A stretch of DNA of 64,000 nt from the NCBI GenBank assembly GCA_023265135.1, contig JAHFUM010000001.1:251632-315631 (forward strand), given 5' to 3'. Under the pieces are notes generated by a model. It did no database searches, was not told where the DNA came from, and saw only the letters and a list, made by a program, of their open reading frames with translations. Positions 1-64,000 of this stretch are shown piece after piece; position 1 is the stretch's first letter, and every line of letters begins with the position of its first letter. The DNA is from Nitrosarchaeum sp. Lineage in GTDB: Archaea > Thermoproteota > Nitrososphaeria > Nitrososphaerales > Nitrosopumilaceae. A program made the position numbers and the translations under genes.

Positions 1-213
1 TGGTCCAATTTGTGCAGTTATTTTAGAAGAGTTTACCATATCAACCATCCCAACAGCATATCTATTTGATTGAGTCAAAATTTCTACCATGTACTCTGAA
101 TAACGTCTTATATCAGAAACAGGAATGTCATTTTGCTGATCAATATCCTGCTCCGATATAGAATATTTCAGTAAATCTGCATGTTGTTCCGAGTTTGTTT
201 CTTCTTGTTTCAT
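1..213 (-). CDS. class III adenylate/guanylate cyclase-like protein, N-terminal part (cut by window edge)
   Basis: The reading frame starts at an ATG at 213 and runs off the left edge, giving 71 residues. After a polar, Gln/Glu/Asp-rich lead of about 50 residues comes GMVDMVNSSK, which matches the first motif of class III nucleotide cyclases (consensus D-[IM]-V-x-S-[ST]), including the first metal-binding Asp. A TATA-like stretch at 236-246 lies about 28 bp upstream of the ATG, as expected for a leaderless transcript. It is divergent from a second cyclase-like gene at 476. Whether the rest of the catalytic domain is intact cannot be seen here. The family call rests on this one motif. Confidence 0.6.
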   Translation of the reverse strand, partial: MKQEETNSEQHADLLKYSISEQDIDQQNDIPVSDIRRYSEYMVEILTQSNRYAVGMVDMVNSSKITAQIGP

Positions 214-475
214 ACAAACTATATTGGAAAAAATCTCTTAAATTCTTCTTAGCTGTTTTGATAATTTTTTAGCAGCAGAGCAAATCATAGTTTTTGATAG
301 AGATGCACCAATAATATGCATGAAAGGAATATTTGACAAAAATTCAGGAGGACTGAGGTGAGATCATGGGAAGGGGAAGGGGAAAAGTAATTTTTGGTGA
401 ATAGAGTCAATGTAAAATTGAATATTAGGTATATCAAAAAATAAGTTAATTAATTTATGTGATTAACTCTAGTAG

Positions 476-1891
476 TTGTCTAAATCTAAAGAATCTTATA
501 AAATGGATATTATGGAAAAAATAGCTGAAATTCTTGGGATTTTAGAAGAAAAAAACCTTAGCAAAGATTGGCTTCTAAGTGAATTAAAAAAACATAAAAT
601 AAAAACAGATGTATCTGCATTTTCAAATAGTTATCAAATTCTTAAAAATTGTAGCCATGAAAAAATTCAAAAAATCCTTAACGTTCTAAAAGAAGATTTG
701 GCGATAAAAGATGTTAAAACTCTGACAAGAACATTGCATTGGTTTTTTATTGATATTGTATCAAGTTCTGATCCAAATTTATCGGTTAAAAGTCAGGCAA
801 GAAAGATTTATGCGTTAAATGAGCTGATTCAAAGAACCCACACTTTCAAAAAAGAAAAAACAGAATATCTAGATATTTTGCCTACCGGAGATGGAATGGC
901 GATTGGATTTTCAGATAGTCCAGAAAAACCATTACGTCTTGCAATAGAGTTACATAAAGCATTAAGAAAATTTAATAGTTCTCAGAAAGAAAAAGACAAA
1001 ATTTTTATCAGAATAGGAATAGATACAGGACCAGTTTATTTCATGAAGGGAATAAAGGGAGAAATTTTTTGGGGACCTGGATTAATCATGGCAAAAAGAG
1101 TTATGGACTTGTGTGGACCAAACCAAATATTTGCATCTGAAAGAATTGCAAAAGACTTGAGAAGCTTATCAGAGGAAAACAAAGCAACTATGCATCCTAT
1201 AGGAGAATATGAAATAAAGCATGGTAAAGTAGTGATTTATAATATTTTTAGCAAAGAATTTGGAAATAAAACAATTCCAAAGAAAGGAAAAATAGTGAAA
1301 ACAAATGAAGATGATTTCAAACGACCAGATTTTGATTTTAATAGTGTGGAAGTTCGTTTGGAGGTCACTGAACCTAAATCAATGATGGTTCATCATACAT
1401 GGATTTGGGATGTGAAAAATGTAGCCAAAGAATCGCTGAAGGCAGTTTTTTATAGTCTAGGAGGAGATGTGCCAAGAGATTTTTCAGAACTAAATGTCAA
1501 AGTAACAGATGAAAACAACAACAGACTTGAAATAATTAGTTTGGATGTGAATAAGCCTATGGAAAAGGCATTTTATATTAAGCTGGCAACACCGATTAGA
1601 AAAAATCAAACTGGCAGATTAATAAAATTGGAATATGATTGGGAAGAACCAGAGAGAAATTTTGTATATGTATTTTCTTCCAAATCTAAAAAATTTAGAT
1701 ATTATTTTAGCGCACCAAAAGATCTTCAGTTAAAACATAGAATTTTAGAGGTCGTAAGAGATCTTGGAGATAAACGCAGAGCTGAACCACCTGCCAAAAT
1801 TGAATACCATAATGAGCACACTGAAATAGTTTGGGAGACTACAAAGAACCACAAGATACTAGCTCATGATACATATGAATTTCAGTGGTAA
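476..1891 (+). CDS. class III nucleotide cyclase-domain protein with C-terminal beta-rich domain
   Basis: 471 residues from a TTG start; an AT-rich TATA-like stretch at about 446-460 sits 25 bp upstream. Residues 1-80 are helical and charged. Residues 85-260 form a class III cyclase domain: F-I-D-I-V with Asp93 and T-G-D-G with Asp139 supply the two metal-binding aspartates, and R-I-G-I-D-T-G lies at 179-185. In the motif that normally reads N-x-x-x-R, the transition-state Asn position is Ile204 while Arg208 is kept, and the usual purine-selecting Lys before the G-D motif is not evident. Residues 285-471 look like an all-beta domain rich in aromatic residues. The protein may make a cyclic nucleotide or be a degenerate nucleotide sensor; substrate cannot be told from sequence. 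Confidence 0.75.
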   Translation: MSKSKESYKMDIMEKIAEILGILEEKNLSKDWLLSELKKHKIKTDVSAFSNSYQILKNCSHEKIQKILNVLKEDLAIKDVKTLTRTLHWFFIDIVSSSDPNLSVKSQARKIYALNELIQRTHTFKKEKTEYLDILPTGDGMAIGFSDSPEKPLRLAIELHKALRKFNSSQKEKDKIFIRIGIDTGPVYFMKGIKGEIFWGPGLIMAKRVMDLCGPNQIFASERIAKDLRSLSEENKATMHPIGEYEIKHGKVVIYNIFSKEFGNKTIPKKGKIVKTNEDDFKRPDFDFNSVEVRLEVTEPKSMMVHHTWIWDVKNVAKESLKAVFYSLGGDVPRDFSELNVKVTDENNNRLEIISLDVNKPMEKAFYIKLATPIRKNQTGRLIKLEYDWEEPERNFVYVFSSKSKKFRYYFSAPKDLQLKHRILEVVRDLGDKRRAEPPAKIEYHNEHTEIVWETTKNHKILAHDTYEFQW

Positions 1892-1898
1892 ATTGGAT

Positions 1899-2705
1899 TT
1901 ATTTTACTAATTTGTCTTCCTGGAAGCTGCCAGAGTTATTCCAGATGTAATTAAAGTAATCAAGGCACCAATCATGAAAATATGGATCTTTGCTGTAAAG
2001 CATTTCGCTTAAATCTGATTCACCATTCTTTGCAGGAAATATTATGCATGCTTCTTTCTCATTTAATAGCACAACTAGAGAAATATGATCGGTCATTTTC
2101 CTTTGCAGTTTATCTTCAATGATGGATTTCTGAAAGTTTTTCTTTTTAAATATCTCTTTTCGTTCTTCGGTAACAATGGTAGATTCAGAAAAAATTGAAT
2201 TTATTTTAATTCCAGATTTTAGTTTCTTTTCTACAATGTCTATGATTTCTTTAGAGTATGGAACTTCAGCTAGTATGTTGAAAATGTATTTTTCAGAGTT
2301 ATTATGAATTTCAGTCCATTTTTCCATTACTTTGACAAAACCTTTAATTTTTTTATGATCTTGCAAAGCTCCCAATCTCTGAATAAATTTAATTTCTAAA
2401 TCTCCCAAACTATGATTCTCAAAAAATGTTCTGTTATCAGATACAAATGAAAATGAAGGTAATAGGTCACATATCACTTTTCCAAAAACTGTAAGCGAGA
2501 AATTTGATTCATTGTCTTTTTCAACTAGCTTATTTTTTAGCATTCGAGTGATATTTCGATGAATTTCAGGAGCAGTTGCGTCTAGCTCTTCTGCAAGTTT
2601 GGAAATTGTGAGTTTTTTTTCTAGCAGTAAAAACATAATCCCTAATCTCTGCTCACTTGCAAATTCTAGAAAATCTTCAGAAGTTTTCTGAGCATTTAGA
2701 TTCAT
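1899..2705 (-). CDS. winged-helix transcriptional regulator, FilR1/DUF1724 type
   Basis: 268 residues. The N-terminal ~75 residues form a winged helix (L-T-I-S-K-L-A-E-E-L followed by an R-N-I-T-R-M recognition helix). The remaining ~190 residues resemble the FilR1 middle domain (DUF1724), a ligand-sensing domain common in archaeal one-component regulators; the C-terminal part with M-T-D-H-I-S and the downstream acidic, aromatic end fits that family. It is convergent with the cyclase-like gene, 7 bp from its stop, so it is not co-transcribed with it. Ligand and targets are unknown. Confidence 0.75.
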   Translation of the reverse strand: MNLNAQKTSEDFLEFASEQRLGIMFLLLEKKLTISKLAEELDATAPEIHRNITRMLKNKLVEKDNESNFSLTVFGKVICDLLPSFSFVSDNRTFFENHSLGDLEIKFIQRLGALQDHKKIKGFVKVMEKWTEIHNNSEKYIFNILAEVPYSKEIIDIVEKKLKSGIKINSIFSESTIVTEERKEIFKKKNFQKSIIEDKLQRKMTDHISLVVLLNEKEACIIFPAKNGESDLSEMLYSKDPYFHDWCLDYFNYIWNNSGSFQEDKLVK

Positions 2706-2746
2706 AAATTATTGTTTGAATAACTAATCTAAAAATATACTCAAAT

Positions 2747-2866
2747 TTATGATTCTGGCCAATTATTATCACATTTGTGACAATAGCCTCTAAAACCATT
2801 GTATCTTTGATCTTCAAAAATAAAGGCTGTTGTAGAGTTACAGATCAGACATTGAACTAATTTCAT
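2747..2866 (-). CDS. small zinc-ribbon protein (39 aa)
   Basis: A 39-codon frame with an ATG at 2866 and TAA at 2747. It carries two Cys pairs, C-L-I-C (residues 6-9) and C-H-K-C (29-32), spaced as in a zinc ribbon, with an aromatic end (N-N-W-P). Short zinc ribbons of this sort are common in thaumarchaeal genomes. The Cys pattern is the main support, since length alone would not be convincing. Function is unknown; a nucleic-acid or protein-binding role is only a guess. Confidence 0.65.
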   Translation of the reverse strand: MKLVQCLICNSTTAFIFEDQRYNGFRGYCHKCDNNWPES

Positions 2867-2992
2867 ACATTACTAGAATGAAATTTAGCAAATAAGATTA
2901 GATTCAAAATACAGCTAAAAAATTTCAAATCCAGCTAATTCAAAGCCGACTAAAGATAATTCTTTAAATTAGCATAGTATTTTCCCTCTCCT

Positions 2993-3907
2993 ATGAAAGA
3001 AATCGGCAAAATTTGGATGAACGGGAAGCTAGTTCCATTCAAAGATGCCAAAGTGCATGTACTTACTCATGCATTACATTATTCAACATCAGTCTTTGAA
3101 GGTATTAGATGCTATGATACTCCTAATGGTTCAGCTATTTTCCGACTTGCAGAGCATGTTGATAGACTATTTAATTCAGCAAAACTGTATTCAATGAAAA
3201 TGCAATATTCTAAAAAAGAAATAACAGATGCAATAATTAAAACTGTAAAGGCTAGTGGATTAAAAGAGTGCTACATAAGACCACTTGCATACTATGGTTA
3301 CGGTACAATGGGCCTTACACCAACTCCAAACAAAGTTGATGTGTCAATTGCATGTTGGGAGTGGAGTATGGGTGAAGGAAAAGCAGGAAAGTTTTCCGGT
3401 GCAAAATGCAAGGTTTCAAGTTGGATAAAGATAGATTCAAGATCCCAACCAATGCAAGCAAAAGCTGCATCAAACTATGCAAATGCTGCATTAGCAAGAG
3501 TAGAGGCACTTGAGAATGGATATGATGAGGCAATAATGCTAAATTTACATGGAAAAATTGCAGAAGGTAGTGCAGAAAATATTTTTGTTGTCAAAGATGA
3601 CATTATACAAACACCTCCACTTTCAGCAGGAGGACTAGGAGGAATCACAAGAGATAGTGTAATCCAGATAATTGAAGAAAATGGCGGATTTGTAATAGAG
3701 AGAGATCTCCAAAGAGATGACCTGTATTGTGCTGATGAAATATTTATGACAGGAACAGCTGCAGAAGTAAAATCAGTCACACAAATTGACAAAGTAATCA
3801 TAGGAAATGCAAAAATGGGAAAAATTACAAAAGCATTGCAAAAATCATTTTCAGACGTCACTATGGGAAAAGATGAAAGATTCTTGCCGTGGTTGACTTT
3901 TATTTAA
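2993..3907 (+). CDS. ilvE: branched-chain amino acid aminotransferase
   Basis: 304 residues, the usual length for class IV PLP-dependent aminotransferases. It transfers the amino group between glutamate and the 2-oxo acids of Leu, Ile and Val, the last step of their synthesis. The N-terminus G-K-I-W-M-N-G, the segment S-V-F-E-G-I-R-C (33-40), the PLP lysine in Q-A-K-A-A-S-N-Y (Lys157) and E-G-S-A-E-N-I-F (191-198) are all typical of IlvE. An AT-rich promoter-like stretch lies just before the ATG. It stands as a single gene between the small zinc-ribbon gene and a Cys-rich small gene. Confidence 0.93.
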   Translation: MKEIGKIWMNGKLVPFKDAKVHVLTHALHYSTSVFEGIRCYDTPNGSAIFRLAEHVDRLFNSAKLYSMKMQYSKKEITDAIIKTVKASGLKECYIRPLAYYGYGTMGLTPTPNKVDVSIACWEWSMGEGKAGKFSGAKCKVSSWIKIDSRSQPMQAKAASNYANAALARVEALENGYDEAIMLNLHGKIAEGSAENIFVVKDDIIQTPPLSAGGLGGITRDSVIQIIEENGGFVIERDLQRDDLYCADEIFMTGTAAEVKSVTQIDKVIIGNAKMGKITKALQKSFSDVTMGKDERFLPWLTFI

Positions 3908-3946
3908 TTTTCCAAAGTTTTTTACCCACAAATACGTGATATAAAC

Positions 3947-4108
3947 ATGGAATACTGTGCAACTGGAAATACTCAAGAGATTTGCTGGTTTTGTAGAAAG
4001 GGTCGCCACGAAGATTGTATGAAGGAGATTCCTATGGATAACAAGTCAGATGGTCCTCATGATTGCACATTTGACACAAAACTTGTTCCCTGCAAGTGCC
4101 AGCATTAA
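3947..4108 (+). CDS. small Cys/His-rich protein (53 aa)
   Basis: A 53-codon frame, ATG at 3947, TAA at 4106-4108. It contains seven cysteines (positions 4, 13, 16, 24, 40, 49, 51) and three histidines (21, 38, 53), with C-W-F-C at 13-16 and a terminal C-K-C-Q-H. This density points to one or two bound zinc ions or an Fe-S cluster. It lies 39 bp downstream of ilvE on the same strand, with its own AT-rich gap. No family was recognised. Confidence 0.65.
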   Translation: MEYCATGNTQEICWFCRKGRHEDCMKEIPMDNKSDGPHDCTFDTKLVPCKCQH

Positions 4109-4146
4109 ACAATTAATATCAAATACAAGACATTTGAAAATATTTT

Positions 4147-4701
4147 ATGGATTATAGCAAAGAATTTTGGGACAAATATGCAAATGAAAATGAATCAAAG
4201 TTCAACGAGGAATTTGCAAAATTTGTCAGGGATTTGGCTGTTTCATTGCGTTGTACAAGCGTATTGGAAATAGGATGTGGTACTGGAATTGATTTGAGGC
4301 TATTTCCTGAAACAGTTGATGTTCATGGTGTAGATTTAAACGACATAGCATTAGATATAGTCAGAGAAAAATTACCCAAATTTGATTTTAAGAAATCTTC
4401 AATTACGGATTTGCCTTTTGAGGATTCTTCAATTGATTTTGTTTTTACTCATCAGCTTTTGAATTATCTTGAAGATGATGTTTTAGAGAAAGGCATTTCT
4501 GAAATGTATAGAGTTTCACGAAAATATATCATGAATTGTGAGAAATATGACGAGTCAGAAAAACAAATAGATGATAATTCAAAATTTCGAAACATGCAAA
4601 AAAGATGGCTAAATTACAAAGTCAAAATTATCAGTAATGTCGATATGCATGAAGAGATAGAACCTGATAAAAGCAGATTTACCTTACTTAGAAAACTCTA
4701 G
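4147..4701 (+). CDS. class I SAM-dependent methyltransferase
   Basis: 184 residues. The SAM-binding motif I reads V-L-E-I-G-C-G-T-G (39-47), followed by an acidic motif II (H-G-V-D-L-N) and a motif-IV-like F-D-F-V-F-T-H-Q segment, in the order of the Methyltransf_11 fold. It is shorter than most members (200-250 residues), with the C-terminal strands partly missing or reduced. The substrate cannot be predicted. A further open frame of about 50 codons, in another phase, follows its stop. Confidence 0.8.
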   Translation: MDYSKEFWDKYANENESKFNEEFAKFVRDLAVSLRCTSVLEIGCGTGIDLRLFPETVDVHGVDLNDIALDIVREKLPKFDFKKSSITDLPFEDSSIDFVFTHQLLNYLEDDVLEKGISEMYRVSRKYIMNCEKYDESEKQIDDNSKFRNMQKRWLNYKVKIISNVDMHEEIEPDKSRFTLLRKL

Positions 4702-4766
4702 AAAATCAAGATTTAGTTTCTAATTCAAATTTAGAAAGATCTATAAGCGAACTAAGTAGGAACATT

Positions 4767-4859
4767 ATGAATATGACAAATAATTCTTGGTGGAAAGGAA
4801 TGCCAAAAGAGATTGAATTTGATTTAGAAATTTTATCAGATTTGAGAAATCAAAATTGA
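4767..4859 (+). CDS. possible small protein (30 aa), weak
   Basis: A 30-codon frame beginning N-M-T-N-N-S-W-W-K-G, ending TGA at 4857-4859. The frame is open back to about 4692, within the end of the methyltransferase gene in a different phase, so this could be a free-standing microprotein or a remnant of a longer methyltransferase C-terminus lost by frameshift. No motif was recognised beyond a W-W pair and an acidic amphipathic tail. Confidence 0.25.
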   Translation: MNMTNNSWWKGMPKEIEFDLEILSDLRNQN

Positions 4860-4895
4860 TTTTAAATTATTGTTTCTAAGAATTTAACAAAAAGC

Positions 4896-4968
4896 GGGTC
4901 TAGTGGGATTCGGACCCACGACAACCGGATTAAGAGTCCGGTGCGCTACCTGGCTGCGCCATAGACCC
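4896..4968 (-). tRNA. tRNA-Lys(CTT)
   Basis: Reading the minus strand, a full cloverleaf of 73 nt is present: acceptor stem GGGTCTA/TAGACCC, anticodon stem CCGGA/TCCGG with loop CTCTTAA giving anticodon CTT, and T-arm GTGGG/CCCAC with loop TCCGAAT. No intron and no encoded CCA. It decodes AAG. Confidence 0.97.
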
Positions 4969-5027
4969 ATAAAAATAGCAAAACCTAGAGTTGTTATTAA
5001 TCTTAAGATTGGAAAAGAAATTAAAAT

Positions 5028-5630
5028 TTAGTTTTGAGCTTTTGCTTCAATTTCAGCATACTTTTCAAGAATTGCAGTAAGTGCTGTTGAAACTGGAACG
5101 TCGTTCATTTTTTTCTTTTCGGCAAGTAGTTTTTGGTATGCATCTAGTGTGATGTATACTGGAATCGAACCATTTCCTTCTAGTAGTCCTCTTACATTGT
5201 ATAGTGCAGTTTCCATTCCTCTTTGAGCAGATTTTTCAAATTTTGCCTTATCCAAAATAGATCCCAATGGACCAAATGGCATGGCATAATCTACTGACAT
5301 GGTTACTCTAGTTAGATTATCACCTAATGATTTGAATTCATTGGTGATCTTCCAGTGCTTAAATGGGCCTTCAATCTGTTTTGCAGAAATTTTTTCATTT
5401 TTGACAAACTCTGTTGTTTCACAATCCCATTCGAGGCGTTTACCGCTAAAGTCACCGATTATTCTAAATGTTGTTCCAACACCCATTCCTTCTTTGATAT
5501 CCATAGGGATTACAGTCATGCCTACAGTGTCATTTTTGATTTGATCAGAAACATGTTCAGGTCTTGCAAAATAAGTAAATACGCTTTCTACTGGTGTTTT
5601 AATATCGATAGATTTTGTAACGATAGTCAA
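5028..5630 (-). CDS. SRPBCC/START-like protein with C-terminal ribbon-helix-helix-like extension
   Basis: 200 residues. Residues 1-150 match the SRPBCC (polyketide cyclase/START-like) helix-grip fold: an N-terminal strand with I-K-T-P-V-E-S-V-F, alternating strands, and a long C-terminal helix around 125-150. These bind small hydrophobic ligands in a cavity. Residues 155-198 form a separate unit with a strand (I-P-V-Y-I-T) then two helices, which is the layout of a ribbon-helix-helix (MetJ/Arc) DNA-binding domain. The frame is divergent from the gene at 5729. The START-like call is firm; the DNA-binding call for the tail is inference. Confidence 0.75.
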   Translation of the reverse strand: MTIVTKSIDIKTPVESVFTYFARPEHVSDQIKNDTVGMTVIPMDIKEGMGVGTTFRIIGDFSGKRLEWDCETTEFVKNEKISAKQIEGPFKHWKITNEFKSLGDNLTRVTMSVDYAMPFGPLGSILDKAKFEKSAQRGMETALYNVRGLLEGNGSIPVYITLDAYQKLLAEKKKMNDVPVSTALTAILEKYAEIEAKAQN

Positions 5631-5728
5631 CGTTTCAGTGTCTTGCCAATAAGGATTTAAAGGTTTTGAAGAATTTCTTATCTAAATTGATTAACACTAT
5701 ATTCATGCAGAGGTATACATAATTTGCA

Positions 5729-6253
5729 ATGACGAATTTGCGATCAGTAATCATTATGTTTGTTTTAGTGCTTGGCATAGTTCCTTTATTGTCTGATGCA
5801 TATGCGCATTCAATGTTTAATTCTGCTGAGGAGTTTCTTGGAGGGTACAGGGTTCAGGTTGCAACGCTGCCAGAATTTCCACAGATAGGAGAAAAATCGC
5901 AGATATTATTTAGAGTTGGAGACACTAGCTTCAACGAAGTTGATCACTTTACAATGGGTATCAGATTTTTTTACAATGATCAGCAAGTCGATGCAGTAAA
6001 TCCAGAACTACACAAAGGTGGTCATTACACGATGGACTATATCTGGAAAAAACCAGGAAACCATGTTGTTAAAGTAGATCTATATGATATGAAAGGTGAA
6101 CCAGGAGTTCTCACTTATACATTTAACATGAGCACTCAAAGTCCGTTTGGATATATCTTCATCATAGCTATAACAATAGGTGCTCTTTCATTAGGAATAG
6201 TTGTAGTCTATATTTATCTGCCAAAGCTATTACGTTTCAAAGTTAAATCGTAG
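5729..6253 (+). CDS. secreted, membrane-anchored beta-sandwich protein beside the oxidase cluster
   Basis: 174 residues. An N-terminal signal peptide (hydrophobic 8-20, cleavage likely after A-Y-A near 26), an Ig-like/YtkA-like beta domain at about 40-135 and a single C-terminal transmembrane helix at about 140-163 followed by a basic tail. Most of the protein should face outside the membrane. Its stop overlaps the 3' end of the convergent ctaA gene by 11 bp. The YtkA-like resemblance and location suggest a role near copper handling or oxidase assembly, which is inference. Confidence 0.7.
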   Translation: MTNLRSVIIMFVLVLGIVPLLSDAYAHSMFNSAEEFLGGYRVQVATLPEFPQIGEKSQILFRVGDTSFNEVDHFTMGIRFFYNDQQVDAVNPELHKGGHYTMDYIWKKPGNHVVKVDLYDMKGEPGVLTYTFNMSTQSPFGYIFIIAITIGALSLGIVVVYIYLPKLLRFKVKS

Positions 6254-6686
6254 ATTCAATTGGTTTTTTTGCAATTTTAAATGCAAACAATGCAGTTAGT
6301 AAGACCATTGAAAACAGCAGTATTCCAACCCCCAAGTGAATTGCAACAAGTACGGCATGAAGTTTTAGATTAATCACTATAGCACCCAAAGTAATTTGGG
6401 TAACTACCAGAATTGCTGCAAAAGCGCTGGTGAACTTTATCTTTCTGTGGGCATCTTTGTTGAGCCAACTTACAATTGCAGTTACAATTACAAGTGTGGC
6501 AGTAGTTACAGCAACTAATCGATGAGTCCATTCAATAAAATATTTTGCGTCAGGTAACACACCATTTGGACAAAGCGGCCATTCAGGACAAGACAATCCA
6601 AGTCCAGCTGATGAGACGTATCCACCTATAAACATCAAAGAATACAAAACAATCAAAGACGCTAATGCGAGATATTTTAGAGCCAA
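6243..6686 (-). CDS. ctaA: half-size heme A synthase (CtaA/COX15 family)
   Basis: 147 residues with four transmembrane helices, versus eight in bacterial CtaA. Key motifs are L-S-C-P-E-W-P-L-C (a Cys pair), E-W-T-H-R-L-V-A with a heme-ligand-type His, and H-A-V-L-V-A-I-H-L with two further His. Half-size CtaA is known from Aeropyrum. It would oxidise heme O to heme A for the oxidase encoded just upstream. A longer frame back to an ATG at 6845 exists, but it would overlap the cupredoxin gene by 157 bp; a TTG at 6684-6686, two bases after that gene's stop, is the better start. Confidence 0.85.
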   Translation of the reverse strand: MALKYLALASLIVLYSLMFIGGYVSSAGLGLSCPEWPLCPNGVLPDAKYFIEWTHRLVAVTTATLVIVTAIVSWLNKDAHRKIKFTSAFAAILVVTQITLGAIVINLKLHAVLVAIHLGVGILLFSMVLLTALFAFKIAKKPIESTI

Positions 6687-6688
6687 TA

Positions 6689-7654
6689 TTATTCTACTAT
6701 GAATGAACCTTTCATTCCTTGCAACGCATGTCCTGGAACAGTACAGACATAGTAGTATGTTCCTGGTGCACCTGCAGTAAAGGTAACAGTGCCACCTTGA
6801 CCGGGCTTTATTGGGTTTGATGCGGCTGCAATTGCTGAATTCCAAAGTACACTACTGACATTTTCTGGATCTGAGACAATTCCAAATGCATGAAATGATT
6901 TACCTTTGTTTGTTACTGTAAAAGTAACATCGTCACCAGATTTTACCTTAAATTCCGGATTGTGTCCTTCTTCTCCGGGCAATGCATTAAATGCAAATGT
7001 TTTGAAATCAGATGATTCGATGAAATTTACACTAAAATCATGATGAACGCCAGTGGGGGCTGCTGCTGCCTTTGGAGCTTCACCTGCTTTTGCCGGACCA
7101 ACTACAATCTCTCCCATCATACCTTGTTCTCTGTGTCCTGGGACAGTACAGATGTAGTAGTAAGTTCCTTCCTCGGATGGAATAAATTTAGAAGTGCCAC
7201 TTTGACCAGGTTTTAGAGGATTTGAAGCACTTTTAATTGCACTAGATTCAATAATTCCTGTAGCTCCTTCAGCCGCTTTGGTTACACCAAATGCATGAAA
7301 TGATTTTCCTCCATTTGAAACATTAAAGGCAATCTCATCTCCAACATTTGCATTAATTGTAGGATTATGCCCATCTTCTCCGGGCAATGCATTAAATGCA
7401 AATGTTTTGAAATCTGGGGATTCAATAAATTTGAGAGTGACATCCATGTGTTTTCCAGTTGCTACACCTGGTGCAGCATTATGTGCAGATGCTCCAGCCA
7501 TTTTGGCAACTACTGGAGCTTGATATGAAATCCAGAAATCCCACATGCTAAAGAAGATCACACCGCCAACGATGCATATACTTAGAATAATTGCCAGCAT
7601 TTTTCCAGTTCTTGCTGAAGTTGTTCTGTAAATTTCTTGGTTATGTTGACTCAT
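6689..7654 (-). CDS. membrane-anchored protein with two plastocyanin-like cupredoxin domains
   Basis: 321 residues: a transmembrane anchor at about 19-38, then two cupredoxin domains (70-186 and 205-321) joined by an Ala/Pro-rich linker. Each keeps a full type 1 copper site: His120, Cys169, His174, Met179 in the first and His255, Cys304, His309, Met314 in the second, both in the frame S-F-H-A-F-G ... C-T-V-P-G-H. It probably carries electrons outside the membrane to the CuA centre of the oxidase, replacing cytochrome c, as expected for copper-based respiration in ammonia-oxidising archaea. It lies 11 bp after subunit I. The two domains share a 41-bp identical DNA segment. Confidence 0.9.
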   Translation of the reverse strand: MSQHNQEIYRTTSARTGKMLAIILSICIVGGVIFFSMWDFWISYQAPVVAKMAGASAHNAAPGVATGKHMDVTLKFIESPDFKTFAFNALPGEDGHNPTINANVGDEIAFNVSNGGKSFHAFGVTKAAEGATGIIESSAIKSASNPLKPGQSGTSKFIPSEEGTYYYICTVPGHREQGMMGEIVVGPAKAGEAPKAAAAPTGVHHDFSVNFIESSDFKTFAFNALPGEEGHNPEFKVKSGDDVTFTVTNKGKSFHAFGIVSDPENVSSVLWNSAIAAASNPIKPGQGGTVTFTAGAPGTYYYVCTVPGHALQGMKGSFIVE

Positions 7655-7665
7655 TTCATTTTCTC

Positions 7666-9192
7666 CTAGTGATGTGGGTTCTTTGCCTCATATGGCCAAT
7701 AGTATTTTCCACCTAAATTAAATGGATCATCAGTGTCAGCAATCTTTCCTTTACCAGAACTGTAAATCATGTTTATCAAAAATATCACCATGCTTGTACC
7801 AATAATCATGGCACCTACTGTTGCAATTTGGTTCATAGTAATCCATTCTGGGATTGGCGGATAATCATAAACTCTTCTTGGCATTCCATACAGACCAAGA
7901 ACATGTTGTGTAAAGAATACCATGACAGTTCCAATGAAAGACATTACAAAGTGTACTTGTCCCATTCTCTCATTATACATTCTTCCCGTTATGTATGGGA
8001 ACATGTAGTAGAGGAAACCTATTGAGCCAAATGCAATAGTACCCATCACAAATAGGTGGAAGTGACCAACTACCCAATAACTGTCGTGAGTTTGAAAGTC
8101 CAATGGCATTGCAGCGTTTACAACTCCACCTGCACCTGCTGAGAAGAATAATGCGATTCCTCCAACTGCCCACATCATTGGTGTTGCGAATTTTATTCTG
8201 CCATTCCACATAGTTGCAATAAAGTTAAAGACATGCATTGCAGATGCTGGTACTGCAGCTAGAGTTCCAATCATAAATACAGTTTTTTCAGTAAATGACA
8301 TTCCTGTAGCATACATGTGATGTGCCCAAGACGAGAAACTTACCATTGACAATAATACAAATGCAAAGATTCCAGAGCTATGACTAAAGATAGGTTTTCT
8401 TGAAAATCTTGGAATAATTTCATACATCATTCCAATTGCCGGAATTACCAGTACATACACCTCAGGATGGAATGTAAACCAGAACAAGTGTTGGTATGCA
8501 ATTGGATCACCGCCCATTGCAGGATTGAAGAATCCACTTACACCTAGTCTGTCAGTAAGCAACATCAAAAGTGCTGCTGCAAATGTTGGAATTGCAACTA
8601 GAACAATTAATGATGATGTCAAAAAGGACCAAGCCAACAATGGCACTTGACCCATTGACATATCTGGGTGTTTACATTTTAAGATTGTAACAATAAAGTT
8701 GATAGCACCTAGTACTGAGGAGACTCCTAAAATCTTTAGTCCAAATATCCACATGTCTGCTGCAGGACCTGGTGCACTGATAATAGAATAAGGTGGAGTT
8801 GCATACCAAGTAAAGTCAGCAAAGCCCAACCAAACTAGTGCAGCAGCTGGTGGAATCATCCAAAATGCTATTGCATTTAATTTTGGATATGCCATGTCTT
8901 TGTATCTTACCATAATTGGTATAAAGTAATTACCAACTGCAGATGCAAATGGTAACAAAAACAAGAAGATTAGTGTTGTTCCATGTACAGTAAACATTCT
9001 GTTAAACGTCATAGAATCTGCAATGATTTGTGATCCTGGATAGAACAGTTCTGCTCTAATTCCAAGAGCTAATGCACCACCCATAAAGAAGAACGTAAGA
9101 GATGTTAGGAGATACATTAAACCGACATCAGTATGATGAGTTGAAAACATTATTTGCCAAATTGGACGTGGCTTTTGTAACTCTAGAACCAT
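7666..9192 (-). CDS. coxA: heme-copper terminal oxidase subunit I
   Basis: 508 residues with about 12 transmembrane helices. Metal ligands are all present: low-spin heme His70 (F-T-V-H-G) and His379, high-spin heme His377 (G-H-F-H), and CuB ligands His242, His291 and His292. The H-P-E-V-Y motif (242-246) keeps the proton-relay Glu244 and the Tyr246 that cross-links to a CuB His. Asp99 matches the D-channel entry Asp. In the region of the K-channel Lys, the sequence reads V-P-A-S-A-M-H-V-F, with His320 where Lys is expected and apparently one extra residue. It reduces O2 to water at the end of respiration. Confidence 0.95.
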   Translation of the reverse strand: MVLELQKPRPIWQIMFSTHHTDVGLMYLLTSLTFFFMGGALALGIRAELFYPGSQIIADSMTFNRMFTVHGTTLIFLFLLPFASAVGNYFIPIMVRYKDMAYPKLNAIAFWMIPPAAALVWLGFADFTWYATPPYSIISAPGPAADMWIFGLKILGVSSVLGAINFIVTILKCKHPDMSMGQVPLLAWSFLTSSLIVLVAIPTFAAALLMLLTDRLGVSGFFNPAMGGDPIAYQHLFWFTFHPEVYVLVIPAIGMMYEIIPRFSRKPIFSHSSGIFAFVLLSMVSFSSWAHHMYATGMSFTEKTVFMIGTLAAVPASAMHVFNFIATMWNGRIKFATPMMWAVGGIALFFSAGAGGVVNAAMPLDFQTHDSYWVVGHFHLFVMGTIAFGSIGFLYYMFPYITGRMYNERMGQVHFVMSFIGTVMVFFTQHVLGLYGMPRRVYDYPPIPEWITMNQIATVGAMIIGTSMVIFLINMIYSSGKGKIADTDDPFNLGGKYYWPYEAKNPHH

Positions 9193-9235
9193 TAGTAACT
9201 CTCCTCACTTGATAGTCTGGATAAAAGAGTTGGTA

Positions 9236-9673
9236 TCAAGACTTCTTGTCAGCCTCCTCGATGTATAATGTACCACGCATGTTATAGTGAATTAATCCAC
9301 AATATTCTCTGCATTGGATAGCATGTTCACCAACTTCTTTTGGTGCAAACCATACTGTATTGATTCTTCCAGGTACAGCATCTAACAATACAACATAGTC
9401 ATGAATGTTAAATGCATGATCAACATCTTTTGAAGTTATTTCAAATTTGTAAGCTTTGCCAACTTTAACGTGTAGTTCGCCGATTTCTTTTGTTCCATCC
9501 TCATGCTCAAATGTCCAGAACCATTGCTGTCCTGTCACTTTGATAACTTCGGCATCTGCTGGAATATGTTCAACTAATCTTTCTGCATTCCATGCTTCTG
9601 AACCTACCCAAACCATCAAAGCTATGACAACGCCTATGTATATCCATTCAGGCCAGTTAGAATGATGTCCCAT
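9236..9673 (-). CDS. coxB: terminal oxidase subunit II, CuA domain with its own membrane anchor
   Basis: 145 residues. A transmembrane helix spans about 8-25, followed by the cupredoxin fold with a complete CuA site: His86, Cys121, Glu123, Cys125, His129 and Met132 (C-x3-C-x3-H-x2-M). Q-W-F-W-T-F (50-55) is the aromatic electron-entry patch. The frame extends eight codons further to an ATG at 9697, but the ATG at 9671-9673 follows the preceding stop by one base and has a GGAAGGAG purine tract about 8-15 bases upstream, so coupled initiation there is preferred. Together with the next gene upstream it makes a two-piece subunit II. Confidence 0.88.
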   Translation of the reverse strand: MGHHSNWPEWIYIGVVIALMVWVGSEAWNAERLVEHIPADAEVIKVTGQQWFWTFEHEDGTKEIGELHVKVGKAYKFEITSKDVDHAFNIHDYVVLLDAVPGRINTVWFAPKEVGEHAIQCREYCGLIHYNMRGTLYIEEADKKS

Positions 9674-9674
9674 T

Positions 9675-9938
9675 CTACCATACTCCTTCCTTTTCATATG
9701 GAGTTGGAGTTGCTTTTGGATTAGATTCTCTGAATCTCCAACATAACCAAATCATAGTTCCAGATACTACTGCACCAACTGTAAATGCAACAGTCATCAT
9801 TCTATAAAATAAATTCCAAATTATTACTCTACGATCAACATATGTTCCAGGTTCATCACCGGCAGCAAATGCAAAATGTACTGCTGGAATTATTACCAGT
9901 ATTGCCAATACTAAGAATAAACCAAGTATACTCTTCAT
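9675..9938 (-). CDS. small membrane protein resembling the transmembrane part of oxidase subunit II
   Basis: 87 residues: a signal-like hydrophobic segment (5-25), a short exposed stretch D-E-P-G-T-Y-V-D-R-R, a second transmembrane helix (about 45-65) and a polar tail (F-R-E-S-N-P-K-A-T-P-T-P-Y-E). This is the layout of the N-terminal transmembrane domain of COX II, here encoded as a separate gene immediately before the CuA gene. It is first in the oxidase operon and probably inserts in the complex. Assignment rests on layout and context, not on catalytic residues. Confidence 0.75.
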   Translation of the reverse strand: MKSILGLFLVLAILVIIPAVHFAFAAGDEPGTYVDRRVIIWNLFYRMMTVAFTVGAVVSGTMIWLCWRFRESNPKATPTPYEKEGVW

Positions 9939-9994
9939 TAGCGGTTGAGAAACGTGACCTATAATTTCTATTTAAGGGTTTTCAAGATTATTAT

Positions 9995-10618
9995 CTACCA
10001 ATCTTGATTAAAACGGGACGGATCCATTACATTTAGTCCGGAAATTGAAAATTTACGTTTGTGTTCTCTAAAGATGTTTAGAGATGCATTTGCGATAATT
10101 AATTCAAAGAGATTCGTTGGGGTAAGATCTACTACTGTAGATAGCATTGCTTTGATTGGGTCCATGTGAGTTACAAGCACGACGTTCTGATCAGGATGAT
10201 TTTCAATGACATGATCTACAATGCCTAATACACGTTTTTTTACTTCAGAAAAAGTCTCAACACCATTATGAGCAATTTCTAACTCACCATTATAGAATTT
10301 CATAAAAACATTACCGTGACTGGTAAATATTTCATCATATGGCACGCCAGTAAATTTTCCCATGTCAAGCTCAATTAGTCTGTCATCAATTGTTACATCA
10401 AGGGAATTGTGTTTGCCAACAATTTCTGCCGTATGTTTTGCTCTTTCAATAGGACTTGAATAAATTGCAGCAATATTCATGTGTTCTAAGAATTTAGCTG
10501 CCTTTTCTGCCTGATCAATTCCTTTTTCAGTTAATGGTATACCTGGAGTTCTACCAGTTAGAATTCTTTCAAGGTTATTTTTTGCCTGACCATGTCTCAG
10601 AAAAATAATTGAGCCCAA
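9995..10618 (-). CDS. histidine phosphatase (phosphoglycerate mutase-like)
   Basis: 207 residues. The catalytic L-R-H-G motif (Arg8, His9, Gly10), S-S-P-I-E-R-A (54-60) with the second Arg, an acidic residue in L-I-E-L-D-M-G (81-87) and the second His in V-L-V-T-H-M-D (His151) identify branch 1 of the histidine phosphatase superfamily. The chemistry is phosphoryl transfer through a phospho-His. It could be a cofactor-dependent mutase, a sugar-phosphate phosphatase or an alpha-ribazole phosphatase (cobC-like); the sequence does not decide. It is divergent from npdG. Confidence 0.85.
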   Translation of the reverse strand: MGSIIFLRHGQAKNNLERILTGRTPGIPLTEKGIDQAEKAAKFLEHMNIAAIYSSPIERAKHTAEIVGKHNSLDVTIDDRLIELDMGKFTGVPYDEIFTSHGNVFMKFYNGELEIAHNGVETFSEVKKRVLGIVDHVIENHPDQNVVLVTHMDPIKAMLSTVVDLTPTNLFELIIANASLNIFREHKRKFSISGLNVMDPSRFNQDW

Positions 10619-10668
10619 TCTGATCGAATGTCAAATAAAGATAATAATAAGATTCTCAGGATAATATC

Positions 10669-11340
10669 ATGAAAATTGGAATTATTGGTGGAACTGGTGG
10701 AATGGGAAAAGGCTTTGCACTTAGATGGTCACAAAATCACAATGTAATAGTTGGCTCTAGAGATGCTGCAAGGGCATCAGAGTCTGCAAAAGAATACACA
10801 AATTTTGCAAAAGAATCATTTGGACAAATTAATGGAACAATTACAGGAAACGACAATGTTTCAGTTGCCAAAGATAGTGATGTTTTGATTTTGTCAATTC
10901 CCTATGAGAATATCGATGCAGTATGCTCTGAAATTTTACCTGTAGTCAAAGACAGTTGTGTTGTTGTATCACCAATTGTTCCAATGGTAAAAACAGATGT
11001 GGGTTTTGAATTCATTCCAATTAAAGAAAAAAAGCCATTCTCATATCAACTAGTTTTAAAATACATGAAAAACAAAACAAAACTTGTTTCTGCATTTCAT
11101 GTGATCTCTGAAAAGAAACTTGTCAATCCTACAATGGTACTTGATTATGATATCTTTGTATGCGGTGATGACAAAGACGCAATTGATGTGGTAAATGGAT
11201 TAATCAATGAAATTAAAGGATTAAGACCCATTTACTTGGGACCAGGAGAATTATCATATCTTGCAGAAATTTCAACTCCATTGTTGCTAAATGCAATGAT
11301 TAGAAACAAGATAAAAAATCCAGGCATCAAAATTATTTAA
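10669..11340 (+). CDS. npdG: F420-dependent NADP reductase
   Basis: 223 residues. An N-terminal Rossmann motif G-I-I-G-G-T-G-G-M-G (4-13), then V-G-S-R-D (NADP phosphate binding), L-S-I-P-Y-E-N-I-D, and a C-terminal half with S-A-F-H-V-I-S and the L-G-P-G-E-L segment typical of NpdG/Fno. It moves hydride between reduced F420 and NADP+. Thaumarchaea are known to make F420, and the PPOX-type gene two genes downstream may also use it. The gene starts 50 bp from the divergent phosphatase gene. Confidence 0.88.
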   Translation: MKIGIIGGTGGMGKGFALRWSQNHNVIVGSRDAARASESAKEYTNFAKESFGQINGTITGNDNVSVAKDSDVLILSIPYENIDAVCSEILPVVKDSCVVVSPIVPMVKTDVGFEFIPIKEKKPFSYQLVLKYMKNKTKLVSAFHVISEKKLVNPTMVLDYDIFVCGDDKDAIDVVNGLINEIKGLRPIYLGPGELSYLAEISTPLLLNAMIRNKIKNPGIKII

Positions 11341-11351
11341 TTTTGCTGGTC

Positions 11352-11585
11352 ATGAGCCACGAATATTATAGACGGGGAAGAAATTGGTATACTGCCATTG
11401 GCTCACTCTTTCTAATTATGGCAGGAATTGTTCTTGTAAGACAGTTAATTCTTTGGGGTCCAGAATTTGTAGAGGACTTTATTGTAAATTCAGAATTCAC
11501 TAATGAGAAAATATCAATAGGCATGATTGGATTTGGTGTTTTTATGATACTGTTGGGATTTAGAAAACATGAACCGCAGAGATGA
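11352..11585 (+). CDS. small membrane protein, two transmembrane helices (77 aa)
   Basis: An ATG at 11352 is preferred over a TTG nine bases upstream. The protein has a basic N-terminus (Y-Y-R-R-G-R-N-W-Y), a helix at about 14-31, a polar loop of about 25 residues, and a second helix at about 53-70 ending in R-K-H-E-P-Q-R. Its 3' end overlaps the next gene by 17 bp, and it begins 11 bp after npdG, so the three genes are probably one operon. No family recognised. Confidence 0.65.
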   Translation: MSHEYYRRGRNWYTAIGSLFLIMAGIVLVRQLILWGPEFVEDFIVNSEFTNEKISIGMIGFGVFMILLGFRKHEPQR

Positions 11586-11967
11586 ATTTTTAAAAACTCA
11601 GAAAATTTTACATCTTACTACGATAGGAAATAACAAAACTCCGCACATAGTACCTGTCTGGTACATGTATAGCTTGAAAAAAATTTACATCGGCACAAAC
11701 ACCAGAACACAAAAGGCAAAAAATGTAAAGAAAAACAACAAAGTCGCATTTTGTGTAGATGTTGGAGTCAACTCTCCAATATATGGTGTGATGGGTCAGG
11801 GAAATGCAAATATTATTTTAGAAAATAGCAAAGTAAAACAAATTGCAAAAAAAATTCTCTCAAGATATTTCAAAAGCATGCAAAACAAATCTGCAATAGA
11901 GTTACTAGATGATACAAATTGCATTATAGAAATAATTCCAGAAAAATTGTCAGTTTGGAGTTATTGA
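11569..11967 (+). CDS. PPOX-class flavin/F420-binding protein
   Basis: 132 residues with the split-barrel fold of the pyridoxamine 5'-phosphate oxidase family: a start helix, then H-L-T-T-I-G-N-N-K-T-P-H-I-V-P-V-W-Y (the first two strands), T-R-T-Q-K-A-K-N-V (phosphate-binding region) and V-A-F-C-V-D. Members of this size use FMN, F420 or heme. Location downstream of npdG makes F420 plausible. It overlaps the preceding membrane-protein gene by 17 bp and is convergent with the aminotransferase gene (7 bp overlap). Confidence 0.75.
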   Translation: MNRRDEFLKTQKILHLTTIGNNKTPHIVPVWYMYSLKKIYIGTNTRTQKAKNVKKNNKVAFCVDVGVNSPIYGVMGQGNANIILENSKVKQIAKKILSRYFKSMQNKSAIELLDDTNCIIEIIPEKLSVWSY

Positions 11968-13136
11968 CTGACAAACTCTTCTATTTTGTTCATTGCTGAA
12001 TCTAAAACTTCGAGACTAGGCAGATACACCAATCTGAAATGTCCACTGCCGTATTTTTCTCCAAATCCTGAACCGTGCACTGTCAGAACTCCTTTTGATT
12101 CTAGCAGTTTTTGGACAAATTCTTTATCAGTTCCAAATCTATTATCTTCAATTTTTGGAAAAGCATAGAATGCGCCTTTAGGATTTGGACAAGACAGTCC
12201 AGGCATTGAGTTTAGTCGTTTTACAACCAAGTCTCTTCGCTTTTTTAATTCAGATACAAACTCGGTGATGTATCCTTGGGGTCCTCGTAGTGATTCTAGT
12301 GCTCCATATTGAACTGGAAGATTTGTAGCAATTCTTACTCTGGCAAGTTTTGGAAGATTTTCTCGTAATGCATCAAGTTTTGAGGATTGGTTAAATGCAA
12401 TGTATCCAATTCGCCATCCAGACATCAGATGAACCTTAGAAAATCCATTAAGAACAATAACCGGTGAATCTCCTGCAACTTTACCAATTCCTACAAATTT
12501 TTGATCAAAAGTAATTTGATCATAAATTTCATCGCAGATTATGTAGAGGTTGTGCTGATTTGCAAGTTCAACTAATTTTTTCAGTGATGATTCATTAAAT
12601 ACAACACCAGTAGGATTATTGGGACTAATCAAACAAATGGCAATAGTTTTTGAAGTAATCTTTGATTTAATATCATCAATGTCAGGAGTAGAATTATCCA
12701 AATCAACTGCAAATTCTACAGGAATTCCACCATGTAGTCTGACGTAAGAGGCATATGGTGGATAGTATGGTCCAGGTAATAGTACTTCGTCACCTTCCTC
12801 AACAATTGATGAAATAACCATGTCGAGTCCTTCAGAAACACCATTTGTAATTAGAATATCATCTGCTGAAATTGATAGTCCTTTGACATTTTCTTTTTTT
12901 GCAATTTCTACTCGTAATTCTTTGAGACCTTCTGATGCAGAGTAATAGTTTTCTCCTTTACGTATTGCATTGATCATTGCCTCTTTTACATTATCAGGAG
13001 GTTGAAAACCAAATTGAACAGGATCACCAATGTTGAGATAATCAACTTTCATTCCCTTCTGTTCAACTTTTCTTGCAGCTAAAACAATATCTCTGATTGC
13101 GTATTCAACGCCAGCTACTTTCTTAGATATTTTCAA
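11961..13136 (-). CDS. class I/II aminotransferase, alanine-type
   Basis: 391 residues from a TTG at 13136. Class I fold with PLP lysine in N-G-F-S-K-V-H (Lys234), L-I-S-P-N-N-P-T-G (170-178), I-C-D-E-I-Y (Asp202 and Tyr205) and S-G-W-R-I-G-Y (239-245), the Arg binding the substrate carboxylate. Sequence style fits the alanine/glutamate-pyruvate aminotransferase group, though aspartate or another substrate is possible. A GTG at 13191-13193 gives a 410-residue version, but that codon lies inside a tRNA gene on the other strand, so the internal TTG is preferred. Confidence 0.85.
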   Translation of the reverse strand: MKISKKVAGVEYAIRDIVLAARKVEQKGMKVDYLNIGDPVQFGFQPPDNVKEAMINAIRKGENYYSASEGLKELRVEIAKKENVKGLSISADDILITNGVSEGLDMVISSIVEEGDEVLLPGPYYPPYASYVRLHGGIPVEFAVDLDNSTPDIDDIKSKITSKTIAICLISPNNPTGVVFNESSLKKLVELANQHNLYIICDEIYDQITFDQKFVGIGKVAGDSPVIVLNGFSKVHLMSGWRIGYIAFNQSSKLDALRENLPKLARVRIATNLPVQYGALESLRGPQGYITEFVSELKKRRDLVVKRLNSMPGLSCPNPKGAFYAFPKIEDNRFGTDKEFVQKLLESKGVLTVHGSGFGEKYGSGHFRLVYLPSLEVLDSAMNKIEEFVSQ

Positions 13137-13180
13137 AGTATCTAGACAGATATTTAGGCCTGTTAAATTCTTACTTGTTT

Positions 13181-13255
13181 GGACTCGTTGCACAGTCTGG
13201 ATAGTGCGAGCGGCTTCGAACCGCTAGGTCGAGGGATCGAAGCCCTCCGAGCCCT
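13181..13255 (+). tRNA. tRNA-Arg(TCG), with two unusual positions
   Basis: Cloverleaf: acceptor GGACTCG/CGAGCCC, D-arm GCAC/GTGC, anticodon stem AGCGG/CCGCT with loop CTTCGAA (anticodon TCG), variable loop AGGTC, T-arm GAGGG/CCCTC with loop ATCGAAG, discriminator T. It should decode CGA and perhaps other CGN codons. Two deviations: base pair 3-70 is A-C, and position 54 of the T-loop is A where T is nearly invariant. It lies between divergent protein genes whose longest frames run into it. Confidence 0.88.
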
Positions 13256-13298
13256 CTTAGATTATTTTATTAATCAAGCAATTCCTTTACTAGATGAA

Positions 13299-13790
13299 TT
13301 GAAGATTTCTCTATTCAAAATAGGTTTGTTGCTAAGCGCAATTGGAATGATTTGGATATCTCTTGTTTTCCTCCAAGGAGACAGAATATCTGAAGAAATT
13401 GCGTTAAAATCAGATAGTTCGTATAATGTAGAGATGATCTTTAAAGGAAAAGGTATTGGATACTACAAAGTATTCATACCAGAATTTAGCCGTAATCATG
13501 TGTTTGTTCAGATTTTAGATAATAATCAAAATGTAATATCTGAGGAAAACATTCAAACAAAGTTGTCTGTTGGTTATTTTGATTTTGATAAAAGCGGAAC
13601 ATATTATGTAAAGATAACAAATCCTACTGAAAATCAAATAAATCTGCAAGTAGAGCTTGGTGATGCAAATTCTATTACCATGATACCTCCAGGTGTGATG
13701 ATATTGGTGGGTGCAGTAATGATTATTGTATCAGCGTACTTTAAATTAAAAAATTACAGGATAGAGCAGCCAGAAGCAAATATCTTGTAG
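13299..13790 (+). CDS. membrane protein with two transmembrane helices and an external beta domain
   Basis: About 163 residues from a TTG at 13299 (residues M-K-I-S-L-F-K-I-G-L-L-L). A first helix at about 5-25 is followed by a beta-rich domain of roughly 105 residues with alternating strands (F-V-Q-I-L-D-N-N-Q, T-Y-Y-V-K-I-T-N-P), a second helix near 133-153 and a short cytoplasmic tail. The frame is open back to 13179, but that would read through tRNA-Arg. The 3' end overlaps the convergent gene by 37 bp. The fold suggests an extracytoplasmic binding or assembly role; family unknown. Confidence 0.65.
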   Translation: MKISLFKIGLLLSAIGMIWISLVFLQGDRISEEIALKSDSSYNVEMIFKGKGIGYYKVFIPEFSRNHVFVQILDNNQNVISEENIQTKLSVGYFDFDKSGTYYVKITNPTENQINLQVELGDANSITMIPPGVMILVGAVMIIVSAYFKLKNYRIEQPEANIL

Positions 13791-14347
13791 ACTGGAAGAC
13801 ATTGTATTGTATTTCCAAATATCAAAACTAGATTAAAGACAAGCCAGGTTGTAAAAAACAGAAATGAAATAATTGAGAAAGGAAGAAACACTTTGAGTTT
13901 TGTCTTTTCCAGATTTTTTAATATCAAAAATCCACCCAATGCAGATAAGACTAGACCAAATTCCAATGGTTGATGCGACCAAGAGATCAAACCATCAATT
14001 CCAAAGACATCATGTGAGATAGAATCAGCATAGCCTGCAACTATCTGTATTAAAGAGCCAGTGATTACCAGAATGATTCCTTTCTTTAGAGAATTTTTTG
14101 TAGATTTTTTGAGTAAAAGAATTGTTCCAATTATTGCAGCACAAGTAGTTATTGAAACTCCAGTGTAAACTACAATGTGGGGCATACTCCAAAATAGTTC
14201 AGGTCTTTTTTGAAGATGAGATATTGCATCCCAAAAACCAGCAGAAACTACTACAAATGGTCCAACTACTGCAAGAATTGAAACTAGAGATACAAGTGTA
14301 CTAGTTTTTGCAAGTGAAGAATTGGAGAATTTTTGGACTAGTCTCAT
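13754..14347 (-). CDS. polytopic membrane protein with conserved-looking histidines
   Basis: 197 residues with about five transmembrane helices. Polar features inside or next to the helices include S-H-L-Q-K-R-P near 44, M-P-H-I near 56, S-H-D-V-F-G near 111 and S-W-S-H-Q-P-L-E near 122-129, so several His residues may bind a metal or heme. The start is an ATG at 14347. The gene ends inside the convergent membrane-protein gene (37 bp overlap). No family was recognised. Confidence 0.6.
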   Translation of the reverse strand: MRLVQKFSNSSLAKTSTLVSLVSILAVVGPFVVVSAGFWDAISHLQKRPELFWSMPHIVVYTGVSITTCAAIIGTILLLKKSTKNSLKKGIILVITGSLIQIVAGYADSISHDVFGIDGLISWSHQPLEFGLVLSALGGFLILKNLEKTKLKVFLPFSIISFLFFTTWLVFNLVLIFGNTIQCLPVYKIFASGCSIL

Positions 14348-14464
14348 TTTGTTTCCTTGATGATTGCTTTATTTGAAGTGTCGTAAACTTAACAAACAAA
14401 AAAATTCAACATTATGGGTAATTTTGAGAATTAACTATATTAGAACAAATGAATCAGAAATGTC

Positions 14465-14704
14465 ATGACTCCTGGAATAGGTCTGATGAAAAGGAGACTG
14501 GAAAAAGAAAAAGATGCTATTGCTTTAGCTGTTTCAGGTATTGCAAAAAAATACGACATTATCCCAGAAAACATCAAGACACTGGAGACAAAATATGATG
14601 ATGATTCAGGAGATTGGTATGTTGCACTCGGTTGGAATGAGAAAAAAGCCATTATTCAGATGGATTCGGTGTTAGGAACAATAACAGAAATTAAAGAAAT
14701 TTAA
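14465..14704 (+). CDS. small soluble protein, PepSY-like fold possible (79 aa)
   Basis: 79 residues, charged and soluble. An N-terminal amphipathic helix (residues 8-30) precedes a strand-rich half with G-D-W-Y-V-A-L-G-W and K-A-I-I-Q-M-D-S-V-L-G-T-I-T-E-I. The ending, strands flanking V-L-G-T-I-T-E, resembles PepSY-type domains, which are often inhibitory or chaperone-like, but the match is weak. It is followed 25 bp later by an SDR gene on the same strand and may be co-transcribed. Confidence 0.55.
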   Translation: MTPGIGLMKRRLEKEKDAIALAVSGIAKKYDIIPENIKTLETKYDDDSGDWYVALGWNEKKAIIQMDSVLGTITEIKEI

Positions 14705-14729
14705 TTACATAATAATTTCTCATATCAAT

Positions 14730-15377
14730 ATGACTAGAGCAATTGTCCTTGGTGGTTCCAGGGGTATGGGCAAAGCAATCTCAGAGTCACTAAAATCAAT
14801 AGGAATGGATGTCTTTGCGGCATCAAAAAATGATATAGATACATCAAATTTGGAGAGTGTGAAAAAATTTGTTCAAATTCACAATCAGACAGATGTACTG
14901 ATACTTAACACGGGTGGACCTCCAACCAAGGAATTTTCAAAAATTACAGAAGAAGAATGGAATAGATATCACAATCAGTTGTTTTTGGGGTTTTGTTTGA
15001 TTTTGCAAAATATCAAAATTAATGTTGGTGGATACATATTTTTGATAAGCTCAAGCGTTATCAAAGAACCAAATTCAAAATTAATAATATCGTCTGCGTA
15101 TCGTGCAGCATTTAGTGAAGTCTTTAAAATTCTAAGCAAAGACTATGCTGCAAAAAACATTAGCTGCATCAACATTGCACCAGGATTGATCAATACAGAT
15201 AGAACCAAAGAGGTGATAGAAAACATTGAAGAGTACAAAAAATCATTACCTATGAAAAGACTTGGCGAACCAGAAGAGATTGGAAACTTTGTCAAAGCTA
15301 TAATTGAAAACAAGATAAAGTATCTTTCAGGTGTTGTGATTAATTTTGACGGTGCAAGTTCGAATTATATTTTTTAA
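14730..15377 (+). CDS. short-chain dehydrogenase/reductase-like protein, catalytic residues altered
   Basis: 215 residues. The NAD(P)-binding G-G-S-R-G-M-G (8-14), N-T-G-G-P-P (60-65) and I-A-P-G-L-I-N-T-D (150-158) mark an SDR. The usual Y-x-x-x-K pair is absent: the aligned segment is I-S-S-A-Y-R-A-A-F, putting Arg where Lys is expected and Ser where Tyr is expected. The upstream Ser (S-S-S) is kept. Similar SDRs with N-T-G-G-P-P and R-A-A are often listed as 3-oxoacyl-ACP reductase-like. Activity is doubtful. It converges with the MIP18-like gene, separated by one base. Confidence 0.8.
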   Translation: MTRAIVLGGSRGMGKAISESLKSIGMDVFAASKNDIDTSNLESVKKFVQIHNQTDVLILNTGGPPTKEFSKITEEEWNRYHNQLFLGFCLILQNIKINVGGYIFLISSSVIKEPNSKLIISSAYRAAFSEVFKILSKDYAAKNISCINIAPGLINTDRTKEVIENIEEYKKSLPMKRLGEPEEIGNFVKAIIENKIKYLSGVVINFDGASSNYIF

Positions 15378-15378
15378 A

Positions 15379-16017
15379 TTATTTTCTAAATTCAACGTTT
15401 GGTGCATCAGATTGACTTTGTATTGCAATCAGTCCACCTTCACGTAATTGTTGTAATAATTGCATTACTTCTTTTTCTACTTGATTTCTTTGCAGTCCTG
15501 TTTGTTGTGCAAACATTTCTACTAGTTCAGTTACTTTGCGTTGCCCATTGCAAGATTTCCAAAAGTCTACAATTGCTTGATTTACCATAAATCCCTGCTC
15601 ATGTTCATTAGCTAGTACCATAGAGCCATCTTCTTGTTGGACTAGTTTTCCAACTCCTTGTGGCAATGCAGTATCATAGTTGATTGGTGCTGGAGTCATC
15701 ATTGCCTTGCTCATATTTTTGATCTTTGCTTTTCCTTCTTCAGTCATGCTATCCATTGTCCATTTTGGTTCCCAAACAATGTCTACTTTGACGTTATTTA
15801 CTCCAGGAACTTTTTTGGCATATCTTGTTACATCTTGAATTAATGTCTCATGTAGTGGACAGCCTTGCGTGGTCATGGTCATTTTGATGTTGACATTGTT
15901 GTTTTCTATCACATCAATTCCATAGATTAATCCCATCTCAACAATGTTTAGTGGAACTTCAGGATCCATGCATTGTTTTAGAGAATCTTTTATGGCTTGT
16001 GCAGTGACAGTGCTCAT
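15379..16017 (-). CDS. MIP18/DUF59 iron-sulfur assembly domain fused to a PqqD-like domain
   Basis: 212 residues. Residues 1-90 form a MIP18/DUF59 domain with D-P-E (18-20), E-M-G-L-I-Y (27-32) and T-T-Q-G-C-P (49-54, Cys53), as in SufT and CIA2-type Fe-S assembly factors. Residues 115-200 resemble PqqD/RRE-type wing domains: V-L-A-N-E-H-E-Q-G-F, I-V-D-F-W-K-S-C-N-G-Q-R-K-V-T-E-L-V and L-L-Q-Q-L-R-E-G-G-L-I. The join uses a Met/Pro-rich linker (91-114). The N-terminal half is a firm call; the second half is inferred from spacing and residue pattern. Confidence 0.8.
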   Translation of the reverse strand: MSTVTAQAIKDSLKQCMDPEVPLNIVEMGLIYGIDVIENNNVNIKMTMTTQGCPLHETLIQDVTRYAKKVPGVNNVKVDIVWEPKWTMDSMTEEGKAKIKNMSKAMMTPAPINYDTALPQGVGKLVQQEDGSMVLANEHEQGFMVNQAIVDFWKSCNGQRKVTELVEMFAQQTGLQRNQVEKEVMQLLQQLREGGLIAIQSQSDAPNVEFRK

Positions 16018-16056
16018 ATTGTTAAATGCAGTTTTAAAATCAATAAAAACTTTCTA

Positions 16057-17112
16057 CTAATTAGCTTCAAATAATTTTTTGATAGACTCTTCATATGGTG
16101 GTTTAGCCACACCTTTCTCAGTAATTATTCCTGAGATTAGCTCAGGCGGAGTCATATCAAATGCCGGATTTATAACATTGATATCATCTGGAGCCGTTTT
16201 TCTATCACCAATTCCAGTCACTTCTGTTCCCTTTCGCATCTCAATGACTACATCCTGGGCATCACTTTTCATATCAAAAGTCGATAGTGGTGCTGCAACA
16301 TAAAATGGAATTCCATGCTGCTTTGCCATAGTTGCTACTTGGTATGTTCCAATTTTATTAAAGACATGACCGGTTCTTACAATTCTGTCAGCTCCAACTA
16401 TAACTTTGTCTACCAGTCCGTTTGCCATGGAATATCCTACGGCAGTATCTGGAATCAGACTGACATCAAATCCATCATGTTTTAATTCAAATGCAGTTAA
16501 CCTGGAGCCTTGTTGTACTGGTCTTGTCTCAGTGGCTATTACTTTGATGTTTTTTCCACTCTCTCTTGTTGCTCTAATTACACCTAGTGCTGTTCCATAT
16601 GCTACTGTAGCTAGTGCACCTGCATTGCAATGAGTCATTATTGTATCATTGTTATCAAATAGAACGGAACCAAATTTTCCCATTGTTTTATTAATTTGAA
16701 TATCTTCTTCTGCCATTTTTTTGGCTTCATTAATTATGGATTGTTTAATTTGCTCAACTGTAGTTGCAAAGTTTGCAACTGTCATGATTTTATCCAGTCC
16801 CCATTTGAGATTTACAGCAGTGGGTCTTGTTTCATAAAGAATTTTTCTTGCCTTTTCTAGATCTGATATTAGTTGATCTTTTGTAGTTGCCTTGCTTTGC
16901 AATACAGCCAGAGCCAAACCAAAAGCGCCAGATACGCCAATTGCAGGTGCACCTCTTACAACCAGAGTTCTTATGGCATCTGCTACTTGGTTATAGTCAT
17001 CATATGTTACAAACACTAGTTGATTTGGTAATTTGGTCTGATCAATCATGATTACTTTGTTATCTTTCCATTCTACAGTTCTCAAAGAGGAGTCAATCAT
17101 AACATCGTCCAT
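16057..17112 (-). CDS. mtnA: methylthioribose-1-phosphate isomerase (aIF2B-like family)
   Basis: 351 residues from an ATG at 17112. R-G-A-P-A-I-G-V-S-G-A-F-G (53-65), the catalytic Cys162 in M-T-H-C-N-A-G-A-L-A-T and Asp242 in V-G-A-D-R-I-V are the marks of MtnA, which converts methylthioribose-1-phosphate to methylthioribulose-1-phosphate in methionine salvage. Archaeal homologues can instead act on ribose 1,5-bisphosphate. The frame is open a further 23 codons upstream, but a TATA box at 17132-17141 sits about 25 bp before this ATG, so the longer version would begin upstream of the promoter. Confidence 0.88.
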   Translation of the reverse strand: MDDVMIDSSLRTVEWKDNKVIMIDQTKLPNQLVFVTYDDYNQVADAIRTLVVRGAPAIGVSGAFGLALAVLQSKATTKDQLISDLEKARKILYETRPTAVNLKWGLDKIMTVANFATTVEQIKQSIINEAKKMAEEDIQINKTMGKFGSVLFDNNDTIMTHCNAGALATVAYGTALGVIRATRESGKNIKVIATETRPVQQGSRLTAFELKHDGFDVSLIPDTAVGYSMANGLVDKVIVGADRIVRTGHVFNKIGTYQVATMAKQHGIPFYVAAPLSTFDMKSDAQDVVIEMRKGTEVTGIGDRKTAPDDINVINPAFDMTPPELISGIITEKGVAKPPYEESIKKLFEAN

Positions 17113-17131
17113 GAATATCTCAAAAGTAGGC

Positions 17132-17141
17132 TTTTTAAAAA
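17132..17141 (-). promoter_or_regulatory. TATA box of mtnA
   Basis: On the minus strand a TTTTTAAAAAG tract is centred about 25 bp before the ATG at 17112. It fixes the start codon of mtnA and implies a transcript with almost no leader. Confidence 0.6.
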
Positions 17142-17200
17142 TCAATTGGAGGAATATGGCTTGACAAATAATTCTTATCAATCAAAAATGGCAGATAAAA

Positions 17201-18076
17201 TCAAGTGGGTTTTTTGTTCAGATATATTTCTAAAATTTTATTTGATGTATTTTTAGGAAGGATTTTGAACATAAAGTCCCGAATGATTTGTCTTGTTTTA
17301 ATTTTAAGCGGTTTTTGTTTTTTATAATTTTTAAGTGCAGTAAGATACTTGGTTTGTAAATCAGGCGATAGTTGTAAAATTATTATTGATCTTATATGAT
17401 CAATTTTCTCTAATGCATCATTATACCGTTGTTTTGTTAATTGTGATTGATGAATTCTGTATTTGGCTAAATTTTCATTTACAAAATGAAGATTGTATCC
17501 AAATAATATGCAACAACGAAGCCAAAATTCATAATCATCCTTGTATCCCAATGTTTCATTAAATAACCCGCATTTATCAAAAATAGATTTATGCATTATT
17601 GAAGTAGTTCCATTTCCATAAAAATGATCTAATAAAATTACATTTCTATTAAATGGATCAAAAGAATTGTAGTTTGGTTCAATAAATTCTCTAATATGTT
17701 TTCCATTTTGATCAATTAAATCGTAATTTGAGTAGAAGATGCAATGTTCTGATTCATTATCAAGTTTTTCAATCTCCAAAACTAGTTTTTCAACGGCATT
17801 TTCTTTTAGAACATCATCTGCACTTAACCATTTGAACCAATCACCAGTCATTATTTTTATTCCAGAGTTTAGTGCTGAAGCTGTACCACCATTTTTTTTA
17901 TTTATTATGATAATATGGTTTTTATAATTATTCAAGATTGAAAGCGATTTATCAGTTGATCCATCATTCACAGCAATAATTTCAATATTCTGATATTTTT
18001 GAGACAAAGCAGATCGGATACATTCATCAAGATATTTTTCCGCGTTATAGACTGGAATTATTATAGAAACTTTCAT
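17201..18076 (-). CDS. family 2 glycosyltransferase
   Basis: 291 residues. GT2 (GT-A fold) signature: V-S-I-I-I-P-V-Y-N-A-E-K-Y-L at the start, V-N-D-G-S-T-D (36-42), a G-G-T-A-S-A-L-N-S-G segment and the acidic L-S-A-D-D (metal/sugar-nucleotide site) near 95, with E-F-W-L-R-C near 190. No transmembrane segment is seen, so it likely acts on the cytoplasmic face. It overlaps the upstream membrane-protein gene by 4 bp and is the last gene of an apparent three-gene operon. Confidence 0.9.
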   Translation of the reverse strand: MKVSIIIPVYNAEKYLDECIRSALSQKYQNIEIIAVNDGSTDKSLSILNNYKNHIIIINKKNGGTASALNSGIKIMTGDWFKWLSADDVLKENAVEKLVLEIEKLDNESEHCIFYSNYDLIDQNGKHIREFIEPNYNSFDPFNRNVILLDHFYGNGTTSIMHKSIFDKCGLFNETLGYKDDYEFWLRCCILFGYNLHFVNENLAKYRIHQSQLTKQRYNDALEKIDHIRSIIILQLSPDLQTKYLTALKNYKKQKPLKIKTRQIIRDFMFKILPKNTSNKILEIYLNKKPT

Positions 18077-18552
18077 ACTCTATCGAATTTTTTTGGCATT
18101 TCTAAAGTTCCCCCAGTAGACAATAATTTAAGTTTCTGAACAAGATCATCTAATCTCTCGGATTGTTGTTCAGTAATACCTTCATTAGAAAGGGACATTC
18201 TTCCTAGTACCAATAATTCACGAAATAATGGAGCCATTACTTCTTTCTGTATTCCAGGCAGAAGATAATAATTGTAGGGCCAAGATTCTTGAAGTACATC
18301 TTGTTGTGATTTGTATATTTGCGAACGACGCATGTGCACAAATCCTATGAATATCAAAAGTGGTACACCGACAATTAATGATACTACCACATATGTGGAA
18401 AAACTCGTAAATATTTTATCGCCGAGTTCATTTTGAGCGATGACCAAGTAGTATGTGGTTGTAAGCATGTTTAGCAATGCTAGAGTGAATGTAAAATATT
18501 GTGAGTAACCAGTTTGAAAATAAAACCACGAACGAAAATAAATTTTTTTCAT
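18073..18552 (-). CDS. membrane protein of a tandem paralogue pair (second copy)
   Basis: 159 residues with two transmembrane helices (about 15-38 and 52-75) and a C-terminal cytoplasmic half. It shares with the next gene upstream the opening F-R/F-x-x-G-Y-x-x-Y, N-M-L-T-T-T-Y-Y-L (N-V-L-T-T-T-Y-F-L in the other), a G-V-P/G-M-P turn, and a P-Y-N-Y ... P-G-I ... E-V segment. This shows old gene duplication. It overlaps its neighbours on both sides by 4 bp (ATGA type), so the two membrane proteins and the glycosyltransferase are translated as a unit. No known family was recognised. Confidence 0.75.
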   Translation of the reverse strand: MKKIYFRSWFYFQTGYSQYFTFTLALLNMLTTTYYLVIAQNELGDKIFTSFSTYVVVSLIVGVPLLIFIGFVHMRRSQIYKSQQDVLQESWPYNYYLLPGIQKEVMAPLFRELLVLGRMSLSNEGITEQQSERLDDLVQKLKLLSTGGTLEMPKKFDRV

Positions 18553-19034
18553 TTCAAAACTCCCTTTGGAGGATTACCCACAAATCCTCCTTCAATTAAT
18601 TCAGAAAATTTCTTTTCCAGGGACAGTATATTTGCAAGTTCTTCCTTTGTCAATTTTTCGCCTTTGATTCGTTTAATGTTTAGCTGTAATATCGTAAGAT
18701 AAGCTTGGCCGAAAACTTCTCTGTTAATTCCTGGTGTGAATTTATAATTATATGGAGAATATTGTTGTGAAATAGCAACTTCTTGAGTATATGTACCGAT
18801 TCTCTTGAAATGTAACCATCCAGTCAGAATGACTATAGGCATGCCTACTCCTATACAAAATAAAACATAGCTTTCAAAATTAGGAAAAACCTGTTGAATC
18901 AGAGGAATTTTTTTTCCTGCAAGAAAATACGTTGTAGTTAAAACGTTGATTAATCCAATAAACATAGCAAGATAAGTTCCATAACCTATTCGAAAATAAT
19001 AGAATAGACGAAATCCTTTTGTTTTTTTAGTCAT
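18549..19034 (-). CDS. membrane protein of a tandem paralogue pair (first copy)
   Basis: 161 residues, two transmembrane helices (about 18-40 and 53-76) and a soluble tail containing S-P-Y-N-Y-K-F-T-P-G-I-N-R-E-V-F and a Lys/Glu-rich helix ending G-N-P-P-K-G. It is paralogous to the following gene (shared N-V-L-T-T-T-Y and P-Y-N-Y ... P-G-I motifs). It opens the operon leading to the GT2 gene. Its job may be to recruit or couple the glycosyltransferase at the membrane, which is inference from context only. Confidence 0.75.
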   Translation of the reverse strand: MTKKTKGFRLFYYFRIGYGTYLAMFIGLINVLTTTYFLAGKKIPLIQQVFPNFESYVLFCIGVGMPIVILTGWLHFKRIGTYTQEVAISQQYSPYNYKFTPGINREVFGQAYLTILQLNIKRIKGEKLTKEELANILSLEKKFSELIEGGFVGNPPKGVLK

Positions 19035-19341
19035 TGATTATTCCTGTCCAATTTCGTCTAATAATATCTTTGAGACTATCTACTAGTTTTTCTTAACAAT
19101 TCTATGAAATTGTATTATTAATTTCTATTAAGAGATGAAGTTAGAAGGATAGTCTAGTAATTGATACTATATTGTTGTATGTTATCCTTTGATAGAAATT
19201 TTAAATGACTTTTTCAAAAATATTTTAGATTAATATATTGCAAATAGAAAAATAAGTTCCCAGAAATTTTGGTTAATGTTTACAAATTTAATATTCTGAT
19301 ACAAATAAGATTTGGAAAAATAAATCCACAATAAACAATAT
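19035..19341. other. intergenic stretch, very AT-rich
   Basis: About 300 bp between two leftward-read glycan genes. No frame longer than about 20 codons with a start, no tRNA-like folding and no clear long repeat was seen on either strand. The part just above 19034 must hold the promoter of the membrane-protein pair, and the part next to 19342 the 3' end of the glycosyltransferase transcript; neither has a signal that can be pinned down. Confidence 0.5.
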
Positions 19342-20223
19342 TTAAGACTTGTAATCTTGACTTATTTTAATTACAATCTCTTTCCATTTATTTATTGTAT
19401 CTTTTAAATCAAATCCTGCTGCAAAAACTTCAGAACGGGGATCCTTGTTTTCTGGATACCAATCTTCAAAATAACCAATATCATGTGTGACATCTACTTT
19501 TGTTCCACACAACATTGCTTCAATTGCAGGTAATCCAATACTTCCTCTTGCAAAAAATAAATCCGAAGCGTTATATAATTTTCTTAGCATATTATGATCT
19601 ATATTGCAGAATTTTCGGATATTTTTTCCTTCTATAGAAAACGGATTATTTTTAGATACAAGAATCCAATCAATATTATTATTTTCTTCAATCTTTAGTT
19701 TTACTTGATCCCATCCGTGAATCAATGTCTCGTCACCAACAAATATGATACATTGACCAGTAATTCCTAATTCTTTTCTTGTTTGATTTCTTTCATCAAG
19801 AGATGGATAAAAAATGGAGCTGTCTATACCCATTGGGATCCAACAACCTTTTTCTTTTGGAATGTCATATAATCTAAGTAAGCTATTGACATTTACTACA
19901 ACAAAGTCAGCTACATTTACTGCAGTCGTAATTTTCTGAATTTGTTTATTGCAAGCTGTCTTATCAAGAAGATCATATTTCATCAGTGCATGATAATTAT
20001 CTTGAATTAGCATAATTATTGGTTTTTTTGGTATTTTTAGATCACCCCAGAAAGCATTCTGAATAATTACATCAGGGTTAAATTTAACAAGGTGTCTTCG
20101 CCAAAACCATTTTTTAGTACTAATAAAGTTAGCATCTAAAGTATCTTCAAGAAAATGCCAAAATGTTCGAGTTCCAGGTATTCTTGTTTTGATGTCATTT
20201 ATCAAAGCGATTTTTTGAGTCAT
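19342..20223 (-). CDS. glycosyltransferase (GT-B type)
   Basis: 293 residues. A GT-B layout is seen: N-terminal part with I-M-L-I-Q-D-N-Y-H-A, a middle linker G-C-W-I-P-M-G-I-D-S-S-I-F-Y-P, and a C-terminal nucleotide-sugar domain with I-I-F-V-G-D-E, L-R-K-L-Y-N-A-S-D-L-F-F-A-R-G-S and L-P-A-I-E-A-M-L-C-G-T (the E-A-M-x-C-G motif of GT4-like enzymes). It is shorter than typical GT4 enzymes. The open frame starts 11 codons earlier, but that ATG overlaps a TATA box at 20246-20253; the ATG at 20223, 26 bp downstream, is the likely start. Confidence 0.8.
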   Translation of the reverse strand: MTQKIALINDIKTRIPGTRTFWHFLEDTLDANFISTKKWFWRRHLVKFNPDVIIQNAFWGDLKIPKKPIIMLIQDNYHALMKYDLLDKTACNKQIQKITTAVNVADFVVVNVNSLLRLYDIPKEKGCWIPMGIDSSIFYPSLDERNQTRKELGITGQCIIFVGDETLIHGWDQVKLKIEENNNIDWILVSKNNPFSIEGKNIRKFCNIDHNMLRKLYNASDLFFARGSIGLPAIEAMLCGTKVDVTHDIGYFEDWYPENKDPRSEVFAAGFDLKDTINKWKEIVIKISQDYKS

Positions 20224-20245
20224 GAATATTTCTCCATATTTCTCT

Positions 20246-20253
20246 AATTTATA
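20246..20253 (-). promoter_or_regulatory. TATA box for the glycosyltransferase gene at 20223
   Basis: The minus strand reads TATAAATT, centred about 26 bp before the ATG at 20223, and it overlaps the upstream candidate ATG at 20256. It therefore selects the internal start. Confidence 0.65.
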
Positions 20254-20321
20254 CATCCAACATGATTTGAAAAATTATATTAATAATTTAAGAAACTTGT
20301 ATAAGAAACTAAAAGATAGGA

Positions 20322-21068
20322 TTAAGATTTTTTAAAGAAATACCCAACTGAAGGTCTTTTAAACATAGTATCAGTTGAACGTTCAATTTCTTCAAACTCA
20401 ACTAAATTTTCAATCTCTTCATTATGTAATTTGATAAATTCTTGAAAGGCATTGCTATGATTAATGTCATCAGAACCTAAGATTCCACTTTTTTTAAGAT
20501 GTTTCCATGCAATAGAGTATTCATACATCATAGTTTCATAGGAGTGTTCAGAATCGTGAATGAACATATCAATTTGATTTAATTTTTTTAAAACTGGTTC
20601 TAGTTTTTCTTTAGTATCGCCTATAGTTAAAGTCCAATTTTCTTTTAATATATCAGATACAAGATAGCCAACACCACCATAATTTTTCACATTTTCAGAA
20701 TCATTCAAATCAAATGAATAAAGATGACCAATATTATTCCTGGAGATGGCAGATAAAATCATGAACGAAGACCATCCCATGCTAGTTCCTGTTTCTACAA
20801 TAATTTTGGGTTTATTTTTTCTAACCAGACAATACCATGCTACAGGATATTTTGTTATTCCTATTTGTCTACTTATTGTTTCAATAATATCTGAAATTGA
20901 ATGATTTTGTTGCAGTAATTTATCTGATATGTTACATGCGTCAGACATTTTTTTTCTATACTCTTTAATTTGAACAGTTTTTCTAACTTCATTTTTATTA
21001 CCAGTAAGAATAAACTTGAAGATAGCATCAGGATTATGCAATACACGTTTTATTTGCCGAAGTTTCAT
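20322..21068 (-). CDS. class I SAM-dependent methyltransferase (Methyltransf_24 type)
   Basis: 248 residues. The SAM-binding motif reads I-I-V-E-T-G-T-S-M-G-W-S-S (about 90-102), then L-Y-S-F-D-L-N-D, T-L-T-I-G-D-T and D-M-F-I-H-D-S-E-H-S-Y-E with the paired acidic/His residues of the Methyltransf_24/CmcI group, which use a metal for O-methylation. It overlaps the upstream double-GT2 gene by 4 bp. In this setting it probably methylates a sugar or a glycan precursor. Confidence 0.85.
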   Translation of the reverse strand: MKLRQIKRVLHNPDAIFKFILTGNKNEVRKTVQIKEYRKKMSDACNISDKLLQQNHSISDIIETISRQIGITKYPVAWYCLVRKNKPKIIVETGTSMGWSSFMILSAISRNNIGHLYSFDLNDSENVKNYGGVGYLVSDILKENWTLTIGDTKEKLEPVLKKLNQIDMFIHDSEHSYETMMYEYSIAWKHLKKSGILGSDDINHSNAFQEFIKLHNEEIENLVEFEEIERSTDTMFKRPSVGYFFKKS

Positions 21069-22594
21069 GAATCCATTTCTCCCTCTTGAACATGATAAAT
21101 TAAACTATCAAAAACAGTATAATGTTTAATTCCAACAGGAAAAAGTTTTTCATAAAACAAAATTTTGTCACCAGGTGTAATGGTTCCATTTTTTTCTGTA
21201 CGATTTCCAATTGGGTATCCTCCACTTTTGACAAAAGAATCTTTGTATACAGCACAAGGCATGAACAAACCACCTTCCTTTATTTCTGGTTTTGAAACTT
21301 GATTTACAAAATTTTGAAATAATTCGTCATCAAATTCAGAATACGTTTGACCAAAATTTTTTTCTATTCCATATTTTCCAGATCTGAGTTTTCCAGATTC
21401 AACTAATCTGCAAGTTACAATTCTGTCTTCACGAAGGTTTTTCAGCAAATTTTCTAACCAATTTTTGGAAAACGCCATGTCTGAATTGACAAAAACTATA
21501 ATGTCAGCATCAGCCTCAAAACCACCAAAATTCCAGGCTCTATAGACACGATTCAGATAATATTCGTCAGCGTCTTCATTTAGGAATAATTTATGTGGTA
21601 GATTATTTTCTTTAAGATAATTCAACAAATTTTCAGTGGGATCATTTGCAATAAAATGAAAATCAATACTATTTAATTTTGGATTGGCGTATTTTTTAAA
21701 AGATTCATAAACAAAATTTGCGTATCCCGTAGATTTGTAAATTAAACATATGACGGATACTTTCATAGAAGATATTGGAATCCAATCTCTAGAGAATTTT
21801 TTTAATTTTAAAGTACTATCATCTACTAGACGGTCTAGACTACGTCCAGTTTGACCATGTTTTTTATAAGTTTCATATTTTTCAATTATTTTCTCTGTTG
21901 ATGAAAAACCATAATGAAGTGTTTTGATATTTGTACGTCTGTCATTTTTTAATCCTAATGGATGTTGTCGCAGATGCAAGCCATCTTGGATATCAAATTT
22001 TAGTTTCCCTGTATTTTTCCAAAGTTTAGGTTTCCAGAGTTTATGCCATAATTCATCAACACGATAATGTGCATTACCGTTCCAAAGATTATAATACAAA
22101 AATGAAAAAGAATCAATGTTATTTTTATCTCCATAATTACATAAACTTCTGATTCCTCCCAATTCCCCAATTCTATCAAAAGTTTCATCTGCATCTAACC
22201 AAACTATCCAATCTGGATCAAGTGAGAGTGCAAATTCTAATAATTTTTGTTTATGAGATATTTCTCGTTGAAAATCAGTATCTAGTTGAATGATGTTTTT
22301 GGTGTACTTTTTTGCAATTTCAGTACTGTTATCTGTAGAACCATCATCACATAATGCAAGATCATCACAAAAAACAGACAGATGTTTAAGACATCTTTCT
22401 AAATTTCCATTTGTACCTTCATTAAAATATTTTACAAAACCTACTATTTTGAGAGGCTTGATGTTTTCTTCAGATGATAAAGATTCAATATTGATACGCC
22501 AAAGATCTTTGTAAAGACCTAATCCTTGTTTTGCAATTTTCTTTAAACCCACAAATATTATTTTTTTATGTTCTAAATTTATCTTCCTAATCAA
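21065..22594 (-). CDS. bifunctional glycosyltransferase with two GT2 domains
   Basis: About 509 residues. The first GT2 domain (roughly 45-275) has V-G-F-V-K-Y-F-N-E, C-D-D-G-S-T-D-N-S and V-W-L-D-A-D-E. The second (roughly 278-500) has V-S-V-I-C-L-I-Y-K-S, F-I-A-N-D-P-T, I-V-F-V-N-S-D-M-A-F and a late G-D-K-I-L-F. Both keep a DxD-like acidic site. The start is uncertain: a TTG at 22636 would overlap the divergent gene by 10 bp; the TTG at 22594 is used here; a GTG at 22552 lies about 26 bp after an AAATTTA tract and is also possible. Confidence 0.8.
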   Translation of the reverse strand: MIRKINLEHKKIIFVGLKKIAKQGLGLYKDLWRINIESLSSEENIKPLKIVGFVKYFNEGTNGNLERCLKHLSVFCDDLALCDDGSTDNSTEIAKKYTKNIIQLDTDFQREISHKQKLLEFALSLDPDWIVWLDADETFDRIGELGGIRSLCNYGDKNNIDSFSFLYYNLWNGNAHYRVDELWHKLWKPKLWKNTGKLKFDIQDGLHLRQHPLGLKNDRRTNIKTLHYGFSSTEKIIEKYETYKKHGQTGRSLDRLVDDSTLKLKKFSRDWIPISSMKVSVICLIYKSTGYANFVYESFKKYANPKLNSIDFHFIANDPTENLLNYLKENNLPHKLFLNEDADEYYLNRVYRAWNFGGFEADADIIVFVNSDMAFSKNWLENLLKNLREDRIVTCRLVESGKLRSGKYGIEKNFGQTYSEFDDELFQNFVNQVSKPEIKEGGLFMPCAVYKDSFVKSGGYPIGNRTEKNGTITPGDKILFYEKLFPVGIKHYTVFDSLIYHVQEGEMDS

Positions 22595-22626
22595 AAAATA
22601 TATGGATATCTTCCATACATCGTTCG

Positions 22627-23820
22627 TTGAAAGCAAAATACCTTATTGTTCTTGGTATAAGACCAGACATTATTAATTATCAACCACTAGTAAATGAGTT
22701 TAAACGCAAGAAGATAGATTTTTCAATTGTACATACGGGGCAACATTATTCGTATTTCTTTGATGGGTTATTTTTCAAGCAGTTAAATTTTCCAAAACCC
22801 GATTATCATTTAAAAATTGGTTCAGGTACGCAGGCACATCAGCTTGGAAAATTAGTTCAAAAATTTGAAAAGGTTCTATTAAAAGAAAAACCAGATCTTG
22901 TATTTTCATTTTCTGATGCAAATCCAGCACTGTCAGGAATTGTTGCATCAAAAATGGGAATTAAAGTTGCTCATCTTGAAGCAGGAATGAGAAGCTATGA
23001 TTGGAGAATGCAAGAAGAGAAAAATAGAAGATTATTAGATAGTATTTCAGATTATCTTTTCACTCCAACTTCATCTACACACAAAAATCTAATTGATGAG
23101 GGTATATCACCTCATAGAATATTCAAAGTTGGAAAACCAATATTTGAAGTACTAGAAAATTTTAAAGAGCAAATTGATAAAAATTCAGTTTTAGATAAAT
23201 TGCAAATTTCCAAAAAGAATTATTTTCTTGTTACTGCACATAGACAAGAAAATGTAGGAGTAAAAAAGCCACTAGGAAATATTTTAAAGGCAGTAGAAGA
23301 AATTTATAAAAAATATGAAAAAATAATAATTTTCCCAATACACCCTAGAACTAGAGCATCTATCAAAAAATTTGGTCTAAAGGTTCCAAAAGGAATAAAA
23401 TTATTGGATCCCATAGGATTTTTGGAATTTTCAAAACTTGAAAAAAATGCATTCTGTTGTATTACAGATTCTGGAACTGTTCAAGAAGATGCGTGTATTT
23501 TTCATGTTCCATGTGTAACTATGAGAATAAGTACAGAACGTTCAGAAACAATAGAGGTGGGGTCCAGCATTGCAGCAGGCGTAAATAAAATTCACATTAT
23601 AGATGCTGTAGATAAAATGGTGAATAGAAGTCCAAATTGGAAGAATCCTTACGGAAAGCCAGATTTTTCAAAAAAAATGGGTAAAATTCTTGAAAAACTT
23701 GATGATGAAATTTGCTCACCAAAAGTTTGGTGGGATCATCCAAAAATTAGTTCAAGTAAATCAATTAGCGAGTATAAAAGAAAATGGAAAAACCCGTTAA
23801 TACCGGATGAAATTTTTTAG
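22627..23820 (+). CDS. wecB: UDP-N-acetylglucosamine 2-epimerase family
   Basis: 397 residues from a TTG, with a TATA-like AAAAAATATATGG about 25 bp upstream. Family marks: G-I-R-P-D (residues 10-14), H-T-G-Q-H-Y (36-41), H-L-E-A-G-M-R-S-Y-D (115-124), V-T-A-H-R-Q-E-N-V (catalytic His region), F-P-I-H-P-R-T and I-T-D-S-G-T-V-Q-E-D. It would turn UDP-GlcNAc into UDP-ManNAc, a precursor for surface glycan. It heads a rightward run of four nucleotide-sugar genes. Confidence 0.9.
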   Translation: MKAKYLIVLGIRPDIINYQPLVNEFKRKKIDFSIVHTGQHYSYFFDGLFFKQLNFPKPDYHLKIGSGTQAHQLGKLVQKFEKVLLKEKPDLVFSFSDANPALSGIVASKMGIKVAHLEAGMRSYDWRMQEEKNRRLLDSISDYLFTPTSSTHKNLIDEGISPHRIFKVGKPIFEVLENFKEQIDKNSVLDKLQISKKNYFLVTAHRQENVGVKKPLGNILKAVEEIYKKYEKIIIFPIHPRTRASIKKFGLKVPKGIKLLDPIGFLEFSKLEKNAFCCITDSGTVQEDACIFHVPCVTMRISTERSETIEVGSSIAAGVNKIHIIDAVDKMVNRSPNWKNPYGKPDFSKKMGKILEKLDDEICSPKVWWDHPKISSSKSISEYKRKWKNPLIPDEIF

Positions 23821-23844
23821 TTAGAGTTAATTACTGAATAATTT

Positions 23845-24306
23845 TTGAGATATTTAAAATTGATACAAGGATTACAGTGCAATAAAGTTGAATCATTTAT
23901 TGATGATAGAGGATTTCTCTCACAAATATTGCCTGAAGGGGATGAATCATTTAACATCAAGCGAATTTACTCAACTGGAAATTTTTCCAAAGGAACAATC
24001 AGAGGATTTCATAAACACTCAAGGGAAAAAAAGGCATTTTTTGTAACTTCAGGTGTAGCAAAATTTGTTGTAGTAGATGATAGAAAAGAAAGTCCCACAT
24101 ACAAGCAAATCAATACTTTTGTTTTATCACAACTCAATCCATCAGTTTTAGTCGTTCCAACTGGAATTTACACAGGATGGATGTCTTTGGATGACAAAAC
24201 AGTGATCATTGGAATATCAACTGAATCATTTGACAAAAATAATCCAGACGATGAAAGATTGGATCCATTTACATACGGAGATGTCTGGGAGATCAAAAAT
24301 AGATGA
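23845..24306 (+). CDS. sugar 3,5-epimerase-like cupin (RmlC/WxcM-like)
   Basis: 153 residues from a TTG. Cupin fold with D-D-R-G-F-L-S-Q (about 21-28), G-T-I-R-G-F-H-K-H-S-R-E (50-61, His base) and V-P-T-G-I-Y-T-G-W-M (107-116), the pattern of dTDP-4-keto-sugar 3,5-epimerases and related isomerases. It acts on a nucleotide-linked 4-keto sugar. It overlaps the next gene by 4 bp and lies 24 bp after wecB. Confidence 0.82.
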   Translation: MRYLKLIQGLQCNKVESFIDDRGFLSQILPEGDESFNIKRIYSTGNFSKGTIRGFHKHSREKKAFFVTSGVAKFVVVDDRKESPTYKQINTFVLSQLNPSVLVVPTGIYTGWMSLDDKTVIIGISTESFDKNNPDDERLDPFTYGDVWEIKNR

Positions 24307-25295
24307 AGGTTCTACTTACAGGAGGTTCAGGATATCTAGGTTCTATACTTTCAAGGAAATTAATTGCAAAAGGACATAATGTTAGGATACTAGATAATTT
24401 TCTTTTTGGCGATAACTCAATTAAAGATATAAAAAATAACAAAAAAGTTGAGATTGTAGAAGGTGACATACGTGATCTGTCAGTTGTTGGAAAATCACTA
24501 AAAAACATAGACTCTGTAATTCACTTGGCTTCAATTGTTGGAACCCAATCAGCAGAATTGGATCCAAAAACGTCAATAGAGATCAATTTTATGGCAACAA
24601 GAAATATTGCTGAATTATGTAAAATATACAAAATCAAACAATTCATTTTTGCAAGTACTTGCTCAGTTTATGGTGCTCAACCTGATCAATTGATTGCTGA
24701 AAATTCTGAAGTCAATCCATTGGATTCGTATGGTCAATCAAAATTTCAGTCCGAACGTGCTATTTTACAAGCTTATGATTATCCTACAATTCTTCGATTA
24801 GGTACCTTGTTTGGTGCATCATATAGGATGCGATTTGATCTTGCAATTAATTTATTCATCGCACAGGCAATGAATAAAGAAAAAATTACAGTTTTTGGTG
24901 GTGACCAATGGAGACCGTTTTTGCACGTAGATGATGCAGCAGAGGCATTTAGTTTTGCACTAGAAAATAAAATGGAGGGAATCTATAACGTGATTTGGAA
25001 AAATCTCACAATCAGTCAAATGGCAAAGGATGTCAAAAAACTAATTCCAACTCAGATTGACATATCAAAAGATATTGTAGATAAAAGAGATTACAGAGTT
25101 ACAGGTGCAAAATTAGAAAAGTTTGGATTCAAGGCAGAAAAAGACATTCCATATGCAGTAAAAGAATTTAAAGAAAAAATACAAGATGATGTTAAAAACT
25201 ATACTGAGGAAAAATATAGCAACTACAAATCATTTTTCAATTCAAAATCACTTCAGCATAAAGTTTACACTCAGGGACCGATATTCAAACAATAG
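24303..25295 (+). CDS. NAD-dependent nucleotide-sugar epimerase/dehydratase
   Basis: 330 residues. Extended SDR: T-G-G-S-G-Y-L-G-S (6-14), D-N-F-L-F-G-D, V-E-G-D-I-R-D, H-L-A-S-I-V-G, the active-site S-T-C-S-V-Y-G and Y-G-Q-S-K (Tyr/Lys catalytic pair near 145-149), and R-P-F-L-H-V-D-D. The enzyme could be a 4-epimerase, 4,6-dehydratase or reductase on a nucleotide sugar. It is two bases from the next SDR gene and overlaps the preceding cupin gene, so co-transcription is likely. Confidence 0.88.
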   Translation: MKVLLTGGSGYLGSILSRKLIAKGHNVRILDNFLFGDNSIKDIKNNKKVEIVEGDIRDLSVVGKSLKNIDSVIHLASIVGTQSAELDPKTSIEINFMATRNIAELCKIYKIKQFIFASTCSVYGAQPDQLIAENSEVNPLDSYGQSKFQSERAILQAYDYPTILRLGTLFGASYRMRFDLAINLFIAQAMNKEKITVFGGDQWRPFLHVDDAAEAFSFALENKMEGIYNVIWKNLTISQMAKDVKKLIPTQIDISKDIVDKRDYRVTGAKLEKFGFKAEKDIPYAVKEFKEKIQDDVKNYTEEKYSNYKSFFNSKSLQHKVYTQGPIFKQ

Positions 25296-25297
25296 AC

Positions 25298-26023
25298 ATG
25301 ACAGTATTCATAACAGGCGGTGCAGGGGCATTAGGTACAGAACTAAAAAAGAAATATCCAAATGCATTAGCTCCAACCCATGAAGAATTAGATTTAGGAA
25401 ATAGAGAAGACGTGTTTAGATTTTTTAAAAACCATCCCGATATTGATGTGATTATTCATGCAGGTGCACTCACCGGAATTAGACCGTGTGAAGAAAATCA
25501 ACCTCTTGCATGGAAGACAAATGTGGAAGGTACTAGAAATCTTGTAGATGCTATTCTTGAATCAAAAAAGAAAATTCAATTCATCTATGTCAGTACTGCA
25601 TGTGTTTTTGATGGACATAGTGAAATGTATAAAGAAAGTTCCATTCCTTATCCTGAAAATTTCTATGCACTAACAAAATTAATTGGAGAAAGTGAAGTAC
25701 GAAAATTATCCGAGTTTCTTATTGCAAGAACTAACTTTGTAGCAAAAAAAAAATTCCCATATCCAAAAGCATTCACAGATAGGTATGGAACTTATCTATT
25801 TGCAGACGGTGTAGCTCAAGGAATACAAGATGTACAAAAAGAAAAACTTACAGGGATTGTACATATAGTTGGAGATGAGAAAATTTCAATTTATGAACTA
25901 GCAAAAATGACTACTCCTGATGTGCAACCCATGACAATAAAAGACTATTCGGGTCCAAAACTTACTATGGATATGAGTTTGGATACGGAAAGATGGAAAA
26001 AATACAAGATATCAAAAGACTAG
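25298..26023 (+). CDS. RmlD-like nucleotide-sugar reductase
   Basis: 241 residues. I-T-G-G-A-G-A-L-G-T (5-14), L-D-L-G-N-R-E-D-V, I-I-H-A-G-A-L-T (50-57), V-S-T-A-C-V-F-D-G and Y-A-L-T-K-L-I-G-E (Tyr/Lys pair) fit RmlD (dTDP-4-dehydrorhamnose reductase) and close relatives. With the cupin epimerase and epimerase/dehydratase it forms a set able to make a deoxy or rearranged sugar donor. Its stop codon abuts the stop of the convergent glycosyltransferase. Confidence 0.85.
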   Translation: MTVFITGGAGALGTELKKKYPNALAPTHEELDLGNREDVFRFFKNHPDIDVIIHAGALTGIRPCEENQPLAWKTNVEGTRNLVDAILESKKKIQFIYVSTACVFDGHSEMYKESSIPYPENFYALTKLIGESEVRKLSEFLIARTNFVAKKKFPYPKAFTDRYGTYLFADGVAQGIQDVQKEKLTGIVHIVGDEKISIYELAKMTTPDVQPMTIKDYSGPKLTMDMSLDTERWKKYKISKD

Positions 26024-27100
26024 TTATTTTATTTCTTCAATTATCTGTAAAATAGATTTCTGAAAATGATCCTGAGAAAATTTTTCAGTTAGCTCTTGAA
26101 GTGGTTTTTTGAGATAATCAAACTCCCCACTTATTGCTCTCTGGATTTTATTTTTAGCATCATTATTGTCATTTTCTTTATACCGTAACTCTTCAAACGG
26201 AACAGTCTCTTTGTGAGCAGAATTATCTGGTACTATCGGAATGCAACCTGCTGCAATGCTTTCAACAACGGAGATACCAAAAGTTTCACTGGAGCAATGA
26301 AAATACACTTTTGCCTTGTTTACTGTGTTGACTAGTTCGTTTCTTGATATGTTTTTTAGCAGATTGATATTCTTGATATTTTCTTTTTTTATCTTGGAAT
26401 CAAGTTTATCATAGTACAGTATGTTGGATTTTGTCTTTGTGTTGCCAATAATATCGTATTTACAGTTAATCTCTTTCATGACATTGATTCCAAACTCCAA
26501 GTTTTTCTCCTCTGAGAATCGCCCTATAGTTACAATTCTGTCTTCTTTATTTTTAGGAGAGAATTCAGTCAGATTAACTGGCGGATAGACAATCTCAGAA
26601 TCTTTTCCAAATTTTGATTTAATGGAATCATGCACATACTTGGAATTGCTGACAGGGTGTATTCTTTTATCCCCTATGTTTTCAATAAATTTTTTTATCA
26701 TGCTATAGTATGATTTGTAGTATAACGACCACAGTCCCTTGTATTTGGTAGCAGTATTTTCCAATTCATTAGCAAAGTCACTATGACAGTATACAATTAT
26801 TTTCTGACTTGGATTTACAGGAATGCCAAGACCACCTGAAGCCTGAATTAAAAGATCTTCATTTTTTGCTTTTGAAATTAAATTGGATTCCATCGCACGT
26901 TGATACAATCCAAAAGATGGAATAGAAATTGGTAGTACTGATTTGATTTTGATTTTATTTGATTTGATTGTGGGTTTTGAAAATGTATACAATGTAACTG
27001 CATGTTTGCTATTTTCTAGTACATCAAGAATTGCGTGTAATGTTTTTTCTGTTCCTCCACCTCCACCTACAAAACCATGAATTACACCAATATTCAACAA
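26024..27100 (-). CDS. family 4 glycosyltransferase
   Basis: 358 residues. GT-B fold with G-G-G-G-G-T-E-K-T near the start (glycine-rich acceptor loop), V-Y-P-P-V-N-L-T-E-F, I-V-T-I-G-R-F-S-E-E-K-N (the GT4 nucleotide-sugar domain opening) and C-S-S-E-T-F-G-I-S-V-V-E-S-I-A-A-G-C-I-P (E-x7-E motif). It resembles ALG11-type mannosyltransferases in the C-terminal half. It closes the glycan island on its right side and likely transfers a sugar from GDP or UDP to a lipid-linked glycan. Confidence 0.88.
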   Translation of the reverse strand: MLNIGVIHGFVGGGGGTEKTLHAILDVLENSKHAVTLYTFSKPTIKSNKIKIKSVLPISIPSFGLYQRAMESNLISKAKNEDLLIQASGGLGIPVNPSQKIIVYCHSDFANELENTATKYKGLWSLYYKSYYSMIKKFIENIGDKRIHPVSNSKYVHDSIKSKFGKDSEIVYPPVNLTEFSPKNKEDRIVTIGRFSEEKNLEFGINVMKEINCKYDIIGNTKTKSNILYYDKLDSKIKKENIKNINLLKNISRNELVNTVNKAKVYFHCSSETFGISVVESIAAGCIPIVPDNSAHKETVPFEELRYKENDNNDAKNKIQRAISGEFDYLKKPLQELTEKFSQDHFQKSILQIIEEIK

Positions 27101-27152
27101 ATGTGAAAAATAAAATGGATCTTAAAAGGTATTAGTTAAATTCACAAAAATT

Positions 27153-28817
27153 TTACATTGTTGCTTGTGCGGCATCATGGAACATCTGACTTTTTGCACA
27201 GCCAGCAGCAAGCTCATCGCCTGCTCCACGTCTCATTAATCCTCTATACAGACCATCTTCCAATTTGACTCCTTCTCTTTGCTCCCATTCCTCTACAGTG
27301 ATGGAATATTTCTTTTGAATTCTGTCTCTGTACCATTCTGGAATTACATTAAATGCACAGAATGGAACAATTCTAAGGTCTGGAGTCAAATAATGGATAT
27401 CACATCTTTGTAATCTTTCTAAATCTTCGTTGTATTTGTCCTGGAAGTGCATCATGCCAAGGAACAATCCCTTAACATGCCATGAACCAACTGAGTCAAA
27501 TGATCTCTTCATGAGTATGTTACCAAACATTCTTGCCAAGTCTAATCCGGCTGGTTGTTTCTTTGTATCAACAAAGCCCTTTAGTTTTCTGACAACTTCT
27601 AACATTGTAAAGTATTTGTTTTTACCAGAACGAATCTCTTCTGCTTTGTCTTCAAATAGTTCAAGCATTCCTTGAATATCACAGAATTTAGTTAATGGAA
27701 CAAATTTCTTTGTCTCTGCATCCTCAAAGACGTATGTTCCTGCACCACAAGCAAAGTGGATAGACAGTTCATACTTTGGTTTGCTAGAGAATGCCTCAAT
27801 TACATTGGTTAGGGGCATGCAACTTGGTACTGGGAACCAGTCATCAACAGTTACCTCACCATTTGTCTGCTCTTCAATTCGTTGAATGCAATCTGGAACT
27901 GTAATTCTGTATTTTTCACGTTCTCCTTTACCCATTCTTCCAGTTAGTGACACTGGTTGAAAGTTAACAGCGTGAACTACATCCATGTTCTTTTGTGCAT
28001 ATCTAATAATTCCACCTAGTTCATGGTCGTTAATTGATTTGATTACCGTTGGGACAAATACTACAGTAGTACCGGTTTTTCTGCAGCTGTCAAGTGCATA
28101 TGGAATCTCCCAGTGATTCTTTGGATTTGTTCTTGCAGTTACACCGTCAAAGGAAAGATACAAGTTGTTACATCCAGCTAGTCTTACTTCTCTTGCAGCT
28201 TCTGGATCCATTGCATGTCTGATACCATTGGTATTCATCTGGACATGATCAACGCCTTCTTCTTTCATTATTTTGATAACATCAGCAATGTCTTCTCTGA
28301 GCATTGGTTCACCACCAGTAATCTGAATAGAGTTACCTGGAATTGGTCTTTCAGCTTTTAGAGTTTTCATCATTCCTCTTACTTGGGTATGGTCTGGCTC
28401 GTACATGTAAGCACCTTCAAGACCTTTCTTTACATAGAAAAAGCAATACCAGCATGTTAAATCACATCTATTAGTTACAATCATGTTTGCCAGTCCACTA
28501 TGAGATAGGTGATTTGAACATAATCCACAGTTATTTGGACAAGAACATTTGTCAATCATTACGTTTGGAGCATGTGCACCTTTTCCATCCATCCAGTATG
28601 TACTGAATTTCTTGTACATTTGATAAGAACCAAAGTATAACTCCTCACATTCACCGTGAGTTGGACAAATCTTTGACATGTAGACTTTATCGTCTCTCTC
28701 AAATACTTCGGCATCTAAGATCATGTTACAATCAGGACAGATGCTTTGAGTGAACCTAATGGTGGATTTCTTTCCTAGACTCTTAGTTGATTGATTGGAA
28801 ATCTGAATTAATGCCAT
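27153..28817 (-). CDS. radical SAM protein of the tetraether lipid synthase (Tes) type
   Basis: 554 residues from an ATG at 28817. Cys pairs at 27/30 and 51/57, a second cluster C-S-C-P-N-N-C-G-L-C (91-100), then the radical SAM C-x3-C-x2-C (Cys118, 122, 125) in R-C-D-L-T-C-W-Y-C-F. I-Q-I-T-G-G-E-P is the SAM-binding G-G-E-P, and Q-R-C-D-I-H-Y-L-T-P-D-L-R-I-V-P-F-C-A-F-N lies near the C-terminus. This matches the Tes/MJ0619 group, which joins two archaeol chains to form GDGT membrane lipids with extra Fe-S clusters. A frame of 15 more codons reaches 28862, beyond the TATA box. Confidence 0.85.
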   Translation of the reverse strand: MALIQISNQSTKSLGKKSTIRFTQSICPDCNMILDAEVFERDDKVYMSKICPTHGECEELYFGSYQMYKKFSTYWMDGKGAHAPNVMIDKCSCPNNCGLCSNHLSHSGLANMIVTNRCDLTCWYCFFYVKKGLEGAYMYEPDHTQVRGMMKTLKAERPIPGNSIQITGGEPMLREDIADVIKIMKEEGVDHVQMNTNGIRHAMDPEAAREVRLAGCNNLYLSFDGVTARTNPKNHWEIPYALDSCRKTGTTVVFVPTVIKSINDHELGGIIRYAQKNMDVVHAVNFQPVSLTGRMGKGEREKYRITVPDCIQRIEEQTNGEVTVDDWFPVPSCMPLTNVIEAFSSKPKYELSIHFACGAGTYVFEDAETKKFVPLTKFCDIQGMLELFEDKAEEIRSGKNKYFTMLEVVRKLKGFVDTKKQPAGLDLARMFGNILMKRSFDSVGSWHVKGLFLGMMHFQDKYNEDLERLQRCDIHYLTPDLRIVPFCAFNVIPEWYRDRIQKKYSITVEEWEQREGVKLEDGLYRGLMRRGAGDELAAGCAKSQMFHDAAQATM

Positions 28818-28843
28818 GACTATTATAGGAATTTTTCCGGAAT

Positions 28844-28853
28844 GGTATATAAT
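28844..28853 (-). promoter_or_regulatory. TATA box of the Tes-like gene
   Basis: The minus strand reads ATTATATACC here, about 30 bp before the ATG at 28817, so a start at 28862 would lie upstream of the promoter. The 28818-28894 gap is shared with the divergent TrmB-type regulator and also holds a TTCCGGAA palindrome. Confidence 0.55.
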
Positions 28854-28894
28854 GCATTTCACACTTGCCCCCGTGTGGAATTTAGGAATCAGGC

Positions 28895-29701
28895 ATGTCT
28901 GATTTAAATATCAAAACTGATCGACTAGATCGCATGAACATATCTGACAAGACAAGAAAGGCTCTAGAAAAAATTGGCCTTACCAGCTATGAAATTAGGA
29001 CATTTTCCTCATTGCTTAAAACAGGTGAGTTAACAGCATCTGATCTTAGTCAAAAATCAGGAGTCCCTTATTCAAAGATCTATGAGGTGCTAGGAACATT
29101 GGAAGAAAAAGGATGGATTGGCTCTGATGATTCAAGACCGACAAAATATTTTGCAAAATCTCCATCTACAGGGTTGGAAACGACAAAACAGAAGATGGAA
29201 AATGATTTCTCACAAAATCAAACCATTATTCTAAATGAATTGGTACCATTGTATGAAAAAAGTGGAACAAGTGAAAGACCAGACATATGGGTACTATCAG
29301 GTGCAATAAACATCGCTTCAAAAATTTTGGAGATGGTTGAATCTTGCAGAAATGAAGTGATGATTGCATTGCCAGAAGCTGGACAGGAACTAGTCAGACA
29401 GGCATTACCAAAACTTCGATCACTGCATGATAAAGGCGTAGAGATCACAATACTAACTTCAGATAAAATGGACAAAGAGTCACTAAAGGCAATAAGCAGA
29501 GTTGCAACCGTAAAAATCAAAAAAGGACTCTTTGGAGGAGGGATAATTTCAGATAAACGATATGTTGTGATTTTGTTGGGTCCAGAAATGGGAGAGATGA
29601 ACACATCGGATTTAGTTGCAATTTGGGCAGATCATGCAGGACTAGCCGGATTTGCACGACAATACTTTGAATATTTATTAAAAGATTCAAAGGTGATATG
29701 A
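28895..29701 (+). CDS. TrmB-family transcriptional regulator
   Basis: 268 residues. The N-terminal winged helix (about 20-90) has L-E-K-I-G-L-T-S-Y-E-I-R, L-T-A-S-D-L-S-Q-K-S-G-V-P-Y-S-K-I-Y-E-V-L and a wing with P-T-K-Y-F, the normal TrmB opening. Residues 120-268 form the TrmB effector domain. Such proteins respond to sugars or other ligands. It is divergent from the Tes-like gene and could regulate it; it is followed after one base by a DtxR-type regulator. Confidence 0.87.
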   Translation: MSDLNIKTDRLDRMNISDKTRKALEKIGLTSYEIRTFSSLLKTGELTASDLSQKSGVPYSKIYEVLGTLEEKGWIGSDDSRPTKYFAKSPSTGLETTKQKMENDFSQNQTIILNELVPLYEKSGTSERPDIWVLSGAINIASKILEMVESCRNEVMIALPEAGQELVRQALPKLRSLHDKGVEITILTSDKMDKESLKAISRVATVKIKKGLFGGGIISDKRYVVILLGPEMGEMNTSDLVAIWADHAGLAGFARQYFEYLLKDSKVI

Positions 29702-29702
29702 T

Positions 29703-30161
29703 ATGGACGCAATAAATGATGAAAATGATGAAACTCTTTTTGTAGGAACTGCTGAAGCTGAGCATGTTGAAATGTATCTAAAGGCAATTTGGCACATTAA
29801 AGAAAGAGGAGAAGATGTCAAAATCAGTACAATTGCAAAAATGCTCAATGTAAGACAACCAAGCGTTGTACAAATGCTCAAAAAATTAAATGAGAAAAAT
29901 CTTGTAAACTATAACAAAGCAGGCGTAACTCTCACTCAAGATGGAGAGAGAATTGGTTCTAGCATGATGAGAAATAGTAGATTGTTGGAAGTTTTGATGG
30001 ATAGCGCATTAAAAGTTGCAATTGACGAAGAGATGGTATGTGGAATTGAACATCATATGAATAAGCAATTTACCGATGCACTTTGCACCATGCTAAAGCA
30101 TCCGAGAAAATGTCCCCATGAACACGAGATTCCAATGGGCGAATGTTGTAAATCAGCTTAA
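29703..30161 (+). CDS. DtxR/MntR-family metal-responsive regulator
   Basis: 152 residues. Helix-turn-helix near 40-75 (I-S-T-I-A-K-M-L-N-V-R-Q-P-S-V-V-Q-M-L-K-K-L), then a dimerisation/metal-binding half with C-G-I-E-H-H-M-N (the E-H-H metal ligand cluster of MntR/DtxR) and C-P-H-E-H-E-I-P-M-G-E-C at the end. No SH3-like domain is present, as in MntR. It probably binds Mn2+ or Fe2+ and represses metal uptake. It is one base downstream of the TrmB gene. Confidence 0.88.
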   Translation: MDAINDENDETLFVGTAEAEHVEMYLKAIWHIKERGEDVKISTIAKMLNVRQPSVVQMLKKLNEKNLVNYNKAGVTLTQDGERIGSSMMRNSRLLEVLMDSALKVAIDEEMVCGIEHHMNKQFTDALCTMLKHPRKCPHEHEIPMGECCKSA

Positions 30162-30194
30162 AAATAAATTTTCTCAATTCAAATGATCCCAAAG

Positions 30195-30202
30195 GATATA
30201 TC
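30195..30202 (+). promoter_or_regulatory. TATA box of the small zinc-ribbon gene
   Basis: GATATATC-type box centred about 26 bp before the ATG at 30224. An earlier in-frame TTG at 30206 is only about 8 bp downstream of the box and so cannot be the main start. Confidence 0.6.
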
Positions 30203-30223
30203 GTATTGAAAGTTATATCATAC

Positions 30224-30388
30224 ATGGCATGCTTTTGTGGCTGTGAAAGTTGGCAAAAAAATGAAGATGGATTCAGAGTAGCTTGTGTAAAATGTGGTCA
30301 TGGACCTCAAAATCACGATGAAGAATTCAGAGCTTCTGCAAGAAAGAATGAATCACAAAGTCAGAAACGCGATGCAGATTTTGGATAA
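30224..30388 (+). CDS. small zinc-ribbon protein (54 aa)
   Basis: 54 residues. M-A-C-F-C-G-C-E at the N-terminus and C-V-K-C-G-H-G (about 22-28) give a C-x-C-x-C ... C-x2-C set able to bind zinc, followed by an acidic-to-basic charged tail (E-E-F-R-A-S-A-R-K-N). The ATG at 30224 is preferred to a TTG 18 bases earlier because the TATA box is spaced for it. The function is unknown. It is convergent with the YjbQ gene, separated by one base. Confidence 0.65.
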   Translation: MACFCGCESWQKNEDGFRVACVKCGHGPQNHDEEFRASARKNESQSQKRDADFG

Positions 30389-30389
30389 A

Positions 30390-30809
30390 TTATTCACCAA
30401 TAATTTTTACTAAAATTCTTTTTGGTCTTTGTCCGTCGAATTCTCCATAGAAAATTTGCTCCCATGGACCAAAATCCAATTTGCCACCAGTAATAGCAAC
30501 AACAACTTCTCTTCCCATTACTTGTCGTTTTAGATGAGCATCTGCATTATCTTCGCCTGTTTTGTTGTGTTCATATTGATCAATTGGTTCATGCGGTGCA
30601 AGTGTTTCTAACCATTTTTCATAATCATGATGTAACCCACTTTCATTATCATTAATGAAAACACTTGCAGTGATATGCATTGCATTTACAAGACAAAGTC
30701 CTTCTTGGACTTTACTTTTGAGAACTAATTTTCTTATGTCAGGAGTAATATTGAGAAAAGCTCTCCGTGTTTTTACATTATAGGTAAGATATTCGGTGAA
30801 GGATTTCAT
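30390..30809 (-). CDS. YjbQ/UPF0047 family protein
   Basis: 139 residues from an ATG at 30809. The YjbQ fold shows [18 protein letters not shown] (His cluster), [11 protein letters not shown] and [13 protein letters not shown] near the end. Members have weak thiamin-phosphate synthase activity, but the physiological role is unclear. The frame extends to 30878; that extension runs through the C/D sRNA candidate and has no family character, and a TTTTTATG box at 30834-30841 fits the shorter start. Confidence 0.88.
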
Positions 30810-30846
30810 GATGTGAAATATCATGTCTGTCATAAAAATTCTAAGA

Positions 30847-30906
30847 GCAGGCTCAGAACTCAAGATCCTCATCATCAATCAAAGGGATGGGGTCATCACT
30901 GCCCGC
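30847..30906 (-). ncRNA. candidate C/D box sRNA (60 nt)
   Basis: Reading the minus strand: terminal stem GCGGGC/GCCTGC (six pairs, one G-U), C box GTGATGA (30893-30899), 10-nt spacer, D' box TTGA (30879-30882), C' box ATGATGA (30869-30875), 12-nt spacer, D box CTGA (30853-30856). Order, box sequences, both spacer lengths and overall size are what archaeal 2'-O-methylation guide RNAs show. The guides lie in CCCCATCCCT (before D') and GGATCTTGAGTT (before D). It sits upstream of the YjbQ gene on the same strand. Targets were not assigned. Confidence 0.78.
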
Positions 30907-30924
30907 AAGGCATAATTCGTGCGG

Positions 30925-31398
30925 ATGCCTATTGAGTCTTTCAAGAAGCTTGATAAATGGCGAATTATTGATTCATTCAAAATGGTTGCAATTGATACTC
31001 CAGCATCATTGGAAAGTTTTAGAAGATTCGTAATTGGCAGTACGTGTCGCTCTTATGCTCCAAGAAGTTATTTGGAAGATTCAGAGGTATTTGCAGAAAG
31101 AGAAGATAGTTTGGGTTCAATATACGTGGAAGCAGCAGACAAGGTCACTCTAAAAAAAGTAAGAGATATCACATTTGTTAATGCAAGAGATATTCTTGGA
31201 ATTATCTATAATTCAAAGAGTGGAAATACTGCATTAAAGTGGCGTCAAATAAGAAAAAATAATGGAAAGGTATTAGGTGAAGCATCTGCAAATTCTCTAA
31301 CAAATTTGGCTGAGTCAGGTGTTCTTACTTTGGATTGGGTTGAAAATTATCTCAAGAAAAAAACTGAAGAGACAAAAACTGGCGAAGTTACAAGCTAA
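30925..31398 (+). CDS. conserved-looking protein of unknown function (157 aa)
   Basis: A soluble, mixed alpha/beta protein beginning M-P-I-E-S-F-K-K-L-D-K-W, with F-V-I-G-S-T-C-R-S-Y-A-P-R-S-Y (about 35-50), an acidic middle and a charged C-terminal tail. A GTG six bases earlier is an alternative start. It lies 32 bp before the aPelota gene on the same strand and probably shares its transcript. I do not recognise the family. Confidence 0.65.
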   Translation: MPIESFKKLDKWRIIDSFKMVAIDTPASLESFRRFVIGSTCRSYAPRSYLEDSEVFAEREDSLGSIYVEAADKVTLKKVRDITFVNARDILGIIYNSKSGNTALKWRQIRKNNGKVLGEASANSLTNLAESGVLTLDWVENYLKKKTEETKTGEVTS

Positions 31399-31430
31399 AC
31401 CCTTTAGTTTCTGTTAATTAGAATAACATT

Positions 31431-32483
31431 ATGATTACAAAAATAATTGATGAGAATTCCATTTCTGTAATGCCAGAAGATTCCGACGATCTATTGAATT
31501 TGCGCCGTATAATTAAAGAAGGTGACAGAATAGTGGGAGATACAACTAGAGTAATCAAATTAGAAAAAGATTATGCAAGACCTGACAAAGGAGAAAGAAT
31601 CAGAGTAAGAATTGCACTGAATGTAGAAAAAATATCATTAGACGATGTTTTAGATAGATTAAGAATTGGAGGCATAATTTTAGAATCAAGTAATGAGTCT
31701 GTGCCTCACGGCTCACATCATTCATTTATTCTTAAAGTAAATGATGGTATTACAATTACAAAAAAAAAATGGTTGACAATTGAGAAAAATCTAATCGAAT
31801 CAAACAACAAACAAATGGGTTTTGTGTTAGTCGCAATTGATACTGGTGATTGTGGTGTTGCAAGACTAAGGGGAACCCATTTGGAATTTATTCCAAATAT
31901 CTATTCAGGCTCAGGAGGAAAGAGATACAAAACAAATTTCAATATTGAAAAATTCTTTGAGCAAATTCAACAAGCAGTATTTTCTGTAGTTAAAGAAACA
32001 GACTCTATTATTATTTTTGGACCAGGAGAAACAAAGAAAAGATTTTCCAATTTTCTGCAAAAATCCCAAAATGCTCAAAAATTTAAAATTCAGGTTGCAG
32101 AAGGAATTGATTCAGGGGGGGAAGATGGAATCTACGTATTTACAAAATCTCAAACTATGAAGGAAATAATGTCTGAGAGCAAACTGGCCAAAGTGTCTTC
32201 TGTAATTGATGAGATTATGCTAAGAGTAAACAAAAAAAGCAGAAAATTTACCATGGGATTTGAGGAAACACTCAAAGCAAATCAATATGGTGCCGTTGAG
32301 TTACTTGTTTTTTCAGATAAGGCAATTCAAACAAATGACGAAAAAAAAATCATAGAACTTCTTAATGATGCAGAAACTAAGGGGGTAAAAACTTACAGTG
32401 TAGATTCATCAACAGATATTGGTCTAAGAGTAACTGGGTTAGGAGGAATAGTTTCCTTGCTACGTTATGCCATAGAATCCTAA
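31431..32483 (+). CDS. pelA: mRNA surveillance protein aPelota (Dom34)
   Basis: 350 residues. The N-terminal Sm-like domain has D-L-L-N-L-R-R-I-I-K-E-G-D-R-I (20-34) and R-I-R-V-R-I-A-L-N-V-E; the central domain has F-V-L-V-A-I-D-T-G-D-C-G-V-A-R-L (about 128-143) and G-P-G-E-T-K; the C-terminal domain matches the eRF1 fold with A-V-E-L-L-V-F-S-D-K. It frees stalled ribosomes together with aABCE1. The absence of a G-G-Q motif distinguishes it from aRF1. The 3' end overlaps convergent cutA by 4 bp. Confidence 0.92.
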   Translation: MITKIIDENSISVMPEDSDDLLNLRRIIKEGDRIVGDTTRVIKLEKDYARPDKGERIRVRIALNVEKISLDDVLDRLRIGGIILESSNESVPHGSHHSFILKVNDGITITKKKWLTIEKNLIESNNKQMGFVLVAIDTGDCGVARLRGTHLEFIPNIYSGSGGKRYKTNFNIEKFFEQIQQAVFSVVKETDSIIIFGPGETKKRFSNFLQKSQNAQKFKIQVAEGIDSGGEDGIYVFTKSQTMKEIMSESKLAKVSSVIDEIMLRVNKKSRKFTMGFEETLKANQYGAVELLVFSDKAIQTNDEKKIIELLNDAETKGVKTYSVDSSTDIGLRVTGLGGIVSLLRYAIES

Positions 32484-32791
32484 GTTGTTGATTCTACTAG
32501 CCACTTAAGATAAGAATTGTTTATTGATGTAATGTTGATTTCAGCAATTTCAGGTACATTATAAGGATGAGTTGATTTAATTTTTTCTTTGAGAGATTTT
32601 TTATTTTTTTGTATGGTTTTGAATAATGCAAGATATTCTGATGAATTTTCAATTTTTCCTTGCCAAGAATAAATTGATGAAATTTTGATAATGTTAACAC
32701 AAGCAACTATATTATTTTGAACTAATTCGTTTGCGATTTTAGTAATTGATTTTTTATTGGGATAAGTTGAGATAATTACGATCGGTTTCAT
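32480..32791 (-). CDS. cutA: CutA1 divalent-cation tolerance protein
   Basis: 103 residues, the normal size of this trimeric ferredoxin-like fold. Motifs: I-I-S-T-Y-P-N-K-K-S (5-14), A-N-E-L-V-Q-N-N-I-V-A-C-V-N-I, S-I-Y-S-W-Q-G-K-I and T-H-P-Y-N-V-P-E-I (74-82). CutA1 proteins bind copper and other metals, though the in vivo role is unclear. Its start is about 40 bp from the divergent S2P gene. Confidence 0.92.
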   Translation of the reverse strand: MKPIVIISTYPNKKSITKIANELVQNNIVACVNIIKISSIYSWQGKIENSSEYLALFKTIQKNKKSLKEKIKSTHPYNVPEIAEINITSINNSYLKWLVESTT

Positions 32792-32833
32792 AGTAACTAT
32801 AAATGACCGTAGTTTAAAAAATTAACAATTAGT

Positions 32834-34036
32834 TTGAACCTTGATTTTATTACTCAAAATTCGATTATCTACGTGTTAATAGCATGGGTAGTAATTTTAG
32901 GAGTTGCCAAGGGATTAAAATTAGAAAAACATGGCTTTGAGTTAAAAGCGTACAGCCTAGTATACAAAAATCAGCAAGTACAATCTGTTCTAACAAAAAT
33001 TCTAGGAAGAACTAAACGAGGAATCAAAGTTTTTTCTAATGTCAGTGTAGTTGCTGGTTTTCTAATGATGGGTTTTGCATTTTGGTTTTTACTATCAAAT
33101 GTTTCTAAATACTTTGTAGCTCCAACTGAATTCTCACAATTAACAGTATTAATTCCAGGTGTAACTTTAACATCTTCGACATCAATTCTATATTTTTTAC
33201 TTTCAATACCAATTGTTTTGGTAGTTCATGAAGGTGCTCATGGCATTGTTGCCACACTAGAAAAAATTAAGATCAAAACAGGCGGATTTGCAATATTTAT
33301 TGCAATGTTTGCAGGATTTGTAGAACCAGATGAGGAGGAATTTAACAAGGCAAAAAAGATTTCAAAATTAAGAGTAATAGGGGCAGGAGCTACCGCAAAT
33401 GTAATTTTTGCATTGGGATTAGGATTGATACTGTTGACAAATCCTTTCTTTGCAATGGTTCTACCCGAACCATTACTAAGTACATTTTATGATTTACCAG
33501 ATGGAGTACTAGTACTTTCAATAATAAAGGATTCAGGTGCAGAAAAAGCTGGATTACTAGCAAATGATATCATTACTTCAATTAATGGAATCCCGATATT
33601 GAGTCCATTAGATTTTCAAAAGGCAGATCTAAAGCCTGGAGAAATTGCCCAAGTTTCAATACTTAGAGATGGACATGCAAAACAATTTTCTATTGAAGTT
33701 ACTCCGTCACCTGATGATCCTAAGAAAGGGTTAGTTGGGATCATAAGAGATAATTCATTTGCATACAAACCTGTTTTGAATTTTATTCAATGGAAAGATC
33801 CAGCAGTTTCAATGTTCTTGTTATGGTTATGGATGATTTCATTTTTTATAGGAGTAATCAATATGTTGCCACTGCCAATTTTGGATGGCGGAAAATTTAT
33901 TCATACTATAATTGATAAAAAAATTTCAGATAGTGCAGTAAATATAACAATGTGGGGAATTTACGCATTCACATTTGCATTATTTGGCTTGAATATTGCG
34001 TTATCATATATAAAATCGGGCTGGTTTACTATCTAG
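32834..34036 (+). CDS. site-2-type intramembrane metalloprotease with PDZ domain
   Basis: 400 residues from a TTG. Zinc site H-E-G-A-H (132-136) in a transmembrane helix and the third ligand in L-P-L-P-I-L-D-G-G-K-F (about 346-356) mark an M50 family site-2 protease. A PDZ domain lies between them (about 225-310, with D-S-G-A-E-K-A-G-L-L-A-N-D-I-I). About six transmembrane helices are predicted. It may cut membrane-bound regulators; no obvious anti-sigma-like partner is adjacent. It is followed by a thiolation gene 43 bp later. Confidence 0.88.
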   Translation: MNLDFITQNSIIYVLIAWVVILGVAKGLKLEKHGFELKAYSLVYKNQQVQSVLTKILGRTKRGIKVFSNVSVVAGFLMMGFAFWFLLSNVSKYFVAPTEFSQLTVLIPGVTLTSSTSILYFLLSIPIVLVVHEGAHGIVATLEKIKIKTGGFAIFIAMFAGFVEPDEEEFNKAKKISKLRVIGAGATANVIFALGLGLILLTNPFFAMVLPEPLLSTFYDLPDGVLVLSIIKDSGAEKAGLLANDIITSINGIPILSPLDFQKADLKPGEIAQVSILRDGHAKQFSIEVTPSPDDPKKGLVGIIRDNSFAYKPVLNFIQWKDPAVSMFLLWLWMISFFIGVINMLPLPILDGGKFIHTIIDKKISDSAVNITMWGIYAFTFALFGLNIALSYIKSGWFTI

Positions 34037-34079
34037 AAAATACCTAAAGAATCATTAATGAAAAAAATCATATAAATTT

Positions 34080-34994
34080 ATGAAATGTGACAGGTGTGAA
34101 AATCAGGCAACATATACCCGTAAATATTCTGGGGAAAAATTATGTTCCAGATGTTTTTCAAATTCTATCCTAAGAAAAACTGCAAAAACTATTTCAAAAT
34201 ATAATATGATTCAAAATGATGACTTGGTAGCTGTTGCAGTATCGGGTGGCAAAGATTCACTTGCTTTGCTTAACATAATTAATCAAATGTCTGCCACACA
34301 TAATTTTAGAATTAAGGCAATAACAATTGACGAGGGTATTCCTGGATATAGAAATGAGGCGTTGGAAATTGTTCAAGCGTTTTGTACTAAATTAAATGTT
34401 GAACACAAGGTTTTTTCTTACAAAGAATTGTTTAATTTAACATTAGATGAAGCATTAGATCTGAGAGGAAATGAAAAAACATCTTCATGTTCTATATGTG
34501 GAACTTTAAGAAGACGGGCAATTGATCATGCAGCAAAGGATATTGGTGCAGATGTGATTGCTACAGGACATAATTTAGATGATACATTGCAGACATTTGT
34601 AATAAACATGTTATCTGGAGATACAAATAAGATAGGTTGGATGGATCCTGATACATCTAGTAATTCATTGAGAAAAATAAAGCCATTTTGTGAGATATAT
34701 GAATCAGAAATTGTATTTTATGCATTTACAAATGATATTCCATTTCAAACAGAGCCTTGTCCTCATATGAATGAGGGAATTAGAACAGAGATTCGTGAGT
34801 TCTTAAATTCCTTAGAAGGTCAGCACAGTGGAATTAAAAATAATCTTTATCAATCAATAATTAAAGTGTCTCAGATTGTAAAGGATACTAACTACAAACA
34901 AAAGATAAATTGTGAAAAATGTGGCAATGAATGCACTGGAAAGATCTGCTCTGTTTGCAATATGGTTTTAAAACTAAAAGAAAATCAAAGCTAA
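34080..34994 (+). CDS. tRNA 2-thiolation enzyme, TtuA/Ncs6 (CTU1) family
   Basis: 304 residues. N-terminal zinc finger C-x2-C ... C-x2-C (Cys3, 6, 22, 25), PP-loop S-G-G-K-D-S (55-60), C-S-I-C-G (Cys137 and 140), G-H-N-L-D-D-T (about 162-168), E-P-C-P-H and a second C-terminal zinc finger with C-E-K-C and C-S-V-C. This layout is that of TtuA/Ncs6, which adenylates a tRNA uridine and adds sulfur from a ubiquitin-like sulfur carrier. Position 34 versus 54 cannot be settled from sequence alone. The gene precedes the SRP RNA gene. Confidence 0.88.
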   Translation: MKCDRCENQATYTRKYSGEKLCSRCFSNSILRKTAKTISKYNMIQNDDLVAVAVSGGKDSLALLNIINQMSATHNFRIKAITIDEGIPGYRNEALEIVQAFCTKLNVEHKVFSYKELFNLTLDEALDLRGNEKTSSCSICGTLRRRAIDHAAKDIGADVIATGHNLDDTLQTFVINMLSGDTNKIGWMDPDTSSNSLRKIKPFCEIYESEIVFYAFTNDIPFQTEPCPHMNEGIRTEIREFLNSLEGQHSGIKNNLYQSIIKVSQIVKDTNYKQKINCEKCGNECTGKICSVCNMVLKLKENQS

Positions 34995-35025
34995 TGCAAA
35001 TATAACATACCATCTTAGAAAAACT

Positions 35026-35341
35026 GGTAGTAGGTAGGATTGGGGTGCCAGCCGTGCCCTATTCTGAAACCGGCTATACGCAGAGATCAGTAACTGTTGG
35101 GTAAATCTCTAGATGGGTAATTCCCGCTTGGTGTGCGGAAATGAAATCACGCCGAGGCGGGTGGTTGCAGAACCAGAATTATCCGAAGGGATAACGTCTA
35201 AGTGCGAACCATCGAAAGGGATGAGGTCCGGGAGGGAGCAATCCTAAGATGGAGCATCCACGCTTCCTCGTCTACGTGGCGGATCTTGTATGCCTTGAAA
35301 TGGGGCTATTCGTCTAGACTGGAACCAACAGATCTACTACC
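35026..35341 (+). ncRNA. signal recognition particle RNA (7S)
   Basis: About 316 nt. The ends pair as an 8-bp helix 1: GGTAGTAG (35026-35033) with CTACTACC (35334-35341), as in archaeal SRP RNA. The SRP54-binding part around 35223-35245 reads GAGGTCCGGGAGGGAGCAA, with the asymmetric-loop A-rich side and paired strands. A TATA-like ATATAACATAC tract lies about 24 bp before the 5' end. It works with SRP19 and SRP54 to target secreted and membrane proteins. The exact ends are estimated from the helix. Confidence 0.9.
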
Positions 35342-35435
35342 ATTATAATTAAAATTCAGAAAAGAAGATTAAATTTTTCAAAATAAAATAGGAATGCATA
35401 ATTCAAAGAAATTATAAAATTTATTTTGGAAATAA

Positions 35436-35714
35436 TTAATACAAGACATCAAATTTCGAAAACTCTCCAATAAATTTCTCATTTCGTATTTCTACATCTT
35501 CAACTCGTGCACTGGCTGGTCCTCCGTGAGACCATTCAACTAATCTAGTTACTTTTTCTTCATCACCTTCAAGAACTGCTTCAACTCTTCCGTCATTGAG
35601 ATTTTTTACCCAACCAGAAACATCATGTTTTATGGCCATTACTTTAAGAGTTTGACGAAAAAACACACCTTGTACTTTACCTGTTACAAAAATTCTAATT
35701 CTTCGTTTTGACAT
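35436..35714 (-). CDS. acyP: acylphosphatase
   Basis: 92 residues, the family's usual length. The catalytic Arg lies in G-K-V-Q-G-V-F-F-R-Q (12-21, Arg20) and the Asn in G-W-V-K-N-L-N-D-G-R-V-E (Asn38). It hydrolyses acyl phosphates such as carbamoyl phosphate and 1,3-bisphosphoglycerate. It lies 56 bp downstream of the uL2 gene on the same strand. Confidence 0.93.
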   Translation of the reverse strand: MSKRRIRIFVTGKVQGVFFRQTLKVMAIKHDVSGWVKNLNDGRVEAVLEGDEEKVTRLVEWSHGGPASARVEDVEIRNEKFIGEFSKFDVLY

Positions 35715-35770
35715 GTTAAAAATTATTTCAATGAGGTATTAATCAATTGTAGGTAAAAAAAATTAGATTA

Positions 35771-36505
35771 TTACTTTCTCTCTTTAATTCTAGCCCTACC
35801 AGTTTTTCTTGCAGCAATGCTACCTACTTTAGCTCCAGGTGGAGCGTTGCGAGAAACAGTAGAACTTTGTCCAACGTGTTGATGTCGTCCACCACCGTGT
35901 GGGTGAACATAAGCTGCTTGTGCTACACCTCTGACAATAGGGAATTTCTTTCCTTTAGCTCTAAAACTACGCCATTTGTTACCTGCACTCATAAAGAATC
36001 GTTCACTGGCTCCACCGCCTGCGAGAGTTCCAATCATAGCTCTATTTTTTGGATTAAGTGTGGTGAATTTTCCAGATGGGAGTTTTAATGTGACGCCTTC
36101 CTCACCGTGAGAGAAAACAGTTGCATTAGTGCCAGCAGATTTTACTATAGCGCCACCATCACCAAAGTGTTTTTCAACATTACATACTATGGTTCCATCA
36201 GGAATGTTTTGAACGCTAATTACATTACCTTTTTCAATTTTTGATTTCAATCCAAATTGCAAGGTTTCGCCTACCCTAGTACCAAGAACAGCTGGCATAA
36301 AAGAGACTGAACCGTCTTCAAATCGTACTTTAGCAAGAGGAGCTTCTCTACCGCGCTCATGAACAAGATCTATGATTAGACCTTCATGTTGTTCAGATAA
36401 CGAAAAACGTGGATACTTTGCTTTACTGCCTACTTTACCAGTAGAAGTAGATCTAAATTGAAATCCTCCACGGCCACGTCTTCGTACTAATGGTCTCTTA
36501 CCCAA
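35771..36505 (-). CDS. rpl2: large-subunit ribosomal protein uL2
   Basis: 244 residues, archaeal/eukaryotic type. It begins M-G-K-R-P-L-V-R-R-R-G-R-G-G, has the RNA-binding domains with V-V-H-D-L/I-I-D-L-V-H-E-R-G-R equivalents and A-G-N-K-W-R-S-F, and the universally conserved loop H-P-H-G-G-G (200-205) near the peptidyl-transferase centre, followed by a basic tail. It is separated from the usual S10-spectinomycin gene cluster; here it neighbours acylphosphatase and divergent CDC48. It may therefore have its own promoter in the 36506-36610 gap. Confidence 0.96.
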   Translation of the reverse strand: MGKRPLVRRRGRGGFQFRSTSTGKVGSKAKYPRFSLSEQHEGLIIDLVHERGREAPLAKVRFEDGSVSFMPAVLGTRVGETLQFGLKSKIEKGNVISVQNIPDGTIVCNVEKHFGDGGAIVKSAGTNATVFSHGEEGVTLKLPSGKFTTLNPKNRAMIGTLAGGGASERFFMSAGNKWRSFRAKGKKFPIVRGVAQAAYVHPHGGGRHQHVGQSSTVSRNAPPGAKVGSIAARKTGRARIKERK

Positions 36506-36610
36506 GTAGATCGTGTCCAGTTCATTAAGGATTTTAAGCTTGTGATTTTACCCGTGTAATTTGATAATATTACCACAAAGATATAAAAATTAGACAGAAG
36601 AGTTTGTAAT

Positions 36611-38797
36611 ATGAGCCAGAACGCACTTTCTCTAAAAGTTCTTGAAGCATATACACGAGATGTGGGACGTGGAGTTGCAAGAATTGATTATGATTCTATG
36701 GATACACTAAATGCCTCTACTGGTGATGTAATTGAGATTAAGGGAAAAAGAAGAACCGTTGCAAAATGCCTTCCACTTTATCCATCAGATGAAGGAAAAG
36801 GAATCATCAGGATTGATGGATTGGGTCGAAATAATTCCGGCATAGCAATAGGAGATACAATTACTGTAAGAAAAATTAAAGCAGTTGCAGCTGAAAAAGT
36901 GGTAGTAGCTCCACTTGAAGCAATTCCTCCAATTGATGAACGATATCTTGCAGATGCTCTAGAAAGTGTTCCTTTGATTAAAGGAGATAATGTAATGGTT
37001 CCATACTTTGGTGGTCGTTTAACTTTTCAAGTAATTGGAGTAACACCAGCAGCAGATGCAGTATTAGTTACTCAAAAAACTGTTTTCCATATTGCAGAAA
37101 AAGGTGAAACATTACGAGGTGTACCTCAAGTAACTTATGAAGACATTGGTGGCTTGACTGATGAAATAAAGAAAGTAAGAGAAATGATAGAGTTACCATT
37201 AAGACATCCAGAAATTTTTGAGAAATTAGGAATTGAAGCTCCAAAAGGTGTGTTACTATATGGTCCACCTGGAACAGGAAAGACATTGCTTGCAAAAGCA
37301 GTTGCAAATGAAAGTCAAGCTCATTTTATCAGTATTTCTGGTCCAGAAATTATGAGTAAGTTTTATGGAGAAAGCGAAGCTAGACTAAGAGAAATTTTCA
37401 AAGAAGCTAGAGAGAAATCACCTTCAATTATCTTCGTTGATGAAATCGATTCAATTGCTCCAAAGAGAGAAGAAGTAACTGGAGAAGTGGAAAGAAGAGT
37501 AGTGTCACAAATGTTATCATTAATGGATGGATTAGAAGCAAGAGGCAAGGTAATTGTCATTGCAGCCACAAATAGACCAAATGCCATAGATCCAGCACTT
37601 AGAAGACCAGGAAGATTTGATAGAGAAATTGAGATTAAAGTTCCAGATAAAAAGGGAAGAAAAGACATTCTTGCCATTCATAGTAGAAACATGCCACTGT
37701 CTGATGACGTTAATGTTGAGAAAATTTCTAGTGTTAGCCATGGATATGTGGGAGCAGATTTGGAATATCTCTGTAAAGAAGCTGCAATGAAATGTTTGAG
37801 AAGATTACTTCCTGAACTTAACATGGAAGAAGAAAAACTTCCTCCAGAGACTTTGGATAAACTAATTGTAAATAACGAAGATTTCCAAAAGGCATTGATT
37901 GAAGTTACTCCATCTGGAATGAGAGAAGTTTTTATTGAAAATCCAGATGTCAAATGGGAAGAGGTCGGCGGTTTAGAAGATGTAAAACGTGAGCTTCAAG
38001 AAGCAGTAGAATGGCCAATGAAATATCCTGGACTGTATGATAAATTAGGACATAAAATGCCAAGAGGAATTTTACTTCATGGTCCAAGCGGTACTGGTAA
38101 AACACTATTAGCTAAAGCAGTTGCAACCCAAAGTGAAGCAAACTTTGTTTCTGTAAGAGGTCCTGAATTATTATCAAAATGGGTTGGAGAATCAGAAAGA
38201 GGAATAAGAGAGATCTTTAGAAGAGCGAGGCAAGCTTCACCATGTGTAATATTCTTTGATGAAATTGATTCAATTGCACCAATAAGAGGTGCCGGAGGAG
38301 AGACAGCTGTTACAGAAAGAGTAGTCAGTCAATTACTTACTGAATTGGATGGTATGGAAAATATGCACGGTGTGGTTGTTTTAGCAGCTACTAACAGACC
38401 AGATATGATTGATCCAGCATTATTAAGACCAGGAAGATTTGACAAAATTATTCAGATACCATTGCCAGACAAAGAAAGCAGGAAAATGATTTTGAAAATT
38501 AACGCTGAAAAAATACCAATAAATAATGATCCAGGTGATCCACAACGTGTAGATATTGATAAAATTGCTGAATTGACAGATGGATTAAGTGGTGCAGATA
38601 CTGCTGCAATTGCAAATACTGCTGTATCTCTAGTTATTCATGAATTTTTAGATACACATCCAGATGTCAAAGATATTGAGAAAAGTTCTGCTGATGCCAA
38701 AGTAACTATGAAACACTTTGAAGCAGCAGTAAAGAAAGTAAGAGAACAGAAAAACCTCAAGATAGGTGAAAAACTAGTGGCTTCCTATTACAGGTAG
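36611..38797 (+). CDS. cdc48: CDC48/VCP-type AAA ATPase
   Basis: 728 residues. An N-terminal substrate/cofactor domain (1-185) is followed by two AAA modules. D1 Walker A G-P-P-G-T-G-K-T is near 217-224 with Walker B F-V-D-E-I-D; D2 Walker A reads G-P-S-G-T-G-K-T (near 491-498) with Walker B F-F-D-E-I-D. Arg fingers and sensor regions (A-A-T-N-R-P) are in both. It unfolds proteins for proteasomal breakdown. The C-terminus S-Y-Y-R is compatible with a proteasome-docking hydrophobic/tyrosine end. It heads a run with gatD and gatE. Confidence 0.96.
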
Positions 38798-38829
38798 TTT
38801 TTATTAAATAGACAAACCAACTCTCGTAA

Positions 38830-40137
38830 ATGTCTGAATTTAGAGGATATGTTGGGAAATCATTAGAATTTTTAAAAACTAATAAAATAGGCGTTGGTGA
38901 TTCAGTCAAAATTCTTGCAGATTTGACATATTTGGGAATAATTATGCCACGGTATGAACATAGTGACGATAAGCATCTAGTTCTCAAATTAAAGAGTGGA
39001 TACAATATTGGATTAGAAATAGAAAAAATTGAGAAAATAGAAAAAATTGAGAAAATAGAAAAAATATCTAGTCCTGAAAAAAGTATTGATAAAAAAGAAA
39101 GTTTAGAAAAAAATCCTACTTTACCAAAAATTCTCTTATTGTCGACTGGGGGAACAATTGCGAGTAAAGTAGATTATAGAACAGGTGCAGTAACTCCAGT
39201 TTTAACTGCAGAGGAACTTAATTCATCAGTTCCTGAACTTGCTAAAATGGCCAATGTAGATGCAGAAGTATTGTTTTCAGAGTATTCAGAAAATATAATG
39301 CCAGAACATTGGATAAAAATTGCTGAGAAATTAAAAGAGTATTCAAATTCAAATTATTCTGGAATAATTATTGCACATGGAACAGATACAATGCATTATA
39401 CATCATCATTTCTTTCATTTGCACTTGCAGGATTTCCAATACCAATTGCACTTGTAGGTTCCCAGAGATCTTCTGACCGTGCATCATCAGATGCTGCACT
39501 GAACTTAATAGGCGCAATAAAATTTCTTGTCAACTGTAAAACAAATGGTGTGTATATTGTGATGCATAAAGATGAAAATGATGAAACAGTTGCATGTCAT
39601 ATGGGAACAAGAGTTAGAAAGAGCCATACCAGTAAAAGAGGTGCATTTCAAACTATTGGAGACAATCCAGCATTCATAATTGTAAATGATCAAATTCACA
39701 GAAATATGAAAGGTGATTTTTTCAAAGTTAAAGAATTTTGGCCAAGAATAAATCTCAATACTAAAGTGGCATTAGTAAAATATCACCCCGGATATGATTC
39801 AAATCTTTTGGGGAAAATTATTGAAATGAATTACGGTGGAATAATTTTTGAGGGTACAGGTTTAGGACATATCGGAAAAACAATGTATGATAATGTAAAA
39901 AAAGCAAACGAGAAAGGCATTTTCTTAGGCATGACTTCGCAGTGTATTGACGGTAGAGTGAGAATGACAGTGTATGAAAGTGGCAGAGATTTACTTAATT
40001 TAGGAATAATTCCTTTGGAGAATATGATTCCCGAAGTGGCATTAGTCAAAGCTATGTGGGCTCTGGGAAATTCAAAAACCCTTGAAGATGTAAAACAGTT
40101 AATGCTTCTGAATATTGCTTCTGAAATATCCGAGTAA
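38830..40137 (+). CDS. gatD: Glu-tRNA(Gln) amidotransferase subunit D
   Basis: 435 residues. Residues 1-65 form the AnsA-like N-terminal domain, residues 100-430 the L-asparaginase-type fold with catalytic Thr106 (S-T-G-G-T-I), Thr185-Asp186 (H-G-T-D-T-M) and a late Lys. It supplies ammonia from glutamine to GatE. The linker holds five copies of the tripeptide I-E-K (residues 64-79), coded by an almost perfect A-rich direct repeat. It is 32 bp after cdc48 and 15 bp before gatE. Confidence 0.94.
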   Translation: MSEFRGYVGKSLEFLKTNKIGVGDSVKILADLTYLGIIMPRYEHSDDKHLVLKLKSGYNIGLEIEKIEKIEKIEKIEKISSPEKSIDKKESLEKNPTLPKILLLSTGGTIASKVDYRTGAVTPVLTAEELNSSVPELAKMANVDAEVLFSEYSENIMPEHWIKIAEKLKEYSNSNYSGIIIAHGTDTMHYTSSFLSFALAGFPIPIALVGSQRSSDRASSDAALNLIGAIKFLVNCKTNGVYIVMHKDENDETVACHMGTRVRKSHTSKRGAFQTIGDNPAFIIVNDQIHRNMKGDFFKVKEFWPRINLNTKVALVKYHPGYDSNLLGKIIEMNYGGIIFEGTGLGHIGKTMYDNVKKANEKGIFLGMTSQCIDGRVRMTVYESGRDLLNLGIIPLENMIPEVALVKAMWALGNSKTLEDVKQLMLLNIASEISE

Positions 40138-40152
40138 AAATGAGTGATGTAA

Positions 40153-42060
40153 ATGTCTGAATTTTTCATTGAAAATGTTGGATTAAAGGTAGGTCTTGAA
40201 ATACATCAACAATTATCTACTAATAAAAAATTATTCTGCAATTGTGTACCATTTGAATCAGATGAATATACTTTAAAATTTCAAAGAAAATTAAGAGCAG
40301 TCAAAAGTGAACTAGGAGAATATGATCCAGCTGCTCTTTTTGAGAGCACAAAATCTAAAATAATAATGTATTATGCCAATCCAGAAAGTAGTTGTTTGGT
40401 AGAACAGGATGAAGAACCTCCCCATGATTTAGATGATGATGCAAAAAATCTCGCATTAATAATTTCATCTTCACTCAGATCAAATATTTTTAGTGAAATT
40501 TATCCTATGAGAAAAACAGTAATTGATGGATCAAACACTACTGGATTTCAGAGAACCATGTTAGTTTCTCAAGGAGGATATATAGATGTGGATGGTGAAA
40601 AAATTGGTGTTCAATCAATCTGCTTAGAAGAAGATGCAGCAAGATTACTTGGTGATAAAGGAGACGTACGAGAATATAGTTTGGATCGTCTTGGAATTCC
40701 TCTAGTTGAAATTGCACTAGAACCTGTTGAGGGAGATTCAAAAAAAATAAAAAAAATTGCGTTATCCTTAGGTAGAATGTTACGAAGTACGAAAAAGGTT
40801 ACTCGTGGGATTGGTTCAATACGACAAGACGTCAATGTATCCGTTAAAGGTGGTGGAGGAGTAGTTGAAGTTAAAGGAGTACAACAATTAGATCAATTAG
40901 AAAAAGTAGTAGAATTTGAGGCTAAAAGACAATATGGTCTTGTCAAAATAGCTGAAAAATTACAGAACTCTAATTTTGGAGAAATTTCAAAAAACAAAGA
41001 TGTTTTTGACATAACAGATGACTTTAAAAATTGTCAATCAAAAATTATTCAAAAATCATTAGGGGATAACTCGATTATCAAAGCAATTAGAATTAGTAAT
41101 TTTGCAGGCATGTTTGGTTATTCACCATATGAAGGAGTAAGATTAGGAAAGGAAATTGGTCAACTTGTTAAATTCTATGGTATTGGAGGTGTTTTTCATT
41201 CTGATGAATTACCAAATTACGGCATAGAAGAAAGTGATGTATCCATTGTGAAAAAAATATTAAAGATCAATGAAGCAGATGCATTTTTGATAATTGCTGC
41301 ACCTCTTGTAAAAATTGATTTTGCAATTGATTCCATAATTAAAAGAATAAGTCAAGCAAAGAATGGAGTTCCAGCTGAAACTAGATTAGCTACTCAAACT
41401 GGTGAAACAGTATTTCTCAGACCTAGACCAGGTGCATCAAGGATGTATCCTGAAACAGATATTCCTCCAATCATAATATCAAAAATAGAATTAGATAATG
41501 CGGTAAAAAATATTCCAAAATCATGGGATGAATCACTTAATGAACTACAAAAAAAATATGATTTAAATTTACAGTTGGTAGAGCAAATTTTTGATTCTTC
41601 TTATTTAGAAATCTTTGAAAAAATTAGTGAAAAAACTTCAACATCACCAACGTTCATAGCATCAATTCTTTGTTCAACTATTACTAATCTTGAAAGAAAT
41701 GGTTTGAATTCTCAATTATTAAGTAATGAAGAAATTTCAAAAACTTTTGAATTTTTAGAAAAAGGAAAAATTGCTAAAGAATCAATTGAGATCATATTTG
41801 AAAATATCATGTCTGGAAAATCAAAGACAATTGAAGACGCAATAAAAAATACATCTATTGAAACTGTTAGCAAAAAAGAATTTGAAAAAGTTATAGATAA
41901 CATCATAATAAATAACAAAGAAATTATTCAAAATCAAAAAGAGCGATCAGTTAGTCCATTAATGGGAATAGCAATGAAGGAACTTAGAGGAAAAGTGTCA
42001 GGTGAAATGGTAAATAATCTTCTTTTGGAAAAGATCAAGAAATTTTTAGAAAACAGTTAA
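40153..42060 (+). CDS. gatE: Glu-tRNA(Gln) amidotransferase subunit E
   Basis: 635 residues. GatB/GatE family: V-G-L-E-I-H-Q-Q-L (14-22), with Cys-containing L-F-C-N-C-V-P, D-G-S-N-T-T-G-F-Q-R-T (121-131), G-S-I-R-Q-D-V-N-V-S (220-229) in the kinase/amidase core, a GAD insertion (about 280-400), P-R-P-G-A-S-R-M-Y-P-E-T-D-I-P and C-terminal helical/YqeY-like domains. With GatD it converts Glu-tRNA(Gln) to Gln-tRNA(Gln), the archaeal route that replaces glutaminyl-tRNA synthetase. A tRNA-Gln gene lies 6.8 kb downstream. Confidence 0.95.
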   Translation: MSEFFIENVGLKVGLEIHQQLSTNKKLFCNCVPFESDEYTLKFQRKLRAVKSELGEYDPAALFESTKSKIIMYYANPESSCLVEQDEEPPHDLDDDAKNLALIISSSLRSNIFSEIYPMRKTVIDGSNTTGFQRTMLVSQGGYIDVDGEKIGVQSICLEEDAARLLGDKGDVREYSLDRLGIPLVEIALEPVEGDSKKIKKIALSLGRMLRSTKKVTRGIGSIRQDVNVSVKGGGGVVEVKGVQQLDQLEKVVEFEAKRQYGLVKIAEKLQNSNFGEISKNKDVFDITDDFKNCQSKIIQKSLGDNSIIKAIRISNFAGMFGYSPYEGVRLGKEIGQLVKFYGIGGVFHSDELPNYGIEESDVSIVKKILKINEADAFLIIAAPLVKIDFAIDSIIKRISQAKNGVPAETRLATQTGETVFLRPRPGASRMYPETDIPPIIISKIELDNAVKNIPKSWDESLNELQKKYDLNLQLVEQIFDSSYLEIFEKISEKTSTSPTFIASILCSTITNLERNGLNSQLLSNEEISKTFEFLEKGKIAKESIEIIFENIMSGKSKTIEDAIKNTSIETVSKKEFEKVIDNIIINNKEIIQNQKERSVSPLMGIAMKELRGKVSGEMVNNLLLEKIKKFLENS

Positions 42061-42071
42061 TCATATTGTAT

Positions 42072-42155
42072 GCGGGAAGTGGGATTTGAACCCACGAACT
42101 CCTAGAAGATAAGGATCTGAACCTTACGCCTTTGACCGGGCTGGGCGACTCCCGC
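42072..42155 (-). tRNA. tRNA-Leu(CAG)
   Basis: 84 nt class II tRNA on the minus strand: acceptor GCGGGAG/TTCCCGC, anticodon stem TAAGG/CCTTA with loop TTCAGAT (anticodon CAG), a long variable arm around TCTTCTAGGAGT and T-arm GTGGG/CCCAC with loop TTCAAAT. It decodes CTG. No intron, no encoded CCA. It lies 11 bp from the end of gatE on the opposite strand. Confidence 0.96.
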
Positions 42156-42210
42156 AATCTAAATTTTTGAAATCTAGAATAAGTTTCTTTATTATATTGT
42201 TTTAATTAAA

Positions 42211-42233
42211 ACACATTAAATCAACTAATGTGT
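42211..42233. repeat. perfect inverted repeat in the leader of a small zinc-finger gene
   Basis: ACACATTA (42211-42218) and TAATGTGT (42226-42233) are perfect 8-bp arms with a 7-bp spacer, ending 5 bp before the ATG at 42239. A TATA-like AT tract lies at about 42190-42208, so the repeat would cover the transcription start. It may be an operator, most simply for autorepression, or form a hairpin in the 5' end of the transcript. Confidence 0.5.
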
Positions 42234-42238
42234 AGAAA

Positions 42239-42412
42239 ATGGAATTCAGAGAGATTTATTGTAGTAATTGTAAAAAGATCCTAGGTCGTTATAACATAAA
42301 ATTCTATAGTGATGATAAAATTGGAGAAATATTGAATACTCATCATGTACATCACGTTCGAAGTGGTCATCAGGTTACAATAAGAAAAGTGGAAAAGAAC
42401 TCTAGATCATAG
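42239..42412 (+). CDS. small Cys/His-rich protein (57 aa)
   Basis: 57 residues: C-S-N-C (8-11) near the N-terminus and T-H-H-V-H-H-V-R-S-G-H (34-44), giving two Cys and up to five His, a likely zinc site of C2H2 type. The C-terminal third is basic (R-K-V-E-K-N-S-R-S). The ATG follows a perfect inverted repeat by 5 bp. The 3' end overlaps the convergent 5'-nucleotidase-like gene by 6 bp. No family recognised; a small DNA-binding protein is possible. Confidence 0.62.
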   Translation: MEFREIYCSNCKKILGRYNIKFYSDDKIGEILNTHHVHHVRSGHQVTIRKVEKNSRS

Positions 42413-42943
42413 CTTTAATTTTTCAATGACTTCAGATAAGGTAAAAATTCTTTGAATATTTGGATCAGTAATATGCTGATTCCAGGGTTGTGAATATAGA
42501 AAAACATTTTTTTTATTTTTTAAAAACTTAATGGCATTTAATGGAGAGTCATCAATAAAAATATCATAATCTAGATCTGCTTTCATTGGGCCATCAATTA
42601 CTGAAACATAATTTTGATAAGTCACATCATGAAGTTTAAGCCAATTTTTTACAAAAGTATCAGTTGAAAGTTCTCTTGCTGTTACAATATCAACTTGTCC
42701 AAAATTTGAAAGATTTTCTGTGATTATTGATAAATTATCTTCTGTCGGAGGAATAGAATTCCAGTTTTTCCAACATAAACTTAATTCTTCATAAAAATCA
42801 TATTTGTTAATTTTGAATTTTTTCCAAAAATCCCAATTTGTTATATCATCTTTAGAGATACTGGGTCTGACTTTATTACTGTAAATTAGCCATGATTCAA
42901 TTACATCGGCTAGTACACCATCAACATCTAAAGCAATTTTCAA
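42407..42943 (-). CDS. HAD-type 5'(3')-nucleotidase-like phosphatase
   Basis: 178 residues. HAD motif I is A-L-D-V-D-G-V-L-A-D (4-13; Asp6 and Asp8), motif II I-V-T-A-R near 93, and the D-I-F-I-D-D-S (130-136) acidic motif IV, in the style of NT5C family 5'(3')-deoxyribonucleotidases. A short helical cap lies after motif I. It would remove phosphate from a nucleotide or related compound. It is 12 bp downstream of dnaJ on the same strand, so it may be the last gene of the chaperone operon. Confidence 0.82.
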   Translation of the reverse strand: MKIALDVDGVLADVIESWLIYSNKVRPSISKDDITNWDFWKKFKINKYDFYEELSLCWKNWNSIPPTEDNLSIITENLSNFGQVDIVTARELSTDTFVKNWLKLHDVTYQNYVSVIDGPMKADLDYDIFIDDSPLNAIKFLKNKKNVFLYSQPWNQHITDPNIQRIFTLSEVIEKLKL

Positions 42944-42955
42944 TTTTATTTCCTG

Positions 42956-44035
42956 TCATTCATTAGATTTCTGAAATTCATCCAAAAGATTTTTTTGATG
43001 TTTACTAAGTTTTTTTGGAATATTAACCACAATTCGTATGAATTGATCTCCTCTACTTCTTGAATTCATTTGAGGTACTCCCCTACCCTTTAATTTTATG
43101 ATTGTATTTGGTTGACTGCCGGATTCTACTTTAATTTTTTCAGTTCCTTCCAAAGTTGGAACAGTAATTTCACGACCTAAAGCAGCATCAACCATAGACA
43201 CATCATGATCATAAAAAATATCCGTACCATCTCTCTTGAATTTTTGGTGAGGTTGAACTCTAATTCTGACAATTAAATCTCCGTTTACTCCATCAGGCAT
43301 TTCATTACCTTCTTCAGGAACAGTGTAATCACCGGAATCCACACCTGAAGGAATTTCAAAAGATATTTTCTTGGTGCCTTTTTTCTTTCCATTTCCCTTG
43401 CATTCACTGCATGGTGTTTGTGTGATTGAACCTTGCCCCCTGCATGTTGAACATGGTTCTACTGTAACAAATGATGCAAATCCCATACTTCTACTTTTAC
43501 GCACTTGGCCTTGTCCCCTGCATGTTGAACATGTATTTTTCTTTGTACCAGGCTTACATCCAGAACCATTACAAATTTCACACAGTATTTCTTTTTGTAA
43601 ATTGATTTCCATTTTTTTACCATGAAGAACATCTTCAAGAGTTACGGAGGTTTCATAAAGAATATCAGAACCTCTTTGTTGTCTATAACTTGATCCTCCT
43701 GCTCTACCAAAGATAGATTCAAAAATTGAATCAAACCCGCCGCTTCTTCCAAATAAATCACTAAAGTCACCACGTGCACCTTGAAAAATATCTTCATTGC
43801 TATATCTTCCATCTACACCTGCATGACCATGTTGATCGTAAATTTTTCTTTTTTCAGGATCTGAAAGAACTGCATATGCCTCAGAAATTTCTTTAAAATG
43901 TTCTCCAGCTTCTGCAGATTTGTTACGATCAGGATGAAATTTTAAAGCTAATTTTCTATATTGCGCTTTAATTTCATCAGAGGTAAATGTTTTTGAAACT
44001 CCTAAAACTTCGTAATAATCACGTTTTGCAGCCAT
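42956..44035 (-). CDS. dnaJ: chaperone DnaJ
   Basis: 359 residues. J domain 1-70 with F-H-P-D-R-N (33-38), a Gly/Phe-rich linker, a cysteine-rich zinc domain with four C-x2-C-x-G-x-G type repeats between about 145 and 215 (C-E-I-C-N-G-S-G, C-S-T-C-R-G-Q-G, C-S-T-C-R-G-Q-G, C-S-E-C-K-G-N-G), and the C-terminal substrate-binding domains. It stimulates DnaK ATPase and hands over unfolded proteins. DnaK-system genes in archaea are thought to have come from bacteria. Confidence 0.95.
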   Translation of the reverse strand: MAAKRDYYEVLGVSKTFTSDEIKAQYRKLALKFHPDRNKSAEAGEHFKEISEAYAVLSDPEKRKIYDQHGHAGVDGRYSNEDIFQGARGDFSDLFGRSGGFDSIFESIFGRAGGSSYRQQRGSDILYETSVTLEDVLHGKKMEINLQKEILCEICNGSGCKPGTKKNTCSTCRGQGQVRKSRSMGFASFVTVEPCSTCRGQGSITQTPCSECKGNGKKKGTKKISFEIPSGVDSGDYTVPEEGNEMPDGVNGDLIVRIRVQPHQKFKRDGTDIFYDHDVSMVDAALGREITVPTLEGTEKIKVESGSQPNTIIKLKGRGVPQMNSRSRGDQFIRIVVNIPKKLSKHQKNLLDEFQKSNE

Positions 44036-44079
44036 AAATCATCCTTTAATTATAATTCATGTATAAATTGTAGAATTTG

Positions 44080-45933
44080 TCAGTTTTTAGCTTCATCAGT
44101 TGAAGATGATTCAGAATTTTGCTGAGTATTGTCTTGTTGATTTTCTGCTCCAGCTTGTTGTTCTGAACTAGATTGAGATGCAGCATTTTTGTAAAGTTCG
44201 GTTGTAATTTCGTTGACTAGTGATTTTAGTGTATCAAGTTTTGGTTTTAATTCAGTAATTTCCTTATCAAGTGATTCTTTAACTTCTTTTACAGCATCAG
44301 TAATTTTAATTCCTTGTTCTTGTGAAATTTTATCTTTAAGATCATGATTTACAAGTTTTTCAACAGTATAGATGAAACTTTCAGCTTCATTTTTTAGATC
44401 GATTTTTTCTTTTTTCTTTTTATCTTCATCAGAGAATTTTTCAGCATCTTCCTTGAGTTTTTCAATTTCTTCCTTTGATAATTTTGAGTTTGATGAAATA
44501 GTAATTTTTGCTTCCCTTTTTGTGCCAAGATCTTTTGCAGTTACATTGATTATTCCATTTGCATCAATGTCAAATTTTACCTCAATTTGAGGAATACCAC
44601 GTGGAGCAGGAGGCAAATCTGTAAGATTAAAACTTCCTAAAGAAACGTTATCATTTGCCATAGGTCTTTCTCCTTGGACTACATGGATTGTTACTGCAGT
44701 TTGATTATCTGCTGCAGTAGTGAAAACTTTACTTTTTGATGTTGGTATTGTTGTGTTTCTTTCAATTAGTGGTTCTCGTACTCCACCCAAAGTTTCTATT
44801 CCTAATGTTAATGGAGTAACATCAAGTAATACAATATCGCTGGTTACATCCCCAGCAATGATTCCTGCCTGAATTGCTGCACCCATAGCTACTGCTTCCA
44901 TTGGATCTATGCCAGATTCAGGTTCTTTTCCAAGTACTTCACCAACAAATTTTTTCACTAATGGAATTCTTGTTGGTCCTCCTACCATTACAATTTTATT
45001 AATATCAGATTTTGATAGTTTAGCATCTTCTATGGCTTTTTCAATAGAAGGTTTACATCGTTGAATGATAGGTCGAATTAATTCATCAAGTTTTGCTCTT
45101 GTAATTCTTAGTTCAAGATTCTTTGCCCCTGATGAAGGATCATGAGAAATGAAAGGAAGATTAATGTCAGTTTCCATAACTGTAGAAAGTTCAATCTTTG
45201 CTTTTTCTGCAGCCTCTCTAATTCTAGCCATTGCTGTACTATCTTTAGAGAGATCAACTCCTTCTTTTTTCTTAAATTCATCAAGAACATAATCAATTAC
45301 AACTTTATCCATATCTGTTCCACCTAATTGTGTGTCACCAGATGTACTCATTACTTCAAAGACACCGCCTCCCATTTCCATTATTGTGACATCTAGTGTT
45401 CCTCCACCAAAATCAAATACAAGAATTTTCATGTCTTCTTTTGTTTTGTCTAATCCAAATGCCAAGGATGCAGCTGTTGGTTCGTTTATTATTCTTACAA
45501 CGTCAAGACCAGCAATTGTTCCTGCGTCTTTAGTTGCTTGACGTTGGTTATCATCAAAATATGCAGGAACGGTGATTACAGCTTTCTCAATTGGTTCTCC
45601 TATGAAGGCTTCAGCATCTTTTTTTATTTTTTGAAGGATGAATGCTGAAATTTGTTGAGGTTTGTAATTTTTGTCTTGAATTTTAAAAATATAATCAGTA
45701 CCCATCTTTCTTTTTGCTGCAGCTATAGTACTATCAGGATTAGTTACAGCTTGTCTTCGTGCAGGCTCACCCACCAAAAGTTCGCCAGTTTTAGTAAATG
45801 CTACAACTGAAGGAAATGCCTTTCCACCTACCGTAGCACCCTCTGCTGCGGGGATGATAGTTGGTTTTCCACCCATTACTACTGCAGCCGCAGAATTGCT
45901 TGTTCCTAAATCTATTCCTATTATTTTAGTCAT
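44080..45933 (-). CDS. dnaK: chaperone DnaK (Hsp70)
   Basis: 617 residues. G-I-D-L-G-T-S-N-S (5-13), [11 protein letters not shown] (171-181), [10 protein letters not shown] (314-323) are the three Hsp70 nucleotide-binding signatures, followed by the substrate-binding domain and an acidic Gln/Ser/Glu-rich tail (Q-S-S-S-E-Q-Q). It is 12 bp downstream of grpE and 44 bp before dnaJ. Confidence 0.97.
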
Positions 45934-45945
45934 TTTATGTCATCC

Positions 45946-46518
45946 TTATTTTTTTGATATTTCTACCAGTGTCGGTCTAATAACGCTCTTATGAGAAATA
46001 TATCCTTTCCTAAGTTCTTTTGTAATTGTGTTATCATCTAGCTCAGAATCAGTAATAATAGATATTGCTTCATGGAAATTTGGATCAAATATTTCACCTA
46101 ATGCGTCTATAGGAGTTATATTGTATTTTACTAACAAAGAATCCATATTTTTTAAAATAGAATCTAATCCTTCTATATTGACATTACTTTCTGCAAATAC
46201 TTGTTTAGCTCGAATGAAATCGTCATAAATTTTTAAAAAATCCAACATGAATTCATCAATTTTTGTATTTACCCCTTTTTCAATATCAGACTGTGTTTTT
46301 TTAGTTAGATTGTGATAATCAGCTAATACCTGTTTAATTTTTTTCTCATAATCTTGTACCTTTTGTTTTTCATTTTCCAAAAGATTTTCTAATTGTTCCA
46401 GAGTTAAATTTTCAGCAACAGATTGTGTTGATTCGTCATGTGAATCATTGATCTGATTCTCAGAAATTACATTAACTGGTATTTCATTAGTATCATTTTC
46501 ATTTGACAATTCAAACAT
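45946..46518 (-). CDS. grpE: nucleotide exchange factor GrpE
   Basis: 190 residues. An acidic, Asn/Glu-rich N-terminal tail (1-40), a long coiled-coil helix (about 45-95) and a beta domain with P-I-D-A-L-G-E-I-F-D-P-N-F-H-E-A-I-S (137-154), the GrpE family signature. It releases ADP from DnaK. A TATA box lies 14-24 bp before the ATG, so it can be transcribed separately from the gene 26 bp upstream. Confidence 0.93.
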   Translation of the reverse strand: MFELSNENDTNEIPVNVISENQINDSHDESTQSVAENLTLEQLENLLENEKQKVQDYEKKIKQVLADYHNLTKKTQSDIEKGVNTKIDEFMLDFLKIYDDFIRAKQVFAESNVNIEGLDSILKNMDSLLVKYNITPIDALGEIFDPNFHEAISIITDSELDDNTITKELRKGYISHKSVIRPTLVEISKK

Positions 46519-46531
46519 AATGATTGGTTAG

Positions 46532-46542
46532 CTAATTTATAG
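46532..46542 (-). promoter_or_regulatory. TATA box of grpE
   Basis: The minus strand reads CTATAAATTAG, centred about 20 bp before the GrpE ATG. It lies within the short gap after the upstream gene, giving the chaperone operon an independent promoter. Confidence 0.6.
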
Positions 46543-46544
46543 TC

Positions 46545-47684
46545 TTATTGAATAATTTCACATAGAGGATTTGCTTTAATTACAATAATATTAGCATCTT
46601 GTTTATTTTTTTCTATATTTTCAAAATCTATTTTTGAACATGCCACAATGATGGTTGTTTTATCACTATGAAATAAATCGAAATTTGGATGTTCATAAGC
46701 TTCAACATCACCAATATAATCACGTAGTCTTGAAGTTAAATTTTGTAACATTTCAATTTTATCTCCACGCATTTCATGTTGGTCAAGTGTCCACGATAAT
46801 GCAATTTTTGTTCTGCTTGCTTTTAGATCATTTTTCTTTAATGTAGAACGAATTTCATCAATTAGTTTCTTAATATAACCATCAATTCCCTTAACACTTC
46901 CATTTATTAGATACATGAGGGTATTTGCACCTTCAAATGAGGAACCTAGTGACTTAAGGTCAAACAATCCACTAACCATATTATCTAAATAAATTTCTTG
47001 GAAATCATCTGAAGAAAGATCATTTTTAGTAATGTCATCTTGTACATATCTGCAAACTTCTATAATGCTACTTAGGCTAGAAAATCTAGATAGCACATTA
47101 ATTGCATGAAAGTGCTCAGAAGAAGACAGTGCTACAAATTTTTTTTCTTTTTTTCCAGTTGTCAACAATTCACCTAATATAGAATCCTCTTTTCCATTAA
47201 AAGAACCAATGAACTTTGGTTGTTGATTAAGATCTTCCAAAGGATAGTAAAAGTAGGAGATTTGTTTTCCAACTTCAAAACCTGTTACATGTTCAAGTAG
47301 TGAAATGTTTTCATTGTTACCACCAAAACCAGTAGGCAGAGTGTAAATTACAGAGCTATTTTTCTTTAGAGAAGTTGTAGCATCTTTGAATTTTGAATGA
47401 ATTTCAGTTTTGATGTCTTGTCCTGTTTTTCTGATTCTTGGTGTAAAGAAGAGATACTGGGCTTTTGATATTGCCACATCTATTGGCTCCATAGCCAATA
47501 ATGGTTCATCTTCTTTGAGAGAGGATACATTTGGATAAGTTTTAGCTATTTCTGCTTTTAGTGAAATTGCTGATGGTGTTGATTCATCAATTATGTATAC
47601 ATCTGCTCCCTTTATTGCCATTTGACATGCTATAGCATAACCCTCGGTACTAAGTCCATAAACAACAACTTTTGCTCCCCCCAT
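46545..47684 (-). CDS. divergent nucleotide-sugar-dehydrogenase-like protein
   Basis: 379 residues. The N-terminal K-V-V-V-Y-G-L-S-T-E-G-Y-A-I-A (5-19) is a Rossmann nucleotide-binding turn, followed by V-Y-I-I-D-E-S, S-K-A-Q-Y-L-F-F-T-P-R-I and S-V-I-Y-T-L-P-T-G, which follow the order of UDP-glucose/GDP-mannose dehydrogenases. The catalytic Cys motif (G-G-x-C-x-P) was not found, so enzyme activity of that kind is doubtful. It ends 26 bp before grpE. Exact family is uncertain. Confidence 0.55.
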   Translation of the reverse strand: MGGAKVVVYGLSTEGYAIACQMAIKGADVYIIDESTPSAISLKAEIAKTYPNVSSLKEDEPLLAMEPIDVAISKAQYLFFTPRIRKTGQDIKTEIHSKFKDATTSLKKNSSVIYTLPTGFGGNNENISLLEHVTGFEVGKQISYFYYPLEDLNQQPKFIGSFNGKEDSILGELLTTGKKEKKFVALSSSEHFHAINVLSRFSSLSSIIEVCRYVQDDITKNDLSSDDFQEIYLDNMVSGLFDLKSLGSSFEGANTLMYLINGSVKGIDGYIKKLIDEIRSTLKKNDLKASRTKIALSWTLDQHEMRGDKIEMLQNLTSRLRDYIGDVEAYEHPNFDLFHSDKTTIIVACSKIDFENIEKNKQDANIIVIKANPLCEIIQ

Positions 47685-47748
47685 TATACATAAGGCTAGT
47701 ATTAGACTAAGAAAAACTTATTGAACTTATCATAATAATGGAAAATAC

Positions 47749-48777
47749 TTGAAAATATGGATTGATATTCTAACTCCTAAACAATTGTTGTTTTCTGAAC
47801 CAATGGTTGAAAAATTAAGGAAAAAACATCATGTTTTGTGTACCTCCAGATCATATGATGAAGTCTCAAAACTAGCAAAAATTCGAAATTTTAACCTTGT
47901 TTGTGTTGGAAAACATGGTGGAATTGAAAAATATGCCAAACTTGAGGCTAGTACTAATCGTATAAAGAAACTATCTTTGTTAGTTGCTAAATTTTCTCCG
48001 GAGTTGATAATTAGTTTCTGTTCACCTGAAGCAGCAAGAGTATCATTTGGGATGGGTATTAAACACATCGCATTTTGTGATTCTCCACATGCTAGTGCAG
48101 TAATGAAGTTGACATTACCGTTTATTCAAAAATTATTAATACCGTGGATTATTCCCAAGAGAGAATTTTCAAAATATGGAATAGATGCAAAAAATATTAT
48201 TACATACAAAGCAATTGATGCATTTGTTACAATACAAAGAAATGTAAATCAGAAAGATCCTTTACCATTTAAAGACAATCACAAGAAAAATATTTTGATT
48301 AGAATTGAAGAAGAACAAGCTGCATATACACAAAAATCAAGAATCATAATTCCAATAATAAAAGAAATCATAAATGAATTTGATGGAGAAAACATTGTTA
48401 TCCTTGGAAGATATTCTGAGCAAATCAATAACCTGAGAAAATTATTTGGTAAAAAAGTAAAAATTTTGAAGATGTCATTTGACGGAAAATATTTGTTAAA
48501 TAATACTGATGTTTTTATAGGATCGGGTGGCACTATGACAGCAGAATCTGCTTTGCTTGGAGTTCCAACTATTTCTTATAATGCAGTACCAAATATTGTT
48601 GAAAAGTATTTAGTGAGAAATAATCTCGTAAAAAGAGAAACAGAGCCAAAAAAAATTAATAAAATTATCAAAAAATTCTTTGAATCATCGAATGATAATT
48701 ACAGAAAAAAGGCAAGTAAAATTTCCAAAAATATGGAAAATCCCATTCAAAAATTAATTCAAGTAATTAGGGAATAA
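47749..48777 (+). CDS. DUF354 family protein (glycosyltransferase/epimerase-like fold)
   Basis: 342 residues from a TTG. It begins K-I-W-I-D-I-L-T-P-K-Q (2-12), the DUF354 opening, with F-C-S-P-E-A-A-R-V-S-F-G near 85-97, H-I-A-F-C-D-S-P-H-A (104-113), I-L-I-R-I-E-E-E-Q-A and I-G-S-G-G-T-M-T-A-E-S-A-L-L-G-V-P (259-275), the last resembling the nucleotide-binding turn of GT-B enzymes and UDP-GlcNAc 2-epimerases. The reaction is not known. It is divergent from the dehydrogenase-like gene. Confidence 0.78.
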   Translation: MKIWIDILTPKQLLFSEPMVEKLRKKHHVLCTSRSYDEVSKLAKIRNFNLVCVGKHGGIEKYAKLEASTNRIKKLSLLVAKFSPELIISFCSPEAARVSFGMGIKHIAFCDSPHASAVMKLTLPFIQKLLIPWIIPKREFSKYGIDAKNIITYKAIDAFVTIQRNVNQKDPLPFKDNHKKNILIRIEEEQAAYTQKSRIIIPIIKEIINEFDGENIVILGRYSEQINNLRKLFGKKVKILKMSFDGKYLLNNTDVFIGSGGTMTAESALLGVPTISYNAVPNIVEKYLVRNNLVKRETEPKKINKIIKKFFESSNDNYRKKASKISKNMENPIQKLIQVIRE

Positions 48778-48850
48778 TTATGAGTTATTTTAGGTCAGAA
48801 ATATACGTAAATAAAAAGTTCATTAAGGGAATTAGAGTGCTCGTTTTAGC

Positions 48851-48923
48851 AGCCCGGTAGTGTAGCGGTCAAGCATAGGGGCCTTTGAAGCCCTTGACCC
48901 CAGTTCGAGTCTGGGCCGGGCTA
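48851..48923 (+). tRNA. tRNA-Gln(TTG)
   Basis: 73 nt: acceptor AGCCCGG/CCGGGCT (first pair A-T), D-arm, anticodon stem GGGGC/GCCCT with loop CTTTGAA (anticodon TTG), and T-arm CCCAG/CTGGG with loop TTCGAGT. It decodes CAA and probably CAG. No CCA is encoded. With GatD and GatE in the same window, the amidation route that charges this tRNA is partly encoded here. Confidence 0.95.
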
Positions 48924-48986
48924 CTATATTTAAAAAAACATCCAACTGGAACATGAATATAATACTGAATTTTCAGAGAATAGCAA

Positions 48987-49742
48987 ATGACTGACATTAT
49001 CTTAGGAATGGGTGAAGTAGGTTCTACTCTTTTTGAATTGCTAGTTCAACGTGGTTTTAATTGTGTTGGAATAGATAATGATAAATCAAAATGTAAAAAT
49101 TATTTTGAAAATACACCAGTAAAGAATCCAGAATATCTACACATTTGTCTTCCAGGAGAATTAAATGAATTTATAGAAATCGCTGCAAATTGGATTAAAA
49201 AAATTAACGGCTTGCAAGTGGTCATGATTCATTCTACTGTAAGACCAGGTACTACAAAAAATCTTCAAGATAAATTTGATTTACCTATTTTATTTTCGCC
49301 AGTAAGGGGAGTGCATAAAAGATTTTTAGATGACATGAATAAATACACAAAATTCATCTCCTCAGATAAGACTGAGATTAACCCTAAAATTAAATTAGAA
49401 TTAGAAAAAAGATTTCAAAAAATACAATGGATGTCTACTACTAAAACTGCAGAATTGGCAAAAATTTTAGTGGATACAACATATTATGGATGGTTGATAA
49501 ATTATGCTCAGATTACAAAAATTATTTGTGACAAAGAGAAAATTGATTTTGATGAGATGTGGAAATTTGCAGATGAAATTCATGAAAATTTAGGAAATAG
49601 GCCTAAGATGTATCCTGGAATAATAGGAGGGCATTGTATCATACCAAATCTAAATTTAGTGAAATATGATAATTTAGATATAATTAAAAAAATAAATGAT
49701 TTGTACAAAGGTATAATCGACACTGAAAATACTAATAATTAA
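48987..49742 (+). CDS. short UDP-glucose/GDP-mannose dehydrogenase-like protein lacking the C-terminal domain
   Basis: 251 residues versus about 430 for the family. The Rossmann turn is L-G-M-G-E-V-G-S-T (6-14), followed by H-S-T-V-R-P-G-T-T (82-90), S-P-V-R-G-V-H (104-110), a central-helix Lys159 in A-E-L-A-K and P-G-I-I-G-G-H-C-I-I-P (210-220) with the catalytic Cys217. The whole C-terminal nucleotide-binding domain is missing, so it may be a monomeric oxidoreductase on a smaller substrate. It lies 63 bp after tRNA-Gln and converges with the ABC permease gene. Confidence 0.72.
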   Translation: MTDIILGMGEVGSTLFELLVQRGFNCVGIDNDKSKCKNYFENTPVKNPEYLHICLPGELNEFIEIAANWIKKINGLQVVMIHSTVRPGTTKNLQDKFDLPILFSPVRGVHKRFLDDMNKYTKFISSDKTEINPKIKLELEKRFQKIQWMSTTKTAELAKILVDTTYYGWLINYAQITKIICDKEKIDFDEMWKFADEIHENLGNRPKMYPGIIGGHCIIPNLNLVKYDNLDIIKKINDLYKGIIDTENTNN

Positions 49743-50506
49743 AAATCTAATTTTGTAAGTAATTTTGTTGCAATTAAGAAAAGTAAAGATGCAATACAGA
49801 TTAAAACGACCATTTCTATAATTACAAATTCTGAAATATTTCCAAAAATGCCAGCCCGTATAATATCAACCAAGTAAGTTAATGGGTTTAGATAAAAAGC
49901 TGTTCTAAGAGGTTCTGGTGAGCCTGAAGCTGGGTAAAATGCAGTACTAACAAATGCTAGAAATAGAAAGACAGTGTTAATAATTACATTAAATCCTTCA
50001 CTAGAATGTAGTCTAGTGGAAATTATGGATGCAATTGAGCCAAACAAAATCGATCCAACTATTGCAGCAAAAACAATCATAGGAATGGTAATTGTAGAAA
50101 ATTCAATTGTTTCAAAAAATACAGGATATCCAACAAGTGCAATTAAAGATGCACTTACTAGTCCCACAATTCCAATGGTGCAAATATTACTCAAAATATA
50201 ATCAGTTCGTGTAAATGGGCCGGACATAATTTGCTCAAACATTCCATGTCTCCTATCATTCCAAATTATTATTCCTGAAATAAGAGTACTATTCATAATG
50301 TTAAAACCAATCATACCAGATGCTAAAAATGCAGGATAGTCAATGCTTTTGTCACCAAAAGGTACTTTCTCAATTAATGATGTGTAAGCATAACCAGCAA
50401 CAAAAATGTAGATTAAAGGAAATATTATTTGCCAGATCAAAAATCCAGGATTGATCGATATTGTTAAATTTCTATTAACTAGTCTAATTATTGGATGCAT
50501 TGTCAC
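49739..50506 (-). CDS. ABC-2 type transporter permease
   Basis: 255 residues with six predicted transmembrane helices, an N-terminal amphipathic segment (R-L-V-N-R-N-L-T) and the ABC-2 membrane domain pattern, including W-N-D-R-R-H-G-M-F-E-Q-I-M-S-G-P-F-T-R (coupling helix region, about 82-100) and Y-L-N-P-L-T-Y-L-V-D-I-I-R-A-G (208-222). It forms an exporter with the ATPase whose gene overlaps by 23 bp upstream. It resembles DrrB-type drug or polysaccharide/lipid exporters. Confidence 0.88.
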   Translation of the reverse strand: MTMHPIIRLVNRNLTISINPGFLIWQIIFPLIYIFVAGYAYTSLIEKVPFGDKSIDYPAFLASGMIGFNIMNSTLISGIIIWNDRRHGMFEQIMSGPFTRTDYILSNICTIGIVGLVSASLIALVGYPVFFETIEFSTITIPMIVFAAIVGSILFGSIASIISTRLHSSEGFNVIINTVFLFLAFVSTAFYPASGSPEPLRTAFYLNPLTYLVDIIRAGIFGNISEFVIIEMVVLICIASLLFLIATKLLTKLDF

Positions 50507-51422
50507 TCACCAGTTTTAAAAAAATTTCCTCAAGATTTGTAGGAACTGCGGAAAGATCTTCTATCTCAATTTGATTATCGTGTAGAATTCGTAAAACTTG
50601 TAATAATATTAATTCCGATTGTTCTGAATGAATTATAATATTAGTTCCATTATCAAAATCAATTTTACAATCAATAATATCTGAAAGAAGTATAGTTATT
50701 TTATTTTGTTTTTCTAGCAAATGGATTTTTATTGTTTTTTCTTTCCCAAATCTCTTTTTTAATGCATCAGGCGTATCTACAGTAAGAATTTTTCCTTTAT
50801 CTATAATAGCTATTTCATCACAGAGGTATTCAGCCTCACTTAGAATATGTGTTGTATAAAATATTGTTAAACCTGTTTTTACTTTATTTTTTAAATAATC
50901 TAATAATTTTCTTCGTGCACTAGGATCTAATCCTACTGTTGGTTCATCTAAGAATAAAAGTTCCATATCATGCATGAATTCACGAGCTACCTGAACCCTT
51001 CTTCTCTGACCAATAGATAGATCTTCGTTTCTTTTCTTACGAATATCTGCAAGATCAAAATCTTTTAGAAGTTCTTCCACTCTTTTTTTACGTTCAATTT
51101 TTGGAACATTCCACATCATACCATATTTATCAAGAGATTTTTCAACAGTTAATGTCGGTTCGTAGCTAGGCTCTTGTAAGACTACACCAATTTTATGACG
51201 AATTTGTAGTGGATTTTCAATTGCGTTCATTCCTAAAATTGTCAGAGAGCCATTTGAGGGCGGAATAAGTGTCGTTAATAGTTTGATAGTAGTTGATTTT
51301 CCTGCACCGTTAGGACCTAAAAATCCAAAAACTTGACCAGATTTAACTGACAAAATAATATCATCGACAGCTTTCACTGAGCCATACAATTTTGATAAAT
51401 GTTCAACATTAATGCAGGACAT
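50484..51422 (-). CDS. ABC transporter ATP-binding protein, DrrA-type
   Basis: 312 residues. Walker A G-P-N-G-A-G-K-S-T-T (37-46), signature L-S-I-G-Q-R-R-R-V (138-146), Walker B L-L-F-L-D-E-P-T-V-G-L-D (156-167) and the switch His (T-T-H, 189-191). The C-terminal region after 220 matches the DrrA-type extension. It powers export by the downstream permease. Its promoter region holds a perfect palindrome at 51440-51460. Confidence 0.93.
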   Translation of the reverse strand: MSCINVEHLSKLYGSVKAVDDIILSVKSGQVFGFLGPNGAGKSTTIKLLTTLIPPSNGSLTILGMNAIENPLQIRHKIGVVLQEPSYEPTLTVEKSLDKYGMMWNVPKIERKKRVEELLKDFDLADIRKKRNEDLSIGQRRRVQVAREFMHDMELLFLDEPTVGLDPSARRKLLDYLKNKVKTGLTIFYTTHILSEAEYLCDEIAIIDKGKILTVDTPDALKKRFGKEKTIKIHLLEKQNKITILLSDIIDCKIDFDNGTNIIIHSEQSELILLQVLRILHDNQIEIEDLSAVPTNLEEIFLKLVSDNASNN

Positions 51423-51439
51423 GAAAAGAGTGCGATCTT

Positions 51440-51460
51440 CTCACTAATTTAGTTAGTGAG
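51440..51460. promoter_or_regulatory. palindromic operator candidate at the ABC exporter start
   Basis: CTCACTAA (51440-51447) and TTAGTGAG (51453-51460) are perfect 8-bp arms with a 5-bp spacer. On the minus strand the TATA-like AGTATAAC at 51474-51481 predicts transcription start near 51450, inside the palindrome. Repressor binding there would block initiation, as is usual for archaeal repressors. No regulator gene lies next to it. Confidence 0.55.
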
Positions 51461-51593
51461 ATTAATGGTCATAGTTATACTAGAAATTATTGGAAGAAAC
51501 AAAAAACCAGAATTTAGCGATCAATTAAGGGCTATACATACTACAGAATGATAATGAAATTTTTATTAATAGATCTAGTTTAGAGACAATGAA

Positions 51594-52991
51594 TTGTCTG
51601 AATTTGATATTCTTGTGAATAAATTACTTGAACAAAAACCAGAATTAACTAGAGATGATATTGAAGAACAAATTAAACATAAAAAAGAGAAAATAGGAGC
51701 AGGTTATCTAACAGATCAGGGAGCTCTGTTTTTGATTGCATCAGACTTGGGAATTTCTTTGTCAGGACCATTAAAAGTTGAAATGGGTTTAAAAGATCTC
51801 TATGCAGGAGCAAAAGAAATCTCTTTAGAAACCAGAATTCTTAATGTATCTCCTGCAAAACAATTTTCTCGCAAAGATGGTTCACCTTTTTTTCTTAGAA
51901 CTATGACCGTATACGATACAAATTCAACTGCAAGTGTAAAATTATGGGATGATAAAGCAAATTTGCCAGGAATTGAAAATTTCAAACCAGGGGATTTGAT
52001 CAAAATCATCAAAGCATACGTAAAATCAGATCTTAATGGATCTCCAACTATCAATATTGGTTCTGGTTCCAATATCGAAATAACAGATAACAAAAGTGAA
52101 ATTCCAACTATAGACAAGATTACAAAAGATATCAGTGAGTTGAAAGAAGGACAAAAAGATCTTGTAATTTTAGGAATCATAGACGGAGTGGTAAGTAGTA
52201 TGGAATTTACAAATTCTAGAGGTCAACCTGGAAAAGCACTAAGAATGAGGATAAAAGGGAAAGAAGGAATTGCCATGAAAGCGGTTCTCTGGGGGAAAGA
52301 TCAATCAGATATTCCAAATATGATTTCTCAAGGTGCCAAAATTAGGTTACTTGGTGTTAATATAAAAAATGGAAATCAGGGGTTGGAAATACATGGTAAT
52401 GATTCAACAATAATTGAAATTGAAGGTGGCAAAGAAGCAGAACCTGTAATTGTAAGAATTCTTTCAATCATAACAACAGAGAATGGAAAGAATATGATTT
52501 TAGGCATAGATAATAAAAAAAATATGTACAACATTACTGATTTTTCAAATTCTACTAGTATTTGTAATGAAGGTGATGTAATTGAATGCATGCCATCAAA
52601 AGTATACGGAAACTCTGTTACATTAGATAATAATTCATTTGTAAGAAAATTAGAAAACGATGAATTAATTCCATCATTATCAAAGATAAGAACAAAGATT
52701 AATGAGGTCAGAGTAGATGGTAATTACTGTATTGAAGCTATAATTCTTAAAATTCCAGAAAGACGAGAGATTCAAACTAAATCTGGAGAATCAATTCTAT
52801 TATCAGAAATGTTTGTTGAAGACGATACTGGTCAAATTTGGGTCAAAGGATGGAGAAATCAAGCTAGATTGATAGATAAATGTGAATTGGGAGAAATAAT
52901 TTCAATTACAGGGGTAAATGCAAAAGCAGGTTTGGAAGGAAGAATTGAATTATCTTTTACAGCGTTTTCTAAAATCACAAAGAAAAATTAA
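51594..52991 (+). CDS. rpa: replication protein A, single-strand DNA-binding
   Basis: 465 residues from a TTG; an AT-rich TATA-like stretch lies about 28 bp upstream. The N-terminal helical region (E-Q-K-P-E-L-T-R-D-D-I) is followed by several OB folds: one near 70-175 (T-V-Y-D-T-N-S-T-A-S-V-K-L-W), a second near 185-290 and a third near 365-460 (V-E-D-D-T-G-Q-I-W-V-K-G-W), with no zinc finger seen. It coats single-stranded DNA during replication and repair. The 3' end overlaps the convergent helicase gene by 4 bp. Confidence 0.88.
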   Translation: MSEFDILVNKLLEQKPELTRDDIEEQIKHKKEKIGAGYLTDQGALFLIASDLGISLSGPLKVEMGLKDLYAGAKEISLETRILNVSPAKQFSRKDGSPFFLRTMTVYDTNSTASVKLWDDKANLPGIENFKPGDLIKIIKAYVKSDLNGSPTINIGSGSNIEITDNKSEIPTIDKITKDISELKEGQKDLVILGIIDGVVSSMEFTNSRGQPGKALRMRIKGKEGIAMKAVLWGKDQSDIPNMISQGAKIRLLGVNIKNGNQGLEIHGNDSTIIEIEGGKEAEPVIVRILSIITTENGKNMILGIDNKKNMYNITDFSNSTSICNEGDVIECMPSKVYGNSVTLDNNSFVRKLENDELIPSLSKIRTKINEVRVDGNYCIEAIILKIPERREIQTKSGESILLSEMFVEDDTGQIWVKGWRNQARLIDKCELGEIISITGVNAKAGLEGRIELSFTAFSKITKKN

Positions 52992-55741
52992 GAATCCCAA
53001 AATCCCCTGGTTACGACATATTGTCTTTCTGCTTCGTAAATTTGCTTAAAGAGATGTTCTTCATCTACCATATTTCGTAATATGCGTGCCGCAGTATCAG
53101 CACCTACTCCATATCCGGACATGACAGTTATTGCAATATTTCCAAAATTTTCTATTAAAGAGGAGACTTTCCAGGCTCGATCAAACTTGTGTTTTTCATC
53201 TAAAGTAAGTTTTTTCCCTTCATGTTTTTTAAGTATTATTTTTGGAAGATCATAGTCTGAATAAAAAGTGGCAGTGATTTGTCTTGCTTTACAATAAGGA
53301 CATATCAGTATATTTTTGACCTCGTTTGTTTCCACAACTCGCTCCCATTTTCCACATCGTGCGCAAATAAGGCGATGTTTTGTCTTTGCTAATCTTGTTT
53401 TTACAAGTTCAATTATTCCCTTGTCAAGATTAGCAGGAGCTGAATAGTATTTTGATGTATGATCTAAAATTGGTTCAGCTAGTTTTGAAAATTTATCTAT
53501 TTCTAACCATTTAACTGTAATTTCATTATCTCTAATTTTTTCCAGAATTTTATCGGTATTTTTGAGATCATATTTATCATGAAATAATTCCCGTAATGCT
53601 TCTTTTACAAGAGATGTTTTAGCATATCTTTCATATAAAAATCTGGCTGATTTTTTTTCATATATTGCTCCTCTTCCAACAACTCCAAATTTTTTTGCAA
53701 CACACCATGTTTTCCAATTTACATTATGAGTTCCTACTAAAGAAGCAGTTACAATTGAATGAAGATCATAATTGTCTTTTATAATCTCCAAGAAAAGTTT
53801 TTCAGAAATTCGTGATCTAGAAGATAAAACTATTCTATAACCATCAGAACGTGAATCAACCATAAAGCCTAACATTGAAGATATCATTGAAGAAAGTAAA
53901 GTGGCTAATGTTGAATTGATTTTTGTTCCAAAACAAGAATGTATTACTATGGAGCCTTGTGAGCGACTTGATTCTATAACAATGTTTTTTTCATTGGGAA
54001 TTTCATTAAAACTTAATTCTTCAATAGTCTTATTGATTAATTTTAATGATCCATTTTTTACTTTGCTGCGAAATGCTCCAACTTTTTTTGCAGTATTATA
54101 ATCAACAGGAATACTTTCTCCTTCCCAATATGGAACAGTTATGCCTCCACCTCTAAATGGTTCTACATTTACGGAAAATGATTTTTCATCTACATTGAGT
54201 ATTCTCCATTGTGAACCTTTTAGAACAAAAATATTTCCAGAATCTCCAAAATCTCCTACAAATCTTTGATCCAGTGAACCAATGATTTTTTTTCCAACAC
54301 TGTCAAATACTTTGAATTTAAGAATATCAGGTATTGTTGATAGATTTTCAAAGTAGTATTTGAAAGAACGCCCCTTTTTCCAAAAGCTCATTTTTGTTCT
54401 ATCAAAAAAGATCAAATAGTTTGAATCAAGCAGATCTAAAACGTCCAGTAAATCACCTAGTAGTAAATTTCTAAAGGGATATGCGTTGTTTACTATTTCT
54501 AATGCTAAACTTACAGGAATTTCTCCAAGTTGCATTGTCATTCCAACAAGATGATGTGCAAGTACATCTAGAGAACCATCGTGAATTTTTTGCTCTTCTA
54601 TTGAACCTTCTTTAATACGATCTAGTATTGCTTTAGTTTCAAATTCATCATCTGAATTATTTGTAATTATAAGCCCCTTAGCAGAAGCATTTCTGTTATG
54701 TTTACTGCGTCCTATTCTTTGAACTAGTTTCGATACTTGTCTAGGAGAACCATAATGAATTACCAATTCTATTGAACCGATATCTAATCCTAATTCAAGT
54801 GATGAAGTACAAACTACAATTCCACGTTTTCCCTCTCTTAATGTAAGCTCAGTGTCTTCTCTTACTTCTTTTGATAATGAACCGTGATGTAATTCTATAT
54901 TAATTGATGATTTTTCTTTTAGAATAGAAGCTAGGAATTCAGCTTCTCCACGAGTATTTGTAAAAAGTAGTATTGGAGAATCTAAATTTAATTCTAAAAC
55001 ATATTCAATTATTTTATCTGCAACATCTGAAATAGTTCCATCTACAAATTTGACTTCAACGTCATATTTTCGAACAGAAGTATCTCTAATGATATGACAT
55101 TTCCTTTTAGTTCCAGCCACAAATTTTCCAGCTTCTTCAAAATTACCAATTGTAGCAGATAATCCAATTTTTGTAAGATAGTGTTTCGAATTAATTTGTA
55201 ATCGCTCTATACTTAGTGAGAGTTGAGAACCTCTTTCACTCCCAAGTAATTCGTGTACCTCATCAATAACGATCCATTCAAGTTCAGATAATGCATTTAA
55301 CATCTTTATCTGAGTAAGAAGGATAACCAAAGTTTCAGGAGTTGTTATTAAAACATCAGGTGGGTTTTCTGTGATTTTTCTTCTTGCAGTCTGGGTTGTA
55401 TCACCATGTCTGATTTCAATTGAAAGATCATTACTTTGAGCATATTTGGTAATCCTTCGAAATACATCTCGATTTAATGCTCTTAATGGAGTAATGTAAA
55501 GAACTTTAATTTTTCCAAGTTTTTTTGATTTCTTTACTAGTGAAAAAATTGGAATTACAGAGCATTCTGTTTTTCCCGAACCAGTTGGTGCAATTACCAA
55601 ACAGTCCTTTTTTTGTAAAATTATAGGCGAAGCTTTTTTCTGAATTTCAGTAAGAACAGTGAATCCAAAATTTGCAAATAGAGAATCAAGTACTGAATCA
55701 GGAAACTGATTCTTGTACTGTATTTGATCGTGATTTTTCAT
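52988..55741 (-). CDS. Lhr-like superfamily 2 helicase
   Basis: 917 residues. SF2 core: Walker A A-P-T-G-S-G-K-T (50-57), V-I-D-E-V-H-E-L-L (DEVH, near 158-166), S-A-T-I-G-N-F, R-I-G-R-S-K-H-N-R (motif VI). The middle region is winged-helix and beta-barrel-like, and the C-terminal part carries C-A-R-C-G-K-W-E and C-P-Y-C-K-A-R, a zinc ribbon after about 770. It fits the archaeal large helicase (Lhr) group, active in DNA repair and perhaps RNA handling. The ATG overlaps the small membrane-protein gene by 44 bp. Confidence 0.9.
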   Translation of the reverse strand: MKNHDQIQYKNQFPDSVLDSLFANFGFTVLTEIQKKASPIILQKKDCLVIAPTGSGKTECSVIPIFSLVKKSKKLGKIKVLYITPLRALNRDVFRRITKYAQSNDLSIEIRHGDTTQTARRKITENPPDVLITTPETLVILLTQIKMLNALSELEWIVIDEVHELLGSERGSQLSLSIERLQINSKHYLTKIGLSATIGNFEEAGKFVAGTKRKCHIIRDTSVRKYDVEVKFVDGTISDVADKIIEYVLELNLDSPILLFTNTRGEAEFLASILKEKSSINIELHHGSLSKEVREDTELTLREGKRGIVVCTSSLELGLDIGSIELVIHYGSPRQVSKLVQRIGRSKHNRNASAKGLIITNNSDDEFETKAILDRIKEGSIEEQKIHDGSLDVLAHHLVGMTMQLGEIPVSLALEIVNNAYPFRNLLLGDLLDVLDLLDSNYLIFFDRTKMSFWKKGRSFKYYFENLSTIPDILKFKVFDSVGKKIIGSLDQRFVGDFGDSGNIFVLKGSQWRILNVDEKSFSVNVEPFRGGGITVPYWEGESIPVDYNTAKKVGAFRSKVKNGSLKLINKTIEELSFNEIPNEKNIVIESSRSQGSIVIHSCFGTKINSTLATLLSSMISSMLGFMVDSRSDGYRIVLSSRSRISEKLFLEIIKDNYDLHSIVTASLVGTHNVNWKTWCVAKKFGVVGRGAIYEKKSARFLYERYAKTSLVKEALRELFHDKYDLKNTDKILEKIRDNEITVKWLEIDKFSKLAEPILDHTSKYYSAPANLDKGIIELVKTRLAKTKHRLICARCGKWERVVETNEVKNILICPYCKARQITATFYSDYDLPKIILKKHEGKKLTLDEKHKFDRAWKVSSLIENFGNIAITVMSGYGVGADTAARILRNMVDEEHLFKQIYEAERQYVVTRGFWDS

Positions 55742-55817
55742 AAACCATTACACCAGCTAGACCAAGTGCAAATAATACTACGGTAATTATCGGAATTGAA
55801 TCAAAAATTCCTGCCAT
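55698..55817 (-). CDS. 39-residue single-span membrane protein
   Basis: A 39-codon frame, ATG at 55817, TGA at 55698-55700. The sequence has one hydrophobic span (I-I-T-V-V-L-F-A-L-G-L-A-G-V-M-V) followed by a polar tail with Y-E-K-S-R-S-N-T. A TATA-like ATATTTAA lies about 25 bp upstream, within the spacing expected for a real start. It overlaps the helicase gene by 44 bp in another phase. No family was recognised. Confidence 0.5.
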   Translation of the reverse strand: MAGIFDSIPIITVVLFALGLAGVMVYEKSRSNTVQESVS

Positions 55818-55839
55818 TGCTAAACTTTATGATTGATAG

Positions 55840-56499
55840 TTAAATATCTTCAGGATCATCAGATAATCCACCAGCATGTATTTTATAAGAAAAATTAGTT
55901 TGATGAAGAAGCCATCGTATTTCTGCATGAAATTTTGAGGAAGCTTTTCTTAGTTTAATTTTGATGTGCGTAAATGGATCAATTGCAGTTCTCATATTTT
56001 CCATTTCTGTGCCTTCTATGTTCCTAATCATATTAGTAATAACAATAGGAATTTTTTTATTAATTGCAATTAACGATAAATTATGAATATATTTTATAAA
56101 TAAAGAATTTTTTTCAAATGTTGTATCTTCTTTTGAATATTCATATGAAAATAAATCAGTAATGTTATCAATTACAATTAAAGAAAAGTTTGAGACATTC
56201 ATAATATCAATTGATTTGATTTGTTCAGAAGTATTAGTAATTCGTGAAACAGTTATTTTTTCAAGAATATCAAATGTTAAATTTCGTTGTTTTTGAATTT
56301 CTAGAAGTCGTTCAGGTCTGAAACTGCCTGTTGTATCTTGATATAAAATATTTCCACCATTCTTAATTGCATTTATACAAATTTGAAATAATAGCTGAGT
56401 TTTACCAACTCCACTTCCACCATAAATATCTGTAATTACACCATCAGGTATTCCACCAGATAAAAATTCATCTAATTGTTGTAATCCTGTAGAGATCAT
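55840..56499 (-). CDS. radB: RadB-like RecA-superfamily ATPase
   Basis: 219 residues. Walker A G-G-S-G-V-G-K-T-Q (27-35) with L-S-G-G-I-P-D-G before it, Walker B I-V-I-D-N-I-T-D (about 108-115), then a short core without the N-terminal DNA-binding domain of RadA. This is the RadB pattern; RadB helps RadA in archaeal recombination. The extended KaiC-like alternative is less likely because of length. It lies 23 bp upstream of the small membrane-protein gene on the same strand. Confidence 0.8.
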   Translation of the reverse strand: MISTGLQQLDEFLSGGIPDGVITDIYGGSGVGKTQLLFQICINAIKNGGNILYQDTTGSFRPERLLEIQKQRNLTFDILEKITVSRITNTSEQIKSIDIMNVSNFSLIVIDNITDLFSYEYSKEDTTFEKNSLFIKYIHNLSLIAINKKIPIVITNMIRNIEGTEMENMRTAIDPFTHIKIKLRKASSKFHAEIRWLLHQTNFSYKIHAGGLSDDPEDI

Positions 56500-56608
56500 T
56501 TAGGTAATTATCTAAAAACGATGAAAAAATTTAAAGAATTTCATAATTCACAAAAGAGGCAAGGCTTTTATTCTAGAGAACAACGTAAGCAAAACAAGTG
56601 AATAATTA

Positions 56609-56854
56609 GTGTCACAAACTAGTAGTGCAAAAAGACCATTAACAACTCTTCAAAAAAGCACAAAGAAGAAAGTTACTGTAAGACTGAAAAACGAAGTTGA
56701 ATACAAAGGAAAAATGGATAATGTTGATTCATACATGAATTTAATCATGACTGATGCAGAAGAACTCCACGATGGTAAAATAATTGCAAATTACGGCAGA
56801 GTCATTGTGAGAGGCAATAATGTGTTATTTATTAAACTAGAAAACGAACTCTAG
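56609..56854 (+). CDS. LSm/Sm-like archaeal protein (SmAP)
   Basis: 81 residues from a GTG. After a basic, Ser/Lys-rich start the Sm1 motif ([19 protein letters not shown]) and Sm2-like [10 protein letters not shown] (64-73) are clear. It forms a ring that binds U-rich RNA. Its stop codon is 8 bp from the metK start. Two-gene transcription is likely. Confidence 0.9.
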
Positions 56855-56862
56855 TGGTTCTT

Positions 56863-58029
56863 ATGACTAGTGATTTTCTGTTTACTTCAGAATCAGTTAC
56901 CGAAGGTCATCCTGATAAGATATGTGATCAAATTTCAGATGCATTTTTAGATGAGTTTCTCAAACAAGATCCAGATTCTAGAGTAGCAGTTGAAACGATG
57001 GTCACTACAGATTTTGTTGCTGTGGCAGGCGAAGTAACATCGAAAGCTAATTTTGACAAGAAAGCCCAAGAAGAATTAGTTAGAAAAGTAATTAGAGAAA
57101 TTGGATATGATAACAAAGATTTGATGTTTGATACGGAATCCTGTCAAATTACATTAAGATTGCATTCTCAAAGTCCAGATATTAGTCAAGGAGTAACTGC
57201 TACCAAAGAAAAAGAGCAAGGAGCAGGAGATCAAGGATTGATGTTTGGTTATGCTTCAAATGAGACAAAAGAACTTATGCCAATGCCAATATTACTTGCT
57301 CATAAACTAACACAAAAACTAGCCGAGGTTAGAAAAAACAAAGTTTTGCCTTGGGTAAGACCTGATGGAAAATCACAAGTTTCGGTTAGATATGAAAATA
57401 ATAAACCAACAAAAATTGAAACAATAGTTATTTCAACTCAGCATGCACCTGAGATTTCACAAGAACAAATATCAAGAGAGATCATAGATAAAGTAATCAA
57501 ACCAGTTTTAGGAAATCTTTGGAATAACGAAATTAAAATTCACATTAACCCTACAGGAAAATTTGTAATAGGAGGACCACATGGAGATTCAGGACTTACA
57601 GGAAGAAAAATAATCGTAGATAGTTATGGTGGATTTGGAAGACATGGTGGAGGGGCTTTTTCAGGAAAAGATCCTTCAAAGGTAGATAGATCTGCATGTT
57701 ACATGTGTAGGTATATCGCTAAAAATATTGTGGCTGCTGGTTTGGCTGATAGATGTGAAGTTCAATTAGCATATGCAATCGGAGTAGCTGAACCAGTTTC
57801 ATTATATGTTAATACATTTGATTCTAGCAAGATTCCAGAAAAAAAAATTGAAGAGTTAGTTAGAAAAAATTTTAGCTTGAAACCGTCAGGCATTATCTCA
57901 CAACTTGACTTGAAAAAACCAATTTATAGAAAAACGGCAGCATACGGTCATTTTGGTAGAAATGAGCCTGAATTTACTTGGGAAAAAACGGATAAAGCAG
58001 ACGCCTTAAAGAAGGCTGCCGGACTTTAG
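56863..58029 (+). CDS. metK: S-adenosylmethionine synthetase, bacterial/eukaryotic type
   Basis: 388 residues from an ATG; a GTG nine bases earlier is in frame but reads M-V-L before it. [13 protein letters not shown] (5-17), [11 protein letters not shown] (117-127), [13 protein letters not shown] (241-253) and [10 protein letters not shown] (266-275) are the MAT signatures of the bacterial/eukaryotic form, not the separate archaeal MAT family. It makes SAM from methionine and ATP. The 3' end overlaps the convergent gene by 24 bp. Confidence 0.95.
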
Positions 58030-58863
58030 AAGTTTTCTTATAGAAGTGAATTTTATTTCAGAAATATTATTCAATTTTTTGAAGTTTCCTTTAAAATCAC
58101 CAATTAAGAGATTTAGATCATCTACACCGAATTTACTGTGAGGATTAGAGATAGCTTCGTGATAAACAGTTTCGAGTTCAATTTTTTTTATTTTAGAATT
58201 TGTTCCCCTAGAAAATTCTCTAACATATTTTTCAAAAGAGATGGATTCAGGACCCACAAGATCTAAAATCATTTTACTAAATTTGTTTTGAGTTATAACA
58301 TTGAAAATAATTTTTGAAACATCATCTATAAAAATAGGTTGAATAGAATAATTGCCAGAGCCAGGAATTTCAATTTGACCTGTTTTGATTTGTTTTTTAA
58401 GATATTTTGTAAAGAGATCATTTTTTCCAACAATATAAGATGGTCGAAAAATTGTATAATCTAAATTAGAATCAACTATTAGTCTTTCTGCCTTATATTT
58501 TGAAATAAAATATCCTAGTGTAGTGTTTTTTGAAACTCCTAGTCCACTAGCATAAACAATTTTTTTTATTTTTGATTTTTTACATAGATCAACAATTTTT
58601 TGTGTAAACTCAATATTGATTAGATTGTAATCAATATCTGTTGTTTGTTTTCCAATTCCAACTAAATGAATTAACGCATAAGAATTTTTGATTTTAGGTA
58701 AGATGAATTTTTCATCATAGTTTTTTGTGATGATTTTTGTTTCATTTTTAAATTTTTTAAAATTTTTTCTCGAAATAGATATTAATTTTATATTGTTATT
58801 TGAGAGATAATTTCTAACATTTTTTGCTACAAATCCACTAGCACCAATTACAACAACTTGCAT
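58006..58863 (-). CDS. atypical SDR / NDUFA9-like NAD-binding protein
   Basis: 285 residues from an ATG at 58863; the TATA-like tract at 58888-58897 is spaced for it, and a second ATG at 58875 is closer to the box. G-A-S-G-F-V-A-K-N (8-16) is the Rossmann turn, then [17 protein letters not shown] and [10 protein letters not shown] (a Y-x-x-x-K) and F-R-P-S-Y-I-V-G. This fits the atypical SDR group of complex I NDUFA9-like and NmrA-like proteins. The reaction is unknown. It converges with metK (24 bp overlap). Confidence 0.8.
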
Positions 58864-58927
58864 ATTTTTTACCATGTTACAGTGGTTTTTATTTTAAATG
58901 TATTTTAAATAAATCACAGTAAATACG

Positions 58928-58941
58928 CTTAAAATTTTAAG
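58928..58941. promoter_or_regulatory. 14-bp perfect palindrome in the gap before cbiD
   Basis: CTTAAAATTTTAAG is self-complementary along its whole length. It lies in the shared upstream region of the SDR-like gene and cbiD, and its AT core could itself be the TATA box for a transcript starting near 58959. It may be an operator, but short AT-rich palindromes arise by chance in such a genome. Confidence 0.35.
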
Positions 58942-58958
58942 ACATATTTCTAGTCTCG

Positions 58959-59018
58959 ATGAATGTCAATTCAAAATATATCAAAGAAGAGTTAATACGT
59001 CAAAATAGGCATGGTTAG
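58959..59018 (+). CDS. possible 19-codon leader peptide before cbiD
   Basis: An ATG at 58959 opens a 19-residue frame (M-N-V-N-S-K-Y-I-K-E) whose stop at 59016-59018 overlaps the cbiD start. The AT box at 58931-58938 is about 24 bp upstream, spacing that suits a leaderless start. If real, translation of the leader would end a few bases after the cbiD ATG, permitting coupled translation. It is short and may be chance. Confidence 0.2.
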   Translation: MNVNSKYIKEELIRQNRHG

Positions 59019-60105
59019 TGTGGAAGAGAGAGAAAATAAAAAACTAAGAACTGGATATACTACAGGTACTTCTGCAACTGCAGCTGCCAAAGCTGCATTA
59101 CTATCTATAATCAATCTAACAAAAATTGAAAATGTTGATGTTAAATTACCCAAAGGAAGTCTAATCAAAATTCCAATTCATTCATGCCAATTTTATCAAG
59201 ACCATGCCAAGTGTTCTGTAATTAAAGATGGTGGAGATGATCCAGATGTTACCCACGGTGCAGAGATAATAGTAGATTTATCATTTACAGATAAAATTAA
59301 TGAAATTGAAATTGATGGAGGTGAAGGAGTAGGAATAGTAACTAAACCTGGACTAGGTCTTGAATTAAACAAAGCTGCAATTAATCCAGTCCCAAAAAAA
59401 ATGATTAATGAGAATCTTAAAGAGATTACAAACGAGTATAATTTAAAAAAGGGAATTAAAATAATAATTTCTGTTCCAAAAGGAAAAGAATTAGGTCCAA
59501 AAACAGACAACCCAAGAATCGGAATTATAAATGGAATTTCAATTTTAGGAACAAGTGGTATTGTAATACCATTTTCAACTGCATCATATGCAGCTTCAAT
59601 TAGACAAAATCTCGATGTAGCAATTGCAATGGGAAATGATACTGTTGTTCTTACAACTGGTGGAAGAAGTGAAGATTTTGCAAAAAAAATAGTGGATTTA
59701 CCAGAGCATTGTTTTGTACAAATGGGAGATTTTTCAGGTTATACAATACAACAATGTGCAAGAAAAGAGATCAAAAAAGCATATGTTGTAGGGTTTATTG
59801 GCAAATTGGCTAAAATGGCAGCAGGTGTAAAACAAACTCATGTTAAAGGTTCCAAAGTTGATATGAATTTTTTGGCAGATTTGGCTAGAAAATGTAGTGC
59901 AGATGAGACAACCATTGAAAGCATAAAGAAGGCGAATACGGCAAGACATGTTTCTGAAATAATTATCCAAAATAATGTTAAGGGGTTCTTTGAGGAGATT
60001 TGTAATGAGATATACAAGCATATGAGAAAACATTCAGAAGAAAAAATCCCATTAGATGTCATATTATTTGATTTTGATGGAAACATCTTAGCTAGGAAGT
60101 TCTAG
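59011..60105 (+). CDS. cbiD: cobalt-precorrin-5B C1-methyltransferase
   Basis: 364 residues. The CbiD opening L-R-T-G-Y-T-T-G-T-S-A-T-A-A-A-K-A-A (12-29) is diagnostic, followed by V-K-D-G-G-D-D-P-D-V-T-H-G-A (about 72-85) and G-G-E-G-V-G-I-V-T-K-P-G-L (108-120). It methylates C1 of the corrin ring in the cobalt-early (anaerobic) pathway. It is the first gene of cbiD-cbiG-cbiX-cbiC. Confidence 0.95.
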   Translation: MVSVEERENKKLRTGYTTGTSATAAAKAALLSIINLTKIENVDVKLPKGSLIKIPIHSCQFYQDHAKCSVIKDGGDDPDVTHGAEIIVDLSFTDKINEIEIDGGEGVGIVTKPGLGLELNKAAINPVPKKMINENLKEITNEYNLKKGIKIIISVPKGKELGPKTDNPRIGIINGISILGTSGIVIPFSTASYAASIRQNLDVAIAMGNDTVVLTTGGRSEDFAKKIVDLPEHCFVQMGDFSGYTIQQCARKEIKKAYVVGFIGKLAKMAAGVKQTHVKGSKVDMNFLADLARKCSADETTIESIKKANTARHVSEIIIQNNVKGFFEEICNEIYKHMRKHSEEKIPLDVILFDFDGNILARKF

Positions 60106-60142
60106 TAGCAAGGTATTTTATTTAATTTGAGAAGTTTTGATT

Positions 60143-61195
60143 ATGGAGAAAATTTCAGTTCTAGCAATTACCAAAAATGGAGTAAATATTGGTTTAAAAC
60201 TAAAAGAAATTTTTCCAGATTGGAAGATTTTTGCGCCATCCAAATTTTCAAATGATAGGAATGAGATAGTTTGGTACTCAGAATCCACATCTGATAAAAT
60301 TGTTGAACTTTTTAAAAACAATAATGCACTGATTTGTTTATTTTCTCTAGGTGCAGTGATCAGACTAATTGCCCCATATTTGAAAGATAAGAAAACAGAT
60401 CCTGCAGTAATTGTAATTGATGATAAAACTAATTTTGTAATTAGTGTGTTATCTGGACATTTAGGGGGAGCAAATGAATTAACGCAGATTATTGCTCAAA
60501 AACTTGATGCTATTCCAGTTATTACTACTGCAGCTGATGTTAATAAAACAATATCAGTTGATCTTGTTGGAAAAGAACTTGGTTGGAAAATAGATGATGA
60601 TTCTACAGTAACCAAAATTAGTGCCCATATGGTAAATGATGAAAATATAGGGATTTATCAAGAAGTAGGTAAAATAAATTGGTTGAAAGAATTACCAAAA
60701 AATGTAAAAATTTACTATAGTTTAGAAGAAATGAAGAATTCAGATTCTAAGGGTTACATGATAATCTCTGATAGAATTTTAGAGGGAGATTTTCTCAAAA
60801 ATTCTGTTGTTTATAGACCTCCCTGTCTAGTGGTTGGAATAGGGCTGCATTGGGATACGTCTAAGGAAACCATAAAGAAAGGCTTGGATTTTTGTTTACA
60901 AAAATTCAAACTCAGTGAAAAATCTATTGCAAAATTAGTCTCAATTAAAAAACCAGAAGATGTTAAGGGACTAGTCGATATTGGAAAAGAGATGGGAGTA
61001 GCTGTAGAATATGTGAATAGAGAAGATTTGGCGGAAGTTTCTACACCTAATCCATCAGATAGGGTTAAGGCATTTGAAGGAACTTCTAGTGTATCAGAAG
61101 CTGCTGCAATCAAAATTTCCGGTGGAAAGTTGATTGTAGAAAAGCAAAAATTTCCACCAAATTTGACTATAGCCATAGCGAGGATATTAGATTGA
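60143..61195 (+). CDS. cbiG: cobalt-precorrin-5A hydrolase
   Basis: 350 residues from an ATG at 60143; a TATA-like TTTATTTAAT at 60115-60124 is spaced about 24 bp before it and excludes the TTG six bases earlier. The CbiG N-terminal half has L-F-S-L-G-A-V-I-R-L (70-79) and S-V-L-S-G-H-L-G-G-A-N-E-L-T (106-119); the C-terminal half has V-G-I-G-L-H and the late E-G-T-S-S-V-S-E-A-A-A. It opens the lactone and removes acetaldehyde during ring contraction. It overlaps cbiX by 4 bp. Confidence 0.92.
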   Translation: MEKISVLAITKNGVNIGLKLKEIFPDWKIFAPSKFSNDRNEIVWYSESTSDKIVELFKNNNALICLFSLGAVIRLIAPYLKDKKTDPAVIVIDDKTNFVISVLSGHLGGANELTQIIAQKLDAIPVITTAADVNKTISVDLVGKELGWKIDDDSTVTKISAHMVNDENIGIYQEVGKINWLKELPKNVKIYYSLEEMKNSDSKGYMIISDRILEGDFLKNSVVYRPPCLVVGIGLHWDTSKETIKKGLDFCLQKFKLSEKSIAKLVSIKKPEDVKGLVDIGKEMGVAVEYVNREDLAEVSTPNPSDRVKAFEGTSSVSEAAAIKISGGKLIVEKQKFPPNLTIAIARILD

Positions 61196-61944
61196 AGCGT
61201 GGATTATTACTAATAGATAGAGGAAGTAGAGAGAGAGAAGCTTCTGAAGAATTGGAGATTATTTGTAATGCAATAAAAGCACGAGGAAATTATGTTTTTA
61301 CAGATTATTGTTTTCTTGAAGTTGAACCACCATACATTGAAGATGGAATTGCAAAATGCATTAAACAAAATATTGATCATTTAACGATAGTTCCTTATTT
61401 TTTGTATCCTGGAAAAAAAGTAAAAAACGCAGTTACGGATGTGATGAAATTTCAAAAAAACACCAAAGTGAAATTTGTTGTTACAAAACCAATGAGTATG
61501 CATAAAACTTTGATTAATTTGGTTGAGAATAGAATATCTACTACCTTACAGGAAAATCATGTTACTATTCCAAAAAAGGATGTAGACGTACTAATTATAG
61601 GGCACGGTAGTAAAGATCCAAATGCACAAATTTCATTAGATTATGTTGTAGATGGATTAAAAGAAAATTATAGAAATGTAAATAGATGTTGGTTGGAGAT
61701 AGAACAGCCTGACATTGTAGAAGGCATTAAGATTTGTGAAAAAAATAATCCTCAGGTTCTCGTAATTGTATTTTATTTCTTACATGAAGGAGCACATGTC
61801 AAAACTGATATCAATAATGATCTTTTACCTGCGCTTAAAAATTCCACTATTAAAAAAACATACATTACAAAACATTTAGGAGTTGACGAAAAAATGATAG
61901 AATTGATAATAGAAAGAGCAAAAGAGGTAGAAAATGCAAACTAG
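61192..61944 (+). CDS. cbiX: double-domain sirohydrochlorin cobaltochelatase
   Basis: 250 residues from a TTG inside the cbiG stop. Two CbiX-like halves are present. The second half (about 130-245) keeps I-I-G-H-G-S-K-D (His138 region) and F-L-H-E-G-A-H-V-K-T-D. The first half (1-120) has L-I-D-R-G-S-R-E where G-H-G-S is expected and F-L-Y-P-G-K-K-V-K-N at the second site, so it lacks both metal-site His. It puts Co2+ into sirohydrochlorin. It overlaps cbiC by 11 bp. Confidence 0.88.
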   Translation: MKRGLLLIDRGSREREASEELEIICNAIKARGNYVFTDYCFLEVEPPYIEDGIAKCIKQNIDHLTIVPYFLYPGKKVKNAVTDVMKFQKNTKVKFVVTKPMSMHKTLINLVENRISTTLQENHVTIPKKDVDVLIIGHGSKDPNAQISLDYVVDGLKENYRNVNRCWLEIEQPDIVEGIKICEKNNPQVLVIVFYFLHEGAHVKTDINNDLLPALKNSTIKKTYITKHLGVDEKMIELIIERAKEVENAN

Positions 61945-62575
61945 AAAGGGTCAATCAATTGAAGATGCAAGCATGAAAATGATTGATGATGAAATTGGAA
62001 CTCATCAATATAATGAAAAAGAATGGCCTATTGTTAGAAGAATAATTCATTCAACAGCAGATTTTGATTTTGCAAGAGAAAACAAAATAATTTTCCATAA
62101 AGAAGCTATTGAAAGTGGAATAAAGGCTCTAAAAAATGGATGTAGTATTGTAGTTGATGTGAATGGTGTAATTGGTGGCCTGAATAAACAAAATCCAAAG
62201 GATTTTCAAAATAGGATTATTTGTAATATTTCAAATCCAGAAATAATGGAAATGGCAAAAAAAGAAAACAAAACTCGCTCTCAGGTATCAATGAGAGCTG
62301 CATTATCAGACATTAATGGTGGAATAGTTGCAATTGGTAATGCTCCAACTGCTCTAATGGAAGTAATACAAATGATAAAAGAAGGTATTGTCGAGCCAGC
62401 ACTAATCATTGGAATTCCAGTAGGATTCATTTGTGCGGCAGAGTCAAAAGAAGAATTGAGCAAATTAGAAGGAACCCCATTTATTACCAATAAAGGGAGA
62501 AAGGGAGGAAGTTCCTCGGCGTCTGCAATAATTAATGCATTATACAAGCTTGTAAGAGTAGAATCATCTTCTTGA
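61934..62575 (+). CDS. cbiC: precorrin-8X methylmutase
   Basis: 213 residues. The catalytic His39 lies in R-R-I-I-H-S-T-A-D (35-43), with V-D-V-N-G-V-I-G-G (about 75-83), S-M-R-A-A-L (116-121), A-I-G-N-A-P-T-A-L (130-138) and G-F-I-C-A-A-E-S-K-E (159-168), all typical of CbiC/CobH. It moves a methyl group from C11 to C12 to give hydrogenobyrinate. The last 12 bp overlap the convergent cbiA gene. Confidence 0.95.
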   Translation: MQTRKGQSIEDASMKMIDDEIGTHQYNEKEWPIVRRIIHSTADFDFARENKIIFHKEAIESGIKALKNGCSIVVDVNGVIGGLNKQNPKDFQNRIICNISNPEIMEMAKKENKTRSQVSMRAALSDINGGIVAIGNAPTALMEVIQMIKEGIVEPALIIGIPVGFICAAESKEELSKLEGTPFITNKGRKGGSSSASAIINALYKLVRVESSS

Positions 62576-63916
62576 ATGATCAATGCAATTTTTCACAAAA
62601 ATTTTGGCATAATCAGAACTATCAAAATAAAGATGCCCGTAGGATGCAAGTGTGTTGTATTGAATCATGCCATCTTTGTGATTTTTAATTCCTTCACCAA
62701 TATCCAATTTATATGCAAATTTTGAATCTGAAGAAACAGAATCTAATTCTGAATAGTGAAATTCATGTCCTCGTAAATCATGGGATTTATCCGAAATAAT
62801 ATTTTTTGAAATTGTCTTACCTTTTGTATAATTTAGTTTCATTTTTTTGGTCATTTTTGTTTCTGCATCAAACAGACCGATCATTTTAAATTTTTTGTCT
62901 CCATAATCAATAGATTTGGTAAGATACATCAATCCTCCACATTCGGCATAAATTGGGGTATTTTCTTCGGATAGTTTCTTTAAAGTTTTTTTCATAACAT
63001 AATTTTTTTCAAGTGAGTCACCGAGAATTTCTGGAAAACCACCTCCAATGTAAATTCCGTCAGATTTTGGAGGTTTCGCATCATGAATTGGACTAAAAAA
63101 TTTTAGGTTAGCACCTTCACGCCTTAATGCTTCAAGGTTATCACGATAGTAGAAATTAAAAGAACAGTCAAGTGCTATGCTAATTGCAATTTCTGGTTTT
63201 TTTACTATAATTTTAGATTTTTTAGGAAGAGTTATGGGATTTTTCATAATTTCAATAATTTTTTCCATATCAAGTAAATCTGAAATTATTTTGGAGGTTT
63301 TTTCAATTTTTGATTTAAGATTTTTTTCTTTTGCTGGAATCAGTCCTAGATGTCTTGATTCAAAATTCAGTTCTGAATTTTTATAAATTACTCCTATGAT
63401 TGGAAGTTTTGTTTTTTCAAGAGCTTGTCTACATAAAATTTCATGCTTTATACTGCCAATTTTATTTAGTATAATTCCTGAAATTCTAGAATTTTTGTGA
63501 AATTTTTGAAATCCGAGGGCAGTAGCTGCAATTGATCTAGCAGTTTTACTTGCGTCCAATATCAAAATTACAGGAGATTTGATTATAGATGCAACATGTT
63601 GGGTACTAGCATAGTTTGAATCTCCACTAAATCCATCATAATACCCCATTACTCCTTCAATTACAGAAACGGCTGATTTTGAATTAGATACAAAGCTCTC
63701 CAAAAGTTGATTTTCACCCATTAACCAAACATCAAGATTAAAGGCTTCATGTTTAGATATGCTTGATAGATAGCTTGGATCAATGTAATCAGGGCCTACT
63801 TTGAATGGTTGAACAGAAAAACCCCTTTTTTGTAATGCGTAGATAATTGCACATGTTATAGATGTTTTTCCAACTCCGCTAGTAGCTCCTGCTAATGTGA
63901 TTCTTGGGATTTTCAA
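62564..63916 (-). CDS. cbiA: cobyrinic acid a,c-diamide synthase
   Basis: 450 residues. ATP-binding G-A-T-S-G-V-G-K-T-S (9-18), K-V-G-P-D-Y-I-D-P (39-47), V-I-E-G-V-M-G-Y-Y-D-G (86-96) and the type 1 glutaminase domain with Cys in Y-A-E-C-G-G-L-M-Y-L (about 335-344) and His in Y-G-H-L-Y-F. It amidates the a and c carboxylates of cobyrinate using glutamine. It converges with cbiC and ends the visible cobalamin set. Confidence 0.94.
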   Translation of the reverse strand: MKIPRITLAGATSGVGKTSITCAIIYALQKRGFSVQPFKVGPDYIDPSYLSSISKHEAFNLDVWLMGENQLLESFVSNSKSAVSVIEGVMGYYDGFSGDSNYASTQHVASIIKSPVILILDASKTARSIAATALGFQKFHKNSRISGIILNKIGSIKHEILCRQALEKTKLPIIGVIYKNSELNFESRHLGLIPAKEKNLKSKIEKTSKIISDLLDMEKIIEIMKNPITLPKKSKIIVKKPEIAISIALDCSFNFYYRDNLEALRREGANLKFFSPIHDAKPPKSDGIYIGGGFPEILGDSLEKNYVMKKTLKKLSEENTPIYAECGGLMYLTKSIDYGDKKFKMIGLFDAETKMTKKMKLNYTKGKTISKNIISDKSHDLRGHEFHYSELDSVSSDSKFAYKLDIGEGIKNHKDGMIQYNTLASYGHLYFDSSDYAKIFVKNCIDHSRR

Positions 63917-64000
63917 TTCGTATGATTAGAATCGTTTTTTATTTAAATTGATACATTTGTTCTAAATAATACTCAATGTTTTTACTTGGATAATTCATGA

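Follow-up and report, generated by a model that had tools for sequence, protein, structure and literature searches.

Genes of the locus

The stretch of DNA analysed (64,000 nucleotides of a Nitrosarchaeum sp. contig, JAHFUM010000001.1, positions 251,632 to 315,631; hereafter the window) carries two adjacent genes for small membrane proteins, termed A and B, followed on the same strand by the gene of a GT2 glycosyltransferase. These genes and their neighbours are:

Protein A: 18549..19034, minus strand; 161 aa, two-span membrane protein, gene 1 of the pair
Protein B: 18073..18552, minus strand; 159 aa, two-span membrane protein, paralogue of A
GT2 glycosyltransferase: 17201..18076, minus strand; 291 aa (PF00535, E=2.6e-36)
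Upstream co-directional gene: 19342..20256, minus strand; 304 aa, resembling GT group 1 or pyruvyl-transferase proteins by weak matches that all lie under the Pfam cut-off
Methyltransferase (Methyltransf_24) of the glycan island: 20322..21068, minus strand (PF13578, E=3.6e-18)
Second GT2-type glycosyltransferase of the glycan island: 21065..22636, minus strand (PF00535, E=2.8e-15)
UDP-GlcNAc 2-epimerase-type gene of the glycan island: 22627..23820, plus strand (PF02350, E=8.5e-93)
eIF2B-like gene at the island edge: 16057–17181, minus strand (Pfam scan and locus comparison)
FeS-assembly/PqqD protein at the island edge: 15379–16017, minus strand (Pfam scan and locus comparison)

The earlier note on this DNA had described A and B as adjacent two-span proteins with common motifs that overlap each other and the GT2 gene by 4 bp each, and this description is borne out. 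The overlaps lie at 18549–18552 (A/B) and 18073–18076 (B/GT2), the motifs N-V-L-T-T-T-Y or N-M-L-T-T-T-Y, P-Y-N-Y and P-G-I are found in both proteins, and both the model of A and the composition of 42 family members show the two-span topology. A Kyte-Doolittle hydropathy count predicts no membrane spans in the GT2 itself.

The pair is situated in a variable glycan island with recurring edges (window 15379–26023; loci L033–L087). The eIF2B-like and FeS-assembly genes form one edge, and relatives of both also flank several other loci of the family; on the opposite side there is in many genomes a radical SAM gene, whose scanned representative carries an HMPTM zinc ribbon. Between these edges the glycan islands of these archaea differ from genome to genome, as judged by locus comparison. 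Elsewhere in the window, an open reading frame called from a TTG at 13179 (13179–13790) overlaps a tRNA-Arg gene (13181–13256), and its true start is probably downstream of that TTG.

A and B as two-span membrane proteins

The alignment of A and B spans 150 residues, is free of gaps and shows 33% identity (E=3e-30), a similarity far above chance that, at the level of sequence, marks them as paralogues. Relative to the copies in genome G141, dN/dS is 0.11 for A and 0.11 for B, and both genes are therefore constrained. When the genome of the window was searched with A, the only matches were A and B.

An AF2 model of A, built from the alignment of 42 family members (A1), has a mean pLDDT of 85 and a pTM of 0.52. 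Two long helices joined by a short loop are followed in it by further helices (residues 4–42, 44–49, 53–78, 81–92, 94–98, 102–124 and 130–147). A model of B made from its single sequence was poor (mean pLDDT 54) and was given no weight. The 42 members have a Lys/Arg-rich N-terminal end, two nearly uncharged hydrophobic spans and a charged C-terminal part: the mean number of Lys and Arg residues is 4.1 in the N-terminal 20 positions, 0.3 and 0 in the two spans, 0.9 in the loop between them and 13 in the C-terminal part. The loop is 10–13 residues long according to the model of A and the alignment. The positive-inside rule assigns Lys/Arg-rich ends to the cytoplasm, and given this distribution both ends of the proteins are predicted to be cytoplasmic. 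Residues Y13, Y21, N30, L38, F50, F53, P66, G72 and H75 are invariant in A1.

Comparison with sequence and structure databases

Scans of A and B against Pfam and NCBIfam were empty even at E up to 1. The best match of the family profile to PDB sequences has an E-value of only 0.27. With the model of A, Foldseek returned a best E of 4.3 and nothing under 0.001, and the best VIA-align hit has a Z of 5.2 over 78 residues at 10.8 Å. One of the 42 members matches an unnamed PHROGs family (E=5.8e-4). Among the Pfam matches listed for the 42 members, weak ones to STIV_turret_2nd (best 4.3e-4) and to DoxX (best 0.0039) were each found in five members. One of the 42 matches Wzz (PF02706) at E=1.2e-4, with nothing for the other members at E up to 1; a re-scan of ten members for Wzz at E up to 0.01 was empty, as were the scans of A and B. 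These sporadic STIV_turret_2nd, DoxX and Wzz matches are taken as chance or composition.

Identity with a known family was thus unconvincing in every comparison made (Pfam, NCBIfam, PHROGs, PDB sequences, Foldseek and VIA-align), and the remark in the earlier note that no family was known for the pair stood up in Pfam, NCBIfam, the PDB sequences and Foldseek. None of the matched frames from 250 Nitrosopumilaceae genomes and 398 genomes of the phylum showed the family domain fused to a glycosyltransferase. A paper describing the setting of the family was absent from the best literature matches listed, a weak absence given that few subscription journals were covered.

Distribution, clades and tandem runs

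The A1 profile detected the family in 96 of the 250 Nitrosopumilaceae genomes, and in 55 of the 131 that are near-complete. With a wider profile (A2), matches extended to other families of the order and outside it, 57 of 398 sampled genomes of the phylum being positive. Genomes G332 and G367 hold a very distant tandem pair, for which a profile comparison with the family (probability 97.6, E=2.9e-12) supports homology; a query with one member of this pair gave matches in 7 of the 229 genomes searched in its class.

Two trees were computed. The first (83 rows) omitted the two split-frame pieces of L082, the doubtful L087 and the most distant rows (two from L128 and one from L130); the second (113 rows) included later loci, with the L082 pieces again dropped and L087 under the score cut. 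In the first tree, seven A proteins formed one clade and seven B proteins another, each with support of 100/100; in the second there were eight of each, with support of 100/100 for A and 95/93 for B. The two sets come from the same eight genomes (the window, G141, G009, G025, G079, G150, G006 and G192), and among the 113 placed members neither A nor B ever occurs alone. On these trees A and B parted long ago. The earlier note had proposed an old duplication with both copies kept, and the age of the clades and their constant pairing support an old divergence in which both copies stayed. The nearest kin of B in the larger tree, however, are single members from G098, G144 and G044 (99/85), so that A and B are not necessarily simple tandem duplicates of each other.

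Tandem arrangement is recurrent in the family. Seventeen co-directional runs were found: the eight AB pairs, six pairs of a short type and three young duplications (G019, G222 and G153). The very distant pair of G332 and G367 is a further case, the two genes again overlapping by 4 bp (L128:7474–8600, minus strand; L130:7080–8206, plus strand) with no adjoining glycosyltransferase. The short type constitutes a second, independent old tandem pair (L078, L084, L156, L167, L170 and L184), the first and second genes of which fall in separate clades; in L156, L167, L170 and L184 the next gene after the pair carries a nucleotidyltransferase-type label. In G085 (L082:9833–10290) a family gene near a contig end is split over two overlapping frames beside an intact GT2, and is either a broken copy or the result of a sequencing error.

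Glycan genes around the family

The surroundings of all places found with the A1 profile were examined, with the exception of G120, G133, contig 168 of G100 and contig 20 of G021, and compared with 20 control stretches taken at round coordinates in 11 of the genomes. Glycan labels came from profile models of gene clusters of the same loci, each named by one Pfam-scanned representative, or from the genes of the window. The label set includes Asn_synthase-type genes and some weakly based labels (c43, with no Pfam scan; c56 and c26, with matches under the cut-off). The counts ignore relatedness and the label models were built from the same loci, so the following numbers are descriptive.

A glycan-type gene lies within three genes of 110 of the 114 scored family members, versus 22 of 422 genes in the control stretches. 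When each tandem run is counted as one unit, the figure is 94 of 96, the exceptions being L077 (G023) and L177 (G153); the G006 unit is counted as positive solely through its LPG_synthase_TM gene. A glycosyltransferase is found within three genes in 68 of the 96 units and directly adjoins 51. Other genes of the same loci are themselves often near a glycan gene (1112 of 1546 within three genes), and direct adjacency is therefore set against these as well as the controls in the following values:

Direct adjacency to any glycosyltransferase: family 60/114; other genes of the same loci 326/1546; controls 4/422
Direct adjacency to a GT2: family 28/114; other genes of the same loci 112/1546; controls 2/422

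STT3-type genes occur near some family members, and N-glycans have been reported on S-layer and other proteins of Nitrososphaera viennensis (PMC12153357).

Outside the Nitrosopumilaceae, where ten neighbours at nine loci were scanned, a glycosyltransferase was found at four of the nine (L118, L122, L127 and L135). A sulfotransferase gene lies beside L129, and the distant pair of G332 (L128) lies beside genes for a class I tRNA synthetase and a carbamoyltransferase. The single neighbour scanned at each of L123, L134 and L137 had no Pfam match. In G367 the distant pair is flanked by PurE-like and endonuclease V-like genes, read by eye.

A contig from IMG/VR, classed as viral, carries a sugar cassette with one family member (L247:2959–7437; a 153-aa frame with 40% identity in the best segment). 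The order is an Asn_synthase-type gene, a GT group 1-type gene, the family member, a weakly matched methyltransferase, a 181-aa gene and an epimerase; the cassette adjoins a long repetitive protein of 869 aa with no Pfam match. This contig is an independent instance of the family in the company of glycan genes.

Linkage to one GT2 type and exchange of the GT2

The GT2 gene follows B directly in six of the eight AB loci, with an overlap of 4 bp in five and of 1 bp in G025. The earlier note had taken the pair to be coupled to this enzyme and had proposed checking whether the linkage is constant. The coupling holds for these six loci and fails in G006 and G192, where no GT2 comes after B. In G192 the pair is on a small contig with STT3-, PglD- and DegT-type genes. 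The pair of G006 has as neighbours genes of phosphoglucomutase/phosphomannomutase, radical SAM, UbiA and LPG_synthase_TM types and no glycosyltransferase, and beyond these are genes resembling (by eye) translation factors and ribosomal proteins. The occurrence of the pair away from glycan genes, named in the earlier note as a finding that would count against it, is thus partly seen: the G006 pair has no glycosyltransferase nearby, and none adjoins the distant pairs of G332 and G367.

When the 250 genomes were searched with the GT2 of the window (E up to 1e-60, the query locus being among the matches), its type was found in 16 genomes at 54–100% identity, followed by ten places at 40–43%. A family member accompanies this GT2 type in 15 of the 16 genomes, adjacent in 12 and with one gene between in three (G144, G164 and G215). 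The sixteenth is the draft genome G245, in which no family member was found and only about 0.6 kb of contig lies upstream of the GT2. In contrast, none of the ten places with relatives at 40–43% has a family member within up to 1.5 kb on each side, three of these stretches being shortened by contig ends. These unlinked relatives likewise have no membrane spans by hydropathy count, and therefore a span-free GT2 does not need a family partner. They are mostly found in a common setting of their own (L224–L233), flanked on either side by genes of about 335 aa, one of which (in L225) resembles a phosphosugar isomerase by eye.

The partner of the linked GT2 is an AB pair in six genomes and a single member in nine, and it may be in either orientation. 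In the tree, which leaves out the split copy of G085, most of the single partners are near kin of A and B; G148 and G215 have partners of the distant short type. For the 22 cases of GT2 adjacency, the family gene is upstream in the same direction in 11, the two genes have opposite directions in 10 and the GT2 is upstream in one.

The GT2 of L083 represents a second type. A search with it at E up to 1e-45 (the query locus holds a family member and is among the matches) found a family member adjoining in five of the six genomes that have this type at 63% identity or more. The remaining genome, G218, has no family matches at all. Relatives of this second type at 40–42% have a family member in three of seven places, within the stretch covered.

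We also looked for a segment of the GT2 that separates the linked type from its relatives and might serve for docking. An alignment of the 16 linked sequences with nine of the ten relatives contained none that clearly discriminates.

The kinships of the membrane proteins and of the GT2 differ. A and B of the window are closest to those of G141 (82% and 78% identity), whereas the GT2 of the window is 57% identical to the GT2 of G141 and 66% identical to that of G025. The trees agree, with A and B grouping with G141 and the GT2 with G025 at 100/100. In G079, similarly, the GT2 next to the AB pair forms a group (100/99) with the GT2 of G144, where the family member is single. These differing kinships show that GT2 genes have been exchanged or replaced between such loci with a family member kept nearby. 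Such exchange with adjacency retained favours a working partnership over simple co-inheritance, although co-inheritance probably plays a part as well: most partners of the linked GT2 come from a single family branch, made up of AB and its near kin, and the linkage may partly reflect this.

A possible role for A and B

The observations of the earlier note are confirmed and its interpretation is partly supported; from the gene context, a scaffold role in glycan assembly is plausible, while for the carrier role that the note also named this context speaks neither way. The reading that we prefer, while placing it a little short of an even chance, is that A and B serve as membrane subunits with no catalytic role, tethering or regulating exchangeable glycosyltransferases in a way similar to DPM3 or PgaD. 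In such a module for surface glycans, each protein would cross the membrane twice, leaving the N-terminal end and the helical C-terminal part in the cytoplasm. A and B together, probably as a heteromer, would bind the product of the overlapping third gene, the span-free GT2, hold and perhaps activate it, and position it beside its putative lipid-linked acceptor. The GT2 could be replaced by another with the membrane partner retained, and in other genomes a single family member would take this role next to a glycosyltransferase of GT2 or another type. Against this stand the AB loci of G006 and G192 with no GT2, the variable orientation of the genes, the presence of the second GT2 type in G218, a genome with no family match, and the distant pairs of G332 and G367 with no glycosyltransferase. 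Part of the adjacency could also stem from a shared position at the edge of a variable island.

That last point leads to a rival reading, which we regard as rather improbable, in which A and B are passengers of a variable surface-glycan island with no contact to the glycosyltransferases, and the linkage arises from island turnover, co-inheritance and a conserved edge. The patchy presence of the family, the shared edge genes at many loci, the abundance of glycan genes around other genes of the same loci and the origin of most partners of the linked GT2 in one branch would all be expected of passengers. Island membership alone does not readily yield the excess of direct GT and GT2 adjacency over those same neighbouring genes, the contrast between 15 of 16 genomes for the linked GT2 type and 0 of 10 places for its relatives, or the swapping of the GT2 with adjacency retained. 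Somewhat less probable still, and in our view unlikely, is that A and B handle the lipid carrier, with two-span oligomers binding or flipping polyprenyl-phosphate-linked sugars and the link to glycosyltransferases arising through the common lipid. Conserved R9, R15, Y21, N30, P66, G72 and H75 in or near the spans amount to more polar conservation than a plain anchor requires, and the G006 pair lies near a UbiA-type prenyltransferase gene and an LPG_synthase_TM gene with no glycosyltransferase; the LPG_synthase_TM type is a predicted flippase in archaeal glycosylation (PMC5898192). Two spans joined by a loop of 10–13 residues are, however, small for a transporter, there is no significant fold or sequence match, and a common lipid leaves unexplained why one GT2 type keeps the family adjoining when its nearest relatives do not.

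We give very little credence to the possibility that the proteins are regulators of chain length or polymerisation, as reduced Wzz-type polysaccharide co-polymerases. A two-span layout close to polysaccharide genes and the single Pfam match to Wzz would suit such a role, but no second member of the 42 matches at E up to 1, the ten-member re-scan was empty, the outer loop has just 10–13 residues and the additional part of the protein is on the predicted cytoplasmic side. A Wzz-like regulator was set aside as the main reading on account of the short loop and the single weak match.

A broader form of the adaptor reading extends it to the phylum: a two-span adaptor family whose recurrent tandem pairs act as two-subunit platforms recruiting interchangeable glycosyltransferases, with the platform inherited, the enzymes swapped and the adaptor also present in the sugar cassette of the contig classed as viral. 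We consider this doubtful. If true, it would give these archaea a modular way to alter their surface glycans.

For the question of how span-free glycosyltransferases reach membrane-bound substrates in the glycan islands of these archaea, a family linked to these enzymes and unmatched in Pfam and NCBIfam provides defined genes to study. The adaptor reading, if true, would explain how enzymes are exchanged with no rebuilding of the machinery.

Comparison with known systems

Wzz proteins have a large extracytoplasmic domain between their two spans. The A/B family is like them in having two membrane spans and a polysaccharide gene context, and differs in having no large inter-span domain, the model of A and the alignment leaving room for 10–13 residues.

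The type of argument used here, from gene neighbourhood to membrane families of glycosylation, was also that of Makarova, Galperin and Koonin (2015, PMC5898192), whose families include arCOG03206, an uncharacterised archaeal membrane family tied to glycosylation genes with two paralogues in one operon. The families compared are different ones, the flippase-like arCOG00899 and the Wzy-like arCOG03206, and the main text of that paper contains neither the word 'Thaumarchaeota' nor the words 'two transmembrane'.

PgaC has membrane spans of its own, unlike the GT2 of the window, for which the hydropathy count gives none. The likeness to this system is that of a small membrane protein encoded alongside a GT2: PgaD is a small integral membrane protein encoded with the GT2 PgaC, whose activity depends on it (PMC8461298). 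The PgaD model (PF13994) matches one of the 42 members at E=0.063, which is not significant, and matches neither A nor B of the window.

In the DPM system, DPM3 anchors DPM1, which is degraded in its absence, and DPM2 binds DPM3 (PMC7728079). Here too small hydrophobic membrane subunits serve a span-free catalytic subunit, and DPM2 and DPM3 would parallel A and B. No DPM family is among the best 25 of the 39 Pfam families matched by the 42 members, and A and B have none at E up to 1. The two systems also differ in that A and B are paralogues of each other, lie in archaeal glycan islands and have no Pfam match. With a sequence match absent, A and B are filed as members of neither DPM3 nor PgaD. 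The resemblance is one of plan: two spans, a cytosolic helical part and a tie to a span-free GT2 are features that A and B have in common with the DPM3/DPM2 arrangement. If the adaptor reading is true, A and B would represent the counterpart of DPM3 and PgaD in archaea.
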